Positions 1 to 53,904 of a stretch of 53,904 bases of DNA are shown in pieces (within the stretch, counting starts at the first letter, position 1; each line of letters opens with the position of its first letter). The stretch covers positions 1-53,904 of the forward strand of contig JAJZFS010000059.1 of the NCBI GenBank assembly GCA_021805245.1, written 5' to 3'. The DNA is from Pseudomonadota bacterium (GTDB taxonomy: Bacteria > Pseudomonadota > Alphaproteobacteria > Micavibrionales > UBA2020). The notes below the pieces were generated by a model. The model had not been told where the DNA came from. It saw nothing but the letters and a program-made list of their open reading frames with translations, and searched no databases. Made by a program: the position numbers and the translations under genes.

Positions 1-1
1 G

Positions 2-490
2 GAAATTGCCGCCCGCTGGAATGGCGTTTATCAGGGCGCCGCGATGAGCCTCGGTGCCGGCTACTCTTATGCCGCCGCAGAAAACAGTGCCGGCGCAGGT
101 GCCGGCAACGCCGGTTCGGACGCCATGAAGAGCTATGACTTCGGCGCGAACATCGCGAAGCAAGGCTTCAGCCTCGGCGGCGCCTACAAGCACTCCAACA
201 ACGGCATTTCCGGCGCGGCCAACGGTGCTGACACCGCGATCTATGACATCGGTGCCGGCTACGACACCGGTCCGTACCACGCCGCCCTGTCCTATTTCCA
301 CGAGAAGTTTGACGGCGGCCTGCTCGCCGCAACGCCGAACGGTGCCAGCGTTCACCGTTATACGCTCGGCGGCGGCTACACGGTCATGCCCGGCATGGAT
401 GTGCGCGGCACGGTGAGCTGTGGTCAGTACCGGGGAACGGCCAACACCGACTTCCAGCAAGTTACCATCGGCACAAACATAAATTTCTAG
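2..490 (+). CDS. Outer-membrane porin, C-terminal part (5' truncated)
   Basis: The reading frame is open from the first bases of the window, so the gene starts upstream; the methionine at 44 is internal. The visible 162 residues alternate short polar and aromatic strands with Gly/Ala/Asn-rich turns (for example GAGYSYAAAEN, YDIGAGYDTG and YTLGGGYTVM) and end in a terminal phenylalanine. This is the usual pattern of a Gram-negative trimeric porin beta-barrel, probably of the Porin_4 type. It would form a passive diffusion channel in the outer membrane. The phosphate-import operon follows 158 bases downstream, so a role in anion or phosphate entry is possible but is only inferred. No typical T-rich terminator was seen directly after the stop. 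Confidence 0.8.
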   Translation, partial: EIAARWNGVYQGAAMSLGAGYSYAAAENSAGAGAGNAGSDAMKSYDFGANIAKQGFSLGGAYKHSNNGISGAANGADTAIYDIGAGYDTGPYHAALSYFHEKFDGGLLAATPNGASVHRYTLGGGYTVMPGMDVRGTVSCGQYRGTANTDFQQVTIGTNINF

Positions 491-648
491 GGCATGCGGT
501 TACACATAAGCCCAGACCATAAAGACGGCCGCAATTTAATGCCGCAGGTCATCCCTCATGTATGAAAAAAACTGAGCGGAATGACTGTCCGTTGAGCGAC
601 AGAGTCAACTTGACGTGCCTGTAAAATCTAACTAATAGGGTAGGCCAT

Positions 649-1767
649 ATGCGACAAACAAGACGGGAGGGTGTTTTGCCTAAAGTCAAGAGAAGTGGCT
701 GGACAACGCGCCGGTGGCAGGGGCTGATCGTAGCGGTATGCTGCGCGACAATACTGCAGGCTGGCGCCGCGCGCGCGGCGACTACGCCAGTGCGCGTGCT
801 GGAGACGGGCTCCACGCTTCTCTATCCCCTGTTCAATATCTGGGTTCCCGATTACATGAAGACGCACCCCGGAGTGCAGATCACGACGCAGGGCACGGGC
901 AGCGGCACAGGCATTGCGCAGGCAAGTTCCGGCATCGCCCAGATCGGCGCCTCCGACGCCTATATGAGCAGCGCGCAGCTCAAGAGAAGCCCCGGCATCC
1001 TCAATATCCCGCTCGCCATTTCCTCGCAGATGGTCAATTACAACCTGCCCGGCTTCAACCACAAACATCTGAAGCTGAGCGGGCCGGTCATTGCCGGAAT
1101 CTATAGCGGCAAGATCAGGTACTGGGACGATGCGGCGCTGAAAAGCATGAACCCGGACATGAAGCTGCCGCACAAAGCGATCATTCCGGTGCACCGCTCC
1201 GACGGCAGTGGCGACACCTTCATCTTCACCCAGTTTCTGGCGTTCAGCACCCCGTCGTGGGCGAACGGCACGGGCTACGGCACGTCCGTGAGCTGGCCGC
1301 CTGTCGAAGGCGAGATCGGCGGCGTCGGCAACCCCGGCATGATTAGCGCGCTCAAAGGCAGCCCCTATTCGCTCGCCTATGTCGGGATCAGCTACAAGAA
1401 AGCCATCGAAGCGGACGGCCTTGGCGAGGCGATGCTGCAGAATCGCGACGGTCATTTTGTCCTTGCCAATGCCAAAACCGTTGGCGCCGCGGTACTTGCG
1501 ACGGCCGCCAAGACGCCGAAGGACGAGCGCATCAGCCTCATCTTCGCGCCGGGCGCCGAATCCTACCCCATCATCAATTACGAATACGCGATCGTGAACA
1601 AAAAGCAGCCATCGCCGGAAATGGCGAAGGCGCTGCGCGAACTCCTCGCGTGGTCCATCCATCCGGATGGCGGCAGCGCGCAAAAATACATGGATGCGGT
1701 CGGTTTCGTGCCGTTACCGGCGCCGATCCGCAGTTTGAGCGCGGAACAGATCGCGCTGATCAAATAG
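649..1767 (+). CDS. pstS: Phosphate ABC transporter, substrate-binding protein PstS
   Basis: Periplasmic phosphate-binding protein of the high-affinity Pst importer, 372 residues from this ATG. A basic N-terminus (TTRRWQ) followed by a hydrophobic stretch ending in AGAARA-A is a secretion signal. The mature part opens with ETGSTLLYPLF and continues GTGSGTGIAQASSGIAQIGASDAY, the phosphate-binding loops of the PstS family. A TTG at 676 has a better-placed ribosome site (GGGAGG at 665-670) than the ATG at 649 and would still leave a full signal peptide, so the true start may be 676. First gene of pstSCAB: pstC follows after 24 bases. I looked for a Pho box upstream and found nothing convincing. 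Confidence 0.93.
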   Translation: MRQTRREGVLPKVKRSGWTTRRWQGLIVAVCCATILQAGAARAATTPVRVLETGSTLLYPLFNIWVPDYMKTHPGVQITTQGTGSGTGIAQASSGIAQIGASDAYMSSAQLKRSPGILNIPLAISSQMVNYNLPGFNHKHLKLSGPVIAGIYSGKIRYWDDAALKSMNPDMKLPHKAIIPVHRSDGSGDTFIFTQFLAFSTPSWANGTGYGTSVSWPPVEGEIGGVGNPGMISALKGSPYSLAYVGISYKKAIEADGLGEAMLQNRDGHFVLANAKTVGAAVLATAAKTPKDERISLIFAPGAESYPIINYEYAIVNKKQPSPEMAKALRELLAWSIHPDGGSAQKYMDAVGFVPLPAPIRSLSAEQIALIK

Positions 1768-1791
1768 CCGGCATGAGCGAAAGGGCGTGCG

Positions 1792-2760
1792 ATGAAGTTT
1801 AAAACAGGGCTGGCCGCCATTGCTGGTGTACTGCCGGCCAGTCTTGTGGCGATCGTTCTCTTTTTGACTGTCTACTCCTGGCCGGCGATCCGCTTCAACG
1901 GCTTTCATTTTCTCGTCAGCAACCACTGGAACCTCGGCAATCTCTATGCCGATCCGGTGACGGTCGCAGGCACGCAGGTCGCGCCGGGCGCCCATTACGG
2001 CATCCTGTTTCTCATCGTCGGCACGCTGCTCACCACCCTCGTCGCCCTGTTGATCGCCTTGCCGGTCGGCGTCGGCGCGGCGATCTTCCTTGCCGAGGCC
2101 GTCCCGGGGCGGCTGCGTTTGTGGCTGTCCTTTCTGGTCGAATTGCTGGCCGCGGTGCCGAGCGTCGTTTTCGGGCTGTGGGGCTATGTTGTCGTCATTC
2201 CCTTTCTCGGTCAGCACCTGTTTCCATTTCTGTCGCGGATCTTCGGGTTCGTGCCGTTTTTCGCCGGCCCCAGCGGCTCGGGCTATGGTCTGCTGACATC
2301 GGGCTTCGTCCTGTCGCTGATGATCGTGCCGTTGATCGTCGCGACCTTGCGCGACGCCATGGTGAGCCAGCCGCCGGCCATCCGCGAGGCGGTGACGGCG
2401 CTCGGCGCGACCCGTTTCGAAGTCGTCGCCAAGGTGATCCTGCCGAGCCTCTTTCGCGTCCTCGTCGGGGCGACGATCCTTGCGGTAGGCCGCGCCCTCG
2501 GCGAGACGATGGCCGTGCTGATGGTCAGCGGCAACGCGCTCAACTACCTGCCGCATAACATTTACGCGCCCATCTCGACGATGGCGGCCTTTATCGTTTC
2601 ACAGCTCGACAGCGCCATGCAGGACCCGACCGGCATGGCTGTGCGCTCGCTGGCGGAGATTGCTCTTATGCTCTCGCTCCTGTCGCTCCTCATCAATTTT
2701 CTTGCGCGCCTCGTTCTGGCGATAGAGAACCGCAGCGCGCGCCACGCAACAATCGTTTAG
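1792..2760 (+). CDS. pstC: Phosphate ABC transporter permease PstC
   Basis: Inner-membrane permease, 322 residues, forming the phosphate channel with PstA. Hydrophobic segments run throughout, starting with [20 protein letters not shown]. The coupling-helix (EAA) motif [21 protein letters not shown] sits in the second half, followed by [16 protein letters not shown], which is typical of PstC. The periplasmic loop before the permease domain contains YADPVTVAG, as in the longer PstC proteins. The start is the ATG after the pstS stop; pstA follows after 11 bases. Expression is presumably coupled to the rest of pstSCAB. Confidence 0.93.
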
Positions 2761-2771
2761 AGAGTACGCCC

Positions 2772-3668
2772 ATGAGCCATGCCAACGAAGCCTTCCGCCT
2801 GACCGCCGCACCGCCGCCCGTCCCGCGCGTGCCGCGGTTCCCCTTGCGGCGGCGCATCTTCAGCATCGCCGGATGGACCACCACTGCGCTCGCGCTCATC
2901 CTGCTGACGGCGGCGATGCTGGGAATTCTGGAGATGGTTTTCGTGCGCGGGATTGGCGCGCTGGTGCCCGCGACCTTCACGACGATCACGCAAGGCACCG
3001 GCGGCGGCCTGCTCAATGCAATCGAAGGAACGTTCGTGCTGTCGTTCGGCGCGCTGCTGCTCGCAGTGCCGTTCGGCATGGCCGCCGGCATCTATATCTC
3101 GGAATACCGGAACGGCTGGTGGGCAAAGACCATTCGCCTCCTCGCCGACGTCCTTGTCGGGGTGCCTTCGATCGTGGTCGGCTATGTCGGCTATGTGACG
3201 ATGGTCGACTGGCTCGGCTGGAACTTCTCGGTGGCCGCGGGGGCGATCAGCCTCGCCGTGATGTCTCTCCCCTATATCTGCCGCACGACGGAAATGGCGC
3301 TGCAGCAGGTGCCGGGCGACCTGCGCGAGGCGGCATTCGCGCTGGGCGCGGGCGAAAGTCAGGTCATTTTCCGCATCTGCCTTCCGGCCGCGTTGCGGGC
3401 GATCCTGACCGGCATTCTCCTCGCGCTGGCCGTGTCCGTCGGCGAAACCGCGCCGCTGCTTTATACCGCCGGATGGTCGAATTATCTATGGGATGGCAAG
3501 ATGACGCACTCTCCCGTCGGCTATCTGACCTACGCCATCTGGACCTTCATCAGCGAACCTTTCGCTTCGGCGCACCAGCTTGCCTATGCCGCGGCATTTC
3601 TCGTGATGGCGCTGGTGCTGCTCGTTCACCTTGCCGCCCGTCTCGTTTTCGATCGCCATCGGCGTTGA
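2772..3668 (+). CDS. pstA: Phosphate ABC transporter permease PstA
   Basis: Second permease of the Pst importer, 298 residues. A proline-rich cytoplasmic start ([16 protein letters not shown]) is followed by a first membrane helix ([20 protein letters not shown]). The family signatures are [24 protein letters not shown] and the EAA coupling motif [21 protein letters not shown], then [17 protein letters not shown]. It pairs with PstC in the membrane and docks on the PstB ATPase. It lies between pstC (11 bases upstream) and pstB (47 bases downstream). Confidence 0.93.
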
Positions 3669-3715
3669 GAGGAAAAAATGCCGTGTCCCATTCAAAACCG
3701 GAGGATCATTCACCG

Positions 3716-4552
3716 ATGAATACACCCGCCGCCGCATCGAAGCCGCCCGAAAACGATCCGCAAAACGTGACGCTGGAACCCGCAGCGGCGCTGCAGGTTG
3801 CGGACAAAGTCGTCATGCGCGACCTCAATTTTTATTACGGCGATTTTCAGGCACTGAAGAACATCAACCTAAGCCTGCCCGACCGGCGCGTCACCGCCTT
3901 CATCGGCCCTTCTGGCTGCGGCAAGTCGACGCTTCTGCGCACGCTCAACCGCATCTACGAACTTTATCCGGATATGCGGGTGACGGGCGAGATACTGGTC
4001 GACGGCAAGGACATTCTGGAGCCGGGGCTCGACCTCAACCGGCTGCGGGCGAAAATCGGCATGGTGTTTCAAAAGCCGACACCGTTTCCGATGTCGATCT
4101 ACGACAATATCGCCTTCGGCATCCGTTTGTACGAGAAGCTGCCCAAATCCGAGCTCGACGGGCGCGTCGAATCCGCCTTGCGCCGCAGCGCCCTCTGGAA
4201 GGAAGTGAAGAACAAGCTCAAGCAGAGCGGTCTCAGGCTGTCGGGCGGGCAGCAGCAGCGGCTGTGCATCGCCCGCGCGATCGCGGTCCAGCCGGAAGTG
4301 CTGCTGCTCGACGAACCGACGTCCGCGCTCGACCCGATCTCGACCCAATACATCGAGGAACTGATCGCCGAACTGAAGAGCGACTATTGCATCGCCATCG
4401 TCACCCATAACATGCAGCAGGCAGCGCGTAGCTCCGATTACACCGCCTACATGTATCTCGGCAAAATCGTCGAGTTCGGCGAAACCGCAACAATCTTTTC
4501 CCATCCGCGGGAAAAGCATACCGAGGATTACATTAACGGACGCTTCGGGTAA
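3716..4552 (+). CDS. pstB: Phosphate ABC transporter ATP-binding protein PstB
   Basis: Cytoplasmic ATPase that powers phosphate import; 278 residues from this ATG. Walker [10 protein letters not shown] lies at about residues 64-72. The ABC signature LSGGQQQR and Walker [16 protein letters not shown] follow, and the family motif [15 protein letters not shown] is clear. The frame stays open far upstream through pstA, so the start had to be chosen: the ATG at 3716 follows GGAGG at 3700-3704, while a GTG at 3683 behind AGAGGA is a possible longer start adding 11 residues. No phoU or phoB/phoR follows, which is unusual for a pst operon; those genes must lie elsewhere or be absent. Confidence 0.93.
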
Positions 4553-4619
4553 GAAGCGAAACCATAGTGATCGGACATATCATCAAGAGCGATAGCGAAG
4601 ATATCGGCTTACGACTATA

Positions 4620-6824
4620 CTAGTTTTGCGGCTTCTGTCGTTTGGTCTTGTTTTTTCTGCGTACCGGCGTTTTGCTTTTGCCGCATGTGACAATTTTAAT
4701 TCCGCTTCCTTTCAGCACGCGCGCCTGTCCTGCGGAAATCTCGAGATCTGCCGTCTTGTCCCCAACCGGCAGGCGGCTGATCGTGACAGTACCCCATTCC
4801 GGACGCCAGTAACGCGTGTCGATTTTGACGGTATCGCTCCGCGCGTCCGTTTCCAGCCCCAGCACGGCTTGCAAAAGCTGGAACGGAACAGCGGCCGCCC
4901 AGGCTTGCGGACTGCAAGCCTGCGGATAGGGCGTTGGGCCAAACTGCGGCGTGCGCTTGAAGCCGCCAAACAGTTCCGGCATGCGCCAGTTGCTCTTTTT
5001 TGCAGCCGCGAACAGTCCCTCGAACAGCCGCGCCGCCTGCTTCGTATGTCCGGTCTGCCCCAGGCCGGCAGCGATCAGCGCCGTATCGTGCGGCCAGACC
5101 GAGCCATTGTGGTAGGAGAGCGGGTTATAGCGCGGCGCGTCAGTCGCGACGGTGCGGATGCCATAGCCTGAAAAGAATTTTTCGCCCATCATGTGCGTAG
5201 AGACATTTTTCTCCCGCGTTTTCGGTACGATGCCGGTAAACAAAAGCTGCCCCATATTGGAGGCCTTCACGGCGCAGGGCTTGCCGTTGCCGTCGCGCGC
5301 GAGAATGTAGTACTTCTCATCTTTGTTCCAGAAGTGCTTGTTGAAGTTGCGGTAAAGCCTTTTGGCTTTTTCCGCATAATGTGCCGCATGTGCCGCATCA
5401 TGAAATATGTCGGCAAGTTTTTTGCCCGTCTTCCACGCTGCGTAAGCGTACCCCTGCACCTCCGCGACCGCGCGCGGAAAGGCAACATCCGTTTTCCCGT
5501 TTTCATCGAAGACGGAATCCGAAGAGTCCTTCCACATCTGGTTATAAAGGCCGGATTCTTTTTTACGCTGATAGACGATAAAGCCTTTGGCCTTGTCTTT
5601 ATCCATCCAGTTTTTGTCTTCCGCATAGTTTTCCACCCAGTCCAGCGCAGCCTGTATGTTTGGCCAGATGGATTTGATGAAGGCCACGTCGCCCGTCTGT
5701 TCGAGGTATGCGCCCGCCAGCATGACATAGAGCAGCGTCGTGTCCGTGCCGCCGTAGTAAAGACTGAACGGCAGCATCCCTGCCCGCGACATCTCGTCTT
5801 CACGGGTTTCATGCATGATTTTGCCGGGCTCGGTATCGCGCACTGGATCTTCCGTCTGCGCCTGGCGGTCGGAAAGGAACTGCAGCACACCTTTGGCCAG
5901 CTCCGGCTTGGCCCACAGCATCTCGAGGGCCGTGATCAGCCCGTCGCGGCCGAACGGCACGGCAAACCACGGCACGCCCGCGCAAGGATAAGGGCCGCTG
6001 TCGTATTGCGTGGTGAGAAACGCGAGGTCTTGCAGGCTGCGGTCGAACCAGTCCTGCAACTGCGGATTTGAAAACATGAGTTGCGCGCCCTGCGCGAGGG
6101 TGGCCGCACGCTCGGCGCGCACGGCGGCAAGCGCGTCATTGTAGCTTTTTTCCCGTGGGCCGGCCGCGTTGCCCTTGTCGCAACCGCACTCAAGCCAGAT
6201 CGTCTTTTCGCCGCCCGGCGGCAGGGAGATATCAAAGTCCGCGCCAGTTTCCGTCATAACGGCGGGCCTGTCATTGTCGGCGAAAAAAACGTTCGCTTTG
6301 AGCTCTTTTTGATCCACGCCCGCGTAGCGCCATGAGACGCGGCTGTGCTGCGCATCAAGCAAGGCCGGGTCTTTTGTGCCGAGGGTTTTCTTGCCGTCCT
6401 GTCCGCGCACGTTGAACATGTCGACGAAATCGCTGCCGAATCTGAAGCTTAGCGGCAGGCTGACGGATGTGCCGCCGTAGTTGCGGATCGTGACGGCTTG
6501 ATGAACGAGACCGTCGCAGACCGTGATGCGCCGTTTGATGTGAACGTTGTTGGCGGGGATGTTTGCGCCCGCCGCATCCTTCATCTCCGGCAGGGTGAGG
6601 CTGACAACGAGCTCGGCATTGTCGGCGCTGACCTGTGCGCCGCCTGCGCGGGGCTTTTGCCCTCCTACCAACAGCCTCAGCTCGGAGATATGGCGCATGT
6701 CGTTGAAGTAAAAACCGGGCAACCCCGTTTCGGGCGCGATATCACCCAACTGATCAAAAATCGCATAGCTCGGCCCATGCTTGAGCGTGATAAGCCCGAG
6801 TTCGCTGATGGAGGGTTCCGTCAT
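4620..6824 (-). CDS. Amylo-alpha-1,6-glucosidase / glycogen-debranching-type glycosidase
   Basis: Predicted cytoplasmic glycosidase of the bacterial debranching-enzyme family with the GDE_N_bis arrangement; 734 residues. The N-terminal beta-rich domain (about residues 10-220) contains the characteristic GFYFNDMRHISELRLLV. The rest is an alpha/alpha barrel with conserved blocks PWFAVPFGRDGLITALEMLW, HETREDEMSRAGMLPFSLYYGGTD (the acidic residues here probably include the catalytic pair) and YHNGSVWPHDTALIAAG. No signal peptide is present, so it would act on glycogen or related intracellular alpha-glucans. It is a single gene, convergent with pstB and divergent from the XRE gene. The tail is Lys/Arg-rich (VRRKNKTKRQK). 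The exact substrate cannot be read from sequence. Confidence 0.85.
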   Translation of the reverse strand: MTEPSISELGLITLKHGPSYAIFDQLGDIAPETGLPGFYFNDMRHISELRLLVGGQKPRAGGAQVSADNAELVVSLTLPEMKDAAGANIPANNVHIKRRITVCDGLVHQAVTIRNYGGTSVSLPLSFRFGSDFVDMFNVRGQDGKKTLGTKDPALLDAQHSRVSWRYAGVDQKELKANVFFADNDRPAVMTETGADFDISLPPGGEKTIWLECGCDKGNAAGPREKSYNDALAAVRAERAATLAQGAQLMFSNPQLQDWFDRSLQDLAFLTTQYDSGPYPCAGVPWFAVPFGRDGLITALEMLWAKPELAKGVLQFLSDRQAQTEDPVRDTEPGKIMHETREDEMSRAGMLPFSLYYGGTDTTLLYVMLAGAYLEQTGDVAFIKSIWPNIQAALDWVENYAEDKNWMDKDKAKGFIVYQRKKESGLYNQMWKDSSDSVFDENGKTDVAFPRAVAEVQGYAYAAWKTGKKLADIFHDAAHAAHYAEKAKRLYRNFNKHFWNKDEKYYILARDGNGKPCAVKASNMGQLLFTGIVPKTREKNVSTHMMGEKFFSGYGIRTVATDAPRYNPLSYHNGSVWPHDTALIAAGLGQTGHTKQAARLFEGLFAAAKKSNWRMPELFGGFKRTPQFGPTPYPQACSPQAWAAAVPFQLLQAVLGLETDARSDTVKIDTRYWRPEWGTVTISRLPVGDKTADLEISAGQARVLKGSGIKIVTCGKSKTPVRRKNKTKRQKPQN

Positions 6825-7066
6825 GCCACTGGTCTCCGCATTTTAAAGAAAACTGCGATCGGTCGCGATACTATATATTATTACGGAATGCACACTAAAA
6901 TATGTAATTAGGCCTGTCAATACTGCATCATTTTTATTTACCTTAATATTATAATATAAAAAATTTTAATGTTTAATACATCAAAAATAATCTTTCATAT
7001 ATAATTATACATGGCTATATATTACGTCTCATGCTCGAAAGCTAAATCTACCCTGCGTATCAGCGA
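6825..7066. promoter_or_regulatory. AT-rich divergent intergenic region
   Basis: A 242-base gap between the debranching enzyme (minus) and the XRE-Ehr operon (plus). Between about 6870 and 7030 it becomes strikingly AT-rich compared with the GC-rich genes on both sides, with several TATAAT-like hexamers (for example around 6949-6957). It probably holds the divergent promoters. The A/T tracts would also suit a bent DNA or nucleoid-protein site. No specific operator was identified. Confidence 0.4.
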
Positions 7067-7339
7067 ATGATCACTTCTACTCAACTACGGGCCGCCCGTG
7101 CCCTGCTCGGCATTGACCAGAAGCAACTGGCCAATATATCGGGTCTGTCGCTCCCGACGATTCAGCGCATGGAAACAAGCGATGATATTATTCGCGGCAA
7201 TGTGGACTCTCTCATGAAGCTGGTATCTGCGCTCGATGCGGCCGGAATCGAATTGATAGCCGAGGGCGCAAGCAGCATAAACGGCGGGCGCGGAATCAGG
7301 TTGAAAGATCCCGCCATGCCGACAGGAGGCACTCAGTAA
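7067..7339 (+). CDS. Small XRE-family HTH transcriptional regulator
   Basis: A 90-residue protein consisting almost only of one helix-turn-helix domain (residues 3-65): TQLRAARALLGIDQKQLANISGLSLPTIQRMET. The motif Q-x-x-LA-x-x-SGLS-x-x-T-I-x-R is the canonical Cro/CI recognition unit. Stand-alone proteins of this size and sequence are frequent in alphaproteobacteria. It ends 4 bases before the first gene of the hydrogenase-4-like operon and is read in the same direction from the AT-rich region, so it is likely co-transcribed with that operon and may control it. Target and effector are unknown. Confidence 0.85.
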   Translation: MITSTQLRAARALLGIDQKQLANISGLSLPTIQRMETSDDIIRGNVDSLMKLVSALDAAGIELIAEGASSINGGRGIRLKDPAMPTGGTQ

Positions 7340-7343
7340 ATAA

Positions 7344-9347
7344 ATGTCCATCGCGGCCCTGTTATGCTGTGTCGCCCTTTTTATCGCCCTGTCTCTCCTG
7401 AGCGCTGCGGTAAATCGTCTCTTCAATGCAACTATCATCATTTACTGTGCCTGCTTTGCTATTGCGCTTGTCATGTTGTGGGGCGGAGTTGTCCATCTGC
7501 TAACCCACGCATCCGACATGACGATCGTACTGCCGATAGGTCTGCCGTGGACCGGCGCGCATTTCAAGCTTGACGCGCTGGCGGCTTTTTTCCTTGTGGT
7601 CGTCAACCTCGGCGCGGCAACGGCCAGCTTTTACGCGCTGGGGTACGGGCGGCATGAAGAAGCGCCGCACCGCGTCCTGCCATTTTATCCCGCTTTTCTC
7701 GCCGCCATGAATCTCGTCGTGCTGGCCAATGACGCTTTCACGTTCCTGTTCTCGTGGGAGCTAATGTCACTCGCTTCATGGGCGCTGGTCATGGCGCATC
7801 ACCGCGAGAAGGAAAACGCACGGGCGGGATACATATACATTGTCATGGCAAGCTTCGGCACGCTGATGTTGCTGCTGGCCTTCGCCCTGCTGTCCGGACC
7901 GGGCGGGCATTACGTTTTCTCCGGCATGCAAGGCCACGTTCTGACCCCGTTGCGTGCCGCAGTCGTGCTGTTCCTTGTCCTGCTTGGCGCGGGCTCCAAA
8001 GCGGGGATTTACCCTTTGCACGTCTGGCTCCCGCTCGCGCATCCGGCGGCGCCGTCGCACGTCTCGGGACTGATGAGCGGCGTCATGACCAAGGTCGCGG
8101 TTTACGGTTTTATCCGCATCGTCTTCGGCCTTCTCGGCGGAACCGGCGAAGACGGTGGCATGGCCGTGCTTGCGCTCGGCGGCATAACCGCAGTGATGGG
8201 CGTTTTGTATGCGCTCCTGCAGCATGACCTCAAGAAGCTGCTCGCTTATCATACCGTGGAGAATATCGGCATCATTTTTATCGGCCTCGGCCTCGCGCTT
8301 GTGTTTCAGGCCGACGGCCACGCCGCGTTCGCCGCGCTTGCCTTCACCGCCGCGTTGTTTCATGTTTTCAACCACTCGCTTTTCAAGAGCCTGCTGTTTT
8401 TCGGCGCTGGCGCGGTGCAAACGGCGACCCGCACGCGCGACATGGAGCGCCTCGGCGGCCTGATCCACCGCATGCCGCAAACGGCTTTCGTCTTTTTGGT
8501 CGGGTGCGCCGCGATTTCCGCGCTGCCGCCGTTCAACGGTTTCGCCTCCGAGTGGCTGACGTTTCAGGCGATTATTCAGGGACCGGTCCTGACGCACTGG
8601 GGGCTGAAGACGCTGGTTCCCGTCGCAGGCGCGATGCTGGCGCTCGCCGCCGCGCTCGCCGCCGCCTGTTTCGTCAAGGTTTACGGTATCGTTTTTCTTG
8701 GCCGGCCGAGGACGGAGCCGGCCAAAAGCGCTGTGGAAACGGACAGATTTTCCCTGGCGACGATGTCCTTTCTCGCGCTCTTGTGTCTGCTGGCGGGAAT
8801 TTTTCCGGGGGTTTTCACGAGCGGTCTCACCCCTGCCGTCCATGAAATGACCGGCGCGCAGATGCCGCAGCATGCGATATGGCTGTCGCTCGTGCCGGTC
8901 TCTGCGGTACGCAGCTCTTACAACGGTCTTTTCATTTTTATCTTCATAGTTCTTGCAGCGGGGGTGGCCGCCTTTGTCGCACGCCGCTTCGGCGGCGGTG
9001 CGCCACGCCAAGCGCCAGCGTGGGACTGCGGCTTTCCGCTCGACGATCCCGCGACGCAGTATACGGCGGGGAGCTTTGCCCAGCCGATCCGGCGCGTTTT
9101 CGGCGGCCACCTCTTTCGCGCGTCCGCGCGCGTGGAGATGCCGCCACCCGGCAGTCTTGCTCCCGCGCGTCTTATTCGGGAATTGCATGATCTCGCCTGG
9201 GAGGAGATTTATAAACGGATAGCGGCGCGTGTCCTTTGCATTGCGGAACGCTTGAACCGCTTCCAGGTCCTGTCGCTCCGGCATTATTTAAGTATCGTGT
9301 TCTTCTGCCTGATTCTGCTTCTGATGGTGCTGACGCTATGGTTTTGA
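7344..9347 (+). CDS. HyfB/EhrA-like proton-translocating membrane subunit (NuoL family)
   Basis: 667-residue multi-pass membrane protein of the Mrp/NuoL/HyfB antiporter-like family. The Proton_antipo_M core shows NDAFTFLFSWELMSLASWALVM, GAGSKAGIYPLHVWLPLAHPAAPSHVSGLMSG and the discontinuous-helix block LQHDLKKLLAYHTVENIGII. It keeps the family Lys/Glu/His residues expected for proton pumping. The C-terminus has the HyfB-specific block APAWDCGFPLDDPATQYTAGSFAQPIRRVFG. It is the first structural gene of a six-gene complex whose large subunit lacks Ni-Fe ligands (see 12459). The ribosome site AGGAGG (7323-7328) lies inside the preceding XRE gene. The 3' end overlaps the next gene by 10 bases. 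Confidence 0.88.
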   Translation: MSIAALLCCVALFIALSLLSAAVNRLFNATIIIYCACFAIALVMLWGGVVHLLTHASDMTIVLPIGLPWTGAHFKLDALAAFFLVVVNLGAATASFYALGYGRHEEAPHRVLPFYPAFLAAMNLVVLANDAFTFLFSWELMSLASWALVMAHHREKENARAGYIYIVMASFGTLMLLLAFALLSGPGGHYVFSGMQGHVLTPLRAAVVLFLVLLGAGSKAGIYPLHVWLPLAHPAAPSHVSGLMSGVMTKVAVYGFIRIVFGLLGGTGEDGGMAVLALGGITAVMGVLYALLQHDLKKLLAYHTVENIGIIFIGLGLALVFQADGHAAFAALAFTAALFHVFNHSLFKSLLFFGAGAVQTATRTRDMERLGGLIHRMPQTAFVFLVGCAAISALPPFNGFASEWLTFQAIIQGPVLTHWGLKTLVPVAGAMLALAAALAAACFVKVYGIVFLGRPRTEPAKSAVETDRFSLATMSFLALLCLLAGIFPGVFTSGLTPAVHEMTGAQMPQHAIWLSLVPVSAVRSSYNGLFIFIFIVLAAGVAAFVARRFGGGAPRQAPAWDCGFPLDDPATQYTAGSFAQPIRRVFGGHLFRASARVEMPPPGSLAPARLIRELHDLAWEEIYKRIAARVLCIAERLNRFQVLSLRHYLSIVFFCLILLLMVLTLWF

Positions 9348-10294
9348 TTGACGAGCTCATTCTACAGGGCGTGCAGATGACGGGGGTTTTACTGCTTCCC
9401 CCGCTGCTGCTCGGCGTCACGCGCAAAATAAAGGCGCGTCTGCTGCGGCGGCGGGGCGCTTCCGTATTCCAGCCCTACCGCGATCTCTTGCGCCTGTTGC
9501 ATAAACGGCCCGTGATGGCCGAAAACGCCTCCTGGCTGTTCCGCGCCGCGCCTTACCTGATCTTCGCCTTTACATGGAGCGCGGCGGTGCTGGTGCCGAC
9601 TTTTGCCACAGGGCTCGTCCTCGGCCGGTCGGCCGATCTTGTCGCCATCATCGCGCTCCTCGCCGCCGCACGTTTTGTCCTTGCTTTGGCGGGCATGGAT
9701 GTCGGTACGAGTTTCGGCGGCATCGGCTCGAGCCGCGAGATGATGATTGCGGCGCTGGCCGAGCCTGCCATGATGATGGTCGTCTTCACCCTTGCGCTGA
9801 TTGCGGGGTCAACGCAACTGTTCGCGATCGCGGCTTATATGGCCTCGTCCGCTGTGGGGCTGCGCGTCTCGCTTGGTCTGTCGTTTCTCGCGCTGATGAT
9901 TGTCGCCCTTGCCGAGAACGGGCGTATTCCGGTTGACAATCCCGCGACCCATCTCGAGCTCACCATGGTGCACGAGGCGATGGTGCTGGAATACTCGGGG
10001 CGGTATCTTGCCCTGATCGAGCTGGCATCCGCCATGAAACTGTTGCTCTACGTTTCCCTGATCGGCTGCATTTTCCTGCCCTGGACCCTTGTGCCGGCGG
10101 CCGGCGGCTGGGGAGCCTGCATTCTTTCCTTTCTGTTTTATATCGGAAAGCTGACCGCCGCCGGAGCGGTGTTGGCGCTGTTCGAGACCTCAATCGCCAA
10201 AATGCGCGTTTTCCGCGTACCCGACTTCCTCAACGTGGCGCTGATGATGGGCCTGCTGGCGACGCTGCTGCTGTTCGTTTCGAAAGGTTTTTAG
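9338..10294 (+). CDS. HyfC/EhrB-like membrane subunit (NuoH family)
   Basis: 318-residue membrane protein corresponding to NuoH/HycD/HyfC, the subunit that links the hydrophilic arm to the proton-pumping arm. Recognisable blocks are GVTRKIKARLLRRRGASVFQPYRDLLRLLHKRPV near the N-terminus and ENGRIPVDNPATHLELTMVHEAMVLEYSGR, the conserved acidic loop at the quinone/proton-path region of NuoH-like proteins. The frame is open upstream of the ATG, but the start at 9338 fits family length and overlaps the end of the HyfB-like gene by 10 bases, suggesting translational coupling. The next gene starts at the base after the stop. Confidence 0.88.
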   Translation: MVLIDELILQGVQMTGVLLLPPLLLGVTRKIKARLLRRRGASVFQPYRDLLRLLHKRPVMAENASWLFRAAPYLIFAFTWSAAVLVPTFATGLVLGRSADLVAIIALLAAARFVLALAGMDVGTSFGGIGSSREMMIAALAEPAMMMVVFTLALIAGSTQLFAIAAYMASSAVGLRVSLGLSFLALMIVALAENGRIPVDNPATHLELTMVHEAMVLEYSGRYLALIELASAMKLLLYVSLIGCIFLPWTLVPAAGGWGACILSFLFYIGKLTAAGAVLALFETSIAKMRVFRVPDFLNVALMMGLLATLLLFVSKGF

Positions 10295-11011
10295 ATGGGA
10301 ACGCTTGATTTCAACATCGCGCACATGCTGGCCGGCGCCCTGATGCTCGCGAGCATGACGATGCTTTATCAGAAGCGTCTGTTCGCGCTGATCAATATTT
10401 ATGCTCTGCAAGCGGTCATCCTCGCCTTGTCCGTCGCGTGGCAGGCCGTGCTCCAGCATGCGGCGCAACTCTATATTACGGCTCTGATAGCGTTTTTGTT
10501 CAAGGCGCTCGTCATCCCGTATGCGCTGCACCGTATTATCGTGCGCCTGCGCATCCACCGCGAGATCGAAACGGTGATCGGCACGGGGCCGGCCATGCTC
10601 GCGGGCATGGCGTTGACGGGGCTTGCCATGGCCGTCATGCTGCGCGCAACGGCGAACGTGGATCTGCTGGCGCGGGAAGATCTCGCTTTCGCGCTCGCGG
10701 TGTTGCTGCTGGGGCTGATGATGATGGTGACGCGCCGCAACGCGGTGAGCCAGATCGTCGGCTTTCTTTCGCTGGAAAACGGACTGATACTCGCTGCCGC
10801 GGGGACGCAGGGCATGCCTTTCGTGGTGGAGATCAGCATCGCCTTCTCGATACTGGTCGCCTTCGTCGTGATCGGCGTTTTCCTGTTCCGCATCCGCGAG
10901 CGGTTCGATACGGTGGATCTGCGCGCGCTCGACGCTTTCAGGGGCGAACGGCGTCTGGCGGAGGCTTTTCCCGCCACGACAGCCTGCAATGAAGGGGACG
11001 AAATGCCATGA
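10295..11011 (+). CDS. HyfE/EhrC-like membrane subunit
   Basis: 238-residue membrane protein of the HyfE family (NuoK-like N-terminal part with extra C-terminal helices). The N-terminal half shows MTMLYQKRLFALINIYALQAVILALSVAWQA and LYITALIAFLFKALVIPYALHRIIVRLRI, which are diagnostic of HyfE. The second half has VTRRNAVSQIVGFLSLENGLILAA, matching the NuoK core with its membrane glutamate. The gene starts immediately after the HyfC-like stop and overlaps the next gene by 4 bases (ATGA), consistent with a tightly coupled operon. Confidence 0.85.
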   Translation: MGTLDFNIAHMLAGALMLASMTMLYQKRLFALINIYALQAVILALSVAWQAVLQHAAQLYITALIAFLFKALVIPYALHRIIVRLRIHREIETVIGTGPAMLAGMALTGLAMAVMLRATANVDLLAREDLAFALAVLLLGLMMMVTRRNAVSQIVGFLSLENGLILAAAGTQGMPFVVEISIAFSILVAFVVIGVFLFRIRERFDTVDLRALDAFRGERRLAEAFPATTACNEGDEMP

Positions 11012-12447
11012 CCTTTGATGCCGTCAGTCTTGTCCTGATTATTCCTCTGGCGGCCGCCGCCGTTCTTGCGGCGCTGCCGGGGTATAAGACCTCGTCCCGC
11101 TTCAACATCCTTGCAAGCTTTCTGACGCTCGCGGGCGCGGTGGACCTTGTCGCGCATCGTCCTCCGCTGGGGTCCTATTTCCTTGTGGACGATATGAATA
11201 TCGTATTTATCGCGCTGAATACGTTTGTCGGCTTCACGACCAGCGTTTTCAGCGCGAGCTACATCGCGCACGAAATCAGGACCGGACGCCTGACCCCCGG
11301 TCTGCTGCGGTTTTACCACGTGTTTTATCAGATCATGATGTTCGGCATGAACCTTGCGCTTGTCACCAACAATATCGGCCTGATGTGGGTGGCGGTCGAG
11401 CTCGCGACGCTTTCCACCGTCCTGATGGTGGGCATTTACCGCACGCCCGAGGCCATCGAGGCGGCATGGAAATATTTCATTCTCGGCAGCGTCGGCATCG
11501 CCTTCGCTCTGTTCGGCACCACCCTGATCTACGCGGCGGCGCAGCCCGTGGTCGGCGCGGGGATGAACGGCATGACGTGGACGACGCTGTTGGCGCACTC
11601 TTCCGCCTTTGACCCCGCCATCATGAACATCGCCTTTATTTTCCTGTTGATGGGCTATGGGACGAAAGCCGGCCTTTTCCCCCTGCATGCGTGGTTGCCG
11701 GACGCCCATGCGGAAGGACCGACGCCTGTGTCCGCCGTTCTCTCCGGCCTGCTGCTGAACGTCGCGCTCTACGCCATCCTGCGCTTCAAGATTCTCTTTG
11801 CCGCCAATGCCCATGTCATCCCGCCGGGGCCATTGATGATGGTCGTCGGTCTCGCGACGGCCGTTTTCGCGTCCTTCATGCTCTACCCCCGGCATGATAT
11901 CAAGCGCATGTTCGCCTATTCCTCGATCGAACATATGGGCATCATCACCTTCGCCTTCGGCCTTGGCGGCGCGATCGCCAATTTCGCGGGATTGCTGCAG
12001 ATGGTGATGCACAGCCTGACGAAATCCGCGATCTTTTTTTCCGTCGGCCATATTTCGCAAGCCAAGGGCACGCAGAGGATGGCGGATATCCGCGGCCTCA
12101 CGGAAAGCTACCCGCTGCTGGGCTGGGGACTGGTGCTGGGCGTTGTCGCCATTGTCGGCATGCCGCCGCTCGGCGTTTTCATGAGCGAATTTCTCACGAT
12201 AAGTTCCGCGTTTGCGCGCGCGCCGTGGCTCGCTTTGCCATTGGTGGTGGCGTTGCTGGCGGCCTTCGGCGCCATCATGCGCCATACGCACGGAATGGCC
12301 TTTGGCGCGGCGCAGGGGGAGATCAGGCCGTCCGAAGCTTCCTTTATACCGGTGTTTATTCATCTCGGCATTGTTTTTGCGGCGGGGGTTTTCATTCCGG
12401 CGGCGGTAGTCGTCTGGTTCCAGCATGTGGCGAAGATGCTGGGTTAG
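11008..12447 (+). CDS. HyfF/EhrD-like proton-translocating membrane subunit (NuoN family)
   Basis: 479-residue membrane protein, the second antiporter-like subunit. Family blocks are NNIGLMWVAVELATLSTVLMVGIYRTPEAIEAAWKYFILGSVGIAFALFG, GYGTKAGLFPLHAWLPDAHAEGPTPVSAVLSGLLLNVALYA and YPRHDIKRMFAYSSIEHMGII. The conserved helix-5 Glu (in VAVELAT) and the Lys residues that carry protons in NuoL/M/N relatives are present. Two antiporter-like subunits (this one and the gene at 7344) with HyfC- and HyfE-like partners give a complete proton- or sodium-pumping module. An 11-base gap separates it from the large-subunit gene. Confidence 0.88.
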   Translation: MTFDAVSLVLIIPLAAAAVLAALPGYKTSSRFNILASFLTLAGAVDLVAHRPPLGSYFLVDDMNIVFIALNTFVGFTTSVFSASYIAHEIRTGRLTPGLLRFYHVFYQIMMFGMNLALVTNNIGLMWVAVELATLSTVLMVGIYRTPEAIEAAWKYFILGSVGIAFALFGTTLIYAAAQPVVGAGMNGMTWTTLLAHSSAFDPAIMNIAFIFLLMGYGTKAGLFPLHAWLPDAHAEGPTPVSAVLSGLLLNVALYAILRFKILFAANAHVIPPGPLMMVVGLATAVFASFMLYPRHDIKRMFAYSSIEHMGIITFAFGLGGAIANFAGLLQMVMHSLTKSAIFFSVGHISQAKGTQRMADIRGLTESYPLLGWGLVLGVVAIVGMPPLGVFMSEFLTISSAFARAPWLALPLVVALLAAFGAIMRHTHGMAFGAAQGEIRPSEASFIPVFIHLGIVFAAGVFIPAAVVVWFQHVAKMLG

Positions 12448-12458
12448 GAGAGAACGGT

Positions 12459-13937
12459 ATGACGGAACATGACAAAGGCGCACATATAAGCACGATCGTT
12501 TCCGCCGACGTGTGGGAGGCGACCTGCAAAGAGATCGGGGATGGCCGCTGGAACCTTCTTGCCCTGTGGGGCGACACCGGTTTGGTGCGTATGGCCTTGT
12601 GGGATACCCGAGAAAACGAGATAACCCTCATCGGCCTTGCCTGCCCCGAAGGCACATTCCCGTCCGTCGCGCGGCATCATCCGCCGGCCTTGCGGCTGGA
12701 GCGCGCCATAAAGGATCTTTTCGGACTTGTGCCCCTTGATACGCCCGACACAAGGCCGTGGCTTGACCATGGCCGGTGGGGGGTCTGTGAACCGCTTGGG
12801 CAGAACCGCCCTGCCGTCGCAAAGACGCCTTACGTCTTTTTGCCCGCCGAGGGGGAAAGCCTGCACAAGATACCGGTCGGCCCCGTCCATGCGGGAATCA
12901 TCGAGCCGGGGCATTTTCGCTTTACCGCCAGCGGTGAAACCGTCGTGCGGCTGGAGGAACGCCTCGGTTACGTCCATCGGGGCATTGAGCAGCTGATGGC
13001 GGGCGCGGATTTACCCCATGCCGCAAAGCTTGCCGGGCGCGTCTCGGGAGACAGTACGGTTGCCTATCAGCTTGCCTTTGCCCGCGCCGCCGAGAACGCG
13101 CTCGGCCATGCCGCGCCGCCGCGGGCGCACTGGCTTCGCGCCCTGATGGCGGAGATGGAGCGCATTGCCAATCATTTGGGCGACATCGGCGCGATCTGCA
13201 ATGACGCCTCCTTCCCGCTCATGCAGGCGCATTGCGGCATTTTGCGCGAGCGCGTTTTACGCGCGGCGGGGAACTGTTTCGGACATCGCCTGATGCGCGA
13301 TCTCATCGTGCCGGGCGGCGTAACGGCAGACATCAGCGCGAAAGCAACCGATATTTTGCGCAGGCTTCTTGATGTGCTGCAAAAAGACCTCCCCCCGCTC
13401 GTGCGGCTCTACGACAACACGCCGTCGCTTTTGGAACGCACGGTCGGCACGGGGATCCTCAAGCCCAAACTGGCGCGGCAATACGCCGCAGGCGGCTATA
13501 TCGGACGCGCCTCGGGACGTAACTTTGATGCGCGGCGCATGATCCACTATCCGCCTTACGGGGCGTTGAATTTCGAGGTGCAGATGCGCCTGGATGGCGA
13601 CGTCAATGCCCGCGTGTGGATCAGGATTCTGGAGGTGAAACAAAGCATCGCCCTGATCAGGCAAATACTTGACGGGATGCCGGAGGGGAATATTTTCGCC
13701 CCGCCGCCGCTTGCGGGGACGCCACGTGAAGGTTACGCTCTCGTCGAAGGCTTTCGCGGCGACGTTTTCGTCTGGCTCGGCCTTGATGCGGAAGGCCGTG
13801 TGCGGCGCTGCCACTTGCGCGATCCGTCATGGTTCCAATGGCCGCTGCTGGAAGCCGCCATCGAAGGGAATATCGTCGCCGACTTCCCGCTTTGCAACAA
13901 GTCGTTCAACTGCTCCTATGCGGGACACGATTTATAA
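12459..13937 (+). CDS. Ehr-type large subunit (NuoC-NuoD fusion, no Ni-Fe ligands)
   Basis: 492 residues: an N-terminal NuoC-like domain (about 1-125) fused to a NuoD/hydrogenase-large-subunit domain, as in HycE and HyfG. The blocks GPVHAGIIEPGHFRF and RLEERLGYVHRGIEQLM confirm the family. Both cysteine pairs that bind Ni-Fe in hydrogenases are gone. The N-terminal RVCGIC is replaced by RVSGDS (Ser196 and Ser199). The C-terminal DPCxxC position reads NCSYAG (Ser486, Gly489), before the final HDL. The protein therefore should not be an H2-active subunit. The pattern is that of the Ehr complexes described from Geobacter and other bacteria. The start at 12459 is the ATG 11 bases after the previous stop; the open frame upstream lies inside the HyfF-like gene. 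Confidence 0.85.
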   Translation: MTEHDKGAHISTIVSADVWEATCKEIGDGRWNLLALWGDTGLVRMALWDTRENEITLIGLACPEGTFPSVARHHPPALRLERAIKDLFGLVPLDTPDTRPWLDHGRWGVCEPLGQNRPAVAKTPYVFLPAEGESLHKIPVGPVHAGIIEPGHFRFTASGETVVRLEERLGYVHRGIEQLMAGADLPHAAKLAGRVSGDSTVAYQLAFARAAENALGHAAPPRAHWLRALMAEMERIANHLGDIGAICNDASFPLMQAHCGILRERVLRAAGNCFGHRLMRDLIVPGGVTADISAKATDILRRLLDVLQKDLPPLVRLYDNTPSLLERTVGTGILKPKLARQYAAGGYIGRASGRNFDARRMIHYPPYGALNFEVQMRLDGDVNARVWIRILEVKQSIALIRQILDGMPEGNIFAPPPLAGTPREGYALVEGFRGDVFVWLGLDAEGRVRRCHLRDPSWFQWPLLEAAIEGNIVADFPLCNKSFNCSYAGHDL

Positions 13938-13952
13938 AAGGATTTTGGCAAG

Positions 13953-14483
13953 ATGAAAAAAACTCTGCTGCAAGGTATCATGCGCCGCCCGCTGACGGAG
14001 AAGGCCCCCGCGCCGGACGAAGCCGCGCTCGCCGAACTTGCCGCCTCGGTCAATCGCGCCGCCGTGCAAAAGCTCGGCCGCAGTCTCGCGATCCGGCAGG
14101 TGGATGCCGGCTCGTGCAACGGCTGCGAGCTCGAGATCCACGCGCTCAATAATGCTTTTTACGACCTCGAGCGCTTCGGCCTGCATTTCGTCGCTTCGCC
14201 GCGGCATGCGGATATTCTGCTCGTGACGGGACCGGTCACCAAGAACATGCAGGAGGCCCTGAAACGCACTTACGATGCCACCCCTGACCCGAAATGGGTC
14301 GTCGCGCTTGGCGATTGCGCCTGCGACGGCGGCCTGTTTGCGGGCAGTTATGCGGTTGCGGGCGGGGTCGCGGAGACCGTGCCTGTCGATCTCCACATTC
14401 GCGGCTGCCCGCCCGATCCGGAGAAAATCCTTAAGGGATTGCTGGCGCTGTTTGAGCGGCAGAAAATGCCAGAGGCGTCCTAA
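13953..14483 (+). CDS. Ehr-type small subunit, [4Fe-4S] protein (NuoB/HyfI family)
   Basis: 176-residue soluble subunit equivalent to NuoB, HycG and HyfI. The N2-type cluster ligands are all present: Cys55 and Cys58 in DAGSCNGCELEI, Cys122 in ALGDCACDGG and Cys152 in RGCPPDPEKIL. The small subunit is therefore able to hold its cluster even though the large subunit has lost Ni-Fe. A charged 45-residue N-terminal extension precedes the domain. It is the last gene of the operon; its TAA stop overlaps the stop of the convergent TauE-family gene. Confidence 0.87.
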   Translation: MKKTLLQGIMRRPLTEKAPAPDEAALAELAASVNRAAVQKLGRSLAIRQVDAGSCNGCELEIHALNNAFYDLERFGLHFVASPRHADILLVTGPVTKNMQEALKRTYDATPDPKWVVALGDCACDGGLFAGSYAVAGGVAETVPVDLHIRGCPPDPEKILKGLLALFERQKMPEAS

Positions 14484-15748
14484 AACCAGCCGAACCCGCG
14501 CGCCAGCATATTGAGCGCGACCAGCACGATCACCGGTACGAATACCATACGGATATGGGTATTCGACATGCGCGCCAGAAGTTTCGCCCCGATCGTCGCG
14601 CCCGCCAGGACGCCGAGCGCCACGGGCGCGGCGATCACGGGGTCTATGTCGCCGCGCTGGAAGAAAATTCCGGCGGACGCCGCGGCGGTCACGCCGATCA
14701 TGAAATTGCTCGTCGTTGTGGAGACCTTCATGGGGAGGCGCATGAAGGTATCCATCGCCAAAACCTTGAAGGTGCCGCTGCCGATGCCGAGTAGTCCGGA
14801 TATCAGGCCGGCCACGCACATCATGGAGAATCCCGCTTCGATACGGGCGACATTGTACGGGATGTCGGCGTGCGTGCGGCGGTCAGGATAGGTGGATGGC
14901 AGGCGCAGTCTTTCCGCCCACCTGTGGTTTTTGACGCCTGCGGGGAGCTCTTCGCCCAGCCGCATGATGAGCGGCAGGACGGATATCATCAGCACGATCC
15001 CGAAGACGACGAACAGAACTTGCGCGTTCAGGTATGCGGTCAAAACGGCGCCGAAGATCGCCCCTGTCGTGGTGGCGATTTCAAGGAACATGCCGATGCG
15101 CAGATTGGTCATGCGGTCTTTGACGTAGGCGGCGGCGGCGCCGCTTGAGGTAGCGATGACGGAGACGATCGAGGCGCCGACCGCCAGCATGAAAGGAACG
15201 TGGAAGCCGAGGGTCAGCAGCGGCACGATGAAAACGCCGCCGCCAAGGCCGACCAGCGCGCCGACCAGCCCCGCAAACATCGAGCTCAAAAGAACGATGG
15301 CGAAAAATCCGAGCGTATTGTCGTGTACGGCCGTCGGCCCCGGATGGCCGAGCCAGGCCCCGACGCCGAAGATGCTGAAGAGCAGGATCAGCAGGACGAT
15401 TCCTGTGATGACGACGTAGGTGTCGTCTTTTTCAAGCGCGAAGGCGACAATCGAGACGGCGACGCGGATGACCGGCGTGGCCAGCAGGATGATCAGGCCG
15501 GACATGACGATCGAGAGCGGATCGCCTTTTACCAGCCCGTGAAAAAGTCCGCCCAGCGTGTCGGGGTAGGAAAGATTGACGCCGGCGGGTTTTAAAAAGT
15601 GGAAATAGGAGATGCCCGCGAGAATCACCGCGACGCTGAGCAGCACGCCGCCACGCAATACGTTGCTGATGATCAGCTCTGTTTTACGGATCAGAGCTTC
15701 TTCGTTATGAAAAGGAACGGAAATTCTTCTGGCGTGTTCTTCTGTCAT
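14480..15748 (-). CDS. DUF1634-TauE/SafE fusion membrane transporter
   Basis: 422-residue integral membrane protein with two parts. Residues about 20-130 match the DUF1634 pattern: three hydrophobic helices (RGGVLLSVAVILAGISYF; GDPLSIVMSGLIILLATPVIRVAVSIVAF; YVVITGIVLLILLFSIFGVGAWLGH). Residues about 145-420 are a TauE/SafE anion exporter domain with duplicated halves, shown by LVGALVGLGGGVFIVPLLTLG and LISGLLGIGSGTFKVLAMDTFMRLPMKVSTTTSNFMIGVTA. In many genomes these two domains are separate adjacent genes; here they are fused. TauE/SafE proteins export sulfite, sulfoacetate or related small anions, but the substrate here cannot be told. Convergent with the Ehr operon, sharing stop-codon bases. 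Confidence 0.85.
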   Translation of the reverse strand: MTEEHARRISVPFHNEEALIRKTELIISNVLRGGVLLSVAVILAGISYFHFLKPAGVNLSYPDTLGGLFHGLVKGDPLSIVMSGLIILLATPVIRVAVSIVAFALEKDDTYVVITGIVLLILLFSIFGVGAWLGHPGPTAVHDNTLGFFAIVLLSSMFAGLVGALVGLGGGVFIVPLLTLGFHVPFMLAVGASIVSVIATSSGAAAAYVKDRMTNLRIGMFLEIATTTGAIFGAVLTAYLNAQVLFVVFGIVLMISVLPLIMRLGEELPAGVKNHRWAERLRLPSTYPDRRTHADIPYNVARIEAGFSMMCVAGLISGLLGIGSGTFKVLAMDTFMRLPMKVSTTTSNFMIGVTAAASAGIFFQRGDIDPVIAAPVALGVLAGATIGAKLLARMSNTHIRMVFVPVIVLVALNMLARGFGWF

Positions 15749-15832
15749 TTTTTTTGCCCCGCCTTGGGTAGGTCATTCTTTAAAGGCAGTCTATCACAAG
15801 TTTTCTATTACAGTCTGCAAAATACTTAAAGA

Positions 15833-15846
15833 CGGTTCTGAAACCG
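15833..15846 (-). terminator. Weak hairpin after kup (possible terminator)
   Basis: A 5-bp stem with a 4-base loop (CGGTT CTGA AACCG as read on the plus strand) lies directly downstream of the kup stop. On the minus strand it is followed by an imperfect T-rich stretch (CTTTAAGTATTTT). The stem is short, so this is at best a weak terminator. Confidence 0.3.
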
Positions 15847-15847
15847 G

Positions 15848-17770
15848 CTAAAGTTCATACAGTCCGCCGACTTCGACCACGCGGTCGGCAGGGATTTTAT
15901 AGTAATCCGCGGCGCTGGAGGCATTCTGTTTCATGATGGCAAATAGCAGATCGCGCCAGAAGGGCATGGCTCCGCCCGCGACCGGCATGATGATTTCCCT
16001 GCCGAAGTAGAAGGATGCGCTCGCCATGTTATCGAAATCCATGCCGCGTTGAAGACAATAGTGCATGACCTCGGATATGTCCGGATCGTCATTGAAGCCG
16101 TAATGTACGTCCATTTTGTAGAAGTCGTCGCCCAGCGTGTAGATGTGAATGCGGTTTTCTCTGGCCACATGCGGAATTTCCTCGAAAATAACGGTCAGGA
16201 AAATCACCCGCTCATGCAGCATCTTGTTGTGACGCATGTTGAGCATCAGCGCGCTGGGCACCATGTTGTGATGCGGGGTCATGTAGATCGCCGTTCCCGG
16301 TACGCGCACCGAAGGGTTACTGCGGGTTTCTCTGATAAACTGGTCGATAGAAACCGACTGGCTGGAGATCCTGTCATCAAGTGCAGACTGCCCCTTTTTC
16401 CATGTCGTTAATGCCGTGAAAATCATGATGGCCACGGTGACAGGCATTGCGCCCCCGGACATGAACTTGGTCGTTGTCGCCGAAAACAGCACGGCGTCTA
16501 TGGCGGTGAAAACACCGGCGGTGGCGATGATCCATTTCCACTGCCAGCGCCACTTGAGACGCATGACGGCGATGACCATCAGGCTGGTGATCAGCATCGC
16601 GCCGGTCACGGCGAGGCCGTAGGCCGAGGCGAGGCTGTCCGAGCTTGGAAACATGAAGACGATGAAGACCGTGAGCGCCAGCAGCGCCCAGTTGACAAAC
16701 GGCATGTAGATCTGCCCGAGTTCCGTGACGGACGTATGCAGGATGCGCATGCGCGGCAGGTAGCCGAGCTGCATGGCCTGCCGCGTGATCGAATAGGTGC
16801 CGGAAATGACGGCCTGCGAGGCGATGATCGTCGCCCCGGTGGCGAGCAGCAACAGCGGCACGTGGAACATTTTCGGCGCCAGCAGGTAAAACGGGTTGGC
16901 AAGAGCGGCAGGCTTTATCAGCAGCAGCGCCCCTTGCCCGAAATAGTTCAGCACAAGGCAGGGCCAGACGATGAAGAACCATGCGGAGCGGATCGGCCCC
17001 GCGCCAAAATGTCCCATGTCGGCATAAAGCGCCTCCGCACCCGTCACGGCCAGCATCGTCGCGCCGATCGCCATGAAGGATACCAGCGGATGCATGGCGA
17101 TGAAGTGCAGTGCATACATTGGGTTGATCGCTTCCAGCACCTGCGGCGCGCCGATAATCCCCCTGACCCCGAAGACACCGAGCGTGCCGAACCACAGCAG
17201 CATGACCGGACCGAACAGCGCGCCCATTTTTCCCGTGCCGTACTTCTGCATCGAAAAAAGGGCGACAAGGATAACGAGCGTGAGGGGCACGACCAGATGT
17301 TCCAGCGCCGGAGCAATGACATGCAGGCCCTCGACGGCGGAGAGGACGGAAATGGCCGGTGTGATCGCGGCATCGGCATAAAAGAGGCTGCCTCCAAGAA
17401 TGCCCGCAAGCCCCATCAGCACGTAAAGGCGCGGCACCGGCCGGGTCAGGCGCAATACGAGGGCGAGCAGGGCAAGATTGCCGCCCTCGCCCCTATTGTC
17501 GGCGCGCAGGATAAACAGGACATATTTGACGGAAACGACGATCACCAAAAGCCAGAAAATCATCGAGAGCATGGGAAAAAGATTTTCCGCCGTGACCGGC
17601 AGGCCGGTCTGGGAAAAAGACTGTTGCAGCGTATAAAGCGGGCTGGTGCCGATATCGCCGTAAACGACGCCGAGCGCGCCCAGCATCAGCACGGGAAACG
17701 CGCTTTTGCCTTGGCCGGAGGAGCGGTCATCGGCCAGTTTCTGGTTTATTTCATATGAAAGGCTTTCCAT
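15848..17770 (-). CDS. kup: Kup-family potassium uptake protein
   Basis: 640-residue low-affinity K+ uptake permease (K+/H+ symport in the characterised members). The N-terminal signature LGALGVVYGDIGTSPLYTLQQSF is followed by about 12 membrane helices, with EALYADMGHFGAGPIRSAWF and QAVISGTYSITRQAMQLGYLPRM, and a hydrophilic C-terminal domain containing GTAIYMTPHHNMVPSALMLNMRHNK. The frame extends 22 codons upstream to 17836, but the family start fits MESLSYEIN at 17770. It is divergent from a KdpD-like sensor, which suggests K+-responsive control, although no kdpFABC genes are seen in the window. Confidence 0.92.
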   Translation of the reverse strand: MESLSYEINQKLADDRSSGQGKSAFPVLMLGALGVVYGDIGTSPLYTLQQSFSQTGLPVTAENLFPMLSMIFWLLVIVVSVKYVLFILRADNRGEGGNLALLALVLRLTRPVPRLYVLMGLAGILGGSLFYADAAITPAISVLSAVEGLHVIAPALEHLVVPLTLVILVALFSMQKYGTGKMGALFGPVMLLWFGTLGVFGVRGIIGAPQVLEAINPMYALHFIAMHPLVSFMAIGATMLAVTGAEALYADMGHFGAGPIRSAWFFIVWPCLVLNYFGQGALLLIKPAALANPFYLLAPKMFHVPLLLLATGATIIASQAVISGTYSITRQAMQLGYLPRMRILHTSVTELGQIYMPFVNWALLALTVFIVFMFPSSDSLASAYGLAVTGAMLITSLMVIAVMRLKWRWQWKWIIATAGVFTAIDAVLFSATTTKFMSGGAMPVTVAIMIFTALTTWKKGQSALDDRISSQSVSIDQFIRETRSNPSVRVPGTAIYMTPHHNMVPSALMLNMRHNKMLHERVIFLTVIFEEIPHVARENRIHIYTLGDDFYKMDVHYGFNDDPDISEVMHYCLQRGMDFDNMASASFYFGREIIMPVAGGAMPFWRDLLFAIMKQNASSAADYYKIPADRVVEVGGLYEL

Positions 17771-17873
17771 GTCCGATTTTATAGGCCGATGCGCCGTAAA
17801 AAAGGCGTAAAAAGGGCATAGCCTGCCGGAAATCAAGTTATTTCAAAGACATTTAGGTGTAGAAATAACGGGT

Positions 17874-18923
17874 ATGGAAAAAGCCATGTTGAGTCGTTAT
17901 CTCGGAAGTATTGTGGTGACTGTTTTGGCGACCTTGCTCGCCAAAACGCTGAGCGTTGTCTTGAACTCGACGGATGCGGTCATGATTTATCTTGCGGCCT
18001 CGGTTTTCGTGGCGGCGCGGTTCGGGCGCGGGCCATCGGTGGTATTTTCGCTTCTCAGTTGCGCCAGTTACAATTTTTTCTTCGTCGAGCCGCTTTACAC
18101 GTTCGAGATGTACAACCGCTCCTCGTGGCTGACGCTGCTCGTCATGCTGATCACCAGCATGGTCATTTCCGGGCAGGCCATCAACCTGAGACGGCAGGAG
18201 CAACTGACGCGGGAATCCACCATCGCCGCCGAGAACGAGCGCATCAGGAACCTTTTGCTCAGTTCCGTGTCGCATGATCTGCGCACGCCGCTGGCTTCGA
18301 TCACCGGCGCCTCCAGCAGCCTGATGCAGGACGCCCTGCCGGAAGGGACGGTCAAAGAGCTGGCGCGGTCGATCCATCAGGAAACCGTGCGGTTGAGCCG
18401 CATTGTCTCCAACCTGCTGGACATCACGCATATTGAATCCGGCACGGTAACGCTCAACCGGCAGCCTTATTACATCGACGAGCTGATCGGCGCGGCTCTG
18501 TCACAAATTCCTGCCGCTGGCTACAAACTGGAAACGCGCGTGGAAAAAGGTCTGCCGCTCGTCTATGTCGATGGTCTGCTGATCGAGCAGGTGCTGGTCA
18601 ACCTGCTCGATAATGCGGCCAAGTATGCGCCGCAAAATTCCGTTGTCGCCCTTAACGCCCGCCGGAGTGGCGATGAAATCGTCGTCAGCGTCGAAGACAG
18701 CGGCTCCGGCATCCCCGCCGGAGACGAAAAAAAGATATTCGAGAAATTCTACCGCAGCGCACGCGACAAAAGCGGCAGCGGACTGGGGCTGGCGATCTGC
18801 GAAGGCATCGTCAAGGCGCATCAATCGCGCATCTGGGCGGAAAACAGGCCGGAGGGCGGCGCGCGATTCAGTTTCACCCTCCCCTTTGCCGTGAACGTCT
18901 CCGAGGGAGCGCCGCATGCCTGA
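17874..18923 (+). CDS. Short KdpD-like sensor histidine kinase (DUF4118-HisKA-HATPase)
   Basis: 349-residue membrane kinase corresponding only to the C-terminal half of KdpD. The hydrophobic DUF4118 region (about 8-100) contains the KdpD-like ASYNFFFVEPLYTFEMYN. The HisKA box VSHDLRTPLASI places the phospho-accepting His at 134. The catalytic domain has NLLDNAAKYAP, DSGSGIP and GSGLGLAIC. The N-terminal cytoplasmic KdpD and UspA-like domains of full-length KdpD (about 890 residues in E. coli) are absent. No upstream frame supplies them: kup begins 103 bases away on the other strand. It overlaps the KdpE-like gene by 8 bases and probably senses K+ or osmotic conditions for kup. Confidence 0.88.
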   Translation: MEKAMLSRYLGSIVVTVLATLLAKTLSVVLNSTDAVMIYLAASVFVAARFGRGPSVVFSLLSCASYNFFFVEPLYTFEMYNRSSWLTLLVMLITSMVISGQAINLRRQEQLTRESTIAAENERIRNLLLSSVSHDLRTPLASITGASSSLMQDALPEGTVKELARSIHQETVRLSRIVSNLLDITHIESGTVTLNRQPYYIDELIGAALSQIPAAGYKLETRVEKGLPLVYVDGLLIEQVLVNLLDNAAKYAPQNSVVALNARRSGDEIVVSVEDSGSGIPAGDEKKIFEKFYRSARDKSGSGLGLAICEGIVKAHQSRIWAENRPEGGARFSFTLPFAVNVSEGAPHA

Positions 18924-19611
18924 AGCGCAAAAAATATCGGTTCTGGTGATCGAGGACGAGCCGGAAATCAGGATGTTTCTCGCTGCGGCGCTGGCATCCA
19001 ATGGTTTCAATCCGGCCTTTGCGATTACGGGGCGCGAGGGGCTGACGCATCTCAAATCCCGCGTACCGGAAATCCTGATACTGGATCTCGGCCTGCCGGA
19101 TATGGACGGCCTCGAGATCATCAAAAACCTGCGCGCATGGAGTAATATTCCGGTCATCGTCCTCTCCGCCCGCGGACAGGAGAAAGACAAGATTGCCGCG
19201 CTGGAACTGGGGGCTGACGATTACCTGACCAAGCCGTTCAGCACCGGCGAGTTGCTGGCGCGTCTTAAGGCCGCGCTCCGGCGGGCGCAGCAGGCGGTGT
19301 CGCAGGCGTCAGCCGTATTCGAGGCGAACGGGCTGTCATTCGATGCGCAGAACCGCATCGTCAAAGTCGACGGGAACGAGATCCGCCTGACGCCGACGGA
19401 ATTCCGCCTGCTGGCGCTGCTGGTGAAGCATGCGGGCAAGATCGTCACGCACAAGCAGATGTTGCAGGACGTCTGGGGCAAAAGCTCGGCGGAGAACAAC
19501 CACTATCTCCGCATCTATACCCAGCACTTACGTCAGAAGCTCGGCGACGACCCGCTGCACCCGCGTTTCATCATCACCGCGCCGGGCGTGGGATATAAGA
19601 TATTAAGTTAA
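18916..19611 (+). CDS. kdpE: KdpE-like OmpR-family response regulator
   Basis: 231 residues: a receiver domain (1-120) followed by an OmpR-type winged helix (about 135-231). The acidic pocket VIEDEPEIR, the phospho-acceptor Asp57 in LILDLGLPDMDGL, LSARG and the Lys in YLTKPF are all present. The DNA-binding domain shows IRLTPTEFRLLALLVKHAGKIVTHKQMLQDVWG and a KdpE-like end (LRIYTQHLRQKLGDDPLHPRFIITAPGVGYKI). It overlaps and is co-expressed with the short KdpD. The likely target is the divergent kup promoter or an unlinked kdp operon; neither has been shown. Confidence 0.9.
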   Translation: MPEAQKISVLVIEDEPEIRMFLAAALASNGFNPAFAITGREGLTHLKSRVPEILILDLGLPDMDGLEIIKNLRAWSNIPVIVLSARGQEKDKIAALELGADDYLTKPFSTGELLARLKAALRRAQQAVSQASAVFEANGLSFDAQNRIVKVDGNEIRLTPTEFRLLALLVKHAGKIVTHKQMLQDVWGKSSAENNHYLRIYTQHLRQKLGDDPLHPRFIITAPGVGYKILS

Positions 19612-19810
19612 TGCGCATTTCTCCCGTCAGCTTTCTCAAAAAAAAGGGGGAAGGCAGCCGCTCCCACGGCCGGCGAAAGGCGTTCGACGGCCTCCGAGAC
19701 TATCAGCGCGTTTCCTAAAGGTTGGATCATGATATGGAACACAAGGGAGCGTAAGAACGCGTGTAAGCGTTCAAGGGATATTTGATCGCCTCTCCTCTAT
19801 CTTAAGATAG

Positions 19811-20557
19811 TTATATCTGTATTAAGCTGAGGTGAAGCGCCTTCAGAACACCCACAGTTATATTATTGGCCCCTAGCTTTTTTAAAGCCGATCTGATGTG
19901 GCTATGAACTGTATGTTGGGAAATAGAAAGAATGGCTGCAGTTTCTGATTTAGTTTTTCCCTGAGCGGCCCACTTGAGAACTTCTCTTTCTCGATCTGAA
20001 AGTTTAATAAAAGGCATCTCTTCATCGGAACGATCTCTCATTTCCAGCTCAAGATATACGGTATAAAACTGCTGTGATAGAATATTGGCGGCAGATAGTA
20101 TATTCTTGTTGCTTAAATCCGCATCATTGCAGCTACTGGCGGCTCCAATACCTGAAAGCACGCCGCGTGGCCCGCGCAACGGTATTCCTATGCCCCGATA
20201 TAAGCCCGCCGCTTCCCCCTCATTCATAAAAGTTTTCTGAGCTTCCGTAACAGGCAAGGTCTCAAGCATGTTCCTCCATGTAAAAGGACCGAAAGATGAA
20301 AAGACTGTAGATCTAACCGGATCTATAACCTCATAATTCTTTTCTACGTAGAACTGCATCCAATCGTCAGGGTAGTTTGAAACAATGCCATGCTTGGCAG
20401 CACGTTTTATAAAAACGTGGTCCGTCATGAGACTAAAAACTATGCGGTCAAAACCGATAGCTTCCATTGCCGTTTTATAAACTGAAAAAAGCTCGTCGAC
20501 GGTTTCGGTGTTGTTAGATTTTTCTATGAAATCCTCTATCCCGAATATTTTTTCCAT
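19811..20557 (-). CDS. LuxR-type quorum-sensing regulator (autoinducer-binding domain plus HTH)
   Basis: 248 residues: an N-terminal acyl-homoserine-lactone-binding domain (about 15-165) and a C-terminal LuxR HTH (about 182-245; LSDREREVLKWAAQGKTKSETAAILSISQHTVHSHIRSALKKLG). Four ligand-pocket residues fall with exactly the TraR spacing: Trp66, Tyr70, Asp79 and Trp94, in DDWMQFYVEKNYEVIDPV and FTWRN. An acyl-HSL or a close analogue is thus a reasonable ligand. No LuxI synthase lies in the window, so it may be a LuxR solo or be paired elsewhere. A palindrome lies about 80 bases upstream (20635-20648). The downstream side has the 12-bp palindrome TATCTTAAGATA (19798-19809) but no T-run. Confidence 0.88.
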   Translation of the reverse strand: MEKIFGIEDFIEKSNNTETVDELFSVYKTAMEAIGFDRIVFSLMTDHVFIKRAAKHGIVSNYPDDWMQFYVEKNYEVIDPVRSTVFSSFGPFTWRNMLETLPVTEAQKTFMNEGEAAGLYRGIGIPLRGPRGVLSGIGAASSCNDADLSNKNILSAANILSQQFYTVYLELEMRDRSDEEMPFIKLSDREREVLKWAAQGKTKSETAAILSISQHTVHSHIRSALKKLGANNITVGVLKALHLSLIQI

Positions 20558-20634
20558 ATAAAAATTACTCTCTATTCAAAATATAATCCCATATACTTAT
20601 TTTCAATTATTAGCGCTTGAGTCAACGATAATAC

Positions 20635-20648
20635 CCCACGTTCGTGGG
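20635..20648. promoter_or_regulatory. Palindrome upstream of luxR-type gene (candidate operator)
   Basis: CCCACG-TT-CGTGGG is a perfect 6-bp inverted repeat with a 2-base centre, and two further flanking bases on each side also pair. It lies 78 bases upstream of the LuxR-type start and 140 bases before the RHH gene. Its length and dyad symmetry resemble a lux-box-like site, but the sequence is not the classical lux or tra box, so this is an inference from position. Confidence 0.35.
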
Positions 20649-20787
20649 ATAGCAGGGTTTCGTAAATGTTAATAAAATATGACGATGGCTGGTTACGTCA
20701 TGATACGACGTTTATCCCCTCAAAGAAGCCGGAAGGCCTTTCCTCAATGAATTAGCCCACCATCCGAAGTCAAGGACATTCAAGCTT

Positions 20788-21087
20788 ATGCGGAAACAGC
20801 TAAACAATTTGGAGCCCAAAACTATAGCCTCATTTATTTCTCCACAGAAGATGAGAACCTTGAGGATTCATGGCCGCAGGACCAGTGTTCGGCTGGAAAC
20901 ACAAATATGGGACTCTCTCTATCAAGCAGCAAAAATTGAAGGCGTTTCGGTTCATGATTTAGCAAGCGCCATCTATGATAATAAGTCACAAGGCTCATCA
21001 TTTTCTAGTTCACTACGGGTGTTCTTGGTCACTTATTTTCACAACGCTGCTGAGAAGACATGGTACAGCGGAGCTTATAGCAGCTGA
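20788..21087 (+). CDS. Ribbon-helix-helix domain protein
   Basis: 99 residues. The core RIHGRRTSVRLETQIWDSLYQAAKIEGVSVHDLASAI is the ribbon-helix-helix fold of the RHH_4 family common in alphaproteobacteria: a beta strand (TSVRLE) for DNA contact followed by two helices. The following SFSSSLRVFLVTYF block is also typical of this family. The N-terminal 25 residues are a variable extension. It stands alone between the LuxR-type and LysR genes. It is probably a small DNA-binding regulator; target unknown. Confidence 0.75.
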   Translation: MRKQLNNLEPKTIASFISPQKMRTLRIHGRRTSVRLETQIWDSLYQAAKIEGVSVHDLASAIYDNKSQGSSFSSSLRVFLVTYFHNAAEKTWYSGAYSS

Positions 21088-21383
21088 ATGTAATGGAAGA
21101 GATGAGTGCTCGGCTCCTCTATTGAGAATAAAAAGGTTGTAGAAGTCGCCATGAGAACTTTAAAGAAAATCCCGAGCATCATTTCTAATATAAACATGAT
21201 ACCGCATGAATAAGTCCTTTATCCGATCTGATTTCAAGAAATTTATTAGGTCTTGACCCTAGTCTTCGAGACCAGCATGCATTTCCCATCCATTTGATTC
21301 TAATGGTAATTTTTCAGTTCGTGCAAGGCGTGTAAGAAAGTGTGCAAGAGTTCAATGGATTTTCTTCCCCGCCAGCGGGAAAT
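21088..21383. other. Intergenic region, no gene seen
   Basis: About 300 bases between the RHH gene and the end of the LysR gene. No credible reading frame with a ribosome site was found. A small hairpin (TTCCC-CGC-CA-GCG-GGAA, about 21366-21381) lies just beyond the LysR stop on the minus strand; it has no T-run and is only a weak terminator candidate. Confidence 0.4.
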
Positions 21384-22235
21384 TCATCCCCCCGAAAAAA
21401 AACGTTTTATCGCTTTATGAATGGCTTGTATGGATTTTACACTCCGGTTTTCTACCCGGAAAATAAGGCAGTGGTCGTCGTAAAAAACAGGTGCTTCGGG
21501 CACGCGCACGAGCTTACAGCGCGCCCGCATGGCCACCTGCGCCGGTAGCAAGCCGTAGCCCGCGCCATGCGCCGTCAGGTCGGCAATGACTTCAAGATTG
21601 CCCGAAGTCAGAATGCGATTGATCTTAATCCCCTCACGCCCGAGTTTCTTCATCAGGCTCTGCGACTGCATAAGATCGGGATCGCAGATTAACACGCCCT
21701 CTGTTCGCATCTTCCGCGCGCTGCGCCAGAGCGTGAATTTATCCTTGCACAGCGGCAGAATAACAAGATCCGGATGCTGCACAGGATTGACGACAATGCC
21801 GATATCCGCCCTCATGCTAATGACGTCTTCCGTGATCTTGCGGGAAAGATCATGTCTGAGCGTCAGGTTAAGCCGGGGATGCGCCGCCATGAGCGCAGGG
21901 ATAATGCCATGCAACGCGTGCAGCCCTATAGAAGCGTGGCAGCCGAGCGTGTAAGCCCCCTGCACCTCTTCCATCGACGACAGCGCAGCGCCCCGCACCT
22001 CCTCCCATGTCTGTAAAAACCTTTTGGCCTGTGCCAGGAGCTGCTTTCCCGCCTGCGTCATCGTCACACCGCGCTTGCTGCGAATGAGCAATGGCGCGCC
22101 CACAGCCTGTTCCATACGGCGGATTGCCAGCGACAGCGAGGGCTGGCTGATGCCCAGCCTCTCCGCCGCGCGCGACACATTCTGCGTCTGCGAGATTTCC
22201 ATGAAGTATTTCAGGTCGGTCGAGGAAGGTATCAT
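21384..22235 (-). CDS. LysR-family transcriptional regulator
   Basis: 283 residues. The N-terminal winged HTH is classical LysR: DLKYFMEISQTQNVSRAAERLGISQPSLSLAIRRMEQAVGAPLLIRSKRGVTMTQAG. A periplasmic-binding-protein-like effector domain follows from about residue 90 (GAYTLGCHASIGLHALHGIIPALMAAHPRLNLTL). It is divergent from the DOPA-dioxygenase-like gene, 104 bases apart. That is the standard LysR arrangement and suggests that it controls that gene and its own expression. The effector is unknown. Confidence 0.9.
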   Translation of the reverse strand: MIPSSTDLKYFMEISQTQNVSRAAERLGISQPSLSLAIRRMEQAVGAPLLIRSKRGVTMTQAGKQLLAQAKRFLQTWEEVRGAALSSMEEVQGAYTLGCHASIGLHALHGIIPALMAAHPRLNLTLRHDLSRKITEDVISMRADIGIVVNPVQHPDLVILPLCKDKFTLWRSARKMRTEGVLICDPDLMQSQSLMKKLGREGIKINRILTSGNLEVIADLTAHGAGYGLLPAQVAMRARCKLVRVPEAPVFYDDHCLIFRVENRSVKSIQAIHKAIKRFFSGG

Positions 22236-22339
22236 AGTCTATTCCTATCATAATTATAGATTAATGATATTATAACTATGGATGGGAAAAAGCTAGGTTC
22301 AATGCATCAATCAACACACAAAAACAACGGAGACATACG

Positions 22340-22777
22340 ATGTGCGGACCATACTTTAACCTGAAAGCCCCAAAAGCGCCTGCCGTCAGCGGTTACGATA
22401 TTCATATCTACGTCGACGAACTTGCCTGCGGCATAAGAAAATCACCGGAAAGATCGAAGAAGGGCAATGACCTCGCGGAAGCCTTGATAAAAGCTATTCC
22501 GCAGGCCGAAGGCCCGTTCCAAGTCCAGGCCGGCATGGGGCCGCATGTGCTCTCCAATGTGGAGATCACCATCCCCCCTGAAAGCCTGAGTCAAGCGCTT
22601 ACCTTCCTGCAGTTGAATAATCCCGGCCTGTCTATTCTTGTGCATCCGCATACGGGCGACGAAATCAAGGACCACACAGACCTGGCACTATGGGTAGGCC
22701 CGCCTGTGCTTCTTGCTCTCAATAAACTGACGCCGCCCAGGAAGAAAACCGGCAATCCCTTTCCACGGCAGAACTGA
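22340..22777 (+). CDS. DOPA 4,5-dioxygenase family protein
   Basis: 145 residues. The fold signature is read from the start GYDIHIYVDE (family: G-Y-H-x-H-v-Y-F), the middle GPHVLSNVEITIPPESLSQALTFLQLNNPGLSILVHPHTGDEIKDHTDLALWVG, and especially the HPHTGDExxDHxxxALW block, which is highly characteristic of this ring-cleavage family. Characterised relatives cleave L-DOPA or catechol-like compounds using Fe(II); bacterial members are mostly uncharacterised. The first motif His is at IHIYV. The ribosome site GGAGA lies 6 bases before the ATG. Probably controlled by the divergent LysR regulator. Confidence 0.8.
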   Translation: MCGPYFNLKAPKAPAVSGYDIHIYVDELACGIRKSPERSKKGNDLAEALIKAIPQAEGPFQVQAGMGPHVLSNVEITIPPESLSQALTFLQLNNPGLSILVHPHTGDEIKDHTDLALWVGPPVLLALNKLTPPRKKTGNPFPRQN

Positions 22778-22845
22778 TCATTTTTGATTGCCCTGACCGC
22801 TGTCTTGATAATAACGTATGCCGTGCTTTAAAAAGGCTTAAAAAT

Positions 22846-22890
22846 CGCCGATCGGCATAAAGACAGTATATAACTTGACTTTGCGTCAAG
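22846..22890. promoter_or_regulatory. Two inverted repeats upstream of the MASE1-PAS kinase
   Basis: GCCGATCGGC (22846-22855) is a perfect 10-bp palindrome, and the flanking bases extend it to a near match of the 18-bp palindrome found upstream of the TonB receptor at 29164-29181. A second inverted repeat, CTTGAC-TTTGC-GTCAAG (22874-22890), lies 23 bases before the kinase ATG. Its half-sites resemble the FNR/FixK family (TTGAT/ATCAA), but the spacer is 5 rather than 4 bases. Both are candidate operators. Confidence 0.4.
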
Positions 22891-22913
22891 ACAGGGGTCA
22901 AGCTATAGGGATT

Positions 22914-24995
22914 ATGGGCAGCGCGTTTAAATACGACAGCAGATATGTGGCACGCGTACTTATACTCGCGACCCTATACTATATTACCTCAAAAATAGGG
23001 TTCAACCTCTCCTCAGTCGCCGAGCAGGTAACGGTCATATGGCCGCCGACGGGCATTTCCCTTGCTGCCGTGCTGTTGTTCGGTCCGGATATCTGGCTGG
23101 GCATTTTTTTAGGTGCGGTTCTCGCCAACCTCTCGGTGCACGAACCCGTCATCGTCGCGCTAAGCATTGGTGCGGGCAATACTCTGGAAGCACTCGCAGG
23201 GGCCTGGCTGTTACACCGTTTCGCCGGACCTTCACCCAATCTTGCCCACATGCGGGATGTGCTCATCCTGATATTGTGTGCTGCCCTCCTCAGCACCACC
23301 ATCAGCGCAACGATCGGAACGACCAGTCTCTGCCTTGCGGGCCTTCAGCCTTGGAAGCATTATTTTCCCATCTGGTTTACATGGTGGTTGGGGGATGCCG
23401 GCGGCGATGTCATTATCGCGCCCCTGCTGCTTGCCTGGTACTATACCCCGTACCTGTCCCTTTCGCGGCGCGGCATGCTGGAAGCTGCTGCGCTGGCGCT
23501 TACCATCGTCGCCTATACCTATATTATTTCAGTGAGGCCGGAGGTGTCCGGCCTGGCGCAATTCTATCCCAGCGCCGTCTTCCCGCTGCTCATCTGGGCA
23601 GCCATACGCTTTGGAACGCGAGGCGTGACAACTGTCAATTTTCTGTTCTATGGAATCGCGATCGGCCTCACGGTGATGCATCTGGGGCCGCTCTCTCATA
23701 TGCAAACCGGTCTGGTTCTGGACATACTGCAAACGTTCACGATTACCGCGGGGATCACAGGGCTGGTCATGAGCGCGGCGATCAGGGAGCGTGCAGAATC
23801 TGAAGAAACGGAGCAGGAAAGCCGGATACGCCTTGATGTGGTGTTGGATAATATCGTCGACGGGCTGATCACCATTGACGACAAGGGAACCATCCGTAGT
23901 TACAACAAGGCCTGTACGACGATCTTCGGCTATACGGCGGCGGAAGTCATAGGCAGAAACGTAAGAATGCTGATGCCGGAGAAGCATGCCACTCATCACA
24001 ATGAGTATATTTCCAATTATCTGAAGACAGGAAAAGCAAAAATTATCGGCATTGGCCGCGAACTTGAAGGGTTGCGCAAGGACGGCACGCTTTTTCCCAT
24101 GGAGCTGTCGGTTGCGGAAGTGAAGATGGGACACGGCATCAGGTATTTCAGCGGCATCATCCGCGACATCAGCGAACGAAAAAACATCGAGGGAAATCTA
24201 CAGGAGGCGCATCTGTACCAGCAGCAGATGATCCGCGACCTGCAGTTGAAAGAGGGGCAACTGCTGCGCTACACGCAGGACCTCAAACGCAGCAATCAGG
24301 AACTGGACGATTTTGCCTATATCGCCTCGCATGATCTCAAGGAACCGTTGCGCGGTCTTTTGACACAGACCTCTTTCCTGCTCGAAGACTACAAGAACAA
24401 GCTGGATGTCGATGGCCTTCGCCGTCTGCACCGGCTGCAATACCTGAGCCTGCGTATGGAGAAGTTGATCGGCGATCTGCTTTACTTCTCGCGTCTCGGG
24501 CGCACTGACCTGGCAGTGCAAGAGCTCGACATCGGAGAGGCCATAAGCGAAATCCGGCTCATGATGGATACTTTTCTCAAGGAGCGCAACGCCAGCATTG
24601 TCGTACCGCAACCTTTGCCCCTCGTTGTTTGTGATAAACTCAGGATAGTAGAAGTGCTGCGCAATCTCATCACCAATGCCATCAAATATAACGACAAGCC
24701 AGAACGGGTCGCGGAAATAGGATTTATGAACACAGCACAAGCACCGCACGGCCCTGAGACAAATGTTTTTTACGTCAAGGATAACGGCATCGGCATCGAT
24801 CCGGAATTCCACGATGCCATATTCCGCATCTTCAAACGGCTGGAAAATCCGGCCGTCCGGCAGGAAGAAGGGACGGGCTCCGGATTGACCTTCGTCAAAA
24901 AAATCATCGAACGGCACAACGGACGCATATGGCTTGAATCCGCATCTGGCAAGGGTTCTACCTTTTACTTCACGATAGGAAAGATAGACACATGA
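22914..24995 (+). CDS. MASE1-PAS histidine kinase, PAS probably heme-binding (FixL-like)
   Basis: 693 residues from the ATG at 22914 (a TTG at 22875 would add 13). Residues 10-295 are an eight-helix MASE1 membrane domain (SKIGFNLSSVAEQVTVIWPPTGISLAAVLLFG; WWLGDAGGDVIIAPLLL). Residues about 303-420 are a PAS domain very close to the heme PAS of FixL: His362 (HHNEYISNY) and Arg382 (IIGIGRE) are 20 apart, the same spacing as His200 and Arg220 of Bradyrhizobium FixL, with the conserved LRKDGTLFPMELSV after them. A coiled stretch leads to a Cph1-type HisKA (His473, ASHDLKEPLRG) and an HATPase domain (NLITNAIKYND, DNGIGI, GTGSGLTFVKKI). O2 or another gas is the inferred signal. It overlaps the Rcp1-type receiver by 4 bases. 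Confidence 0.88.
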   Translation: MGSAFKYDSRYVARVLILATLYYITSKIGFNLSSVAEQVTVIWPPTGISLAAVLLFGPDIWLGIFLGAVLANLSVHEPVIVALSIGAGNTLEALAGAWLLHRFAGPSPNLAHMRDVLILILCAALLSTTISATIGTTSLCLAGLQPWKHYFPIWFTWWLGDAGGDVIIAPLLLAWYYTPYLSLSRRGMLEAAALALTIVAYTYIISVRPEVSGLAQFYPSAVFPLLIWAAIRFGTRGVTTVNFLFYGIAIGLTVMHLGPLSHMQTGLVLDILQTFTITAGITGLVMSAAIRERAESEETEQESRIRLDVVLDNIVDGLITIDDKGTIRSYNKACTTIFGYTAAEVIGRNVRMLMPEKHATHHNEYISNYLKTGKAKIIGIGRELEGLRKDGTLFPMELSVAEVKMGHGIRYFSGIIRDISERKNIEGNLQEAHLYQQQMIRDLQLKEGQLLRYTQDLKRSNQELDDFAYIASHDLKEPLRGLLTQTSFLLEDYKNKLDVDGLRRLHRLQYLSLRMEKLIGDLLYFSRLGRTDLAVQELDIGEAISEIRLMMDTFLKERNASIVVPQPLPLVVCDKLRIVEVLRNLITNAIKYNDKPERVAEIGFMNTAQAPHGPETNVFYVKDNGIGIDPEFHDAIFRIFKRLENPAVRQEEGTGSGLTFVKKIIERHNGRIWLESASGKGSTFYFTIGKIDT

Positions 24996-25453
24996 GTGAT
25001 GATGCGTATTTCAGGCCGCGCCCGATCATCGTCGTAGACGACAACGAGGACGACTATGAGGCCCTCACCCGCGCTTTCAAGAAGGTCGGACTGTACTGTC
25101 CTGTCACCCTGTGCACCTCGGGGCAGATGGCGCTGGATACGCTGAAAAACGAAAGCACCGGCATGCCGCAGGGAAAAGCGGAACTGCCTTCTCTGATTCT
25201 GCTCGACCTGAATATGCCCGGCCTGGACGGTTTTCAAGTATTAAAAAAGCTTAAAGGCGATGACATATTCAAGGTAATTCCCGTTATCATCTGGACGACA
25301 TCCTCCAATAAGAAGGATATAGACCTGTGCTACCGACACGGTGCCAATGCCTATATGCAAAAACCTGTTATTTTCGATCAGTTGCTCGAATCGGTAAAAC
25401 GCTTTAAGGAATACTGGTTTGAAACAGCGTTCCTGCCGGAACAAGAGAGTTAG
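24992..25453 (+). CDS. Rcp1-type single-domain response regulator (cassette A)
   Basis: 153-residue stand-alone receiver. The acidic pocket is VVDDNEDDYEAL, the phospho-acceptor Asp is in LILLDLNMPGLDGF, the switch Thr/Ser is in VIIWTTSSNKKDI, and the Lys is in YMQKPVIF. The block CYRHGANAYMQKP and the C-terminal EYWFETAFLP are typical of the Rcp1 family that partners phytochrome-like kinases. Its start codon overlaps the kinase stop (ATGA), so the two are made together and the kinase is the obvious phosphodonor. There is no output domain; it may pass phosphate onward or act by protein contact. Confidence 0.9.
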   Translation: MSDDAYFRPRPIIVVDDNEDDYEALTRAFKKVGLYCPVTLCTSGQMALDTLKNESTGMPQGKAELPSLILLDLNMPGLDGFQVLKKLKGDDIFKVIPVIIWTTSSNKKDIDLCYRHGANAYMQKPVIFDQLLESVKRFKEYWFETAFLPEQES

Positions 25454-25670
25454 CGCATGCCGTTCGGGCGTTCCCTGCATTGTTGACGCGTGTCAAAAAT
25501 CATGTTTTACAAAGAGGTATATCGCATCCGTGAAGAGAATAGCGACATTACATTTTTGTTTTGACTAAAACTTTATTGTAGTTTCACACAAGATAAACAA
25601 TGCCACGTGTAAGATGAAATTAGTACCGGATATGGTTTTTGTAAAAATAAAAAATAGTTTGGTGGTTCTC

Positions 25671-26162
25671 ATGACAAAGCACGAAATTCTTCTTGTAGAA
25701 GATTCCCCGGAGGACGCCGATCTGGTGCGCAGAGCCGTAGACAAGCACTTGCCCGGCCAGTTCAGCATAACGCATAAAAAAAACATAAAGGATGCCGAAG
25801 CTCATATCAAATCGCACAAAGACGACGTCAGCGTCATTCTGCTTGATCTTGGCCTGCCTGATACAAAAAGCGGACGGGATACCTTTGAGCACATGAAAGA
25901 GTATGCGCCGAAAATCCCCATCGTCGTCCTGACAGGTATGGAGGACCATGAGCTTGCCCTCGCACTGGTCAGAGAGGGTGCGGAAGACTTTGTCAATAAA
26001 GGGCTGATACACGAGAAGCCGGAACTGCTGCGCAACGCGCTCGAATTCGCTTCCTGCCGCCACGAACTGATAGGCGACGTGCACAAAAAACATCAGGACG
26101 CCGTAAACGAGAAAGAAGAGCTTATCGCGTGGATGCATGGGGGCTATTCTGTTAAAAACTGA
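25671..26162 (+). CDS. Single-domain response regulator (cassette A)
   Basis: 163 residues from ATG 25671; an upstream ATG at 25614 would add 19. Receiver domain with LLVEDSPEDADLVRRAV, phospho-acceptor Asp in VILLDLGLPDTKSGRDTF, switch Thr in VVLTGMEDHELA and Lys in FVNKGLI. The C-terminal 40 residues are helical and charged, with no DNA-binding domain. It lies 217 bases after the Rcp1-type gene and 13 before the receiver-HTH gene. A relative missing the second half of the receiver is at 34462. Likely another step of the same phosphotransfer network. Confidence 0.85.
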   Translation: MTKHEILLVEDSPEDADLVRRAVDKHLPGQFSITHKKNIKDAEAHIKSHKDDVSVILLDLGLPDTKSGRDTFEHMKEYAPKIPIVVLTGMEDHELALALVREGAEDFVNKGLIHEKPELLRNALEFASCRHELIGDVHKKHQDAVNEKEELIAWMHGGYSVKN

Positions 26163-26175
26163 GAAATGGAGATGA

Positions 26176-26961
26176 ATGTCCGATAAAACAGGAGCAATAT
26201 TACTCGTGGATGATTGCGCCGACGACGTCGAAGCCGCGGTGCACGCCTTTCAAAAAGCAGGCTTGGTCAATCCGCTCGCCCATGCGGAGTCAGGCGAGCG
26301 TGCGCTTGCGTATCTGCAGGAGTCTGCAAGGCCCTGCCTGATACTTCTGGATCTGAACATGCCGGGCATGGGCGGCCGCAAGTTTCTTGAAAAAATAAAG
26401 CAGACTGCTGCGCTCAAAGATATTCCCGTCGTTATCCTGACGACATCCAATTGCGCGTCTGACATCAAGGCCTGCTATACCATGGGGGCCAACGCTTATA
26501 TCATCAAATCGTCTGATTTTAGCGGACTGGCAACAGCCATCCGGCGACTTAAAGAGCATTGGCTGGATACCGTAGCGCTCCCCGGCATCTTCGACGAATA
26601 TCCGGACAGTGAGGGCTGGGAAACGACTCCCTTCTCCATTGCAGGAGAAGACAATGCCGCATCCTGTGCATGGGAGGAACCGCGTACGATGGTGCACCTT
26701 TCACCGGCAGCCCTGAAAGAACGGGCGGCCGAGCACTGCGCATACAACCCACTTGATGAAAAAGACCTGCTGACGCCGCACGAGATTGAAACGCTCAACT
26801 GGATCTCCAGAGGTAAAAGCCGCTGGGAAACCGGTGTCATTCTCGGCGTCAGCGAGGATACGGTGAAGGCGCGTCTTGAAAAATGCCGTCATAAGCTTGG
26901 GGCAACCAATACGACGCACGCCATCGCCATCGCGATTCTGAATGGCCTGCTTTATCAATAA
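26176..26961 (+). CDS. Response regulator: Rcp1-like receiver plus LuxR-type HTH
   Basis: 261 residues. The receiver (about 5-140) has LLVDDCADDVEAAV, Asp in LILLDLNMPGMGGRKF, switch Thr in VVILTTSNCASDI and Lys in YIIKSSDF, where the usual Pro after Lys is Ser. The spacing and ACYTMGANAYIIK block are Rcp1-like, which is unusual for a DNA-binding regulator. A 60-residue linker leads to a LuxR/GerE HTH (LTPHEIETLNWISRGKSRWETGVILGVSEDTVKARLEKCRHKLGATNTTHAIAIAI). It is probably the transcriptional output of the kinase at 22914. It may act on palindromes such as those at 22846 or 29164; that link is inference. Confidence 0.88.
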   Translation: MSDKTGAILLVDDCADDVEAAVHAFQKAGLVNPLAHAESGERALAYLQESARPCLILLDLNMPGMGGRKFLEKIKQTAALKDIPVVILTTSNCASDIKACYTMGANAYIIKSSDFSGLATAIRRLKEHWLDTVALPGIFDEYPDSEGWETTPFSIAGEDNAASCAWEEPRTMVHLSPAALKERAAEHCAYNPLDEKDLLTPHEIETLNWISRGKSRWETGVILGVSEDTVKARLEKCRHKLGATNTTHAIAIAILNGLLYQ

Positions 26962-26968
26962 AGATTGT

Positions 26969-27619
26969 TTACGTAGCGCCCGCGAACTGACAAAGCTTCA
27001 TAATGGCCTGATCCAGCTTCGGATCCCGCGAGGCCGCCTCCGCGCGCGGAATGGAACAGGCATAATAACTGTTAATGCGCGAGAGCGTTTCATTCAGAAA
27101 GATCGCCTGATGGCACACAAGTCCTTGCCGCACGACTTCGCACGGGAGCGTATCGTGATGATACTGGCAAATGCCGGACAGCGCAGGCTGTTTTTGGAAC
27201 AGCTTTTCCAGCCGCCACTCATATTCAAGAAGCTTGGAAAAATTTTCCTTGTTTGTGCCAAGCTCCCAAGTCAGATCCCCCGTCGCAAATAGTCCATTAT
27301 ACCCGTCGTCGAGAGCCTGGTTCACCGCCGCCTCCAGCCTGAGAATCATTGCCTCCGTATCGAAAATGCCGCTTTCTGAAACAACAGGTTCAGAAGACAA
27401 CACAAGAGCGCCCTTAGCCACGGCAACGGCAACATTCACCTGCTCTTCCGCAAGCCGGGCGCTCATCATCTCAACAACTGCAGGACTGTGGAGATACAGG
27501 CAACGGTAACCTTCCGCCAGCTTTCCACGTATCGCGGCCGCTATCGCCGGCAGATGGCGCGCGGGATGGCCATCGTATATGAAACATTGATGTCTTCCTA
27601 TTTTTTGCGTCATCTGCAT
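26969..27619 (-). CDS. MEDS-domain (DcmR-like sensory) protein
   Basis: 216 residues, a single MEDS domain (MEthanogen/methylotroph, DcmR Sensory). The start GRHQCFIYDGHPARHLPAIAAAIRGKLAEGYRCLYLHSP matches the family opening (H-x-C-x-x-Y plus the KaiC-like fold), and DDGYNGLFATGDLTWELG and EYEWRLEKLF are the inner family motifs. No HTH or kinase domain is attached. In DcmR this domain is thought to sense a small molecule (dichloromethane-related); here the ligand is unknown. It is convergent with the receiver-HTH gene, 7 bases apart, and sits among signalling genes, so it is probably an accessory sensor. Confidence 0.78.
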   Translation of the reverse strand: MQMTQKIGRHQCFIYDGHPARHLPAIAAAIRGKLAEGYRCLYLHSPAVVEMMSARLAEEQVNVAVAVAKGALVLSSEPVVSESGIFDTEAMILRLEAAVNQALDDGYNGLFATGDLTWELGTNKENFSKLLEYEWRLEKLFQKQPALSGICQYHHDTLPCEVVRQGLVCHQAIFLNETLSRINSYYACSIPRAEAASRDPKLDQAIMKLCQFAGAT

Positions 27620-27727
27620 ACACCCCCTTCCATGACTTACTCCTACATCATACGCCGTGAAGGATTAACAGTCTGTATCTTGACCATTACCCGATGGGGG
27701 GATTTATAGAGCGGTGCAAGACGCGAT

Positions 27728-27760
27728 ATAATAGAAATATAATACAGATATAATACAGAT
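27728..27760. repeat. Three tandem 11-bp repeats upstream of a small-protein operon
   Basis: ATAATAGAAAT, ATAATACAGAT and ATAATACAGAT follow each other without spacing at 27728, 27739 and 27750. The last two are identical and the first differs at two positions. Eleven bases is about one helical turn, so a protein would contact the same face of the DNA three times. The array ends 18 bases before the ATG of the 61-residue gene and overlaps the likely promoter. Confidence 0.6.
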
Positions 27761-27778
27761 ATAGAGGAGGGATCAATC

Positions 27779-27964
27779 ATGCAACAGATATCCAACCGGA
27801 GCATTGAGAGGCTTGTGCGCATACGTAAGAAAAACGAGAGGATTGTACAGCGTGCATGCAAAGAGAATACGAGTGGAAAAAATGCAGGGTTGGAGCCGGC
27901 GGACTTCCTGGAAAGAATCAGGAACGTTGACAGGATACTGGAAGCGTGCAGAAGGGCCATTTAG
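27779..27964 (+). CDS. Small basic hypothetical protein
   Basis: 61 residues, rich in Arg/Lys (NRSIERLVRIRKKNERIVQRACKEN) with an acidic, helical C-terminal part (ADFLERIRNVDRILEACRRAI). It has a strong ribosome site (GAGGAGGGA) 6-8 bases before the ATG and sits 22 bases before the dehydrogenase gene in the same direction, so it is very probably translated. I do not recognise a family. No membrane segment or cysteine motif is present. It could be a small nucleic-acid- or partner-binding protein, but no function can be assigned. Confidence 0.6.
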   Translation: MQQISNRSIERLVRIRKKNERIVQRACKENTSGKNAGLEPADFLERIRNVDRILEACRRAI

Positions 27965-27986
27965 GCTGGAAACCGGAGGCACTGTC

Positions 27987-29063
27987 ATGGATACCGTCTT
28001 TTTCGAGGTAGATGAGACAGAAAGAAACATTCTTCTGGATCTCTATGGCGACATAGATTACGACACGACCGTGGACACATTGAATGACTCAAATGCCGCA
28101 AAGTACGCCGACGTGCGCATCATTTCCTGCTTCATTTATTCCGACCTCAATGCCGAAGTCCTCGCGAAGCTGCCGCGTCTGAAATTTATCGCCACGCGCT
28201 CGCGCACTTTCGACCATATCGATCTTGAGTACTGCGACCGGCATGGCATCGCCGTCGCCAACGTGCCGGACTACGGTTGCGCATCGGTTGCCGAACATGT
28301 CTTTTCTCTTTTGCTCAGCTTGAGCCGTCATATCCCGCAAGCGGCACAAAGTGTCCGCGAGGGAAACTTCTCGTCATTAGGCCTGCGCGGCTTCGACCTC
28401 CACGGCAAGACGATGGGGATTATCGGCATGGGCGCAATCGGCATGCGTACGGCACGCATCGCACGCGCTTTCGGGATGGAAGTTCTCGGCTATGACATAC
28501 GCCCCGAACATTTCACATCCGAACACGGTCTCTCGTATGCAGATCTTGCCGTCCTGCTGCGCCGCTCGGATATTATTTCGCTGCATGTGTCCAGCGTTAT
28601 AACAGCCTCTATTCTCTCCGATAGGGAGTTCGGTCTTATGAAAGATGGTGTGACGATCATCAATACGTCCGTCGGGTCGTCCATTGACGTTAAGGCATTA
28701 TTGCGCGCACTATCATCCGGCAAAGTCGCCGCCGCCGGCCTTGATGTTTTGCCGGATGAAACCACAATCCATGAAGAGGCGGAATGTCTGCGCACGTCTT
28801 TCTCCGCAAAGCACGACACGGAGACCTGGCTTACGTCACATGCGCTATTTCACCACAAAAAAGTAATCGTGACGCCGCACATCGCTTTCTGCACCAAGGA
28901 AACAGTCGAGGGTATCCTGCGCGCCACGGGCGAAAATATACGCTCCTTCCGCAATGGCCATCTCGTGAATATTATAAATACACCGTCCGCGCAGGCTCTT
29001 GATGCCATGCCAAAAATTTTATCGAATGGAAACGCTGCCGTCAGTAGCACATCTCGTGCATAG
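27987..29063 (+). CDS. D-2-hydroxyacid dehydrogenase family protein lacking the usual catalytic Arg
   Basis: 358 residues. The NAD-binding Rossmann motif GMGAIGMRTARIARAFGMEVLGYD (Gly147, Gly149, Gly152) and the front block FDHIDLEYCDRHGIAVANVPDYGCASVAEHVFSLLLSLSRH place it with D-lactate-dehydrogenase-like enzymes. The catalytic His is present (His298, TPHIAFCTKE). The substrate-binding Arg of the family (NTARG or VSRG) is replaced: the protein reads INTSVGSSID with Val229 at that position. Residues about 260-290 form an unusual insertion. Activity is therefore doubtful or altered. The start at 27987 follows GGAGG (27975-27979); the frame is open further upstream, across the small-protein gene. 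Confidence 0.82.
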   Translation: MDTVFFEVDETERNILLDLYGDIDYDTTVDTLNDSNAAKYADVRIISCFIYSDLNAEVLAKLPRLKFIATRSRTFDHIDLEYCDRHGIAVANVPDYGCASVAEHVFSLLLSLSRHIPQAAQSVREGNFSSLGLRGFDLHGKTMGIIGMGAIGMRTARIARAFGMEVLGYDIRPEHFTSEHGLSYADLAVLLRRSDIISLHVSSVITASILSDREFGLMKDGVTIINTSVGSSIDVKALLRALSSGKVAAAGLDVLPDETTIHEEAECLRTSFSAKHDTETWLTSHALFHHKKVIVTPHIAFCTKETVEGILRATGENIRSFRNGHLVNIINTPSAQALDAMPKILSNGNAAVSSTSRA

Positions 29064-29163
29064 CATTATTTAGTTCGCATCACTGTCTGGTAAGCGATAA
29101 GCACATGCATGGGGAAACCATCGGTTTATCTAAGCAATGTGATAAACTCGGTATTCACTAAAG

Positions 29164-29181
29164 AAATGCCGATCGGCATTT
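29164..29181. promoter_or_regulatory. Perfect 18-bp palindrome upstream of the TonB receptor
   Basis: AAATGCCGATCGGCATTT is fully self-complementary and lies about 100 bases before the TonB-receptor ATG. Its core GCCGATCGGC with flanking AT also occurs upstream of the MASE1 kinase (22846-22855). The shared palindrome before two related signalling cassettes suggests one dimeric regulator acting on both. Confidence 0.5.
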
Positions 29182-29282
29182 GAGGGATATCTATGGAAAT
29201 ATTGTCCCATTGTTTCCTTGAGGCTATGCATGTGAACAGCATAAAATTTCTCTCATTTTAAGTGTTTTTTTGAGAGCTTTTT

Positions 29283-31310
29283 ATGTTTTGGGGAAGACCG
29301 CGTAAGAAAGAGTATCTGCACTGTCGATGGCTGGCAGCTGCGATGGTGCTGACGACAGTTTTTCCTGCGCACCCGGCGATGGCGGCGGAAAGCTATTTCG
29401 ACCTTACACCGGCAGAGCTCCTGAACGCCGATGTCATCACTGCCACCAAGACGCGGATAACAGTGGATCAAGCGCCCGCAGCAGTCTACGTTATTACCAG
29501 CGAAGATATTGCTCGCTCCGGCGTCACATCCATCGCCGATGCTTTGCGCATGGCTCCTGGCGTCGATGTTGCGCAAGGCACCACTGGCACGTGGGACATC
29601 AACATCCGCGGGTTCAACCGGGGCCTCGCCAACCAGCTGCTGGTGATGATCGACGGCCGGACGATCTACAATCCCCTGTTCGCCGGCACCTATTGGGAAC
29701 TGCAGAATCTGCCCGTCGAGGATATCGCGCGGATCGAGGTCATCCGCGGCCCCGGCGGCACGCTATGGGGTGCGAACGCCGTCAACGGCGTCATCAACAT
29801 CATCACCAAGAAAGCGCAGGATACGCAGGGCTCTCTCGTGCGCGGACTGGCGGGGACATACTACACAGATTCGGAGTTGGCGCAGCGCGGCGGCAGGACG
29901 GAGGACGGTTATTATCGCACCTATGTCCAGCACATGGATGACGGCCCGCTGAAATCGCCCAACGGCGGCGACACGAACCAATCTCTAAGGGATGACCGCG
30001 CCGGTTTTCGCTATGACAGGGATGACAACCTAACGGTTTCCGGCGATGCCTATATCAATCATACGGACCAGCTTTTCAGCGTGCCGCGGCAGGCTTCTCT
30101 CCTGACCGACACCCCCCCTTATACAGTCACGCAGGACGACAACCATGACGCGTCCGGCGCCGACCTTATAGTGCACTGGAGGAAAAAATACGACGACGGC
30201 GCGCAGCTCTCTATCCAGTCTTATCTCGATTACACCGGCTACAACCAGATCATCCTGAATGACAAGGAAAGCATGTTTGATATCGGCGCGCAATACAACC
30301 TGCCGCAGCGGGGCCGCAACCAGCTGATCCTCGGCGGCGGATACCGACTGACACATCAGGATGTCACCAGCACGTCGACGCTGTCCATCAATCCCGCGCA
30401 GGCGAACCTCAACCTCTTTAATGTCTTCGCGCAGGACAGGATAACGCTGCTGCCGCACAAGATATTCCTGACACTGGGCACGAAAGTCGAGCACAACAGC
30501 TATACGGGGTTCGAGTTCGAGCCGAACGCGCGCCTGCAGTGGTTTCCCGATTACAGGCAGGCCGTATGGCTCGCCGTTTCGCGCGCGGTACGCACACCCA
30601 GCCCTTACGAGAACGAAGTGGATTTCACCGATGCCGTGCTGCCGCCCGGCGCCTTTGGCGCATTGCCTTTGAAATTCGAGGTCATCGCCAATCCCGATTT
30701 CAGCTCAGAGCATCTGGTTGCCTACGAGGCCGGGTACCGCAATAGGATTACGCCGAAGCTTTCGTCGGACACGTCCGTATTTGCCAACGATTATACCCAC
30801 CTTGATGAAATAAACTTGGTAAATCTGGTGCAACTCCCAGCCGGCGGCCCGACCTATACATTGCTGCAAGTGAATCAAGGGAACCAGATGACGGCGGAGA
30901 CCTACGGAATAGAAGAGGCAGCCGAATGGAGCGTGACAAAAAACTGGAACCTGTCCGGCAGTTACAGCGTTCTAGAGATGTTCCTGCATCCTCCAGCCGG
31001 TACGCTTACCAATGTGTCCGAAGGCCAGTCACCCCAGCATGAGGCCGGCCTGCGGTCTTACTGGAACGTCAGCAAACAGGTGACGTTCGATACGGCGCTC
31101 TACTACGTCGGCGAGCTGCCGGATTTTCATGTGCCCGCCTACTACCGGCTCGACGTTAACTTTGGCTGGAAAATCAGCCCCGGCGTGCAGTTCAATATCG
31201 TCGGCCAGAACCTTTTGCAGGCACGTCATATGGAGTACGGCAACATCACAGATCTCAATGCCGGCGAGGTCCCCAGAAGCTTTTATGTGAAGGTTACATG
31301 CAGTTTTTGA
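29283..31310 (+). CDS. TonB-dependent outer-membrane receptor
   Basis: 675 residues. The signal peptide is MFWGRPRKKEYLHCRWLAAAMVLTTVFPAHPAMA, cut before AES. The plug domain (about 50-170) shows TATKTRITVDQAPAAVYVITSEDIARSGVTSIADALRMAPGVDV, NIRGFNRGLANQLLVMIDGR and IEVIRGPGGTLWGANAVNGVINI. A 22-strand-type barrel follows, ending in a terminal Phe (VTCSF). The start of the plug (LLNADVITATK) may be the TonB box region. The substrate is not recognisable. It overlaps the YfiR-like gene by 13 bases and is followed by a kinase. TonB receptor plus YfiR-like plus sensor protein is a recurring neighbourhood, suggesting signalling rather than only uptake. Confidence 0.9.
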   Translation: MFWGRPRKKEYLHCRWLAAAMVLTTVFPAHPAMAAESYFDLTPAELLNADVITATKTRITVDQAPAAVYVITSEDIARSGVTSIADALRMAPGVDVAQGTTGTWDINIRGFNRGLANQLLVMIDGRTIYNPLFAGTYWELQNLPVEDIARIEVIRGPGGTLWGANAVNGVINIITKKAQDTQGSLVRGLAGTYYTDSELAQRGGRTEDGYYRTYVQHMDDGPLKSPNGGDTNQSLRDDRAGFRYDRDDNLTVSGDAYINHTDQLFSVPRQASLLTDTPPYTVTQDDNHDASGADLIVHWRKKYDDGAQLSIQSYLDYTGYNQIILNDKESMFDIGAQYNLPQRGRNQLILGGGYRLTHQDVTSTSTLSINPAQANLNLFNVFAQDRITLLPHKIFLTLGTKVEHNSYTGFEFEPNARLQWFPDYRQAVWLAVSRAVRTPSPYENEVDFTDAVLPPGAFGALPLKFEVIANPDFSSEHLVAYEAGYRNRITPKLSSDTSVFANDYTHLDEINLVNLVQLPAGGPTYTLLQVNQGNQMTAETYGIEEAAEWSVTKNWNLSGSYSVLEMFLHPPAGTLTNVSEGQSPQHEAGLRSYWNVSKQVTFDTALYYVGELPDFHVPAYYRLDVNFGWKISPGVQFNIVGQNLLQARHMEYGNITDLNAGEVPRSFYVKVTCSF

Positions 31311-31882
31311 CGCGCAACAGGATGACAGGGAAGATCGGCGCGGCGCTATTGACGGCGCTGCTGATATTGCCCACATGCGCCTATGCGCAAAATGCGTTGC
31401 ATCTCGAGAAGCAAAAGATCAAAGCAGGACTGATATATAATTTCCTGAAATATACCGCCTGGCCGCAGGTGGAAATGAAATCGTCATTACCTTTCATTGT
31501 CTGCGTTTACGGCGCGGAAGATCCGTTCAACGGCTATCTCCAGCCGATTGAAGAACGCACTGTCAACCAAAGATCCATTATTTTGCGGCATGTTTTTGAT
31601 GTGAAGGCGGCAGCAGCCTGCCACATGCTGTTTGTCGACGCGGATGAGCAGAGCAGTTGGCCGGACTTGCGGCGTTTTCTCGCGCACAGAAGCGTTTTGA
31701 CGGTCGGGGATTTCAAAGGTTTTTCCGACTCCGGCGGCATGATCGGATTTAGTATGTCGGACAACCATATCCAGATCGACTTAAATCTGCGCGCCGTTGC
31801 CGTCGCGCATCTGCGTATCTACGACAGCTTGCGCCGCCTGGCGCGAATTACGCACCTTCCTGCGGTCAGGGGCGCTCAATAG
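31298..31882 (+). CDS. YfiR-like (DUF4154) periplasmic protein
   Basis: 194 residues with a signal peptide (MTGKIGAALLTALLILPTCAYA) and the family pattern EKQKIKAGLIYNFLKYTAWP (YNFxKxxxWP is the hallmark), then FIVCVYGAEDPFNGYL and VLTVGDFKGFSDSGGMIGFSMSDNHIQIDLNLRAVAVAHLRI (family: GGmIxFxxxxxxxxFeiNlxaa). YfiR in Pseudomonas is a periplasmic regulator of a membrane signalling protein. Here the downstream kinase with a periplasmic domain is the likely partner. The two genes are separated by one base. The start at 31298 has GAAGG upstream; 31322 is an alternative. Confidence 0.85.
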   Translation: MQFLTRNRMTGKIGAALLTALLILPTCAYAQNALHLEKQKIKAGLIYNFLKYTAWPQVEMKSSLPFIVCVYGAEDPFNGYLQPIEERTVNQRSIILRHVFDVKAAAACHMLFVDADEQSSWPDLRRFLAHRSVLTVGDFKGFSDSGGMIGFSMSDNHIQIDLNLRAVAVAHLRIYDSLRRLARITHLPAVRGAQ

Positions 31883-31883
31883 T

Positions 31884-33851
31884 GTGAAAAGCATCCTTCC
31901 GATCCTGACTATCCGCGACAGGCTGCTGATGACCATCGGTGCACTGACTCTGCTGATCACCCTTCTGGCAGGGCATGAAGTCTTTATACGCTGGCAGCAA
32001 CTCAACAGGATAGAGGCTTTGATCCATGCAACGCAACTGGGCGACGCCCTTTTCGATGCGGGCGCGGATATCGCGATGGAGCGCCATATCGCTTATTCCA
32101 TGTTGTACACCTCCGATCGTTCCTCGCTCGAAAACCTGAAGCAAAGACTGGCCAAGAGCAGGCGCGCCACTAACAGCTCGGTCGCCGTAGTCTTGCCTCT
32201 TTTGGAAGAAGACAAATCCACCGCCGTGCACAGCGACAGCAAGATCATCTCTTCTGACATTCAAGAGCTTCACAAGCTGCGTGCAGAAGTGGACAAGGAC
32301 GTTCTGCTGCCCGTCGATAAGCGCGATCCCAAGCTGCCGGATCTCTGGTTCAGGAGCGCCGACGGGCAGGTAGAGCATATGCAGGTGCTATGGCGCAAAA
32401 TCATCAATGAATTTAACGGCGTCAATCCCGTGGTCAACGCGCAAATGCGCTTCAAGTATTCCCTCTGGGTGATAACCGAATACACGGGGCGCGAGCGCTC
32501 CATAATAGGGCGGCTGATTGCGCAAAACGCCCTGGCGACGCCGAAGAAGCAGGCACAACTAATGCTCTGGCAGGGCACCGTCGACTATTTCTGGACAACA
32601 ATAGACGCAAGCGCCGGTTTCAGCCATCTCACCCCTGCCCTGACGCCGTACCTTAAAGACGCGAAGAGCGACTACGCCAATGTGTATGACATGTTGCAGG
32701 GTACGTTCCTGCAGCCAGGCGTGAAAATAACAGTTCCCTATCCCATCAGCGCCGAACTCTGGATCGAGTTATCCACGCAGTCGGACCAGTCCCTTTATAA
32801 ACTGAAGGATGAGGCCAAGAAAAAAACACGCACTTACGTCAGTGCACTGGAAAAAAGCATCCGGCGGGAGATCGCTAGCCGCTTCGCCACCATGCTGATG
32901 ACGCTGCTGTTGTGCGTTTACAGTTTCTGGGTCGTGGTCGTACGCATCCTGCGGCCTATCAACACCATGGTCGGCGCGCTTGTCAGCGCGACACTGGGCA
33001 AGGTCGTCTCTCCGGTGCTGATGTCCTTCAAGCAGGATGATGAAATCGGAAAGCTTGCGCATGTCCTGTCCGTCTTCCAGAAAAACGTCGAAGAACTGGA
33101 GAGGTCCTCCATCACACTGCGGCGATATGTAGAGGAACTCAAGCAAAGCAATCAGGCACTGGATGATTTCGCCTACATCGCGTCGCATGACCTCAAAGAG
33201 CCGTTGCGTGGACTGACGACGCAGTCTACTTTTTTACTGGAAGATTATCAGAGCAAACTGGATATGGAAGCCATTCGGAGGCTGCGCCGCATTGTTTTCC
33301 TGAGTCAAAGATTGGAGAAACTCATCAGCGAGTTGCTCTATTTCTCACGGTTGGGACGCACGGAACTTGCCATACAAAAAACAGACCCCAATGCGGTCAT
33401 CTCTGAAATCCGGACAATGCTGGGGGTTTTCCTCAAGGAACGCAACGCGGAGGTACGGATCCCCAATCCCTTACCGTCTGTTGTTTGCGACAAGCTGAAA
33501 CTCGCAGAAGTTTTCCGCAACTTGATCACCAACGGTATTAAGTACAACGACAAGAAAAAGCGTCTGATTGAGATCGGATTTCTGGAGAAAGCCCAGGCGC
33601 CACATGGACCGGAGCAGAACGTGTTTTACGTCAAGGACAATGGTATCGGTATTGAGCCTCAATTCCATGATGCAATATTCCGTATTTTTAAAAGGCTGAA
33701 AGACCCCGCCGTCAAGGACGAAGACGGGACCGGCTCTGGCTTGACTTTCGTCAAAAAAATCATCGAGCGCCATAAGGGACATATATGGCTTGAATCCGAA
33801 CCCGGCAAGGGATCGACCTTTTACTTTACGATAGGGAGTATAAAGACATGA
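31884..33851 (+). CDS. Membrane histidine kinase with periplasmic NIT-like sensor region (cassette B)
   Basis: 655 residues from a GTG start directly after the YfiR-like stop (AGGGG at 31868-31872 as ribosome site); the open frame upstream runs through YfiR. One membrane helix at about 10-35, a large periplasmic region (about 36-330) whose early part ALFDAGADIAMERHIAYSML resembles nitrate/nitrite-sensing (NIT) domains, a second helix (FATMLMTLLLCVYSFWVVVV), then a HAMP-like linker and coiled coil. The HisKA box ASHDLKEPLRG (His435) and HATPase domain (NLITNGIKYND, DNGIGI, GTGSGLTFVKKI) are nearly the same as in the kinase at 22914. The signal is unknown. The gene overlaps its Rcp1-type receiver by 4 bases. 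Confidence 0.86.
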   Translation: MKSILPILTIRDRLLMTIGALTLLITLLAGHEVFIRWQQLNRIEALIHATQLGDALFDAGADIAMERHIAYSMLYTSDRSSLENLKQRLAKSRRATNSSVAVVLPLLEEDKSTAVHSDSKIISSDIQELHKLRAEVDKDVLLPVDKRDPKLPDLWFRSADGQVEHMQVLWRKIINEFNGVNPVVNAQMRFKYSLWVITEYTGRERSIIGRLIAQNALATPKKQAQLMLWQGTVDYFWTTIDASAGFSHLTPALTPYLKDAKSDYANVYDMLQGTFLQPGVKITVPYPISAELWIELSTQSDQSLYKLKDEAKKKTRTYVSALEKSIRREIASRFATMLMTLLLCVYSFWVVVVRILRPINTMVGALVSATLGKVVSPVLMSFKQDDEIGKLAHVLSVFQKNVEELERSSITLRRYVEELKQSNQALDDFAYIASHDLKEPLRGLTTQSTFLLEDYQSKLDMEAIRRLRRIVFLSQRLEKLISELLYFSRLGRTELAIQKTDPNAVISEIRTMLGVFLKERNAEVRIPNPLPSVVCDKLKLAEVFRNLITNGIKYNDKKKRLIEIGFLEKAQAPHGPEQNVFYVKDNGIGIEPQFHDAIFRIFKRLKDPAVKDEDGTGSGLTFVKKIIERHKGHIWLESEPGKGSTFYFTIGSIKT

Positions 33852-34327
33852 ACGATCCGTACCTGAAACAGCGTCCCATTTTTGTTGTTGACGACAATGA
33901 AGACGACTACGAAGCTATTGCCCGCGCCTTCAAAAAAGTTGGCCTATACAATCCCATCACGCTATGCACAACAGGGAAAATGGCGTTAGGTGCGCTAAAG
34001 CATGAGGGCCCCGCCGAACCACAGGAACAAGTGGAGAACCCTGCTCTAATTCTTCTTGATCTGAACATGCCGGGCATGGATGGCCTGCAAGTCTTAAAAA
34101 AAATCAAAGCCGACGAGAAACTAAAAATAATTCCCGTTGTCATTTGGACGACATCTTCGAATAAATATGACATCAATGCATGCTATAGCAACGGTGCCAA
34201 TGCCTACATGCAAAAGCCTGTTGCTTTCGAACATCTGTTGGAATCCGCAAAGCGCCTCAAAGAATACTGGTTCGAAACGGCGTTTTTACCTGCGGACAAA
34301 AAACATCACAAAGATGTCCCCTCTTGA
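33848..34327 (+). CDS. Rcp1-type single-domain response regulator (cassette B)
   Basis: 159 residues, a close paralogue of the receiver at 24992: FVVDDNEDDYEAIARAFKKVGLYNPITLCTTG, Asp in LILLDLNMPGMDGLQVLKKI, VVIWTTSSNKYDI, and Lys in YMQKPVAF, with the same RLKEYWFETAFLP ending. The start codon overlaps the kinase stop, as in cassette A. It is presumably phosphorylated by the kinase at 31884; cross-talk with cassette A is possible given the similarity of both kinases and both receivers. Confidence 0.9.
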   Translation: MNDPYLKQRPIFVVDDNEDDYEAIARAFKKVGLYNPITLCTTGKMALGALKHEGPAEPQEQVENPALILLDLNMPGMDGLQVLKKIKADEKLKIIPVVIWTTSSNKYDINACYSNGANAYMQKPVAFEHLLESAKRLKEYWFETAFLPADKKHHKDVPS

Positions 34328-34461
34328 TTACAGTTAATGATCAAGTCAGGGTTCCGTTCTACGAATAGTTCACAAGTTTCCGCCTTGAAAATACCCAAGC
34401 AGCGCGCGCTGGCGCAGGGGCGTGCCAAGAGGGAAACATACTATAAGCGAGGATTACGAAC

Positions 34462-34779
34462 ATGGAAAAACACATAATATTACTTGTTGAGGATTCTCCT
34501 GAAGACGCTTATTTGGTACAGAGGTTCATTGAAAAGAACCTTACGGGTGATTTTAATGTAATGCATAAAGAGACGATGGCAGCCGCCGTAGCCTGCTTAA
34601 AGGCGTATAAGGACGATATAGGCTTTATTCTTCTTGACCTTGGATTGCCGGACACGAATGGCGGGCACGACACGTTGGGGCAGATGAGAAAATACGCGCC
34701 GGAGATATACGAAGAAGAAAAAGAGAAAATAGAGCCGCTCATCAAGAGAGTGAAAAATCTGATGAATAATCAAAACTAA
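34462..34779 (+). pseudogene. Truncated receiver-domain protein (cassette B)
   Basis: 105 residues. The first about 75 align well with the receiver at 25671 (ILLVEDSPEDAYLVQRFIEKNL; FILLDLGLPDTNGGHDTLGQMRKYAPEI), including the acidic pocket and phospho-acceptor Asp. At the point where the paralogue continues IPIVVLTG it instead reads YEEEKEKIEPLIKRVKNLMNNQN. The strand with the switch Thr and the strand with the conserved Lys are missing. This fits an internal deletion rejoined in frame, so it may be a decayed gene; it could also be a phosphate sink or dominant partner. It lies about 70 bases from the proposed left end of the island. Confidence 0.65.
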
Positions 34780-34847
34780 TCATAGAAGACCGTTGATCAC
34801 GGATAGTGCTTGTTTAATGCAGTGAGAGAAACGGTGCGATACAGTTT

Positions 34848-34863
34848 AATGGCGGCAGGGAGG
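34848..34863. repeat. Candidate left attachment site of the island
   Basis: AATGGCGGCAGGGAGG matches AATGGCGGACAGGGAGG at 45347-45363 except for one missing A. The right copy includes the last bases of tRNA-Ser. It lies beyond the truncated receiver gene and before hamB, where an island border would be expected. Confidence 0.5.
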
Positions 34864-34895
34864 AAGACTAACAGTTACTCCAAGCCATTGAAAGT

Positions 34896-34929
34896 GTATA
34901 TTTTTCTTATAAACTAAAGAAAGATATAC
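34896..34929. terminator. AT-rich inverted repeat downstream of hamB
   Basis: GTATAT...ATATAC arms enclose a second pairing TTTCTT/AAGAAA with an 8-10 base loop, giving an A/T-rich hairpin about 60 bases after the hamB stop. It could end transcription of the RT-hamA-hamB operon, though the stem is weak because it is AT-rich. Confidence 0.35.
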
Positions 34930-34990
34930 ACACAGTTTCACACCAAAAAAGACTGGCTCTCTTCGGATTTTTACAAATTAACGTAACTCT

Positions 34991-37900
34991 CTAATCCTCT
35001 AAGCCATCATCGATCCACGTTGGGGCACCACGTCCAAAGCGTTGAAGATGGACATTCTTGTCTCCTTCCACAAAATGCGCTGAGTAAAAGCTAGGCTGTG
35101 GATTATTGAATATGAGCTTTTTCAACCTGACAAGCCGCTGGTAGTCGGGCGTACATACCCATACCTCACCACTCGGATCGTTGATTTCTATCCTGTAGGG
35201 GCGGCCTGCGGGAGGGCGTGCGGCCTCTGGAGGAAGGTTGAGAAAACGTATAGATTTTTCTACTTCCCAGCGATGTGCGGGCCCGCTTAGAGCCTCGTAG
35301 TGAAACCTTTGCCAGAGGGCGGCTGTTTCTGCCGTAGGCCAATTTCCTGCCTTGGTAAGAGCAACAATCTTTTTACTTTTTAGCCACTCCTGCATCCCGC
35401 TGATGTCTACAAAATTCGCTTCTCCTGTGCGGACGGCGGCCATCGCGGCTCTGCGGGAAGGAAGTCCCGCACGAATAAGCATGGACATCATCATCTGTGG
35501 TACACCCGTTTCAAGAGACCCGGCACCGCCGCCAGCCACAATCTCTGGCGTCCAGCCCTGAGAGACCCGGCGCGTGCGTAATGCTTCCAATGCCCAAACT
35601 AGACGGTAAGAGAATACCTCCTCTACTACGCTCATGTTATCCGGTCCAATGACGTTCACATCTACCCCTGTAATCCATGCCTGTAATATTTCCTCCCAAT
35701 TTCCCGGCAGGGGGTTCTGAGCACTTGGCGCGAAGGGGCGAATAGTAAGGAGGCGACGAGCAAGGCCAATAAGAGCTACAGATAGATTTTCCTCATTTCC
35801 CTGAATGGCTGCGAGGTCGGCTTGGTCCAGTAGTCCAGCAAGCTCATCCGCCATAGCATCTAATGCAAGCCCAGCTTCTAGGCCAACCCCCATCGCATAG
35901 TGGCCCTTGCGAGCAGCAGGCGTCGTGGTATTCCAGATAAGGCGCGCCCGTGCGGCGAGTACAACTCGATGGTTATTTTGGGTTCCTTCTTTTTCGCGAG
36001 CAATCTGCCGCTGCCAGAGTGATCCTCGGAGAGCTTCGTCAAGGAGGCGTGGAAGGTCTGCACTTTCAGCATCAAATGCCTCTATTAACCCCAAAACGGT
36101 TGCATCCAGCTTCTCAACCAGATGATCTAGGGGCTCTCTGCCATCTTCTTCACCCTCATCATCGTTGCCTGCAACTTCCGTCCACCCTTCACGCGAGTTC
36201 ATGAGGTACTCGACAGCATCTTCACGTTCAAGAGTGCCATTATCGGCAAGACGCTGGATTATCTCGTTAATAATTTGAAAGAGACCACTTTGCAGAGTTC
36301 GGGATTTTGCAGAGGCGACAAGCTCCTTCCATTGATTTAAACGATATGCATGTTTATCAAAAATAACGTGAAGTATGAGTCCCTCAACGTCTACAAAAGC
36401 ACGCCCGGCACGACCTGCCACATTGGCAAATTCTTCTCCGGTGATGAGAGCACCAGACCTGACAAGATATGGAACCAATAGTACCGCCGCATTAATATTC
36501 AATCCTTGCGATAAAGTCGGAGAGGCAGCAATTACTTTGAGAGTGCCGTTGGACAAGAGTAATTCCAGTTCACGCAGAAAAGGTTTTGGCAGACCGCCGT
36601 GGTGGATGGCTAAACCGATCTTTAATGACTCCACTGCGGGATGGCCGTCTCCCAGCCACTCCCGGCCAACTTCGAGCGCCCGTTGTATAGTGGCGGGATT
36701 TTCTAGGAGAGACGGCAAATAGCCGCGATTGACCAGATCAAGAGCTACCTCCCCAAACCCCTCAACCCAATTCGCTTGAGTGATAAATATCAGCGTTCTC
36801 TTGCCCTGCTCAGCAAACTTCCACGCGGCAAAAAGGGAAAGGTCCTTTGCATCTCTGGGAAGAGACTTTTTTTGTCGCCCGCGCGCCGGAACTTCCTCGA
36901 CAAATTTTGCCAAGAAGGGGCCATCATTTTCTAGGTCGAATTTGAGTTTTGCGCTTGGGGCATGCCATGTCAGTGTACCGAAACGCTGGCGAGTTGGACG
37001 CCACGAAGATTTCACTGGCCCGCCTTCCACATCATGCCGAATCCACGCGGTCAAATCGTTTAGCTGCTCGCCATCCGGCAAAATCGCCGATAAGCAGACG
37101 ATACGGCGCTCTGCTGCATCCGGACGCAAAAGTAGTTTCTGAACAAGGATTTCGTAGCGAATTTCCCTCTCCGTCGGGCCGATCATATGCCCCTCGTCGA
37201 GGACGATAAGGCCCACATCGTCAATCAGGCTCGGATCGCTGCGCAATGCAAAATCAAGTTTCTCCGGCGTGGATATAATAATATCCTTTGACCGAAGGGC
37301 GTCTTCATCTCCGGCAGACACACCGCTGGCCCCATAAAGAGAAGAAACCGAAAATCCAAGCGGCGCAAAGGTTTTCCGAAAAGAACGTTCCGTCTGTGCA
37401 GAGAGCGCGCGTAGTGGCGTGACAATTAGTACCCGTTTTTGGGTAGATAATGTCATCAACGCCGCAATCTCGGCGACACGTGTTTTACCCGCGCTTGTCG
37501 GCAAGGCAACCACCATATCGTCAGTCACGTTACCGGCGCGGCGTGCAGCCTCAACCTGTGAGGGCCAAAGTTCGACTTCCGCAGTTTTTCTTGCATAGAG
37601 CGACACGAGAAAAAGCTCGCGTGCGTTTGTATAATTTGCCCCTCCTCCCGCAGGCGGTGTCTTCGGCAAATTTACATGCAGAGAGTCTTCCCAGAGATCA
37701 GTAATCAGGCTGAGGCATAAGCGCAGAAGCCACCACATGGTGATAACACTTGCGTCGCCAGCAAGTTTTACTCCGTCTTTAAAAATATTCTTGGCAGTTA
37801 CTACCAGGGCGTCATCGCCCGTTTGTAAGGCAAAATCAAAATAAGAGAGACCCCGGCAAACTGTAGAGTTGAGAATGATTGAGATTGCATCCTCTTCGTC

Positions 37901-38443
37901 TATAGCGTTTCCTTTCAAAGCAGCGGCAAGGGACTCGTCACTGTTCATGTCATTTTGAAGCCATGAGCTAGTGAAATCGCGCAGCCCTCCTAGATCGCGA
38001 AGAACGAGAAAAGTCAGCGCCTGCTCTGCGGGAGAAATATTTTCTCCATTTTCCCGCTGGTGAAAAATAGAATATGCGATAGCGGAATATCCAGCGAGGT
38101 GATAGGCCGTGCCCGCGATAGCGCGGTAGAAGCCGCGTTCAGGATGATCTGGAGCTTCATTGCGGACAAGGGCCTCAAAGGCTTTTGCCGCGTGTTCAAA
38201 GCCCTTTTGGCTAATGTCCGCCGATCCTGCCGCTTCTTTCAGTGCAAGCGCCGCACGCAGGATGGAGAAACCATAGTCCGCAAGATCGGTGTCGATGGAT
38301 GCCCCAAAGGGCGGAGCGTCTTGTGGTAAGGCACCTTCCTGCCGCATAAGAGACCATGCAGCGCCACGGTCCAGTAGCCGCCCACGGAAATCCTTTCTCG
38401 TTCGCAACGAGATAAATCGCTCAAGCTGCTCAGTCGTCTCCAA
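34991..38443 (-). CDS. hamB: HamB-like superfamily 2 helicase (Hachiman type)
   Basis: 1150 residues. A helical N-terminal region of about 290 residues precedes a Ski2-like helicase core: Q-like motif WPSQVEAA, Walker A ALPTSAGKT (to about 321), motif Ia VTPLRALSAQ, DEAH-type box LIVLDEGHM (about 416-419), then CLSAIL, TLIFITQANWVEGF, and motifs V/VI in ASPTLSQGLNINA and EFANVAGRAGRAFVD. The long C-terminal part (about 700-1150) has no motif I can name. It overlaps the HamA-like gene by 14 bases. Size, fold and partner match the Hachiman anti-phage system, in which HamB is the DNA-sensing helicase of a HamAB complex. Phage defence here is inferred from the family. Confidence 0.82.
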   Translation of the reverse strand: METTEQLERFISLRTRKDFRGRLLDRGAAWSLMRQEGALPQDAPPFGASIDTDLADYGFSILRAALALKEAAGSADISQKGFEHAAKAFEALVRNEAPDHPERGFYRAIAGTAYHLAGYSAIAYSIFHQRENGENISPAEQALTFLVLRDLGGLRDFTSSWLQNDMNSDESLAAALKGNAIDEEDAISIILNSTVCRGLSYFDFALQTGDDALVVTAKNIFKDGVKLAGDASVITMWWLLRLCLSLITDLWEDSLHVNLPKTPPAGGGANYTNARELFLVSLYARKTAEVELWPSQVEAARRAGNVTDDMVVALPTSAGKTRVAEIAALMTLSTQKRVLIVTPLRALSAQTERSFRKTFAPLGFSVSSLYGASGVSAGDEDALRSKDIIISTPEKLDFALRSDPSLIDDVGLIVLDEGHMIGPTEREIRYEILVQKLLLRPDAAERRIVCLSAILPDGEQLNDLTAWIRHDVEGGPVKSSWRPTRQRFGTLTWHAPSAKLKFDLENDGPFLAKFVEEVPARGRQKKSLPRDAKDLSLFAAWKFAEQGKRTLIFITQANWVEGFGEVALDLVNRGYLPSLLENPATIQRALEVGREWLGDGHPAVESLKIGLAIHHGGLPKPFLRELELLLSNGTLKVIAASPTLSQGLNINAAVLLVPYLVRSGALITGEEFANVAGRAGRAFVDVEGLILHVIFDKHAYRLNQWKELVASAKSRTLQSGLFQIINEIIQRLADNGTLEREDAVEYLMNSREGWTEVAGNDDEGEEDGREPLDHLVEKLDATVLGLIEAFDAESADLPRLLDEALRGSLWQRQIAREKEGTQNNHRVVLAARARLIWNTTTPAARKGHYAMGVGLEAGLALDAMADELAGLLDQADLAAIQGNEENLSVALIGLARRLLTIRPFAPSAQNPLPGNWEEILQAWITGVDVNVIGPDNMSVVEEVFSYRLVWALEALRTRRVSQGWTPEIVAGGGAGSLETGVPQMMMSMLIRAGLPSRRAAMAAVRTGEANFVDISGMQEWLKSKKIVALTKAGNWPTAETAALWQRFHYEALSGPAHRWEVEKSIRFLNLPPEAARPPAGRPYRIEINDPSGEVWVCTPDYQRLVRLKKLIFNNPQPSFYSAHFVEGDKNVHLQRFGRGAPTWIDDGLED

Positions 38444-39206
38444 GATTTTCGGCCTCCTCGTAGACGTCCGCTATGAAATCCGCATGATCCGCGATGTGTA
38501 TGTTAATAACTTCATGCGCGCGCGCATCATCGGCATCGGCGAGATCATCTTCGATAGCCTCAGGCGGCGCATTACCAGACAAGCTAAAAAACGCATGGGC
38601 TATACGATCCGCTGGAACTGCTTTATTGGCGACTTCATCACGGAGCTTTTTCCCCAATACCTCGTCCGCGCCACCGCGTTCAAGAAGTCGGTCAGCGACG
38701 AATAACAGAGAGCTTGGTGTAGGGCGTCCGCTGTCACGGTTAAGAGCCTTTCTTGCTTTCTTCACCGTTGCCTCACTGAGGTTTTTGCGACTTTTCGACT
38801 CTCCCTTCAACAGGCATAGGTTTTCATCATCATCTTGAGTAACGCCGATAAAATCATCGCCTCGAAGAGCCATCTCTCTCCCGTCCTTATAACGTAAGCG
38901 ACGGATAGGGACCTGAAATTCCAGATGGCGCTCTGTAAATTCTGTTGCAAGTATTTCTCCGAGATCACCTGACCGCGCTCTTTTTGTTCGTGGGAGGCGC
39001 TCGCGCAAGATGGCAGCCGCGCCGCCGTATCCGAGGCGCTCTACATCTTCGGCAATTCGGGTTAGGCAATCATAGTGCGAGCGCACGACTTCATGCAGGG
39101 TATCTTTAATCTGCTCTCGCCCATCTTCCTTCTCGGTCAGCTTCCATAACCTTTTACGGTTATCTTCCTCTTCGGAGAAGTCGCACCAATCTGTAAACAA
39201 AGTCAT
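38430..39206 (-). CDS. hamA: HamA-like nuclease (DUF1837, Hachiman type)
   Basis: 258 residues. The core reads SGDLGEILATEFTERHLEFQVPIRRLRYKDGREMALRGDDFIGV, then NLCLLKGESKSRKNL. The residues Glu84, Asp118/Asp119 and Glu136-x-Lys138 fit a PD-(D/E)xK nuclease arrangement, as known for HamA (DUF1837). No membrane or signal segment is present. In Hachiman the nuclease is held by HamB and released to degrade DNA when the helicase meets damaged or phage DNA. It is coupled on both sides: the start overlaps the RT stop by 4 bases and the end overlaps hamB by 14. Assignment rests on motif and helicase partner, not on a database search. Confidence 0.75.
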   Translation of the reverse strand: MTLFTDWCDFSEEEDNRKRLWKLTEKEDGREQIKDTLHEVVRSHYDCLTRIAEDVERLGYGGAAAILRERLPRTKRARSGDLGEILATEFTERHLEFQVPIRRLRYKDGREMALRGDDFIGVTQDDDENLCLLKGESKSRKNLSEATVKKARKALNRDSGRPTPSSLLFVADRLLERGGADEVLGKKLRDEVANKAVPADRIAHAFFSLSGNAPPEAIEDDLADADDARAHEVINIHIADHADFIADVYEEAENLGDD

Positions 39207-40606
39207 TTTCGTTCTCTAAATAAATTTTGATTCATGGACTGCTTTGGCGGAACCGCTGCCTTCTTTTTCGGGACCAGGCTGACGCTTGGGTATTTGAAGG
39301 GGGTGCGGGGTATTTTTTTTAACTGGGACACGCCGAGAAGCTCCCCATGATGCTCGGCATTGACCGCTTCACGAACCGTTTTGTAGGCTCCCAGGTAATC
39401 GCGCACGTACTCCGATACTTTTTGATCCAGGTGGCCGAGCGTGAGGCCGTCGTTGCAAAACCAATAATGCTTTGCCCAGCCATCCACGGTTCCATCGATA
39501 CGCTTGAGCGTCCCAAGGAGGCTACCAGTCCTCGATACGGCCTGCCCGTTCTTTCTTCCTATGAGGGCCTGCTTTCCTTCACGGAAGGTGTTCTCTATCT
39601 TCTCCAAAAACCGCTCTTTGGACTTATCCGAGGGCCGGATGATGCCAGGAGAGATGTGGATGCCAAGGAAATCAAAACCGTCATCGATAGACTGGCCGCC
39701 CTTTGAGCTCTTGGCCTTGGACAATTCCATCTCAAGGGCTTTCAAAAGCTCGATAGATTTTTTCAGGCGCGCGTCGGCGGCTTTCTGGGTGGGTGCGATG
39801 ATGATGAAGTCATCGATGTACCGGATACAGCGGCAGTCGCCTTCGTTCATCTTCTTGTCGAAATCGGCAAGGATGATATTGCCGAGGAGCGGGGAAAGGG
39901 AGTTGCCTTGAGCTACTCCCAAATCCTCCGTTGGAAAATCATCCGCATATTGTTTTATTTGCTCGATGTTTGACAACTCTACATCAATCGCCTGTCCAAG
40001 AAAGTCCATGAACTCCTGGTCCTTCACCACGTCCCCAATGATCGCGGTGACTGTTGACTTCCGGATGCGGGTGAAGAAGGAGCTTATGTCGGCGCAGGCG
40101 ACATGGCGGCCCCCTTGATCGATGGCTGTGAGAACCGCTTGAATGGCAGCAGGAACCGCAGAGATACTTTTTGAACGCTCTGTCCGCGAAGCGGGAGACT
40201 GAGGCCGATCGCTTCTGATGCCCCCGAAGCTGAACTCGGTTTTGCTATAGGGTTTAAGTCCTTCTATATCCAGCAGGACGTTCAGTAACGCTCGTTGGAC
40301 AATCCGGCTTTCTACCGGAGCAAGAACGATTGGCCTGATTTTCTGTCTGCCGCCGTCTTTGGGAGGCTTATCTTTCGGAATAGGCACACCGGCTGCCGGT
40401 GGAAATTTGAAGGTTTTGCGGGCGAGCTTGTTTTGAAGCGAGCGTAGGCGCTTCTGCGCATCGATCGCAAAGTCTTCAAGCTCAAGCCTTACTTTATCGG
40501 ATTTGGACGATCGCCCGTTTTCTTGGATCGTCTGCCACGCAGACTCCAGGTTCCGAATGGTGCGGAGTTTTTCGAGATGAGTCTTTTTCTTTTTAATCTT
40601 AGACAT
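39203..40606 (-). CDS. Reverse transcriptase, stand-alone, class undetermined
   Basis: 467 residues. RT motifs in order: PIPKDKPPKDGGRQKIRPIVLAPVESRIVQRALLNVL (RT1-2), Asp173 in CADISSFFTRI (motif A), VAQGNSLSPLLGNIILADFD (motif B, residues 231-250), YIDDF at 263-267 (catalytic YxDD) and FDFLGIHISPG (motif D/E region). Motif B is QGxxxSP, unlike the SQ of diversity-generating retroelement RTs. I see no retron VTG motif and no group II intron maturase or endonuclease domain after the thumb. It therefore looks like one of the unknown-group or defence-related RTs. The first gene of the RT-hamA-hamB operon, with a 4-base ATGA overlap to hamA. Its ribosome site is weak. Confidence 0.85.
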   Translation of the reverse strand: MSKIKKKKTHLEKLRTIRNLESAWQTIQENGRSSKSDKVRLELEDFAIDAQKRLRSLQNKLARKTFKFPPAAGVPIPKDKPPKDGGRQKIRPIVLAPVESRIVQRALLNVLLDIEGLKPYSKTEFSFGGIRSDRPQSPASRTERSKSISAVPAAIQAVLTAIDQGGRHVACADISSFFTRIRKSTVTAIIGDVVKDQEFMDFLGQAIDVELSNIEQIKQYADDFPTEDLGVAQGNSLSPLLGNIILADFDKKMNEGDCRCIRYIDDFIIIAPTQKAADARLKKSIELLKALEMELSKAKSSKGGQSIDDGFDFLGIHISPGIIRPSDKSKERFLEKIENTFREGKQALIGRKNGQAVSRTGSLLGTLKRIDGTVDGWAKHYWFCNDGLTLGHLDQKVSEYVRDYLGAYKTVREAVNAEHHGELLGVSQLKKIPRTPFKYPSVSLVPKKKAAVPPKQSMNQNLFRERK

Positions 40607-40650
40607 AGTCTGGTGGGTCCTATCAGTTCACCTTACCCGTTCGACGCAGG

Positions 40651-40775
40651 ACTGAACACCGCAGCGGTTCCTTTCGGCCCGTGCCGCGCAATCAAGGTCC
40701 CGGCTTTCACCGTCGCCTCGCCGTAGTAGGTTAACTGTGGCCCGACGGGGTTGCCGCCTGCCAAGCTGCCTAATA
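40651..40775. repeat. 125-bp direct repeat, copy 1
   Basis: Identical base for base to 41024-41148, same orientation, separated by 248 bases. It starts 45 bases upstream of the RT start codon. On the minus strand it can be read through in two frames, and it forms the end of a 72-codon open frame (40633-40851), but there is no good coding evidence. Together with copy 2 it fills much of the RT leader. Confidence 0.9.
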
Positions 40776-40825
40776 TAGTCAGTTGGATCAGAAGTATTAG
40801 GTAAACTAATGCCCCTAGATCGCGC

Positions 40826-40847
40826 CGTGCCGAGTTGGCACGTTTTT
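40826..40847 (+). terminator. Intrinsic terminator between the two 125-bp repeats
   Basis: CGTGCC-GAGTT-GGCACG (40826-40842) is a perfect 6-bp hairpin followed directly by TTTTT (40843-40847) on the plus strand. It would stop a plus-strand transcript running away from the RT gene through copy 1, so a short RNA antisense to the RT leader is possible. Confidence 0.55.
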
Positions 40848-41023
40848 GCATGTGTGGCCCATCATACTCTCCTTAAATAGCCTAGCGTTTTTAAGCACTT
40901 AGTAAAGGAAAATCGTGAAGCGCCGCCTGCCTGCCTGGCCGTGCAACAAAAGCTAGTAGCCGTCTGATAGGAGCCCTTAACGGTAAAGGTTGCGGCTAAC
41001 GTAAGTTTCGCGAACAGGTAGGT

Positions 41024-41148
41024 ACTGAACACCGCAGCGGTTCCTTTCGGCCCGTGCCGCGCAATCAAGGTCCCGGCTTTCACCGTCGCCTCGCCGTAGT
41101 AGGTTAACTGTGGCCCGACGGGGTTGCCGCCTGCCAAGCTGCCTAATA
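41024..41148. repeat. 125-bp direct repeat, copy 2
   Basis: Perfect copy of 40651-40775. Sequences differ immediately outside on both sides (CAGG versus AGGT on the left, TAGT versus GAGG on the right), so the repeat edges are sharp. The absence of any difference implies recent duplication or copying. There are no A-specific changes between the copies. Confidence 0.9.
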
Positions 41149-41280
41149 GAGGTCATAATTGGTATTTTAGGACGATTCTGGATTTGGTCAAGCAAGAAGA
41201 GATGCTATTGGACTGAGTGTGCCGCCTGCACTTGAACCTGATAAAACCTCACTTTAAAAGGGCCTCCAGAAAAAGGTCTC

Positions 41281-41608
41281 GCCCATTTTATAGAAATGCT
41301 CGTCTTGCACTCCAGTGCAGGAGGAGCCATACTCGCTTTGTGCGCTGCGCAGGTGTTCTGCGCGGGGCCGGGGCGTAGAAACCCTTTGAGTTAGCGGCTG
41401 GCATCAGCCGTGATTGGTGCCGTTCCTTTGAAAGCGAGCACCAAGGATGCCGCTTCTCGGTTTTATGACCGGGGAGTGGCGGTGGAGTCGTGCTTGCATG
41501 GCTCTGGATGTCCAATGGCTTCGGTCTAAAGACCGTCACGCCGTTGCTAACTCAACGGTTTCTAATCTCCGGTCGCCCACGAGACACCTCGTCGGGCGGC
41601 TTTTTTTT
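41281..41608 (+). ncRNA. Candidate structured RNA or leader ending in a terminator
   Basis: No convincing gene is found here, but hairpins follow one another on the plus strand: TGCAC-TCCA-GTGCA (41306-41319), GCGCAG-GTGTT-CTGCGC (41347-41363), GGCTG-GCAT-CAGCC (41396-41409), TTGGTGC...GCACCAA (41414-41444), CGGTC-TAAA-GACCG (41522-41535), CCGTTG-CTAACT-CAACGG (41541-41558). A strong terminator comes last: CGCCCACGAG-ACAC-CTCGT-C-GGGCG (41574-41598) with eight Ts. The ribosome site of the next gene begins two bases after the T-run. This may be a small RNA, or a leader controlling the lipoprotein operon by termination. No known RNA family was recognised, and the minus-strand reading cannot be excluded. 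Confidence 0.45.
41574..41608 (+). terminator. Strong intrinsic terminator just before a lipoprotein gene
   Basis: A ten-pair stem (five plus five, one bulged C) with loop ACAC is followed by GGC then TTTTTTTT. GGAGG of the next gene lies at 41610-41614 and its ATG at 41620, so any transcript of that gene from upstream must read through this terminator. Confidence 0.8.
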
Positions 41609-41619
41609 CGGAGGAAACC

Positions 41620-41910
41620 ATGAAAAAGACTGCTTTTATTTTTCTCACTGCGCTGATGCTCACCGGCTGCACGGCGCAGCAACTGGGCGTGAGCACGAAT
41701 GACCCCGATGCCCGCCTTTCCGCCGTGCGGATGCGGGAACTTGGGGACAACAAGTATATGATCTCCTGCGTTGACTCTAACCAATATTGCGAGGACCTCG
41801 CGGCCAATGTCTGCGGGGGTAAATTCAAAATCAGGAGCGCGTGGGGACAAGCCGGGACGGGCTTTAACGACTCGCGCCGGACGATTGTCGTGAAGTGTAC
41901 GGGGGGATAA
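41620..41910 (+). CDS. Small predicted lipoprotein, unknown function
   Basis: 96 residues. MKKTAFIFLTALMLTGC is a lipoprotein signal peptide with lipobox LTGC, so the mature protein would start at Cys17 and be lipid-anchored. The mature part (TAQQLGVSTNDPDARLSAVRMRELGDNKYMISC...) contains further cysteines (VDSNQYCEDLAANVCGG; VVKCTGG) that could form disulfides in the periplasm. The ribosome site GGAGG is well placed. It sits right behind a strong terminator and is followed one base later by a small membrane-protein gene. I do not recognise a family; island cargo. Confidence 0.7.
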   Translation: MKKTAFIFLTALMLTGCTAQQLGVSTNDPDARLSAVRMRELGDNKYMISCVDSNQYCEDLAANVCGGKFKIRSAWGQAGTGFNDSRRTIVVKCTGG

Positions 41911-41911
41911 A

Positions 41912-42223
41912 TTGATAAACGCGCTCATAGAGTTCGTAGCTGGTTTTTTCGTCTACATGACGATAGGCTTGGTTATTCTATTAATTTACACAAAGCTGAA
42001 ACCTAAACCAGAACGGATAACGGCGAAAGAGAGCTTCATGGCGAGCTTACGTCTTTCGTGCATTATTTCAGTGCCGATTTCATTTATTGGAACACTGTAT
42101 CAATTTGCTCCCAAGGTTTTTGCTCAAACGCTTGGCCTTATACTCGCAGGGGTAACGGTGACCCTTTGTTCAATGATCTTGGCCTTTATTAAAGCGAAGT
42201 TTGGAAGTAAGGATAAAAAGTAA
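41912..42223 (+). CDS. Small predicted membrane protein, unknown function
   Basis: 103 residues from a TTG start behind a run of six Gs (41901-41906). There are three hydrophobic segments: FVAGFFVYMTIGLVILLIYT, LSCIISVPISFIGTLYQFA and TLGLILAGVTVTLCSMILAFI, with basic loops (KLKPKPER; KAKFGSKDKK). This is probably an inner-membrane protein. It follows the lipoprotein gene by one base and is likely co-translated with it. An internal ATG at codon 16 would cut into the first helix. No family recognised. Confidence 0.55.
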   Translation: MINALIEFVAGFFVYMTIGLVILLIYTKLKPKPERITAKESFMASLRLSCIISVPISFIGTLYQFAPKVFAQTLGLILAGVTVTLCSMILAFIKAKFGSKDKK

Positions 42224-42240
42224 ATTAATTTTTGCGATCT

Positions 42241-42465
42241 ATGCGTGAGGGAAAGCTGACAAGAGGACGCCTATGTCATTACATCCGCCAGCGAGGATGG
42301 AACGTACGTCACGTCTTTGACGCTGAGAACATCGGCCTGGAAGTCACTGGGGCAGTAAATGGCATCCCGTTCGTTTTTCGCGATCGTGTGCCTTTTCGAG
42401 TCGAAGAAGAACATCAGGATTTTTTTGATAGGCTTCATGATCGAATTTTCTATCTACTAAGTTAA
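42241..42465 (+). CDS. Small hypothetical protein
   Basis: 74 residues from the ATG (a TTG three codons upstream is also possible). Basic N-terminus (REGKLTRGRLCHYIRQRGWNVRHVF), then VTGAVNGIPFVFRDRVPFRVEEEHQDFFDRLHDRIFYLLS, with a mixed alpha/beta character and no membrane segment. It has no clear ribosome site. It follows the membrane-protein gene by 17 bases in the same direction. No recognised family; it may be real because of position, but codon evidence is weak. Confidence 0.35.
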   Translation: MREGKLTRGRLCHYIRQRGWNVRHVFDAENIGLEVTGAVNGIPFVFRDRVPFRVEEEHQDFFDRLHDRIFYLLS

Positions 42466-42479
42466 TTTGGACACTATTG

Positions 42480-42790
42480 ATACTAAAGATGCTCTTTGGT
42501 GGGGTCCTGAGTAAAGGGCATAGGACGACCATCCCCGCCAGCGGCGAGGACGGTCCCTATCCCTTCGCGTGAAGCTGCTCTTCGGAGCCGGGCCTTCGCT
42601 TGGGCATTGACATCGCGTGGCGTGCCACGTCTCTCGTGTCAACTTGGTGACTACTTGCAGCGGATAGAGTTACCGCTGGCGACCGCGCTTTCACCTTTCG
42701 GACTGCGCTTGGGCTGTGATCGCATCCCATTGTGGCCCAGAGAATCCGTACGCAACTGGCTATACCCGACCATACGGACCATTAGACAGG
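42480..42790. other. Hairpin-rich non-coding stretch
   Basis: About 310 bases without a credible gene. Two notable structures: a 10-pair hairpin with two symmetric mismatches at 42528-42554 (ACC/TCC/CGCC against GGCG/GGA/GGT, loop AGC), and a nested one at 42607-42642 (TTGACA...TGTCAA enclosing CGTGGC-GT-GCCACG). Further GGGC/GCCC pairings lie at about 42710-42740. It could be a second structured RNA of the island or a recombination or replication site. No family recognised and the strand is unknown. Confidence 0.35.
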
Positions 42791-42791
42791 A

Positions 42792-43019
42792 TTAGAGAGT
42801 AGTTGTGGGTAGGGCAGCATTAGCTGCATCGTCGCGTGCGGCAACCTTTCCTGCGACCCAGGCATCGATCTCAGCTTTTATCCAAGCCACCTTGCGCTGG
42901 CCCACATGGACAGCTTTGGGAAATTGAGCTTTCTTGATATAGCCGTATATGCTGCTGCGGCTAAAGCTCGTGATTTCTATGACTTCTCTCAGGCTGAGAA
43001 GACGATCGTTAGTGTCCAT
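42792..43019 (-). CDS. AlpA-family helix-turn-helix regulator
   Basis: 75 residues. The sequence DRLLSLREVIEITSFSRSSIYGYIKKAQFPKAVHVGQRKVAWIKAEIDAWV is the standard AlpA/phage excisionase-like winged HTH (MerR-like fold). Members activate or assist excision of P4-type elements. The start at 43019 follows GGAGG (43027-43031 on the plus strand as CCTCC); the longer frame from 43091 runs through the operator. A perfect 11-bp inverted repeat overlaps its ribosome site (43029-43056), suggesting self-control. It lies between the unknown gene at 43121 and the hairpin-rich stretch. Confidence 0.85.
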   Translation of the reverse strand: MDTNDRLLSLREVIEITSFSRSSIYGYIKKAQFPKAVHVGQRKVAWIKAEIDAWVAGKVAARDDAANAALPTTTL

Positions 43020-43028
43020 GATGAACCT

Positions 43029-43056
43029 CCGTGACGTTATTGGACTAACGTCACGG
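43029..43056. promoter_or_regulatory. Perfect inverted repeat overlapping the AlpA ribosome site
   Basis: Arms CCGTGACGTTA (43029-43039) and TAACGTCACGG (43046-43056) are exact complements separated by TTGGAC. The left arm covers the ribosome binding site of the AlpA gene. Binding of a dimer here, or formation of the hairpin in the mRNA, would block AlpA expression. A self-regulatory operator is the simplest reading. Confidence 0.6.
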
Positions 43057-43088
43057 TAAGAGACAATGCTGGACAGGGCAAAGGAACT

Positions 43089-43119
43089 CACCCCGATAAA
43101 ATAATGTTAATTTGGGGTG
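43089..43119. repeat. CACCCCGATAAAAT motif, copy near the unknown gene
   Basis: CACCCCGATAAAAT (from 43089) is followed by GGGGTG at 43114-43119, making an inverted repeat CACCCC...GGGGTG with a 19-base spacer. The same motif with ATG after it occurs at 45308-45325 next to the attachment site. Shared sites at both ends of the integrase module suggest arm-type integrase or AlpA binding sites. Confidence 0.5.
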
Positions 43120-43120
43120 A

Positions 43121-43963
43121 TTATTCAGCGTTCATGATCTGTTGCGCGGCTTCACAGGCGTTATATATATTCTTCTTTGTAAAAACTTGTACTTCCGAGC
43201 CCGGTTCAAAATCTTCCTTTTCTGTCCAAGAAAGTATTTTCTCGACAAATCTATGGCCGGGAGTGATAGCAACAGGCTCTCCGTTCTGCGATTGATCGAA
43301 GTGCCGTTCGACAGTAAATTTCTTTTTTGACAGTGCTTCGTATGCGCGCGCGATCTCGGCCACATACTCGTTCAGAAGACGGTGTGATGGACGTCCACGC
43401 CCCTGCGCGTGTTCTTCCTCAATGGAAATACATAGTGCTTGGAGATTGGCCACGGCCCTGATAGTGCTGAGATAGCTCTTCCTGTAAGGGTAAGTGGGAT
43501 CATCATAGTGGTCAGGTTCGGAGTAATTCTCAAAAAATGATTTAATGGATTCCTTCCCTAGAGTTTTCTGGAGTTCCAGTGCCGCGTCCGATACCGAGCC
43601 AATCTCCTCAAGAAATTCCTTTCTCTTTGTTTTCGAGAGTTTCTTGCGCCTTAATTCGAGCGCCGCATACATTCGTTCAAAGCTCTTCGGCTCGCGTGAG
43701 ATTCTGACGTTACGCATAGCTTTATTTATGTATTCCACCTTCTCCGCCATGGCGAGTTCGCCCGGCGTATAGGGTAGCATGGCCGCTATTGTCTCTGGAC
43801 CGGCAGCTTCTGGCTTGTTCGCCGCAAGTCCCATTAACAAATACCTCAGCTTGATCTTGGTCCATTTTGGATTGGACACATTTAATTCTTCGATAAGTGT
43901 CTCAAGAAAGGCATCATCCTCGGCGGAAAGAGGAATGAGCTTGAGGCGCGACTTGGATGGCAT
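43121..43963 (-). CDS. Hypothetical island protein next to integrase
   Basis: 280 residues, soluble and mostly helical by composition (RKKLSKTKRKEFLEEIGSVSDAALELQKTLGKESIKSFFENY; LNEYVAEIARAYEALSKKKF). The start region SRLKLIPLSAEDDAFLETLIEELNVSNPKWTKIKLRYLLMGLAANKPE has no motif I recognise. It begins two bases after the integrase stop, on the same strand, so it is almost certainly co-transcribed with the integrase. It may take part in recombination or element control, but this is only positional inference. Its stop falls next to the CACCCC...GGGGTG repeat. Confidence 0.65.
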   Translation of the reverse strand: MPSKSRLKLIPLSAEDDAFLETLIEELNVSNPKWTKIKLRYLLMGLAANKPEAAGPETIAAMLPYTPGELAMAEKVEYINKAMRNVRISREPKSFERMYAALELRRKKLSKTKRKEFLEEIGSVSDAALELQKTLGKESIKSFFENYSEPDHYDDPTYPYRKSYLSTIRAVANLQALCISIEEEHAQGRGRPSHRLLNEYVAEIARAYEALSKKKFTVERHFDQSQNGEPVAITPGHRFVEKILSWTEKEDFEPGSEVQVFTKKNIYNACEAAQQIMNAE

Positions 43964-43965
43964 GT

Positions 43966-45195
43966 TTATCCTGCAACCTTCTGAACGGCGTCGGCATGAA
44001 AGGGGATAATTTCAGCGCCATCGTTCATTCTGAATTTGTCCAAGATGTCGGCATAGTCCTGCATCATCTTTTTACGCTCAAGGAGATACTCTGCACGATT
44101 ATAGGCGGATCGGACTTTATCCTCATCCTCATGCGCGAGCTGGCGCTCAATAACGTCTGGCTTATAGCCTTTTTCGTTCAGAATGGTGCTGGCAAGCGTC
44201 CGAAAGCCGTGACCTGTCATGCGGTTCTTATATCCCATGCGGCGCAGCGCCATTAACACCGTGCCATTGCTGATATGCTTGGACTTGCTGGCCCCGCTGA
44301 AAAATAGAAATGGTCTTGCTCCAGTTATTTTCTGTAGCAGTCTCAAAACGTCCAGAGTTTGACGGGCAAGAGGGACAATATGAGGGCGCTTCATCTTCAT
44401 CCGTTCTGCGGGAATATGCCACTCAGCTCTGTCCCAGTTAATTTCTTCCCACTTTGCGCCGATCAGTTCGCCTGTGCGAACGAAAGTCAGGGAAAGCATC
44501 TGCATAGCGATTTTGCCGAGATCATTGTCCCTGGCTGTAATTTTTTGCAGAAGAGTCGGTATTTCTTCCATGGGAAGGCAGGCATGATGTTTCTTCTTGG
44601 ACGTTGGAAGGATGTCTCTCAGGTCAGCCGCAGGGTTATGCTCGCAGAGGCCGCGCTGCGCGGCATAGCGGAAGACTTGGCTGATATACTGCTTCATGCG
44701 CTTGGCTGTGACGATAGTGCCTTTCTCGCCGATCTTTTCGATGACCTTGACCACGTCGGGAATAATGATTTCCTTGATCGGCAAAGAGCCAATCATAGGG
44801 AAAACATGCTGTTCCATGCGGGTTAAGATTTGGTCGTGGTATTTGCCGTTTAATTTGCTTTCTCTGAGGTCATGCCAGCGGCGGGCAATACTCTCGAAGG
44901 TATTCTCAGCCTCGCTCATGCGGCGCAGCTTCTGGGCCTGCCTGACGCGGCGAGGATGGTGCCCAGCGTCGACCTGCTCTCTGGCTTCATCACGTAGTTT
45001 TCGAGCTTGGGCGAGACTAATGGCGGGGTATTTGCCCAAGGCGAGGGTTTGCGCCTTGCCGTTGTAGCGATATCGCCAGCGCCAGAGTTTGCCTCCGGCA
45101 GGGCTAATTACGATGCTGAGGTTGCCGCTATCCACGATTCTATAAGGAATGGTCTTGGGTTTAGCGTTCTTTATTTGCAGTTCGGTGAGAGGCAT
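43966..45195 (-). CDS. Tyrosine integrase of the P4/DUF4102 type
   Basis: 409 residues from the ATG at 45195 (the frame extends to 45273, but MPLTELQIKNAKP is the family start). The N-terminal arm-binding DUF4102 domain (LSIVISPAGGKLWRWRYRYNGKAQTLALGKYPAISLAQARKLRDEA) and the core-binding SAM-like domain precede the catalytic domain. The catalytic set is visible: Arg in TFVRTGELIGAKW, HGFR in MTGHGFRTLAST, His in RQLAHEDED, and the nucleophilic Tyr in VRSAYNRAEYL. It lies 153 bases from the 3' end of tRNA-Ser, the usual target arrangement. The last part of an operon leading into the gene at 43121. Confidence 0.93.
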   Translation of the reverse strand: MPLTELQIKNAKPKTIPYRIVDSGNLSIVISPAGGKLWRWRYRYNGKAQTLALGKYPAISLAQARKLRDEAREQVDAGHHPRRVRQAQKLRRMSEAENTFESIARRWHDLRESKLNGKYHDQILTRMEQHVFPMIGSLPIKEIIIPDVVKVIEKIGEKGTIVTAKRMKQYISQVFRYAAQRGLCEHNPAADLRDILPTSKKKHHACLPMEEIPTLLQKITARDNDLGKIAMQMLSLTFVRTGELIGAKWEEINWDRAEWHIPAERMKMKRPHIVPLARQTLDVLRLLQKITGARPFLFFSGASKSKHISNGTVLMALRRMGYKNRMTGHGFRTLASTILNEKGYKPDVIERQLAHEDEDKVRSAYNRAEYLLERKKMMQDYADILDKFRMNDGAEIIPFHADAVQKVAG

Positions 45196-45291
45196 GACGG
45201 GGGCTCCGAGGATAAATATATACACAAATCTACACCCACCCTTTCTGGCTGGTGTTGAATCTCTCTGGAGCATGTTGGATTAAAACGCAAG

Positions 45292-45325
45292 TTTTATTGG
45301 GGTTTTTCACCCCGATAAAATCATG
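45292..45325. repeat. Inverted repeat with CACCCCGATAAAAT motif between integrase and tRNA
   Basis: TTTTAT-T-GGGGT (45292-45303) pairs with ACCCC-G-ATAAAA (45309-45320) around a 5-base centre. The right arm continues as CACCCCGATAAAATCATG, matching 43089-43106 at 17 of 18 positions. Three half-sites of the same motif thus lie around the integrase module; they are likely integrase or AlpA binding sites near the attachment point. Confidence 0.5.
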
Positions 45326-45346
45326 CTGGATTTCGTTGGATTATAT

Positions 45347-45363
45347 AATGGCGGACAGGGAGG
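45347..45363. repeat. Candidate right attachment site (tRNA-Ser 3' end)
   Basis: AATGGCGGACAGGGAGG includes the complement of the tRNA 3' acceptor strand and CCA. It matches 34848-34863 with one base deleted at the left end. Integrase-proximal, as expected for islands that rebuild the tRNA on integration. Confidence 0.5.
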
Positions 45364-45438
45364 GATTCGAACCCTCGATAGGCTTACACCTATACTAGTT
45401 TTCGAGACTAGCGCCTTCAACCACTCGGCCACCTGTCC
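45349..45438 (-). tRNA. tRNA-Ser (anticodon CGA)
   Basis: Read on the minus strand, the 90-base sequence begins GGACAGGTGGCCGAGTGG and ends GGTTCGAATCCCTCCC then TGTCCGCCA, with CCA encoded. The acceptor stem GGACAGG/CCTGTCC pairs fully. The anticodon arm is CTAGT-CTCGAAA-ACTAG, giving anticodon CGA (reads UCG). The long variable arm (TATAGGTGTAAGCCTAT) is the class II feature of serine tRNAs. Its 3' end is the insertion point of the island. Confidence 0.97.
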
Positions 45439-45696
45439 ATATTTATAAATCAACCGCTTACGTTGACATCCTCAGGGCAACACCAGAAAATTCGGTATCC
45501 GCGCACACCTGAGGACAGCCGGATATTATCAGCACAATAAGCAAAATCAAGCAGTTTCACCGGCCATTCTCACCCCTCCACCGATAAAACAGCCAAAGCC
45601 GCTGGGCTTTTCGCAGGTCTTGCCTCTGCAACACGAACCTATATAGCCCGCCGCCCGTTTTTCAGAACAAGGCATGTGGTATGCGGATTATATTTG

Positions 45697-46398
45697 TCAG
45701 GAGGGCGGAAATGTGGTTTCGAGAAAATCAGCAAAGTCGTTGCAACTGCGAAAGACGGCGATCGGCGCATAGCCATCCGGCGCCGCTCCGGACTCATGAA
45801 TGAGGATGGCATGACAACCGGCCGCTTGGGCAGCGCCAAGGTCCGGAGCACTGTCTCCAACGATAATTGTCGTCTTTATATGTTCGGCGGACAATCCCAG
45901 CCGTTCAAGCGCAAGATAGAGTGGGTCCGGCGCAGGTTTGTTTTTTGCAGCTTCGTCCGCGCCGATGACAACCGGGAAATACGTCCGCAATCCCAGTCGA
46001 TCGACCTCATCATTCAGCATCTCCGTATTCGCGTTGCTGACTATGCCCATGGCAATTTGCAGGCCTGATAGCTTTTTGATCATGCGTTCCATGCCCGGCA
46101 TGGGAGAGATACTTTTCTTCCGTGCCTGACCGACGGTCTGTTGGAAAAGACGCAATGCTTCTTCCGCACGCTTTTCGCCATAGAGGTCGCTCATGATCCT
46201 GAAGCCGCCGCCGGACGCCATGCGCTGCACGACGTCTTCCCGTGTCAGGGCAGAACGCCCGAAATGCTTGGCAACTTCATTATGCCCGGCGACAAGCCCC
46301 GCAATGGTATCGACAAGGGTGCCATCATGGTCGAACAAAACAGTACTTACCGTGACGGTCTCGCCTGGAAATGCCATGGAAACCTGCCTTATAGTCAT
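45697..46398 (-). CDS. HAD-family phosphatase (phosphoglycolate-phosphatase-like)
   Basis: 233 residues. HAD motif I VLFDHDGTLVDT with both nucleophile Asp residues, motif II in IVSNANTE, motif III Lys in AAKNKPAPDPLYLAL, motif IV VGDSAPDLGAAQAAG. A helical cap follows motif I, which places it in subfamily IA with phosphoglycolate phosphatase and beta-phosphoglucomutase types. The substrate is uncertain. Start at 46398: GGGAAGG lies 9 bases before it, while the ATG at 46407 directly abuts that site. A single gene on the right of the tRNA. Confidence 0.85.
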   Translation of the reverse strand: MTIRQVSMAFPGETVTVSTVLFDHDGTLVDTIAGLVAGHNEVAKHFGRSALTREDVVQRMASGGGFRIMSDLYGEKRAEEALRLFQQTVGQARKKSISPMPGMERMIKKLSGLQIAMGIVSNANTEMLNDEVDRLGLRTYFPVVIGADEAAKNKPAPDPLYLALERLGLSAEHIKTTIIVGDSAPDLGAAQAAGCHAILIHESGAAPDGYAPIAVFRSCNDFADFLETTFPPS

Positions 46399-46429
46399 GT
46401 CGGCCATCCTTCCCGAAAGTCATTATACT

Positions 46430-46477
46430 GTCTGCGCAGGGCGGGATTTGAACCTATGACAGGCTACGTCTGCGCAG
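46430..46477 (-). pseudogene. tRNA-like remnant (T-arm and acceptor end)
   Basis: On the minus strand GTCATAGGTTCAAATCCCGC followed by CCTGCGCA looks like the variable loop, T-loop (GGTTCAAATCC) and acceptor end of a tRNA. The T-stem does not pair beyond two base pairs, and no D-arm or anticodon arm can be found upstream, so it is not a working tRNA. The palindrome CTGCGCAG occurs twice, at both ends of the fragment (46432-46439 and 46470-46477). It could be a scar of an older integration. Confidence 0.35.
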
Positions 46478-46519
46478 TTTCGGTCAGGTCCCCCGCTGAA
46501 AGCTGCAAAATAAGAAAAT

Positions 46520-47137
46520 TTAATGGCAGCAGCCCTTCTTGTCGCCGTCTTTGCCGTCACCGCCGCAGCATCCGGTCTTCGCGCCATCCTTGCCGCCGCA
46601 TGAATGGCCCATTTTGCAACCGCCTGTCTTCAGGACAAGGCTGGCGATCGCGACACCGGCCAGCGCGAAGGCGACAAAGTCGTTGAACATGCCCGCCAGC
46701 GCATTCTTGATCGGCAGGTGGTAGAAGATCACGTTCGGCAGATGGCTGAAGCCTGCAACCAGAAGACCGATAACCATCGATTTGAAAACCGGGCATCCGG
46801 CCTTCTTGAGAACGGACGTCAGCAACGCTGCGCCGACAAAGCAGAGCAGGAAGAAACGGATGTTTGCCGCATGCGTGTTGCCGAAGGACACATGCATGCC
46901 GCCAAAAGAAATACGCTCGTTTGCAAAAGAAAGAAGCTCGTGATGATGCCACGGCAGAAACTTCCACGCCGCCAGATAATAGACGAACATCACGATGCCG
47001 CCGACAAGACCGCCCATCAGCAGCTTTGTGCAGCAGCCTTTTTTCTTGCAGCAGCCCTCTTTTTTATCGCCGCCGCCCTGACCGCCGCAGCATCCGTTTT
47101 TTTCAGCGGTCACTGCAGTTTTGTTTTCGTCTTCCAT
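46520..47137 (-). CDS. Membrane protein with Cys-Cys-rich tails
   Basis: 205 residues. The N-terminal tail (1-37) contains NGCCGGQGG, EGCCKKKGCC; the C-terminal tail contains GGCKMGHSCGGKDG, TGCCGGDG and ends KKGCCH. Between them are four hydrophobic segments (LLMGGLVGGIVMFVYYLAAW; IRFFLLCFVGAALLTSV; SMVIGLLVAGFSHLPNVIFY; NDFVAFALAGVAIASLVL), which would put both tails on the same side, probably the cytoplasm. A HHH cluster (FLPWHHHELL) follows helix 1. Paired cysteines in Gly/Lys-rich tails suggest soft-metal binding. I do not recognise a characterised family. The ribosome site GGGAGGA is good. Confidence 0.75.
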   Translation of the reverse strand: MEDENKTAVTAEKNGCCGGQGGGDKKEGCCKKKGCCTKLLMGGLVGGIVMFVYYLAAWKFLPWHHHELLSFANERISFGGMHVSFGNTHAANIRFFLLCFVGAALLTSVLKKAGCPVFKSMVIGLLVAGFSHLPNVIFYHLPIKNALAGMFNDFVAFALAGVAIASLVLKTGGCKMGHSCGGKDGAKTGCCGGDGKDGDKKGCCH

Positions 47138-47291
47138 GAATAAGTCCTCCCGACTTTAAATGTTTTCTGTCTTGATTCTACACGAAAAATCGGCGGTCAT
47201 GCAAAATTTCCTCGATATGTAACCTATTGTTTTCAGGCCCCAAACAGAGTACAAATGATTATTTGGAAAATAACGGGGCATAAACCACAAC

Positions 47292-48683
47292 ATGACAAAT
47301 ACACCACGCACCTTCGACGCCTCCATCCTGCGCGAATACGACATTCGCGGCACGATCGGCGAAACTTTAAAAGAGATAGATTGCTACAACGTCGGCCGCG
47401 CCTTCGGCACGGTGCTGAAACGCAAAGGTTTCAAAACCGTCGTCGTCGGCTATGACGGACGGCAAAGCTCGCCCTCCTTTGCAGGTGAAGTGATCCGCGG
47501 CCTCAACGCTTGCGGGCTTGACGTCGAAAACATCGGCCTCGGCCCCACGCCGATGGTCTATTTCGCCATGAAGTCGCGCGGCATCGACGCCGCCGTCGCC
47601 GTCACCGGCTCGCACAGCCCCGTCAATTACAACGGCATCAAGATGGCGCTGAAAACCGGACCTTTCTATGGCGCAGCGATTCAGGAACTTGGCGCGCTGG
47701 CCGCCAAAGCTGATTATGAAGACGGTCGCGGCAAAACAGTCGAAGCCGATGTGCGCGATGCTTACGTCGACCGCATGCTGGAAGATTACAGCGGCCCGAA
47801 AGACCTCACCGTAGCCTGGGACAACGGCAACGGCGCGGCGGGCGAGATCATCCGCAGGCTGACGAAAAAACTGCCCGGCAAGCATATCCTGCTCTACGAT
47901 GAAATCGACGCCACCTTCCCGCACCATCACCCCGACCCGACCATCGCCAAAAACCTCGTCGACTTGCAAAAAGCGGTGAAAGACAGCCACTGCGATATCG
48001 GCCTCGGCTTCGACGGCGATGCGGACCGCGTCGGCGCGGTCGATGAAAACGCGGATATCCTCTGGGCGGACATCATCATGGCGATTTACGCGGCGGAAGT
48101 TTTGAAAGAATTTCCGGGCGCGCCGATCATCGCCGACGTGAAATCCAGCCGCGTGCTGTTCGACGAGATCGCCCGCCTCGGCGGCAAGCCCGTGATGTGG
48201 AACACCGGCCACTCGCTCATCAAGGCCAAACAGCAGGAACTGAAATCCCCGCTCGCAGGCGAACTTGCGGGGCATATCTGCTTCGCCGACCATTATTATG
48301 GATTCGACGATGGCGTTTATTGCGCCGTACGCCTGCTCAATATCCTGAGCCATGCGGGCAAGCCCTTGTCGGCGCTGGTCTCCCACCTGCCGAAAATCCA
48401 TAACACGCCGGAAGTGCGTTTTCACGTTCCCGCCGCGGTAAAATTCAAAATCGTGCCGGAAATCAAGCAGCGTTTACAAAACGCTAACGAAAACGGTGTT
48501 ACCGTGAACGATATCGACGGCGTGCGCGTCACGACGCCGGACGGCTGGTGGCTTATCCGCCCGTCCAATACCGAAGACGTGCTCACCGTCCGCGCGGAAG
48601 GGTTCACGACAGACGGCCTCGACCGTCTCAAGGACCAGATGATCGCGCAACTGAAATCAAGCGGCATCGCTTCGCCGTTTTAA
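47292..48683 (+). CDS. Phosphomannomutase / phosphoglucomutase
   Basis: 463 residues of the alpha-D-phosphohexomutase superfamily. The N-terminal REYDIRGTIGE, the phosphoserine loop AVTGSHSPVNYNGIKM (Ser in TGSHSP; most relatives have TGSHNP), the Mg2+ loop GLGFDGDADRVGAVDE, the sugar-binding loop AGELAGHICFADHYYGFDDG and the phosphate-binding RPSNTEDVLTVRAEG are all present and in order. It interconverts mannose-6-P/mannose-1-P and/or the glucose forms, feeding cell-envelope polysaccharides. It is 15 bases before chpT in the same direction. The ribosome site is weak. Confidence 0.93.
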   Translation: MTNTPRTFDASILREYDIRGTIGETLKEIDCYNVGRAFGTVLKRKGFKTVVVGYDGRQSSPSFAGEVIRGLNACGLDVENIGLGPTPMVYFAMKSRGIDAAVAVTGSHSPVNYNGIKMALKTGPFYGAAIQELGALAAKADYEDGRGKTVEADVRDAYVDRMLEDYSGPKDLTVAWDNGNGAAGEIIRRLTKKLPGKHILLYDEIDATFPHHHPDPTIAKNLVDLQKAVKDSHCDIGLGFDGDADRVGAVDENADILWADIIMAIYAAEVLKEFPGAPIIADVKSSRVLFDEIARLGGKPVMWNTGHSLIKAKQQELKSPLAGELAGHICFADHYYGFDDGVYCAVRLLNILSHAGKPLSALVSHLPKIHNTPEVRFHVPAAVKFKIVPEIKQRLQNANENGVTVNDIDGVRVTTPDGWWLIRPSNTEDVLTVRAEGFTTDGLDRLKDQMIAQLKSSGIASPF

Positions 48684-48697
48684 CGGGGGGTATAACC

Positions 48698-49336
48698 ATG
48701 TCTGTAGAACTCAGCCCGCGCGTGCTGGAACTGATCGCGTCGCGCATCTGCCACGATCTGGTCAGCCCCGTCGGCGCCATCAGCAACGGCGTCGAGCTGC
48801 TGCAGGAAATGGGCGAAGAAGCGGGCGACGAAGCCATCGCCCTCGTCTCTTCAAGCGCGGAGCAGGCCTCGCACCGCCTCAAATGCTTCCGCCTCGCCTA
48901 CGGCGCCGCGGGCACGGACAAAAACCTCGGCTTTCGCGACATTAAAGACGTTTTTGCGGGCTGGCTCACGTCCGGACATGTGCAATGCGAGTTTGATCCC
49001 GCACTCGACACCAAATTCTCCATGCCGCCGCGCGGTTTTTTCAAGTGCGCGCTCAACCTGATGATGTTCGCGGAAGAATGCAACCGCGGCGAAGGAAAAA
49101 TCTTTATCGCCCCCGCGGATGAAGGCAACGGCATTAAAGTCACCGCCACCGGAAAAAACGTTGCCTTCCGCGAGGGCGCCGAAGCCGCGCTGGAAGGAAA
49201 AACGCCCGTCGACGACCTCGATGCCCGCGCGGTACACGCCTATATCACGGGACGTTTCGCGGCACATTTCAGGTTTAACGTAGAGCACAAGTCCCAGCAG
49301 GATTTTGGCCGCGTCGAGCTGAAAATTTCCTTTTAA
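48698..49336 (+). CDS. chpT: ChpT-type histidine phosphotransferase
   Basis: 212 residues. The N-terminal helical hairpin carries the phospho-accepting His in SRICHDLVSPVGAISNGVELLQEM, the signature of the alphaproteobacterial ChpT family (HPTransfase). The C-terminal half is a degenerate, ATPase-like domain (FFKCALNLMMFAEECNRGEGKIFIAP) without the ATP-binding loops. In Caulobacter ChpT passes phosphate from CckA to CtrA and CpdR. The start at 48698 follows GGGGGG; the open frame upstream lies inside the mutase gene. Position beside cheA suggests a possible link between the CtrA relay and the Che-like cluster, which is inference. Confidence 0.85.
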   Translation: MSVELSPRVLELIASRICHDLVSPVGAISNGVELLQEMGEEAGDEAIALVSSSAEQASHRLKCFRLAYGAAGTDKNLGFRDIKDVFAGWLTSGHVQCEFDPALDTKFSMPPRGFFKCALNLMMFAEECNRGEGKIFIAPADEGNGIKVTATGKNVAFREGAEAALEGKTPVDDLDARAVHAYITGRFAAHFRFNVEHKSQQDFGRVELKISF

Positions 49337-49475
49337 ATACAGCAATATGCCAGATTAATTTGTTAGGCAAATTCCCCGCCGGATTTCCCGCCAGATACTA
49401 ATAAAACCTTAATCAGTTCAGTGCATCATAGTGCTAGCACGAAGACGGTTTTTTAGTTTGCGGGGGTGACGGAAA

Positions 49476-52142
49476 ATGGATGATCTGATTCAGGAATTTT
49501 TGGCGGAAACGACAGAGAGCCTCAACGCGCTCGACAACGACATCGTCAAGCTCGAACAAAATCCTGACGACAAAGATCTCATCGGCCGCATTTTCCGGCT
49601 GGTCCATACGATCAAGGGCACTTGCGGCTTTCTCGGGCTGCCGCGCCTCGAAGCCGTCGCCCACCACTCCGAAAACATCATGGGCCGTTATCGCGACGGT
49701 TCGCTGCAGGTGACGGTAGATTCCATCTCTCTCATCCTTGAGGCTTTCGACTGCATCAAAGGGATCGTCGCGGGCATCGCCGAAACGGAAAAAGAACCGG
49801 AAGGCGACGACAGCGACCTGATCGCGCGCCTTGATGCCGTGTTCGAAGGCAAGGACGCGCCCGCCAAAACCGCGCCACAAGCCGAAAAAAAGAAAAAAGG
49901 CAACAAAGAGGAAAAAACCGAATTCGTGCCCACGCCCGACCAGTTGTTCGAACCGGTCAGGGCCGAGAATTATTCGGCTGAACCGGCCGATGCCGCACCC
50001 GCGGAGCCCGCTCCCGCGCCACAAGCGAAAGCCGCCAAGCCGGCCACGGCATCCCAGCCCGCGACGGCGGCTGCCGCACCAGCAACGCCTGCCGGAGAAA
50101 AGAGCCTGCGCGTCAGCGTCGACGTGCTGGAAAATCTGATGACGATGGTGAGCGAGCTTGTCCTGACCCGCAACCAGCTCCTGCAAATCCTGCGCACGCA
50201 GAACGACAGCCCTTTCACGCCGCCGCTGCAACGTTTAAGCCATGTCGTGTCCGATTTGCAGGAAGGCGTCATGCAAACGCGCATGCAGCCCATCGGCAAC
50301 GCCTGGAGCAAGCTGACGCGCATCATCCGCGACATCTCCGTCGAGCTCGGCAAAAAAATCAATCTCGACATGCGCGGCAGCGAAACGGAGCTTGACAGGC
50401 AAGTGCTCGAACTGATCAAGGACCCGCTGACGCACATGGTGCGCAACTCCGGCGACCACGGCATCGAAACGCCGGAAGAACGCCTCGCCGCAGGCAAACC
50501 GGAGGAAGGCACTATTCTGCTCAACGCCTTTCACGAAGGCGGACACATCGTCATCGAGATCTCGGACGACGGGCGCGGGCTCAGCTCGGAGCGCATCCGC
50601 AAAAAAGCGATCGAGAAAGGCGTCGCTACCGAAGAGCAGATCAAGAACATGACCGAACAGCAGATCCAGCAGTTCATCTTCGCGCCCGGCTTCTCGACCG
50701 CGGAAAAAGTCACTGCGGTTTCCGGCCGCGGCGTCGGCATGGACGTCGTGCGCACGAACATCGAGAAAATCGGCGGCACGATCGAGATGAAATCCATCGC
50801 AGGCAAGGGCACGACCTTCACCATCAAGATTCCGCTCACATTGGCCATCGTCTCGGCGCTGATCGTCGAGTCCAGCGGCGAGCGCTTCGCCATCCCGCAA
50901 ATCAGCGTGCAGGAGCTCGTGCGCCTCTCCGCCAACGGCGAGAACAAGCTGGAGAAGATCCACGGCACGCCCGTCATGCGGCTGCGCGACCGGCTGCTGC
51001 CGCTGGTCTCGCTCACCAAAATCCTCAAACTGGAAGAAACGGAAGATGACCGCGCCAACAAGCAGGTGATCGTCGTCGAGGCCGGCGCGCAAACCTTCGG
51101 CATCATCGTCGACCGCGTTTTCGACACGGAGGAGATCGTCGTCAAACCGGTCTCGCCGATCCTCAAGAACATCCGGCTCTTTTCCGGCAATACCATTCTC
51201 GGCGACGGCAGCGTCATCATGATCCTCGACCCGAACGGCATCGCCAACGCCGTCGGCAAGATTGCCGACTCCCCCGACAGGGAAAACGGCAGAACGGCGG
51301 AAGCCGCGCGCGCCATTGCCGACAACGAGCGCAAAACGTCGCTGCTCATCTTCAAGGCGGGTTCCGGCGCGCCGCGCGCCGTGCCGCTGGCTCTCGTCTC
51401 GCGGCTTGAGGATTTCGAAGTCGACAAGATAGAGGTCTCGGGTCTGAAGAAGGTGATCCAGTACCGCGGCGCGCTGATGCCGCTCATCCCCTTCAGCGAC
51501 CAGATGACCCTCAAGGACAAAGGCAACCAGCCCGTTCTGGTCTTCTCTGACCGTGACCGGTCTATGGGTCTCATGGTCGACAGCGTCGTGGACATCGTCG
51601 AGGAACGCATCAATGTCCAGATCACGGCGGAGAACAACTTCGGCATGCTCGGCAGCGCCATCATCCACGGTCAGGCCATGGACGTGATCGACGTCGGGCA
51701 TTTCCTCTCCATCGCCCACAACGATTGGTTCGGCGTCAAATCCGATGGCCAGTTCCAGAAGCAGGAAAAGACGCTGAAGATCCTGCTGGTGGACGACAGC
51801 CCGTTCTTCCGCAACATGCTTTCGCCGATGCTCAGCGTCGCCGGCTATAACGTCGTCAGCGCGCAAAGCGGCGACGAAGCCATGGGCCTCTGCCGCGCAG
51901 GCGAGCAGTTCGATCTCATCATCAGCGACATCGAGATGCCCGGCATGAACGGCTACGAATTCGCGCAAAAAATAAAAGCCCATGACAGCAAATGGAAGAA
52001 TATTCCGCTCTTTGCCTTGTCCTCGCACGCCACGGCGCAGGATTTCGACCGCGGCAAAGCTGCGGGGTTCAATAATTATATCGCCAAATTCGACCGCGAA
52101 GCCCTGCTCCGCTCGATCGCCAGTTTAGGAGAAGCCGCATGA
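49476..52142 (+). CDS. cheA: CheA-type hybrid kinase with two CheW-like regions and a receiver
   Basis: 888 residues. Hpt domain with phospho-His44 (FRLVHTIKGTCGFLGL), a linker rich in Ala/Pro/Lys/Glu (about 125-208), dimerisation domain (LRVSVDVLENLMTMVSELVLTRNQLL), HATPase (DPLTHMVRNSGDHGIE; DDGRGL; GRGVGMDVVRTNIEKIGG), a CheW-like domain (SALIVESSGERFAIPQISVQELV...), a second CheW-like region (TSLLIFKAGSGAPRAVPLALVSRLEDF...LMVDSVVDIVEE), and a C-terminal receiver with Asp in LIISDIEMPGMNGYEF and Lys in YIAKFDRE. It overlaps cheW by 4 bases. This is a longer architecture than enteric CheA. Confidence 0.92.
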   Translation: MDDLIQEFLAETTESLNALDNDIVKLEQNPDDKDLIGRIFRLVHTIKGTCGFLGLPRLEAVAHHSENIMGRYRDGSLQVTVDSISLILEAFDCIKGIVAGIAETEKEPEGDDSDLIARLDAVFEGKDAPAKTAPQAEKKKKGNKEEKTEFVPTPDQLFEPVRAENYSAEPADAAPAEPAPAPQAKAAKPATASQPATAAAAPATPAGEKSLRVSVDVLENLMTMVSELVLTRNQLLQILRTQNDSPFTPPLQRLSHVVSDLQEGVMQTRMQPIGNAWSKLTRIIRDISVELGKKINLDMRGSETELDRQVLELIKDPLTHMVRNSGDHGIETPEERLAAGKPEEGTILLNAFHEGGHIVIEISDDGRGLSSERIRKKAIEKGVATEEQIKNMTEQQIQQFIFAPGFSTAEKVTAVSGRGVGMDVVRTNIEKIGGTIEMKSIAGKGTTFTIKIPLTLAIVSALIVESSGERFAIPQISVQELVRLSANGENKLEKIHGTPVMRLRDRLLPLVSLTKILKLEETEDDRANKQVIVVEAGAQTFGIIVDRVFDTEEIVVKPVSPILKNIRLFSGNTILGDGSVIMILDPNGIANAVGKIADSPDRENGRTAEAARAIADNERKTSLLIFKAGSGAPRAVPLALVSRLEDFEVDKIEVSGLKKVIQYRGALMPLIPFSDQMTLKDKGNQPVLVFSDRDRSMGLMVDSVVDIVEERINVQITAENNFGMLGSAIIHGQAMDVIDVGHFLSIAHNDWFGVKSDGQFQKQEKTLKILLVDDSPFFRNMLSPMLSVAGYNVVSAQSGDEAMGLCRAGEQFDLIISDIEMPGMNGYEFAQKIKAHDSKWKNIPLFALSSHATAQDFDRGKAAGFNNYIAKFDREALLRSIASLGEAA

Positions 52143-52618
52143 CGAAAACAGACAAGGACAACATCGCCGATGGCGGAAGCAAGGAATTTCTGACCGCTAC
52201 CGTCGCGGGACAAATATTCGGCATCCCCGTTTTGCAGGTGCAGGACGTTCTCAGCGAGCAAAAAGTCACCCGCGTGCCGCTGGCGCCGAAAGAAATCGCC
52301 GGATCGCTCAATCTGCGCGGACGCGTCGTGACGGCAATCAACTTGCGCCACAAGCTCGGCATGCCCGAAAAACCGGCGGAGATGAAGACCATGTATATCG
52401 TCGTCGAACACAAGGGTGAACTTTACAGCCTGATCGTCGACAGCGTTGGCGAAGTGCTGTCCCTGCCCGACACCGACTTTGAAAAAACGCCCGTCACGCT
52501 TGAAGCCTCATGGCGCGCGCTGGCCATCGGCATCTACCGCCTCAAGGACGAATTGCTTGTCATACTCGACGTCCCCGGCATGCTGGAAGCTCTGTTCATG
52601 AAAGACGACGCCGCTTAA
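52139..52618 (+). CDS. cheW: Chemotaxis coupling protein CheW
   Basis: 159 residues, one CheW domain: FLTATVAGQIFGIPVLQVQDVLSEQKVTRVPLAPKEIAGSLNLRGRVVTAINLRHKLG, then YIVVEHKGELYSLIVDSVGEVLSLPDTDFE. It links a chemoreceptor or other sensor to CheA. Its start overlaps the cheA stop by 4 bases, so both are produced together. No methyl-accepting receptor is visible in the window. Confidence 0.93.
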   Translation: MTKTDKDNIADGGSKEFLTATVAGQIFGIPVLQVQDVLSEQKVTRVPLAPKEIAGSLNLRGRVVTAINLRHKLGMPEKPAEMKTMYIVVEHKGELYSLIVDSVGEVLSLPDTDFEKTPVTLEASWRALAIGIYRLKDELLVILDVPGMLEALFMKDDAA

Positions 52619-52643
52619 ACTGACGCAAAAAAGGGTTTCTGAC

Positions 52644-53009
52644 ATGAAGACCTGCCTGATTGTCGACGATAGCCGTGTTGTCCGGAAAGTCGCTCAGAAA
52701 ATATTCGAGGACCTCGGCTTCACCTGCAGCGAGGCCGAAGACGGGCAGAAAGCGGTCGAAGCCTGCGCAACAGGCATGCCCGACGTTATCCTGCTCGACT
52801 GGAACATGCCGGTGATGAGCGGCATCGAGTTTCTGGAGGTCTTGCGCAAAACCGCAGGCGGCGAAGCGCCGAAGGTCGTTTTCTGCACCACCGAAAACGA
52901 TTTCTCCTTCATTCAAAGGGCGCTTGACGCCGGCGCGAACGAATACATCATGAAGCCCTTCGATAAAGAAATCGTCCAAAGTAAATTGCTGCAAATCGGC
53001 GCGATCTGA
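52644..53009 (+). CDS. cheY: CheY-like response regulator
   Basis: 121-residue stand-alone receiver: LIVDDSRVVRKVAQKIF acidic pocket, Asp in VILLDWNMPVMSGIEFL, switch Thr in VVFCTTENDFS, and Lys in YIMKPFDKEI. The LDWNMPxMxG pattern is characteristic of CheY in alphaproteobacterial che operons. It lies between cheW and cheB. It is presumably phosphorylated by the CheA hybrid and acts on the flagellar motor or a downstream relay. Confidence 0.92.
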   Translation: MKTCLIVDDSRVVRKVAQKIFEDLGFTCSEAEDGQKAVEACATGMPDVILLDWNMPVMSGIEFLEVLRKTAGGEAPKVVFCTTENDFSFIQRALDAGANEYIMKPFDKEIVQSKLLQIGAI

Positions 53010-53021
53010 AGGGGCGCAGGC

Positions 53022-53904
53022 ATGACACTGACGACCGATATCATGCCTTCCGCCGTAAACCCCATCAGGGTCATGGTCGTGGACGATTCCGCCGTCATTC
53101 GCGGCTTCCTTACGCGCTTTATCGAGAGCAGCCCTGACATCAAAGTCATCTCCTCGGTGGCCAACGGCCAGATGGCCGTCAGCAGCATGATGCCGGACAA
53201 GTTCGATGTCGTCCTTCTCGACATCGAAATGCCCGTGATGGACGGCATCACCGCCCTGCCCTTGATCCTCAAGGCAGACCCGAACGTGCAGATCATCATC
53301 GCCTCGACGCTCACCAAGGCCAACGCCGCCATCACGCTCAAGGCCTTCGAAGCCGGCGCGGCGGAATGCCTTGCCAAACCGACGTCGCAGGAACTGGCCG
53401 GATCGAACAACTTTCGCGACAACCTCGTCGAGAAAGTCAGGTCGCTCGGCATACTGGCCAGAAAGAAACGGGGCGGAACAAACAAGCAGCCTCCCTTAGC
53501 GCCCGCCGCCGCAGCGCAAAAAACACCCCCCAGTCCCGCGCCGTCGCCCAAAAAATTCGCGCTGCGCCCTGAAATCATCAAGGCGGCGCCGGATGTCATC
53601 GCCATCGGCAGCTCGACCGGCGGCCCGCAGGCCCTGCTGCAATTTTTCACGGATTTCAAAGGCCCCGTCAAACAACCCGTTTTCGTCACCCAGCATATGC
53701 CGCCAACGTTTACGACCATTCTCTCCGAACATATCTCCAAGCAGTCGGGGCTCGACTGCCGCGAAGCGCAGGATGGCGAACCCGTCACCGGCGGCCGCAT
53801 CTATCTTGCGCCGGGCAACTTTCACATGACCGTCCGGCAACAGGGCGGACAGAAAATCATCTCGCTCAATCAGGACGCGCAGGAGATATGTTCGGAGAGA
53901 ATGG
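53022..53904 (+). CDS. cheB: CheB receptor methylesterase, 3' end cut by the window
   Basis: The first 294 codons are visible and no stop occurs before the window end. Receiver domain: MVVDDSAVIRGFLTRFI with phospho-acceptor Asp67 in VVLLDIEMPVMDGITALP, STLTKANAAI and LAKPT. A Lys/Pro/Ala-rich linker (about 150-180) leads to the methylesterase domain with the nucleophile in IGSSTGGPQALLQF (Ser198) and the catalytic His in VTQHMPPTF (His225). The catalytic Asp would lie beyond the window. CheB removes methyl groups from receptors during adaptation. It starts 12 bases after cheY; cheR may follow. Confidence 0.92.
   Translation, partial: MTLTTDIMPSAVNPIRVMVVDDSAVIRGFLTRFIESSPDIKVISSVANGQMAVSSMMPDKFDVVLLDIEMPVMDGITALPLILKADPNVQIIIASTLTKANAAITLKAFEAGAAECLAKPTSQELAGSNNFRDNLVEKVRSLGILARKKRGGTNKQPPLAPAAAAQKTPPSPAPSPKKFALRPEIIKAAPDVIAIGSSTGGPQALLQFFTDFKGPVKQPVFVTQHMPPTFTTILSEHISKQSGLDCREAQDGEPVTGGRIYLAPGNFHMTVRQQGGQKIISLNQDAQEICSERM

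Follow-up and report, generated by a model that had tools for sequence, protein, structure and literature searches.

The window, which is the whole 53,904-nucleotide stretch of contig JAJZFS010000059.1 that was analysed, carries genes for a reverse transcriptase (RT), HamA and the helicase HamB on the minus strand, inside an integrase island with an AlpA-type regulator and a tRNA-Ser gene (Table 1). The three open reading frames (ORFs), their lengths, and the overlaps of 4 nt (RT/HamA) and 14 nt (HamA/HamB) were as a sequence-only reading of this DNA had given them. Its naming of HamA and HamB as the Hachiman pair agreed with the Pfam and PADLOC matches, and DEAD/helicase domains were present in HamB. 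The two genes form a normal Hachiman pair, which is adjacent and has a 14-nt overlap, as was also found in relatives. Upstream of the RT, outside the coordinates covered by that reading and absent from it, a 128-nt direct repeat (R1 and R2) encloses a segment U. The R copies are 373 nt apart in the window, U is 245 nt long, and R2 ends 44 nt before the RT start.

Table 1. Features of the RT locus and its island in the window.
Feature	Position	Strand	Remarks
HamB helicase (Hachiman)	34991..38443	minus	1150 aa, TTG start; PADLOC HamB 1507 bits
HamA (Hachiman)	38430..39206	minus	258 aa; Pfam HamA 73.5 bits, PADLOC HamA 334 bits
RT	39203..40606	minus	467 aa; RVT_1; assigned to the G2L4 family
alpha'	40631..40650	minus	pairs with alpha
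Unjoined N-R2 ORF	40633..40851	minus	72 aa from ATGCAA
R2, downstream copy of repeat	40651..40778	minus	direct-repeat comparison
N part of hidden ORF	40779..40848	minus	basic residues, then hydrophobic segment
Conserved core, CAAAAAC A-run and hairpin GUGCC-loop-GGCAC	40825..40851	minus	probable -1 frameshift site
Shine-Dalgarno and ATG of hidden ORF (0 frame)	40860..40874	minus	start-phase analysis
C part of hidden ORF	40862..41023	minus	53 codons and stop, in frame with R1; no obvious own start
P2, putative promoter TTTACT-N16-TAGGCT inside U	40879..40906	minus	pattern match
alpha, start of U	41009..41023	minus	pairs with alpha' after R2; duplex energies, compensatory pairs
R1, upstream copy of 128-nt direct repeat	41024..41151	minus	family-conserved
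P1, putative sigma70 promoter TTGACC-N16-TAAAAT	41164..41191	minus	directly upstream of R1
Tyrosine integrase of island	43966..45273	minus	adjoins tRNA-Ser 45349-45438

The relation of the RT to the Hachiman pair was examined through the gene neighbourhoods of their relatives. The RT-family alignment was scanned over 84,980 genomes, which gave 80 loci, and viral contigs added 8 within the family score range; a single-protein scan of the viral contigs gave no matches. These 88 relatives (genomes and viral contigs) were 28-58% identical to the RT. Neither HamA nor HamB was found near any of the 88 in the surrounding DNA (flanks of at most 8 kb or to the contig end), and a related RT was upstream of none of the nine HamA relatives with flanking DNA. 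Where annotated, other genes stood upstream of the HamA relatives, toxin-antitoxin genes among them; PrlF-YhaV and DUF6088-AbiEii lay immediately upstream in the close HamA relatives L009 and L012. On three Candidatus Manganitrophus plasmids (CP114559, CP114562, and CP114554), a HamA-like stretch (42.6% identity) was located under a gene annotated as a SAVED domain-containing protein.

The sequence-only reading had proposed a composite defence operon, RT-HamA-HamB, headed by the RT. The 4-nt RT/HamA overlap in the window speaks for such an operon, but the order recurred at 0/88 RT loci and 0/9 HamA loci, leaving the RT beside HamAB only here, and the composite was rejected as very improbable. 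What stood of that interpretation was the Hachiman pair and the probable synthesis of cDNA by the RT; the RT as a Hachiman component did not, and a misleading RT-Hachiman composite is thereby removed. As the RT relatives were free of HamAB and the HamA relatives of the RT, the RT-HamA overlap, found only in the window among the loci examined, is on present evidence a local arrangement. The Hachiman pair is best explained as a separate defence system sharing the island of the RT. Judged by the sequences around its relatives, the usual partner of the RT is the upstream R1-U-R2 element and not HamAB.

The RT was identified from profile, fold, and motifs. A profile built from 23 RT-family members matched PDB entries 9d5x and 9d4s (G2L4 RT) with 454 and 452 bits, respectively, the next best match scoring 137, and the top four PDB matches of the RT structure model (pLDDT 90) in Foldseek were G2L4 chains. 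A YIDD active site was located at residue 263, and YIDD in place of YADD in RT5 is the stated hallmark of G2L4 (PMC4244168). An extended stretch leads up to an AQG motif at residue 232, the region in which G2L4 RTs have the RT3a plug insertion. By sequence profile and modelled fold, the RT is a member of the G2L4 family. Six family RTs (L019, L094, L100, L102, L113, and L114) carried a fused C-terminal RNase H domain (PF00075).

The sequence-only reading had named placement in a mobile-intron clade as evidence against its proposal. By these comparisons the RT is group II intron-like yet not a mobile-intron RT. It scored 130 bits with TIGR04416, the group II RT/maturase equivalog, for which the cutoff is 300. 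No group II intron RNA was found, the Rfam scan of the window giving one tRNA only, and in a tree of a small sample the RT family was separate (support 1.0) from the UG17, group II, and retron-type RTs. That reading had also pointed to the DRT and UG classes, of which UG17/DRT10 was the nearest in PADLOC; this assignment was rejected, as the RT scored 122 bits against 439 for a true UG17 member. A SLATT partner, characteristic of DRT10, was absent from the nine window ORFs scanned. The score of 44.2 bits with NCBIfam Drt2 (cutoff 390) showed that the RT is not DRT2.

In P. aeruginosa, the G2L4 enzyme is described as free-standing, with a role in double-strand break repair by microhomology-mediated end joining, and strong strand annealing is reported for the solved G2L4 RT (PMC12337344). 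In the G2L4 literature searched, neither an upstream RNA or repeat nor a hidden ORF was mentioned. The RT has in common with 9d4s/9d5x the protein family by profile, the fold, YIDD, and the lack of intron RNA; however, those enzymes are described as free-standing and active in end joining, whereas an upstream R1-U-R2 element is present here.

The R1/R2 pair was found in 50 of the 72 RT-family loci with at least 700 nt upstream, and the layout across the family was R1 (about 130 nt), U (199-352 nt), R2, a short tail, and the RT. Within a locus, R1 and R2 were 99.0% identical (identical copies in 23 of 49 loci), compared with about 75% identity between R and the nearest other locus. The complete record of a P. 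aeruginosa plasmid (L008) had R copies of 132 nt with 100% identity. Within-locus identity far above that between loci indicates, at the sequence level, concerted evolution. A DGR-like TR/VR arrangement was rejected because the R copies are near-identical and not mutated.

Pairing of alpha with alpha' had a duplex energy of -22.7 kcal/mol, compared with -17.5 kcal/mol with swapped partners (p = 8e-13); it was also better than with shuffled partners and was supported by compensatory changes. A strict P1 promoter pattern was present near R1 in 17 of 49 loci, compared with 4 of 264 control windows, and a P2-like pattern was present in 39 of 49. The published description of G2L4 as a free-standing DNA-repair RT (PMC12337344) would suit a reading in which the RT is a repair enzyme acting alone and the repeats upstream of it are neutral tandem duplications. 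We find this hardly credible, as layout, spacing, and pairing recur alike across Alphaproteobacteria, Gammaproteobacteria, Acidobacteria, and Bdellovibrionales.

The element also holds an open frame that spans its repeats. A conserved core in U, CAAAAACGTGCC-loop-GGCAC, sets a frame running through R2, and the conserved AAAAAC motif before R2 fixes the frame tested. In 43 of 43 loci this frame ran without a stop through R and for 39 codons or more of C; of the other frames, 6 of 86 did so (p = 4e-28; as the loci are related by descent, this and the other p-values given here overstate independence). With one locus per sequence cluster, the counts were 15/15 and 2/30 (p = 4e-10), and composition shuffles gave an expected openness of about 26% per locus. 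The Shine-Dalgarno (SD)-start codons of N were in a single phase relative to the core-set frame in 39 of 40 loci (binomial 2e-17), from which a -1 shift at the A-run is needed to enter that frame. A consistent SD-start for R1-C was not found, occurring in 11 of 43 loci at scattered places. The hidden ORF carries a stop codon in most loci. In L088, which has the arrangement R-U-R-U-R, it was contiguous from SD-ATG to stop (7336-7629, 97 aa); a single-sequence model of this protein had a pLDDT of 41.

Codon-position and BLOSUM tests gave a positive coding signal in N and a weak one in R; in C they were negative, with no codon-position bias found. Amino-acid conservation beyond the neutral expectation was +0.12 for C and +0.5 for R, compared with +2.34 for the RT, and a Pfam search with the joined N-R-C protein gave no match. 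With C negative, the case for coding depends on the avoidance of stops and the phase of the start codons. Perhaps the RNA itself is constrained in C, or C is non-coding. A plain small gene consisting of N-R2 was rejected since it leaves the open C part unexplained. The frame is open through both N-R2 and R1-C, and C has no consistent start; N-R-C thus reads as a gene stored permuted. From its sequence, it appears to be a small gene that is intact only once R1 and R2 are joined.

The same element may be read as a structured, non-coding RNA that serves the G2L4 RT as cofactor or template, giving DRT10-like repeat DNA, with the open R-C frame being incidental. Strong RNA-level conservation with helices, the absence of a codon signal in C, and the report of Class 2 DRTs with ncRNA templates (PMC13174585) are in line with this. 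The frame openness, the fixed start phase, the SD-ATG, and the hydrophobic N part with its coding-like signal are not, and we judge a purely non-coding role unlikely, though worth serious consideration.

The R1/R2 pair was absent in 22 of the 72 loci, many of which resemble a single R with the layout P1-R-RT, as expected from R1xR2 recombination. Assembly collapse may account for single-R loci, given that many contigs end no further than about 225 nt upstream of the RT. L066 and L067 are one locus that appears twice, at either end of a single chromosome record (CP051228); the two were 99.96% identical, one with R-U-R and the other with R and U missing (373 bp), which reflects either population heterogeneity or assembly collapse. 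R1 and R2 could also act as DNA: by recombining homologously they would excise an R-U circle with an intact gene and leave a single R, while the RT would only keep the repeats alike or repair the break. The P1-R-RT layout, the difference between the two chromosome ends, and the reported action of G2L4 in end joining (PMC12337344) are consistent with such excision. It leaves the conserved alpha:alpha' RNA pairing and the RNase H fusions unexplained, however, and it draws on single-R loci that may be collapses; we regard it as improbable.

For the permuted gene, a precedent is DRT2, whose RNA template holds neo in hidden, permuted form (PMC12039810). By analogy with the assembly of neo by DRT2, we consider the chances about even that the G2L4 RT copies the upstream RNA into tandem-repeat cDNA, in which the hidden gene is assembled. 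Starting from the repeat architecture, its conservation in the family, the alpha pairing, and the stop-free N-R2 and R1-C frame, all of which were observed in the sequences, we infer the following course from cDNA synthesis and joining to expression, frameshifting, and effect. The cognate substrate would be an RNA, 5'-R1-alpha-C-P2-N-R2-alpha'-3', from the RT's own upstream region. The RT, which probably makes cDNA, would start near the alpha' end of R2 and copy through U into R1. The nascent cDNA (complement of R1) would re-anneal to R2, giving tandem (R-U)n cDNA, in which every R junction would join N-R to C and rebuild a gene of about 110-120 aa. The rebuilt gene might be expressed from P2 with an unproven -1 frameshift at CAAAAAC (or a 1-nt slip). 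Its product would be a small protein, hydrophobic at the N terminus; by analogy with DRT2/Neo, it may arrest growth as an effector produced on demand. The RNase H fusions suggest an RNA template, and the strand-annealing activity of G2L4 (PMC12337344) fits the need for R-R annealing.

As in DRT2/neo (PMC12039810, PMC11100668), an RT is combined with an upstream RNA, the gene appears to be stored permuted and readable only after repeat joining, and a promoter and ribosome site stand beside the joined gene. DRT2 repeats are about 120 nt, divisible by 3, and stop-free, whereas the unit here is 321-485 nt with its own stop codon; the repeat periods modulo 3 were spread over 16, 19, and 14 loci, with no preference for multiples of 3. 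The coding strand here is the RNA strand, a duplicated joint of about 130 nt takes the place of ACA, and the start codon is in another frame. DRT10/UG17 performs A-B-A' repeat addition (PMC12632851) and has a similar layout in its RT-linked RNA, but A is 2-4 nt there and about 130 nt here. The A-B-A' mechanism of DRT10 and telomerase can be likened to the proposed R1-U-R2 copying.

Several findings count against gene assembly, namely the lack of codon bias and near-zero amino-acid conservation in C, the out-of-frame start codon, the published G2L4 repair function without any RNA (PMC12337344), and the loci without an R pair. The wider proposal, that G2L4 RTs are a gene-assembly system in which a -1 frameshift is a second lock on the permuted gene, and thus a second gene-writing RT family besides DRT2, is put forward tentatively, at somewhat less than an even chance.

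For G2L4, crystal structures and a proposed repair role are available, and a natural RNA substrate was not found in the literature searched. The conserved structured RNA with its 130-nt duplicated joint before most members is a candidate substrate, and what G2L4 copies would thereby become a directly testable question. Should the permuted ORF be assembled, DRT2 would not be alone in synthesising genes by reverse transcription, and another class of genes would have been overlooked by ordinary gene finders.

Other ORFs were recorded in the window. A 280-aa protein (43121-43963) between the integrase and the AlpA-type regulator had no convincing counterpart in Pfam, PHROGs, PADLOC, or NCBIfam. 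At 41620-42223 on the plus strand, opposite to the RT element, a small lipoprotein-like ORF is followed by a 103-aa membrane-like ORF.

What the first reader, a model, noticed from the sequence alone, without database searches (positions are those of the whole stretch)
40607..41160. Two perfect 125-bp repeats in the leader of the reverse transcriptase
Copies at 40651-40775 and 41024-41148 are identical, in the same orientation, 248 bases apart, with sharp edges. Repeats close to an RT call to mind template/product pairs: DGR template and variable repeats, retron msd, or the DRT non-coding RNA that is copied to cDNA. The spacer holds a plus-strand terminator. Identity over 125 bases in an otherwise unconstrained leader implies recent copying or strong conservation, possibly by the RT itself.
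Basis: partly seen in the sequence, partly recalled or inferred. Interest (0 to 1): 0.7.

Follow-up and report, generated by a model that had tools for sequence, protein, structure and literature searches.

The report
Repeat-flanked hidden gene beside reverse transcriptase
Upstream of a bacterial reverse transcriptase thought to repair DNA lies a conserved cassette whose two identical repeats appear to let one hidden, split gene be stitched together, probably by copying RNA back into DNA.

Summary
The repeats are real: 125/125 identical, 248 bp apart. They belong to a family. Of 20 loci with related RTs, 16 have an intact RT and enough upstream DNA. 15 of these carry two direct copies (117-138 bp, 96.9-100% identical in each locus, offset 346-382), although R diverges strongly between loci. 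The 16th (L034) has lost exactly the spacer and one copy. The RT is a G2L4 (group II intron-like 4) RT, a family published as domesticated for double-strand break repair; the passages I read describe no such element. In the repeat-joined unit, an ORF begins with a hydrophobic segment in the 3' spacer, crosses R and continues into the 5' spacer. That frame stays open at least 44 codons past R1 in 15/15 loci. The chromosome holds these pieces permuted. Sequences just after R1 and just after R2 are complementary in every locus, with clade-specific sequences. My reading: R1-spacer-R2 RNA is a template, and the strand-annealing RT uses R1/R2 to make concatemers (or circles) that assemble a small membrane or secreted protein gene. 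This resembles DRT2/neo but uses long repeats and a stop-terminated gene. Joining and function are inferred, not shown. DGR and retron readings are rejected.

The parts
41024..41148 (-). R1, upstream repeat copy (5' end of the leader transcript)
   Evidence: 125/125 identical to R2
40651..40775 (-). R2, RT-proximal repeat copy
40776..41023 (-). Spacer between the copies (248 nt); 5' part encodes the putative C-terminal part, 3' part the putative promoter P2 and the hydrophobic N-terminal part
40636..40851 (-). Open frame MQKRAN...PASNG (72 codons, stop follows): N-terminal hydrophobic segment plus R2, truncated just after R2
   Evidence: KD19 2.25 in this frame, -0.84 and -0.41 in the others
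40865..41149 (-). Open frame R1 plus 5' spacer (95 codons, stop 40862-40864): putative C-terminal part of the joined 120-codon ORF; no linked start with a Shine-Dalgarno-like site found
41164..41191 (-). P1, sigma70-like promoter TTGACC-N16-TAAAAT; predicted start about 8 nt before R1
40879..40906 (-). P2, promoter-like TTTACT-N16-TAGGCT with an A5 tract; not significant on its own in the window (p 0.23) but its position recurs in other loci
40860..40874 (-). Shine-Dalgarno-like AAGGAG and ATG ATG; the second ATG is in the +1-offset frame that reads TGC AAA AAC
   Evidence: read from the sequence
41011..41020 (-). x, TACCTGTTCG, 4-13 nt after R1
   Evidence: 10 contiguous pairs with x'
40634..40643 (-). 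x', CGAACGGGTA, 8-17 nt after R2
40826..40847 (+). Hairpin followed by T5: terminator-like on the plus strand, antisense to the RT
   Evidence: on the other strand it is AAAAAC plus hairpin
39203..40606 (-). G2L4-family reverse transcriptase, 467 aa, motif YIDD
38430..39206 (-). HamA (Hachiman); neighbour, overlaps the RT stop by 4 nt; not part of the conserved unit
34991..38443 (-). HamB (Hachiman helicase); neighbour, not part of the conserved unit

Best explanation
The leader is a template-and-hidden-gene cassette of a G2L4 reverse transcriptase. Order on the RT-sense strand: P1 - R1 - x - [C-terminal coding part] - P2 / ribosome site - [hydrophobic N-terminal part] - R2 - x' - RT. Shown by sequence: the repeat pair, its conservation and homogenisation, the x:x' complementarity, and an open frame that is continuous only if the 3' spacer is joined through R to the 5' spacer. 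Inferred: an RNA starting at or near R1 folds by x:x'. The RT copies R2, then the spacer, then R1. Because R1 equals R2, the nascent cDNA re-anneals to R2 (the G2L4 enzyme is a published strand-annealer) and copying continues, giving (R-spacer)n DNA or a circle. After second-strand synthesis, each unit is a complete gene with its own promoter P2, encoding a ~110-140 aa protein with an N-terminal hydrophobic segment. The protein is probably a membrane or secreted effector of phage defence or of a mobile element. The chromosome itself encodes only a truncated peptide, so the full protein appears only when the RT is active. This works like DRT2/neo and, in its A-B-A' template logic, like DRT10 and telomerase.
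For: (a) 15 of 16 testable loci have the pair. Identity within loci is 96.9-100%. Between loci the nearest R is 61-87% identical, except the two P. aeruginosa alleles at 100%. (b) Taking the frame from the N-terminal/R2 side, it is open >=44 codons past R1 in 14/14 loci (medians 54.5, against 6.5 and 10.5 in the other frames) and is the longest of three frames in 13/14; hold-out L035: 49 against 7 and 6. The hydrophobic segment lies in that frame in 14/14 (KD19 1.43-2.55; other-frame medians -0.27 and -0.24). (c) x:x' helix of 9-13 contiguous pairs in 14/14; own score 27.9, cross-clade 16.9; 0 of 20000 permutations reach the sum. (d) The RT is G2L4: hmmsearch E 7.6e-121, VIA Z 38.8. Strong strand annealing and snap-back synthesis are published for the family (PMC12337344, passages). 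(e) The unit is constrained beyond the RT: L008/L013 RT 78.3% nt identity, dS 1.46; R 0/132 and spacer 9/244 differences. (f) In the R part of clade B, dN/dS is 0.28-0.57 in six pairs. (g) P2-like TTGACN-N15/16-TANNNT or near match with an A5 tract in 12 of 14. (h) No start linked to a Shine-Dalgarno-like site for the R1 half near R1 in 15/15 (one at -247, L024).
Against: No RNA, cDNA or protein data. One testable locus (L034) keeps an intact RT with a single R. dN/dS of the joined ORF is about 1 in clade A (win-L003 1.13) and in the P. aeruginosa pair (1.29), and 0.94 in clade C, so protein selection is not shown everywhere. Clade A and clade B products are not detectably homologous (hhalign E 0.73; A against P. 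aeruginosa 5.7e-6). AlphaFold of the R1 half is uninformative (pLDDT 41.5). In several clades the Shine-Dalgarno ATG is in another frame (AAA AAC offset). P1 is individually significant only in win, L003 and L030. P2 is absent or poor in L007 and L010. A duplex-energy version of the x:x' test was not significant in most loci. RecA-type gene conversion could explain the identity without the RT.
Confidence: 0.5

Rival explanations
1. DNA-level joining. R1 and R2 recombine in DNA (RecA, or the RT's own annealing/MMEJ activity), excising a ~350-380 bp circle that carries the joined gene; the RT acts on DNA, in line with its published repair role, and not on an RNA template.
For: L034 is exactly the chromosomal product of an R1xR2 deletion. 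G2L4 RT performs MMEJ and strand annealing (PMC12337344, PMC13015716, passages). The joined ORF would be made just as well.
Against: The x:x' helix, conserved by covariation just outside the repeats, makes sense for a single strand. P1 sites cluster so that the predicted start is within -19 to +8 of R1, as for a run-off template end. A simple excision would destroy the donor.
Confidence: 0.2
2. Regulatory leader. R copies and x:x' form alternative RNA structures that control expression of the RT; repeat identity is passive gene conversion and the joined ORF is incidental.
For: Strong nucleotide-level constraint on the unit; dN/dS near 1 in clades A, C and P. aeruginosa; promoter-like P2 lies upstream of the RT.
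Against: The joined frame is open past R1 in 15/15 loci while the other frames are mostly closed, with a hydrophobic segment in the same frame; R part dN/dS 0.28-0.57 in clade B. A switch does not need 117-138 nt of identity.
Confidence: 0.2
3. Known retroelement: DGR template/variable repeats, retron msr-msd, or a CRISPR-like repeat.
For: RT next to repeats; x:x' recalls the retron a1/a2 inverted repeats (recalled).
Against: Copies identical, no adenine-directed changes, both in the leader; contrast with the DGR L033. No retron RT or Rfam match above cut-off. The RT is G2L4.
Confidence: 0.03
4. Recent tandem duplication or assembly artefact without function.
For: Perfect identity and sharp edges in the window taken alone.
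Against: 15 of 16 testable loci have an independent pair at near-constant spacing.
Confidence: 0.02

Closest known systems
G2L4 (group II intron-like 4) reverse transcriptases, e.g. P. aeruginosa G2L4 RT (PDB 9d5x, 9d4s; PMC12337344)
   Same: RT sequence and fold (E 7.6e-121, Z 38.8); YIDD active site in 15 of 16 RTs inspected
   Different: The literature passages read describe a free-standing repair enzyme and no upstream repeat pair or hidden ORF. The 2022 Cell paper was not held, so I could not check it, nor whether the crystallised enzyme's own locus has the cassette
DRT2 / neo (PMC11100668, PMC12039810; abstracts and passages)
   Same: Leader next to the RT in which concatenation across a junction creates a gene that the chromosome does not hold in order
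   Different: DRT2 jumps at short ACA motifs, unit about 120 nt, length divisible by 3, no stop, gene antisense to the ncRNA, promoter formed at the junction. Here: 117-138 nt repeats, unit 346-382 nt, usually not divisible by 3 with a stop, gene sense to the RT, promoter P2 intact within the unit. RT below the Drt2 cut-off (44.2 against 390 bits)
DRT10 / UG17 (PMC12632851; passages)
   Same: Best-scoring named UG profile for these RTs (106-122 bits); template with a repeated alignment segment (A-B-A')
   Different: DRT10 has a 137-nt ncRNA, short repeat units and a SLATT partner; none was seen in the window
LTR retroelement R regions (recalled)
   Same: Direct repeats at the ends of a template allow strand transfer
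   Different: RT lies outside the repeats; no integrase or mobility of the unit seen
Hachiman (HamAB)
   Same: HamA and HamB are encoded just downstream in the window
   Different: Not conserved with the RT (0 of 19 other loci in the DNA held)

Membership tests
G2L4 reverse transcriptase | Sequence and fold of G2L4 RT | tested here: met
   9-row profile against PDB: 9d5x 7.6e-121, next family 6e-37; VIA Z 38.8 over 399 residues, next non-G2L4 row Z 27.8
G2L4 reverse transcriptase | YIDD instead of YADD | tested here: met
   Window RYIDDF; 15 of 16 RTs of loci with testable leaders; L010 has YVDD (its pattern matched another motif in win and L035, whose YIDD is read); L036 also YVDD
G2L4 reverse transcriptase | RT3a plug insertion with two arginines before AQG | tested here: inconclusive
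   A segment of similar length precedes AQG, but a clear RR pair at that place is seen only in L008; positions compared by eye
G2L4 reverse transcriptase | Double-strand break repair by MMEJ | not testable with these tools
   -
DRT2 | Drt2 RT equivalog score | tested here: not met
   44.2 bits, cut-off 390
DRT2 | Concatemer unit divisible by 3 and without stop | tested here: not met
   Window unit 373; of 14 units only L003 and L004 are divisible by 3 and only L004 lacks a stop
DRT2 | ncRNA-templated concatemeric cDNA | not testable with these tools
   Needs RNA and cDNA sequencing
DRT10 (UG17) | SLATT partner gene | tested here: not met
   Window neighbours of the RT are HamA/HamB and, on the other side, small ORFs without a Pfam match; other loci not scanned for SLATT
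DGR | Template and variable repeat differing at template adenines | tested here: not met
   R copies identical or nearly so, 0-4 mismatches per locus
Retron | Retron RT class / known retron RNA | tested here: not met
   retron_St85_RT 39.9 bits, cut-off 235; no Rfam retron match; other retron classes not separately tested
Hachiman | HamA and HamB | tested here: met
   PADLOC HamA 1.9e-100, HamB E 0

The most novel reading that the evidence does not exclude
G2L4 reverse transcriptases, now read as domesticated DNA-repair enzymes, are gene-assembly machines. They turn a permuted, repeat-flanked chromosomal cassette into a complete gene by R-to-R strand transfer on an RNA template. The small membrane protein made this way is the effector, and the annealing/MMEJ activity measured in vitro is the side of this reaction seen without its natural template.
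Probability: 0.42. Interest if true: 0.95.

Novelty: new variant of a known kind. Interest (0 to 1): 0.85.

Why it matters
DRT2 showed that an RT can write a gene that the genome does not hold in readable order. A second, unrelated-looking solution, with long terminal repeats and a stop-terminated gene in another RT family, would make hidden-gene assembly a general strategy. It would also give G2L4 RTs, known from crystal structures and repair assays, a natural substrate, and makes their role directly testable: the template, junctions and product are now named. Gene finders miss such genes because no contiguous ORF exists.

Tried and rejected
DGR reading: rejected, copies identical; a genuine DGR (L033) came up and differs in kind. 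Known RNA family: nothing above threshold in the leader; isrK at 16.4 bits (cut-off 50) lies at 41540-41606, outside it. Known plasmid or phage homologue of the leader DNA: none. RT-hamAB as a conserved unit: no HamA or HamB match in 19 other RT loci (downstream DNA held is short for some). First viral scan with a 3-row RT profile: none. Scan for the conserved motif GCAAAAACGTGCC...: six chance hits without the repeat pair. L014 is a group II intron RT and was dropped from all counts. AlphaFold of the R1 half: pLDDT 41.5, no use.

Duplex-energy test of x:x' (RNAduplex): not significant in most loci, and L010 worse than cross pairs. I then used a contiguous-helix score limited to the flanks, so the second test was chosen after the first; L035, found later, gave 8 contiguous pairs, p 0.05. 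In one search L007 and L025 each have three cross-clade pairs that do as well.

RNAalifold on five clade-B leaders gave a structure with R1 largely paired to the 3' spacer and R2 and little covariation (-2.08); not used. Frameshift idea: the Shine-Dalgarno ATG and the hydrophobic frame are offset by -1 at AAA AAC in several clades; the site is not a canonical slippery heptamer (recalled) and the hairpin follows too closely, so it is left open. Clade labels A-E and P are mine, by R/leader similarity, not from a tree.

Rows not counted: L029, L031, L036 (RT at contig edge), L037 (RT lacks its N-terminal part; no leader found). Loci L005, L006, L009, L015, L022, L023, L026, L027 duplicate others.

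Full report
OBSERVATION. The two copies are as described: 40651-40775 and 41024-41148, 125/125 identical, same orientation, 248 bp between them. Dinucleotide shuffles of the region give a longest exact repeat of 13. Nothing else in the held genome matches. All coordinates below follow the RT-sense (minus) strand, so the copy at 41024-41148 is R1 and the RT-proximal one is R2.

THE RT. The neighbour (39203-40606) matches no named DRT family above cut-off where one is given: RT_UG17 122 bits, UG4 93, NCBIfam Drt2 44 against a cut-off of 390, group II maturase 130 against 300. A profile of nine relatives finds the crystallised G2L4 reverse transcriptase of P. aeruginosa far ahead of all others (9d5x 7.6e-121, 9d4s 5.5e-120, next 6e-37). 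An AlphaFold model (pLDDT 79.8) gives Foldseek rank 1-4 and VIA Z 38.8 for G2L4, next family 27.8. The family hallmark YIDD is present in the window and in 15 of 16 RTs with a testable leader (L010 has YVDD). In the papers read (PMC12337344: abstract, part 1 of 5 of the Results, and passages; PMC13015716 and PMC4244168: passages) G2L4 is a domesticated enzyme for double-strand break repair with strong strand annealing and snap-back synthesis. Passage searches for upstream, repeat, ncRNA, direct repeat, tandem and flanking show no such element. The founding 2022 Cell paper is not held, and the supplement was not read. Other searches that found no print record of this element.

RELATIVES. RT searches gave 20 loci in all, window included: L003, L004; L007 (22); L008 (23); L010-L012 (36); L013 (37); L024, L025 (59); L028-L032 (62); L034-L037 (114). 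They are rare: for example 2 of 385 genomes of the class at E <= 1e-80, 4 of 398 of the phylum at 1e-70, 6 of 149 of one family at 1e-60; the window genome itself counts in the first two. Three (L029, L031, L036) sit at a contig edge and L037's RT lacks its N-terminal part, so 16 can be tested. Fifteen have two direct copies of 117-138 bp, 96.9-100% identical, offset 346-382, and no other repeat of >=80 bp and >=90% in the locus. The sixteenth, L034, has an intact RT, one R (123 of 125 positions of L003's R align at 1330-1452) and then the tail from 1455; spacer and second copy are gone. This is what recombination between R1 and R2 would leave. It shows that the pair can be lost and suggests that something keeps it elsewhere.

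CONCERTED EVOLUTION. Within loci 0-4 mismatches; between loci the nearest R is 61-87% identical, except the two P. aeruginosa alleles. Those two are telling: their RT genes are 78.3% identical with dS 1.46, yet R1 and R2 show 0/132 differences and the spacer 9/244. L030 and L032 have RT synonymous sites at saturation and R at 87%. The unit is constrained at the nucleotide level and homogenised within the locus.

A SPLIT, PERMUTED FRAME. In the 3' spacer a frame begins, often as ATGCAAAAACGTGCC (MQKRA), encodes a hydrophobic stretch (KD19 1.43-2.55 in this frame; medians -0.27 and -0.24 in the others), and runs into R2. After R2 it closes at a median of 8 codons, though not always (L030 runs on into the RT frame, 459 codons). 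Because R1 = R2, the same frame exists in R1. Past R1 it is open for at least 44 codons in 14/14 loci (medians 54.5, 6.5 and 10.5 for the three frames) and is the longest frame in 13/14. If frames were exchangeable the last count has a chance of about 6e-6 (my arithmetic; the P. aeruginosa pair is not independent). L035, found afterwards, agrees: 49 against 7 and 6. The R1 half has no start with a Shine-Dalgarno-like site near R1 in 15/15. So the full ~110-140 aa protein exists only if the 3' spacer is joined through R to the 5' spacer. In L004 the 375-nt unit has no stop at all.

IS IT PROTEIN-CODING? Supported in clade B: dN/dS of the R part 0.28-0.57 in six pairs; of the C-terminal part 0.55-1.03. 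Not supported by dN/dS in clade A (win-L003 1.13, win-L004 0.83), P. aeruginosa (1.29) or L024-L025 (0.94). Strong nucleotide constraint lowers synonymous change, so this measure is weak here. Clade A and P. aeruginosa products align over 114 columns (hhalign E 5.7e-6); A and B do not (0.73). The product has no confident fold (pLDDT 41.5).

RNA FEATURES. Just after R1 and just after R2 lie complementary stretches x and x': 9-13 contiguous pairs in 14/14, with different sequences in each clade (permutation 0 of 20000). A first test by duplex energy was not significant in most loci, so the contiguous-helix score is a second choice and should be re-tested on new loci; L035 gave 8 pairs, p 0.05. 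P1: the best sigma70-like site puts the start within -19 to +8 of R1 in 14/14, but only win, L003 and L030 are individually significant (window site also). P2: TTGACN-N15/16-TANNNT or a near match, with an A5 tract, lies before the N-terminal part in 12 of 14, not L007 or L010.

MECHANISM. I take P1 RNA as template: the RT copies R2, spacer, R1, and the nascent strand re-anneals from R1 to R2, so that units join seamlessly. This is the logic of DRT2/neo (PMC11100668, PMC12039810; abstracts and passages) and of A-B-A' templates in DRT10 and telomerase (PMC12632851; passages). DNA-level excision (rival 1) predicts the same gene and is favoured by L034; a plain regulatory leader (rival 2) explains the constraint but not the frame. 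No step from RNA to product has been shown here. A role in phage defence is a guess from context: a HamAB neighbour in the window on an integrase/tRNA-Ser island, relatives on viral contigs, a TIR-domain gene nearby in L008.

VERDICT. Observation confirmed. Interpretation partly right: a template role is the best reading, but it is neither DGR nor retron, and the finding is larger than the repeat: a conserved cassette of G2L4 RTs with a hidden, permuted gene.

Noticed in passing
window 34991-40606: RT, hamA and hamB overlap head to tail (RT stop and hamA start share 39203-39206), as if one operon; no HamA/HamB match in 19 other RT loci.
   Followed up: partly
window 41370-41612: Plus-strand RNA-like element: 16-nt terminal inverted repeats (41380-41395 / 41546-41561) and a GC hairpin with T8, upstream of a lipoprotein-like ORF. 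Two other same-genus genomes of the 16 searched match parts of it (79% over 104 nt, 86% over 56 nt); those two had no match to this RT at E <= 1e-20.
   Followed up: partly
window 42792-45438: AlpA-like regulator, an unnamed ORF and a tyrosine integrase next to tRNA-Ser(CGA): the RT-hamAB genes sit on an integrative island.
   Followed up: no
window 40843-40862: In many loci the Shine-Dalgarno ATG reads TGC/CCG AAA AAC while the hydrophobic frame is at -1, with a hairpin right behind; possible frameshift or nucleic-acid motif.
   Followed up: partly
L034:1300-1500: Natural allele with single R, spacer deleted, RT intact: a ready-made loss-of-cassette comparison.
   Followed up: yes
L008:4723-4917: The truncated peptide (N-terminal part plus R2) is annotated as hypothetical protein WP_124169534.1.
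   Followed up: no
L013 and L008: In P. aeruginosa the RT lies near filamentous-phage-like genes (a Zot-like ORF by eye in L013, inovirus Gp2 annotated in L008) and a recombinase.
   Followed up: no
L033:2744-2857 and 3321-3434: A genuine DGR-like pair (85% identical) with a distant RT, met while searching.
   Followed up: no
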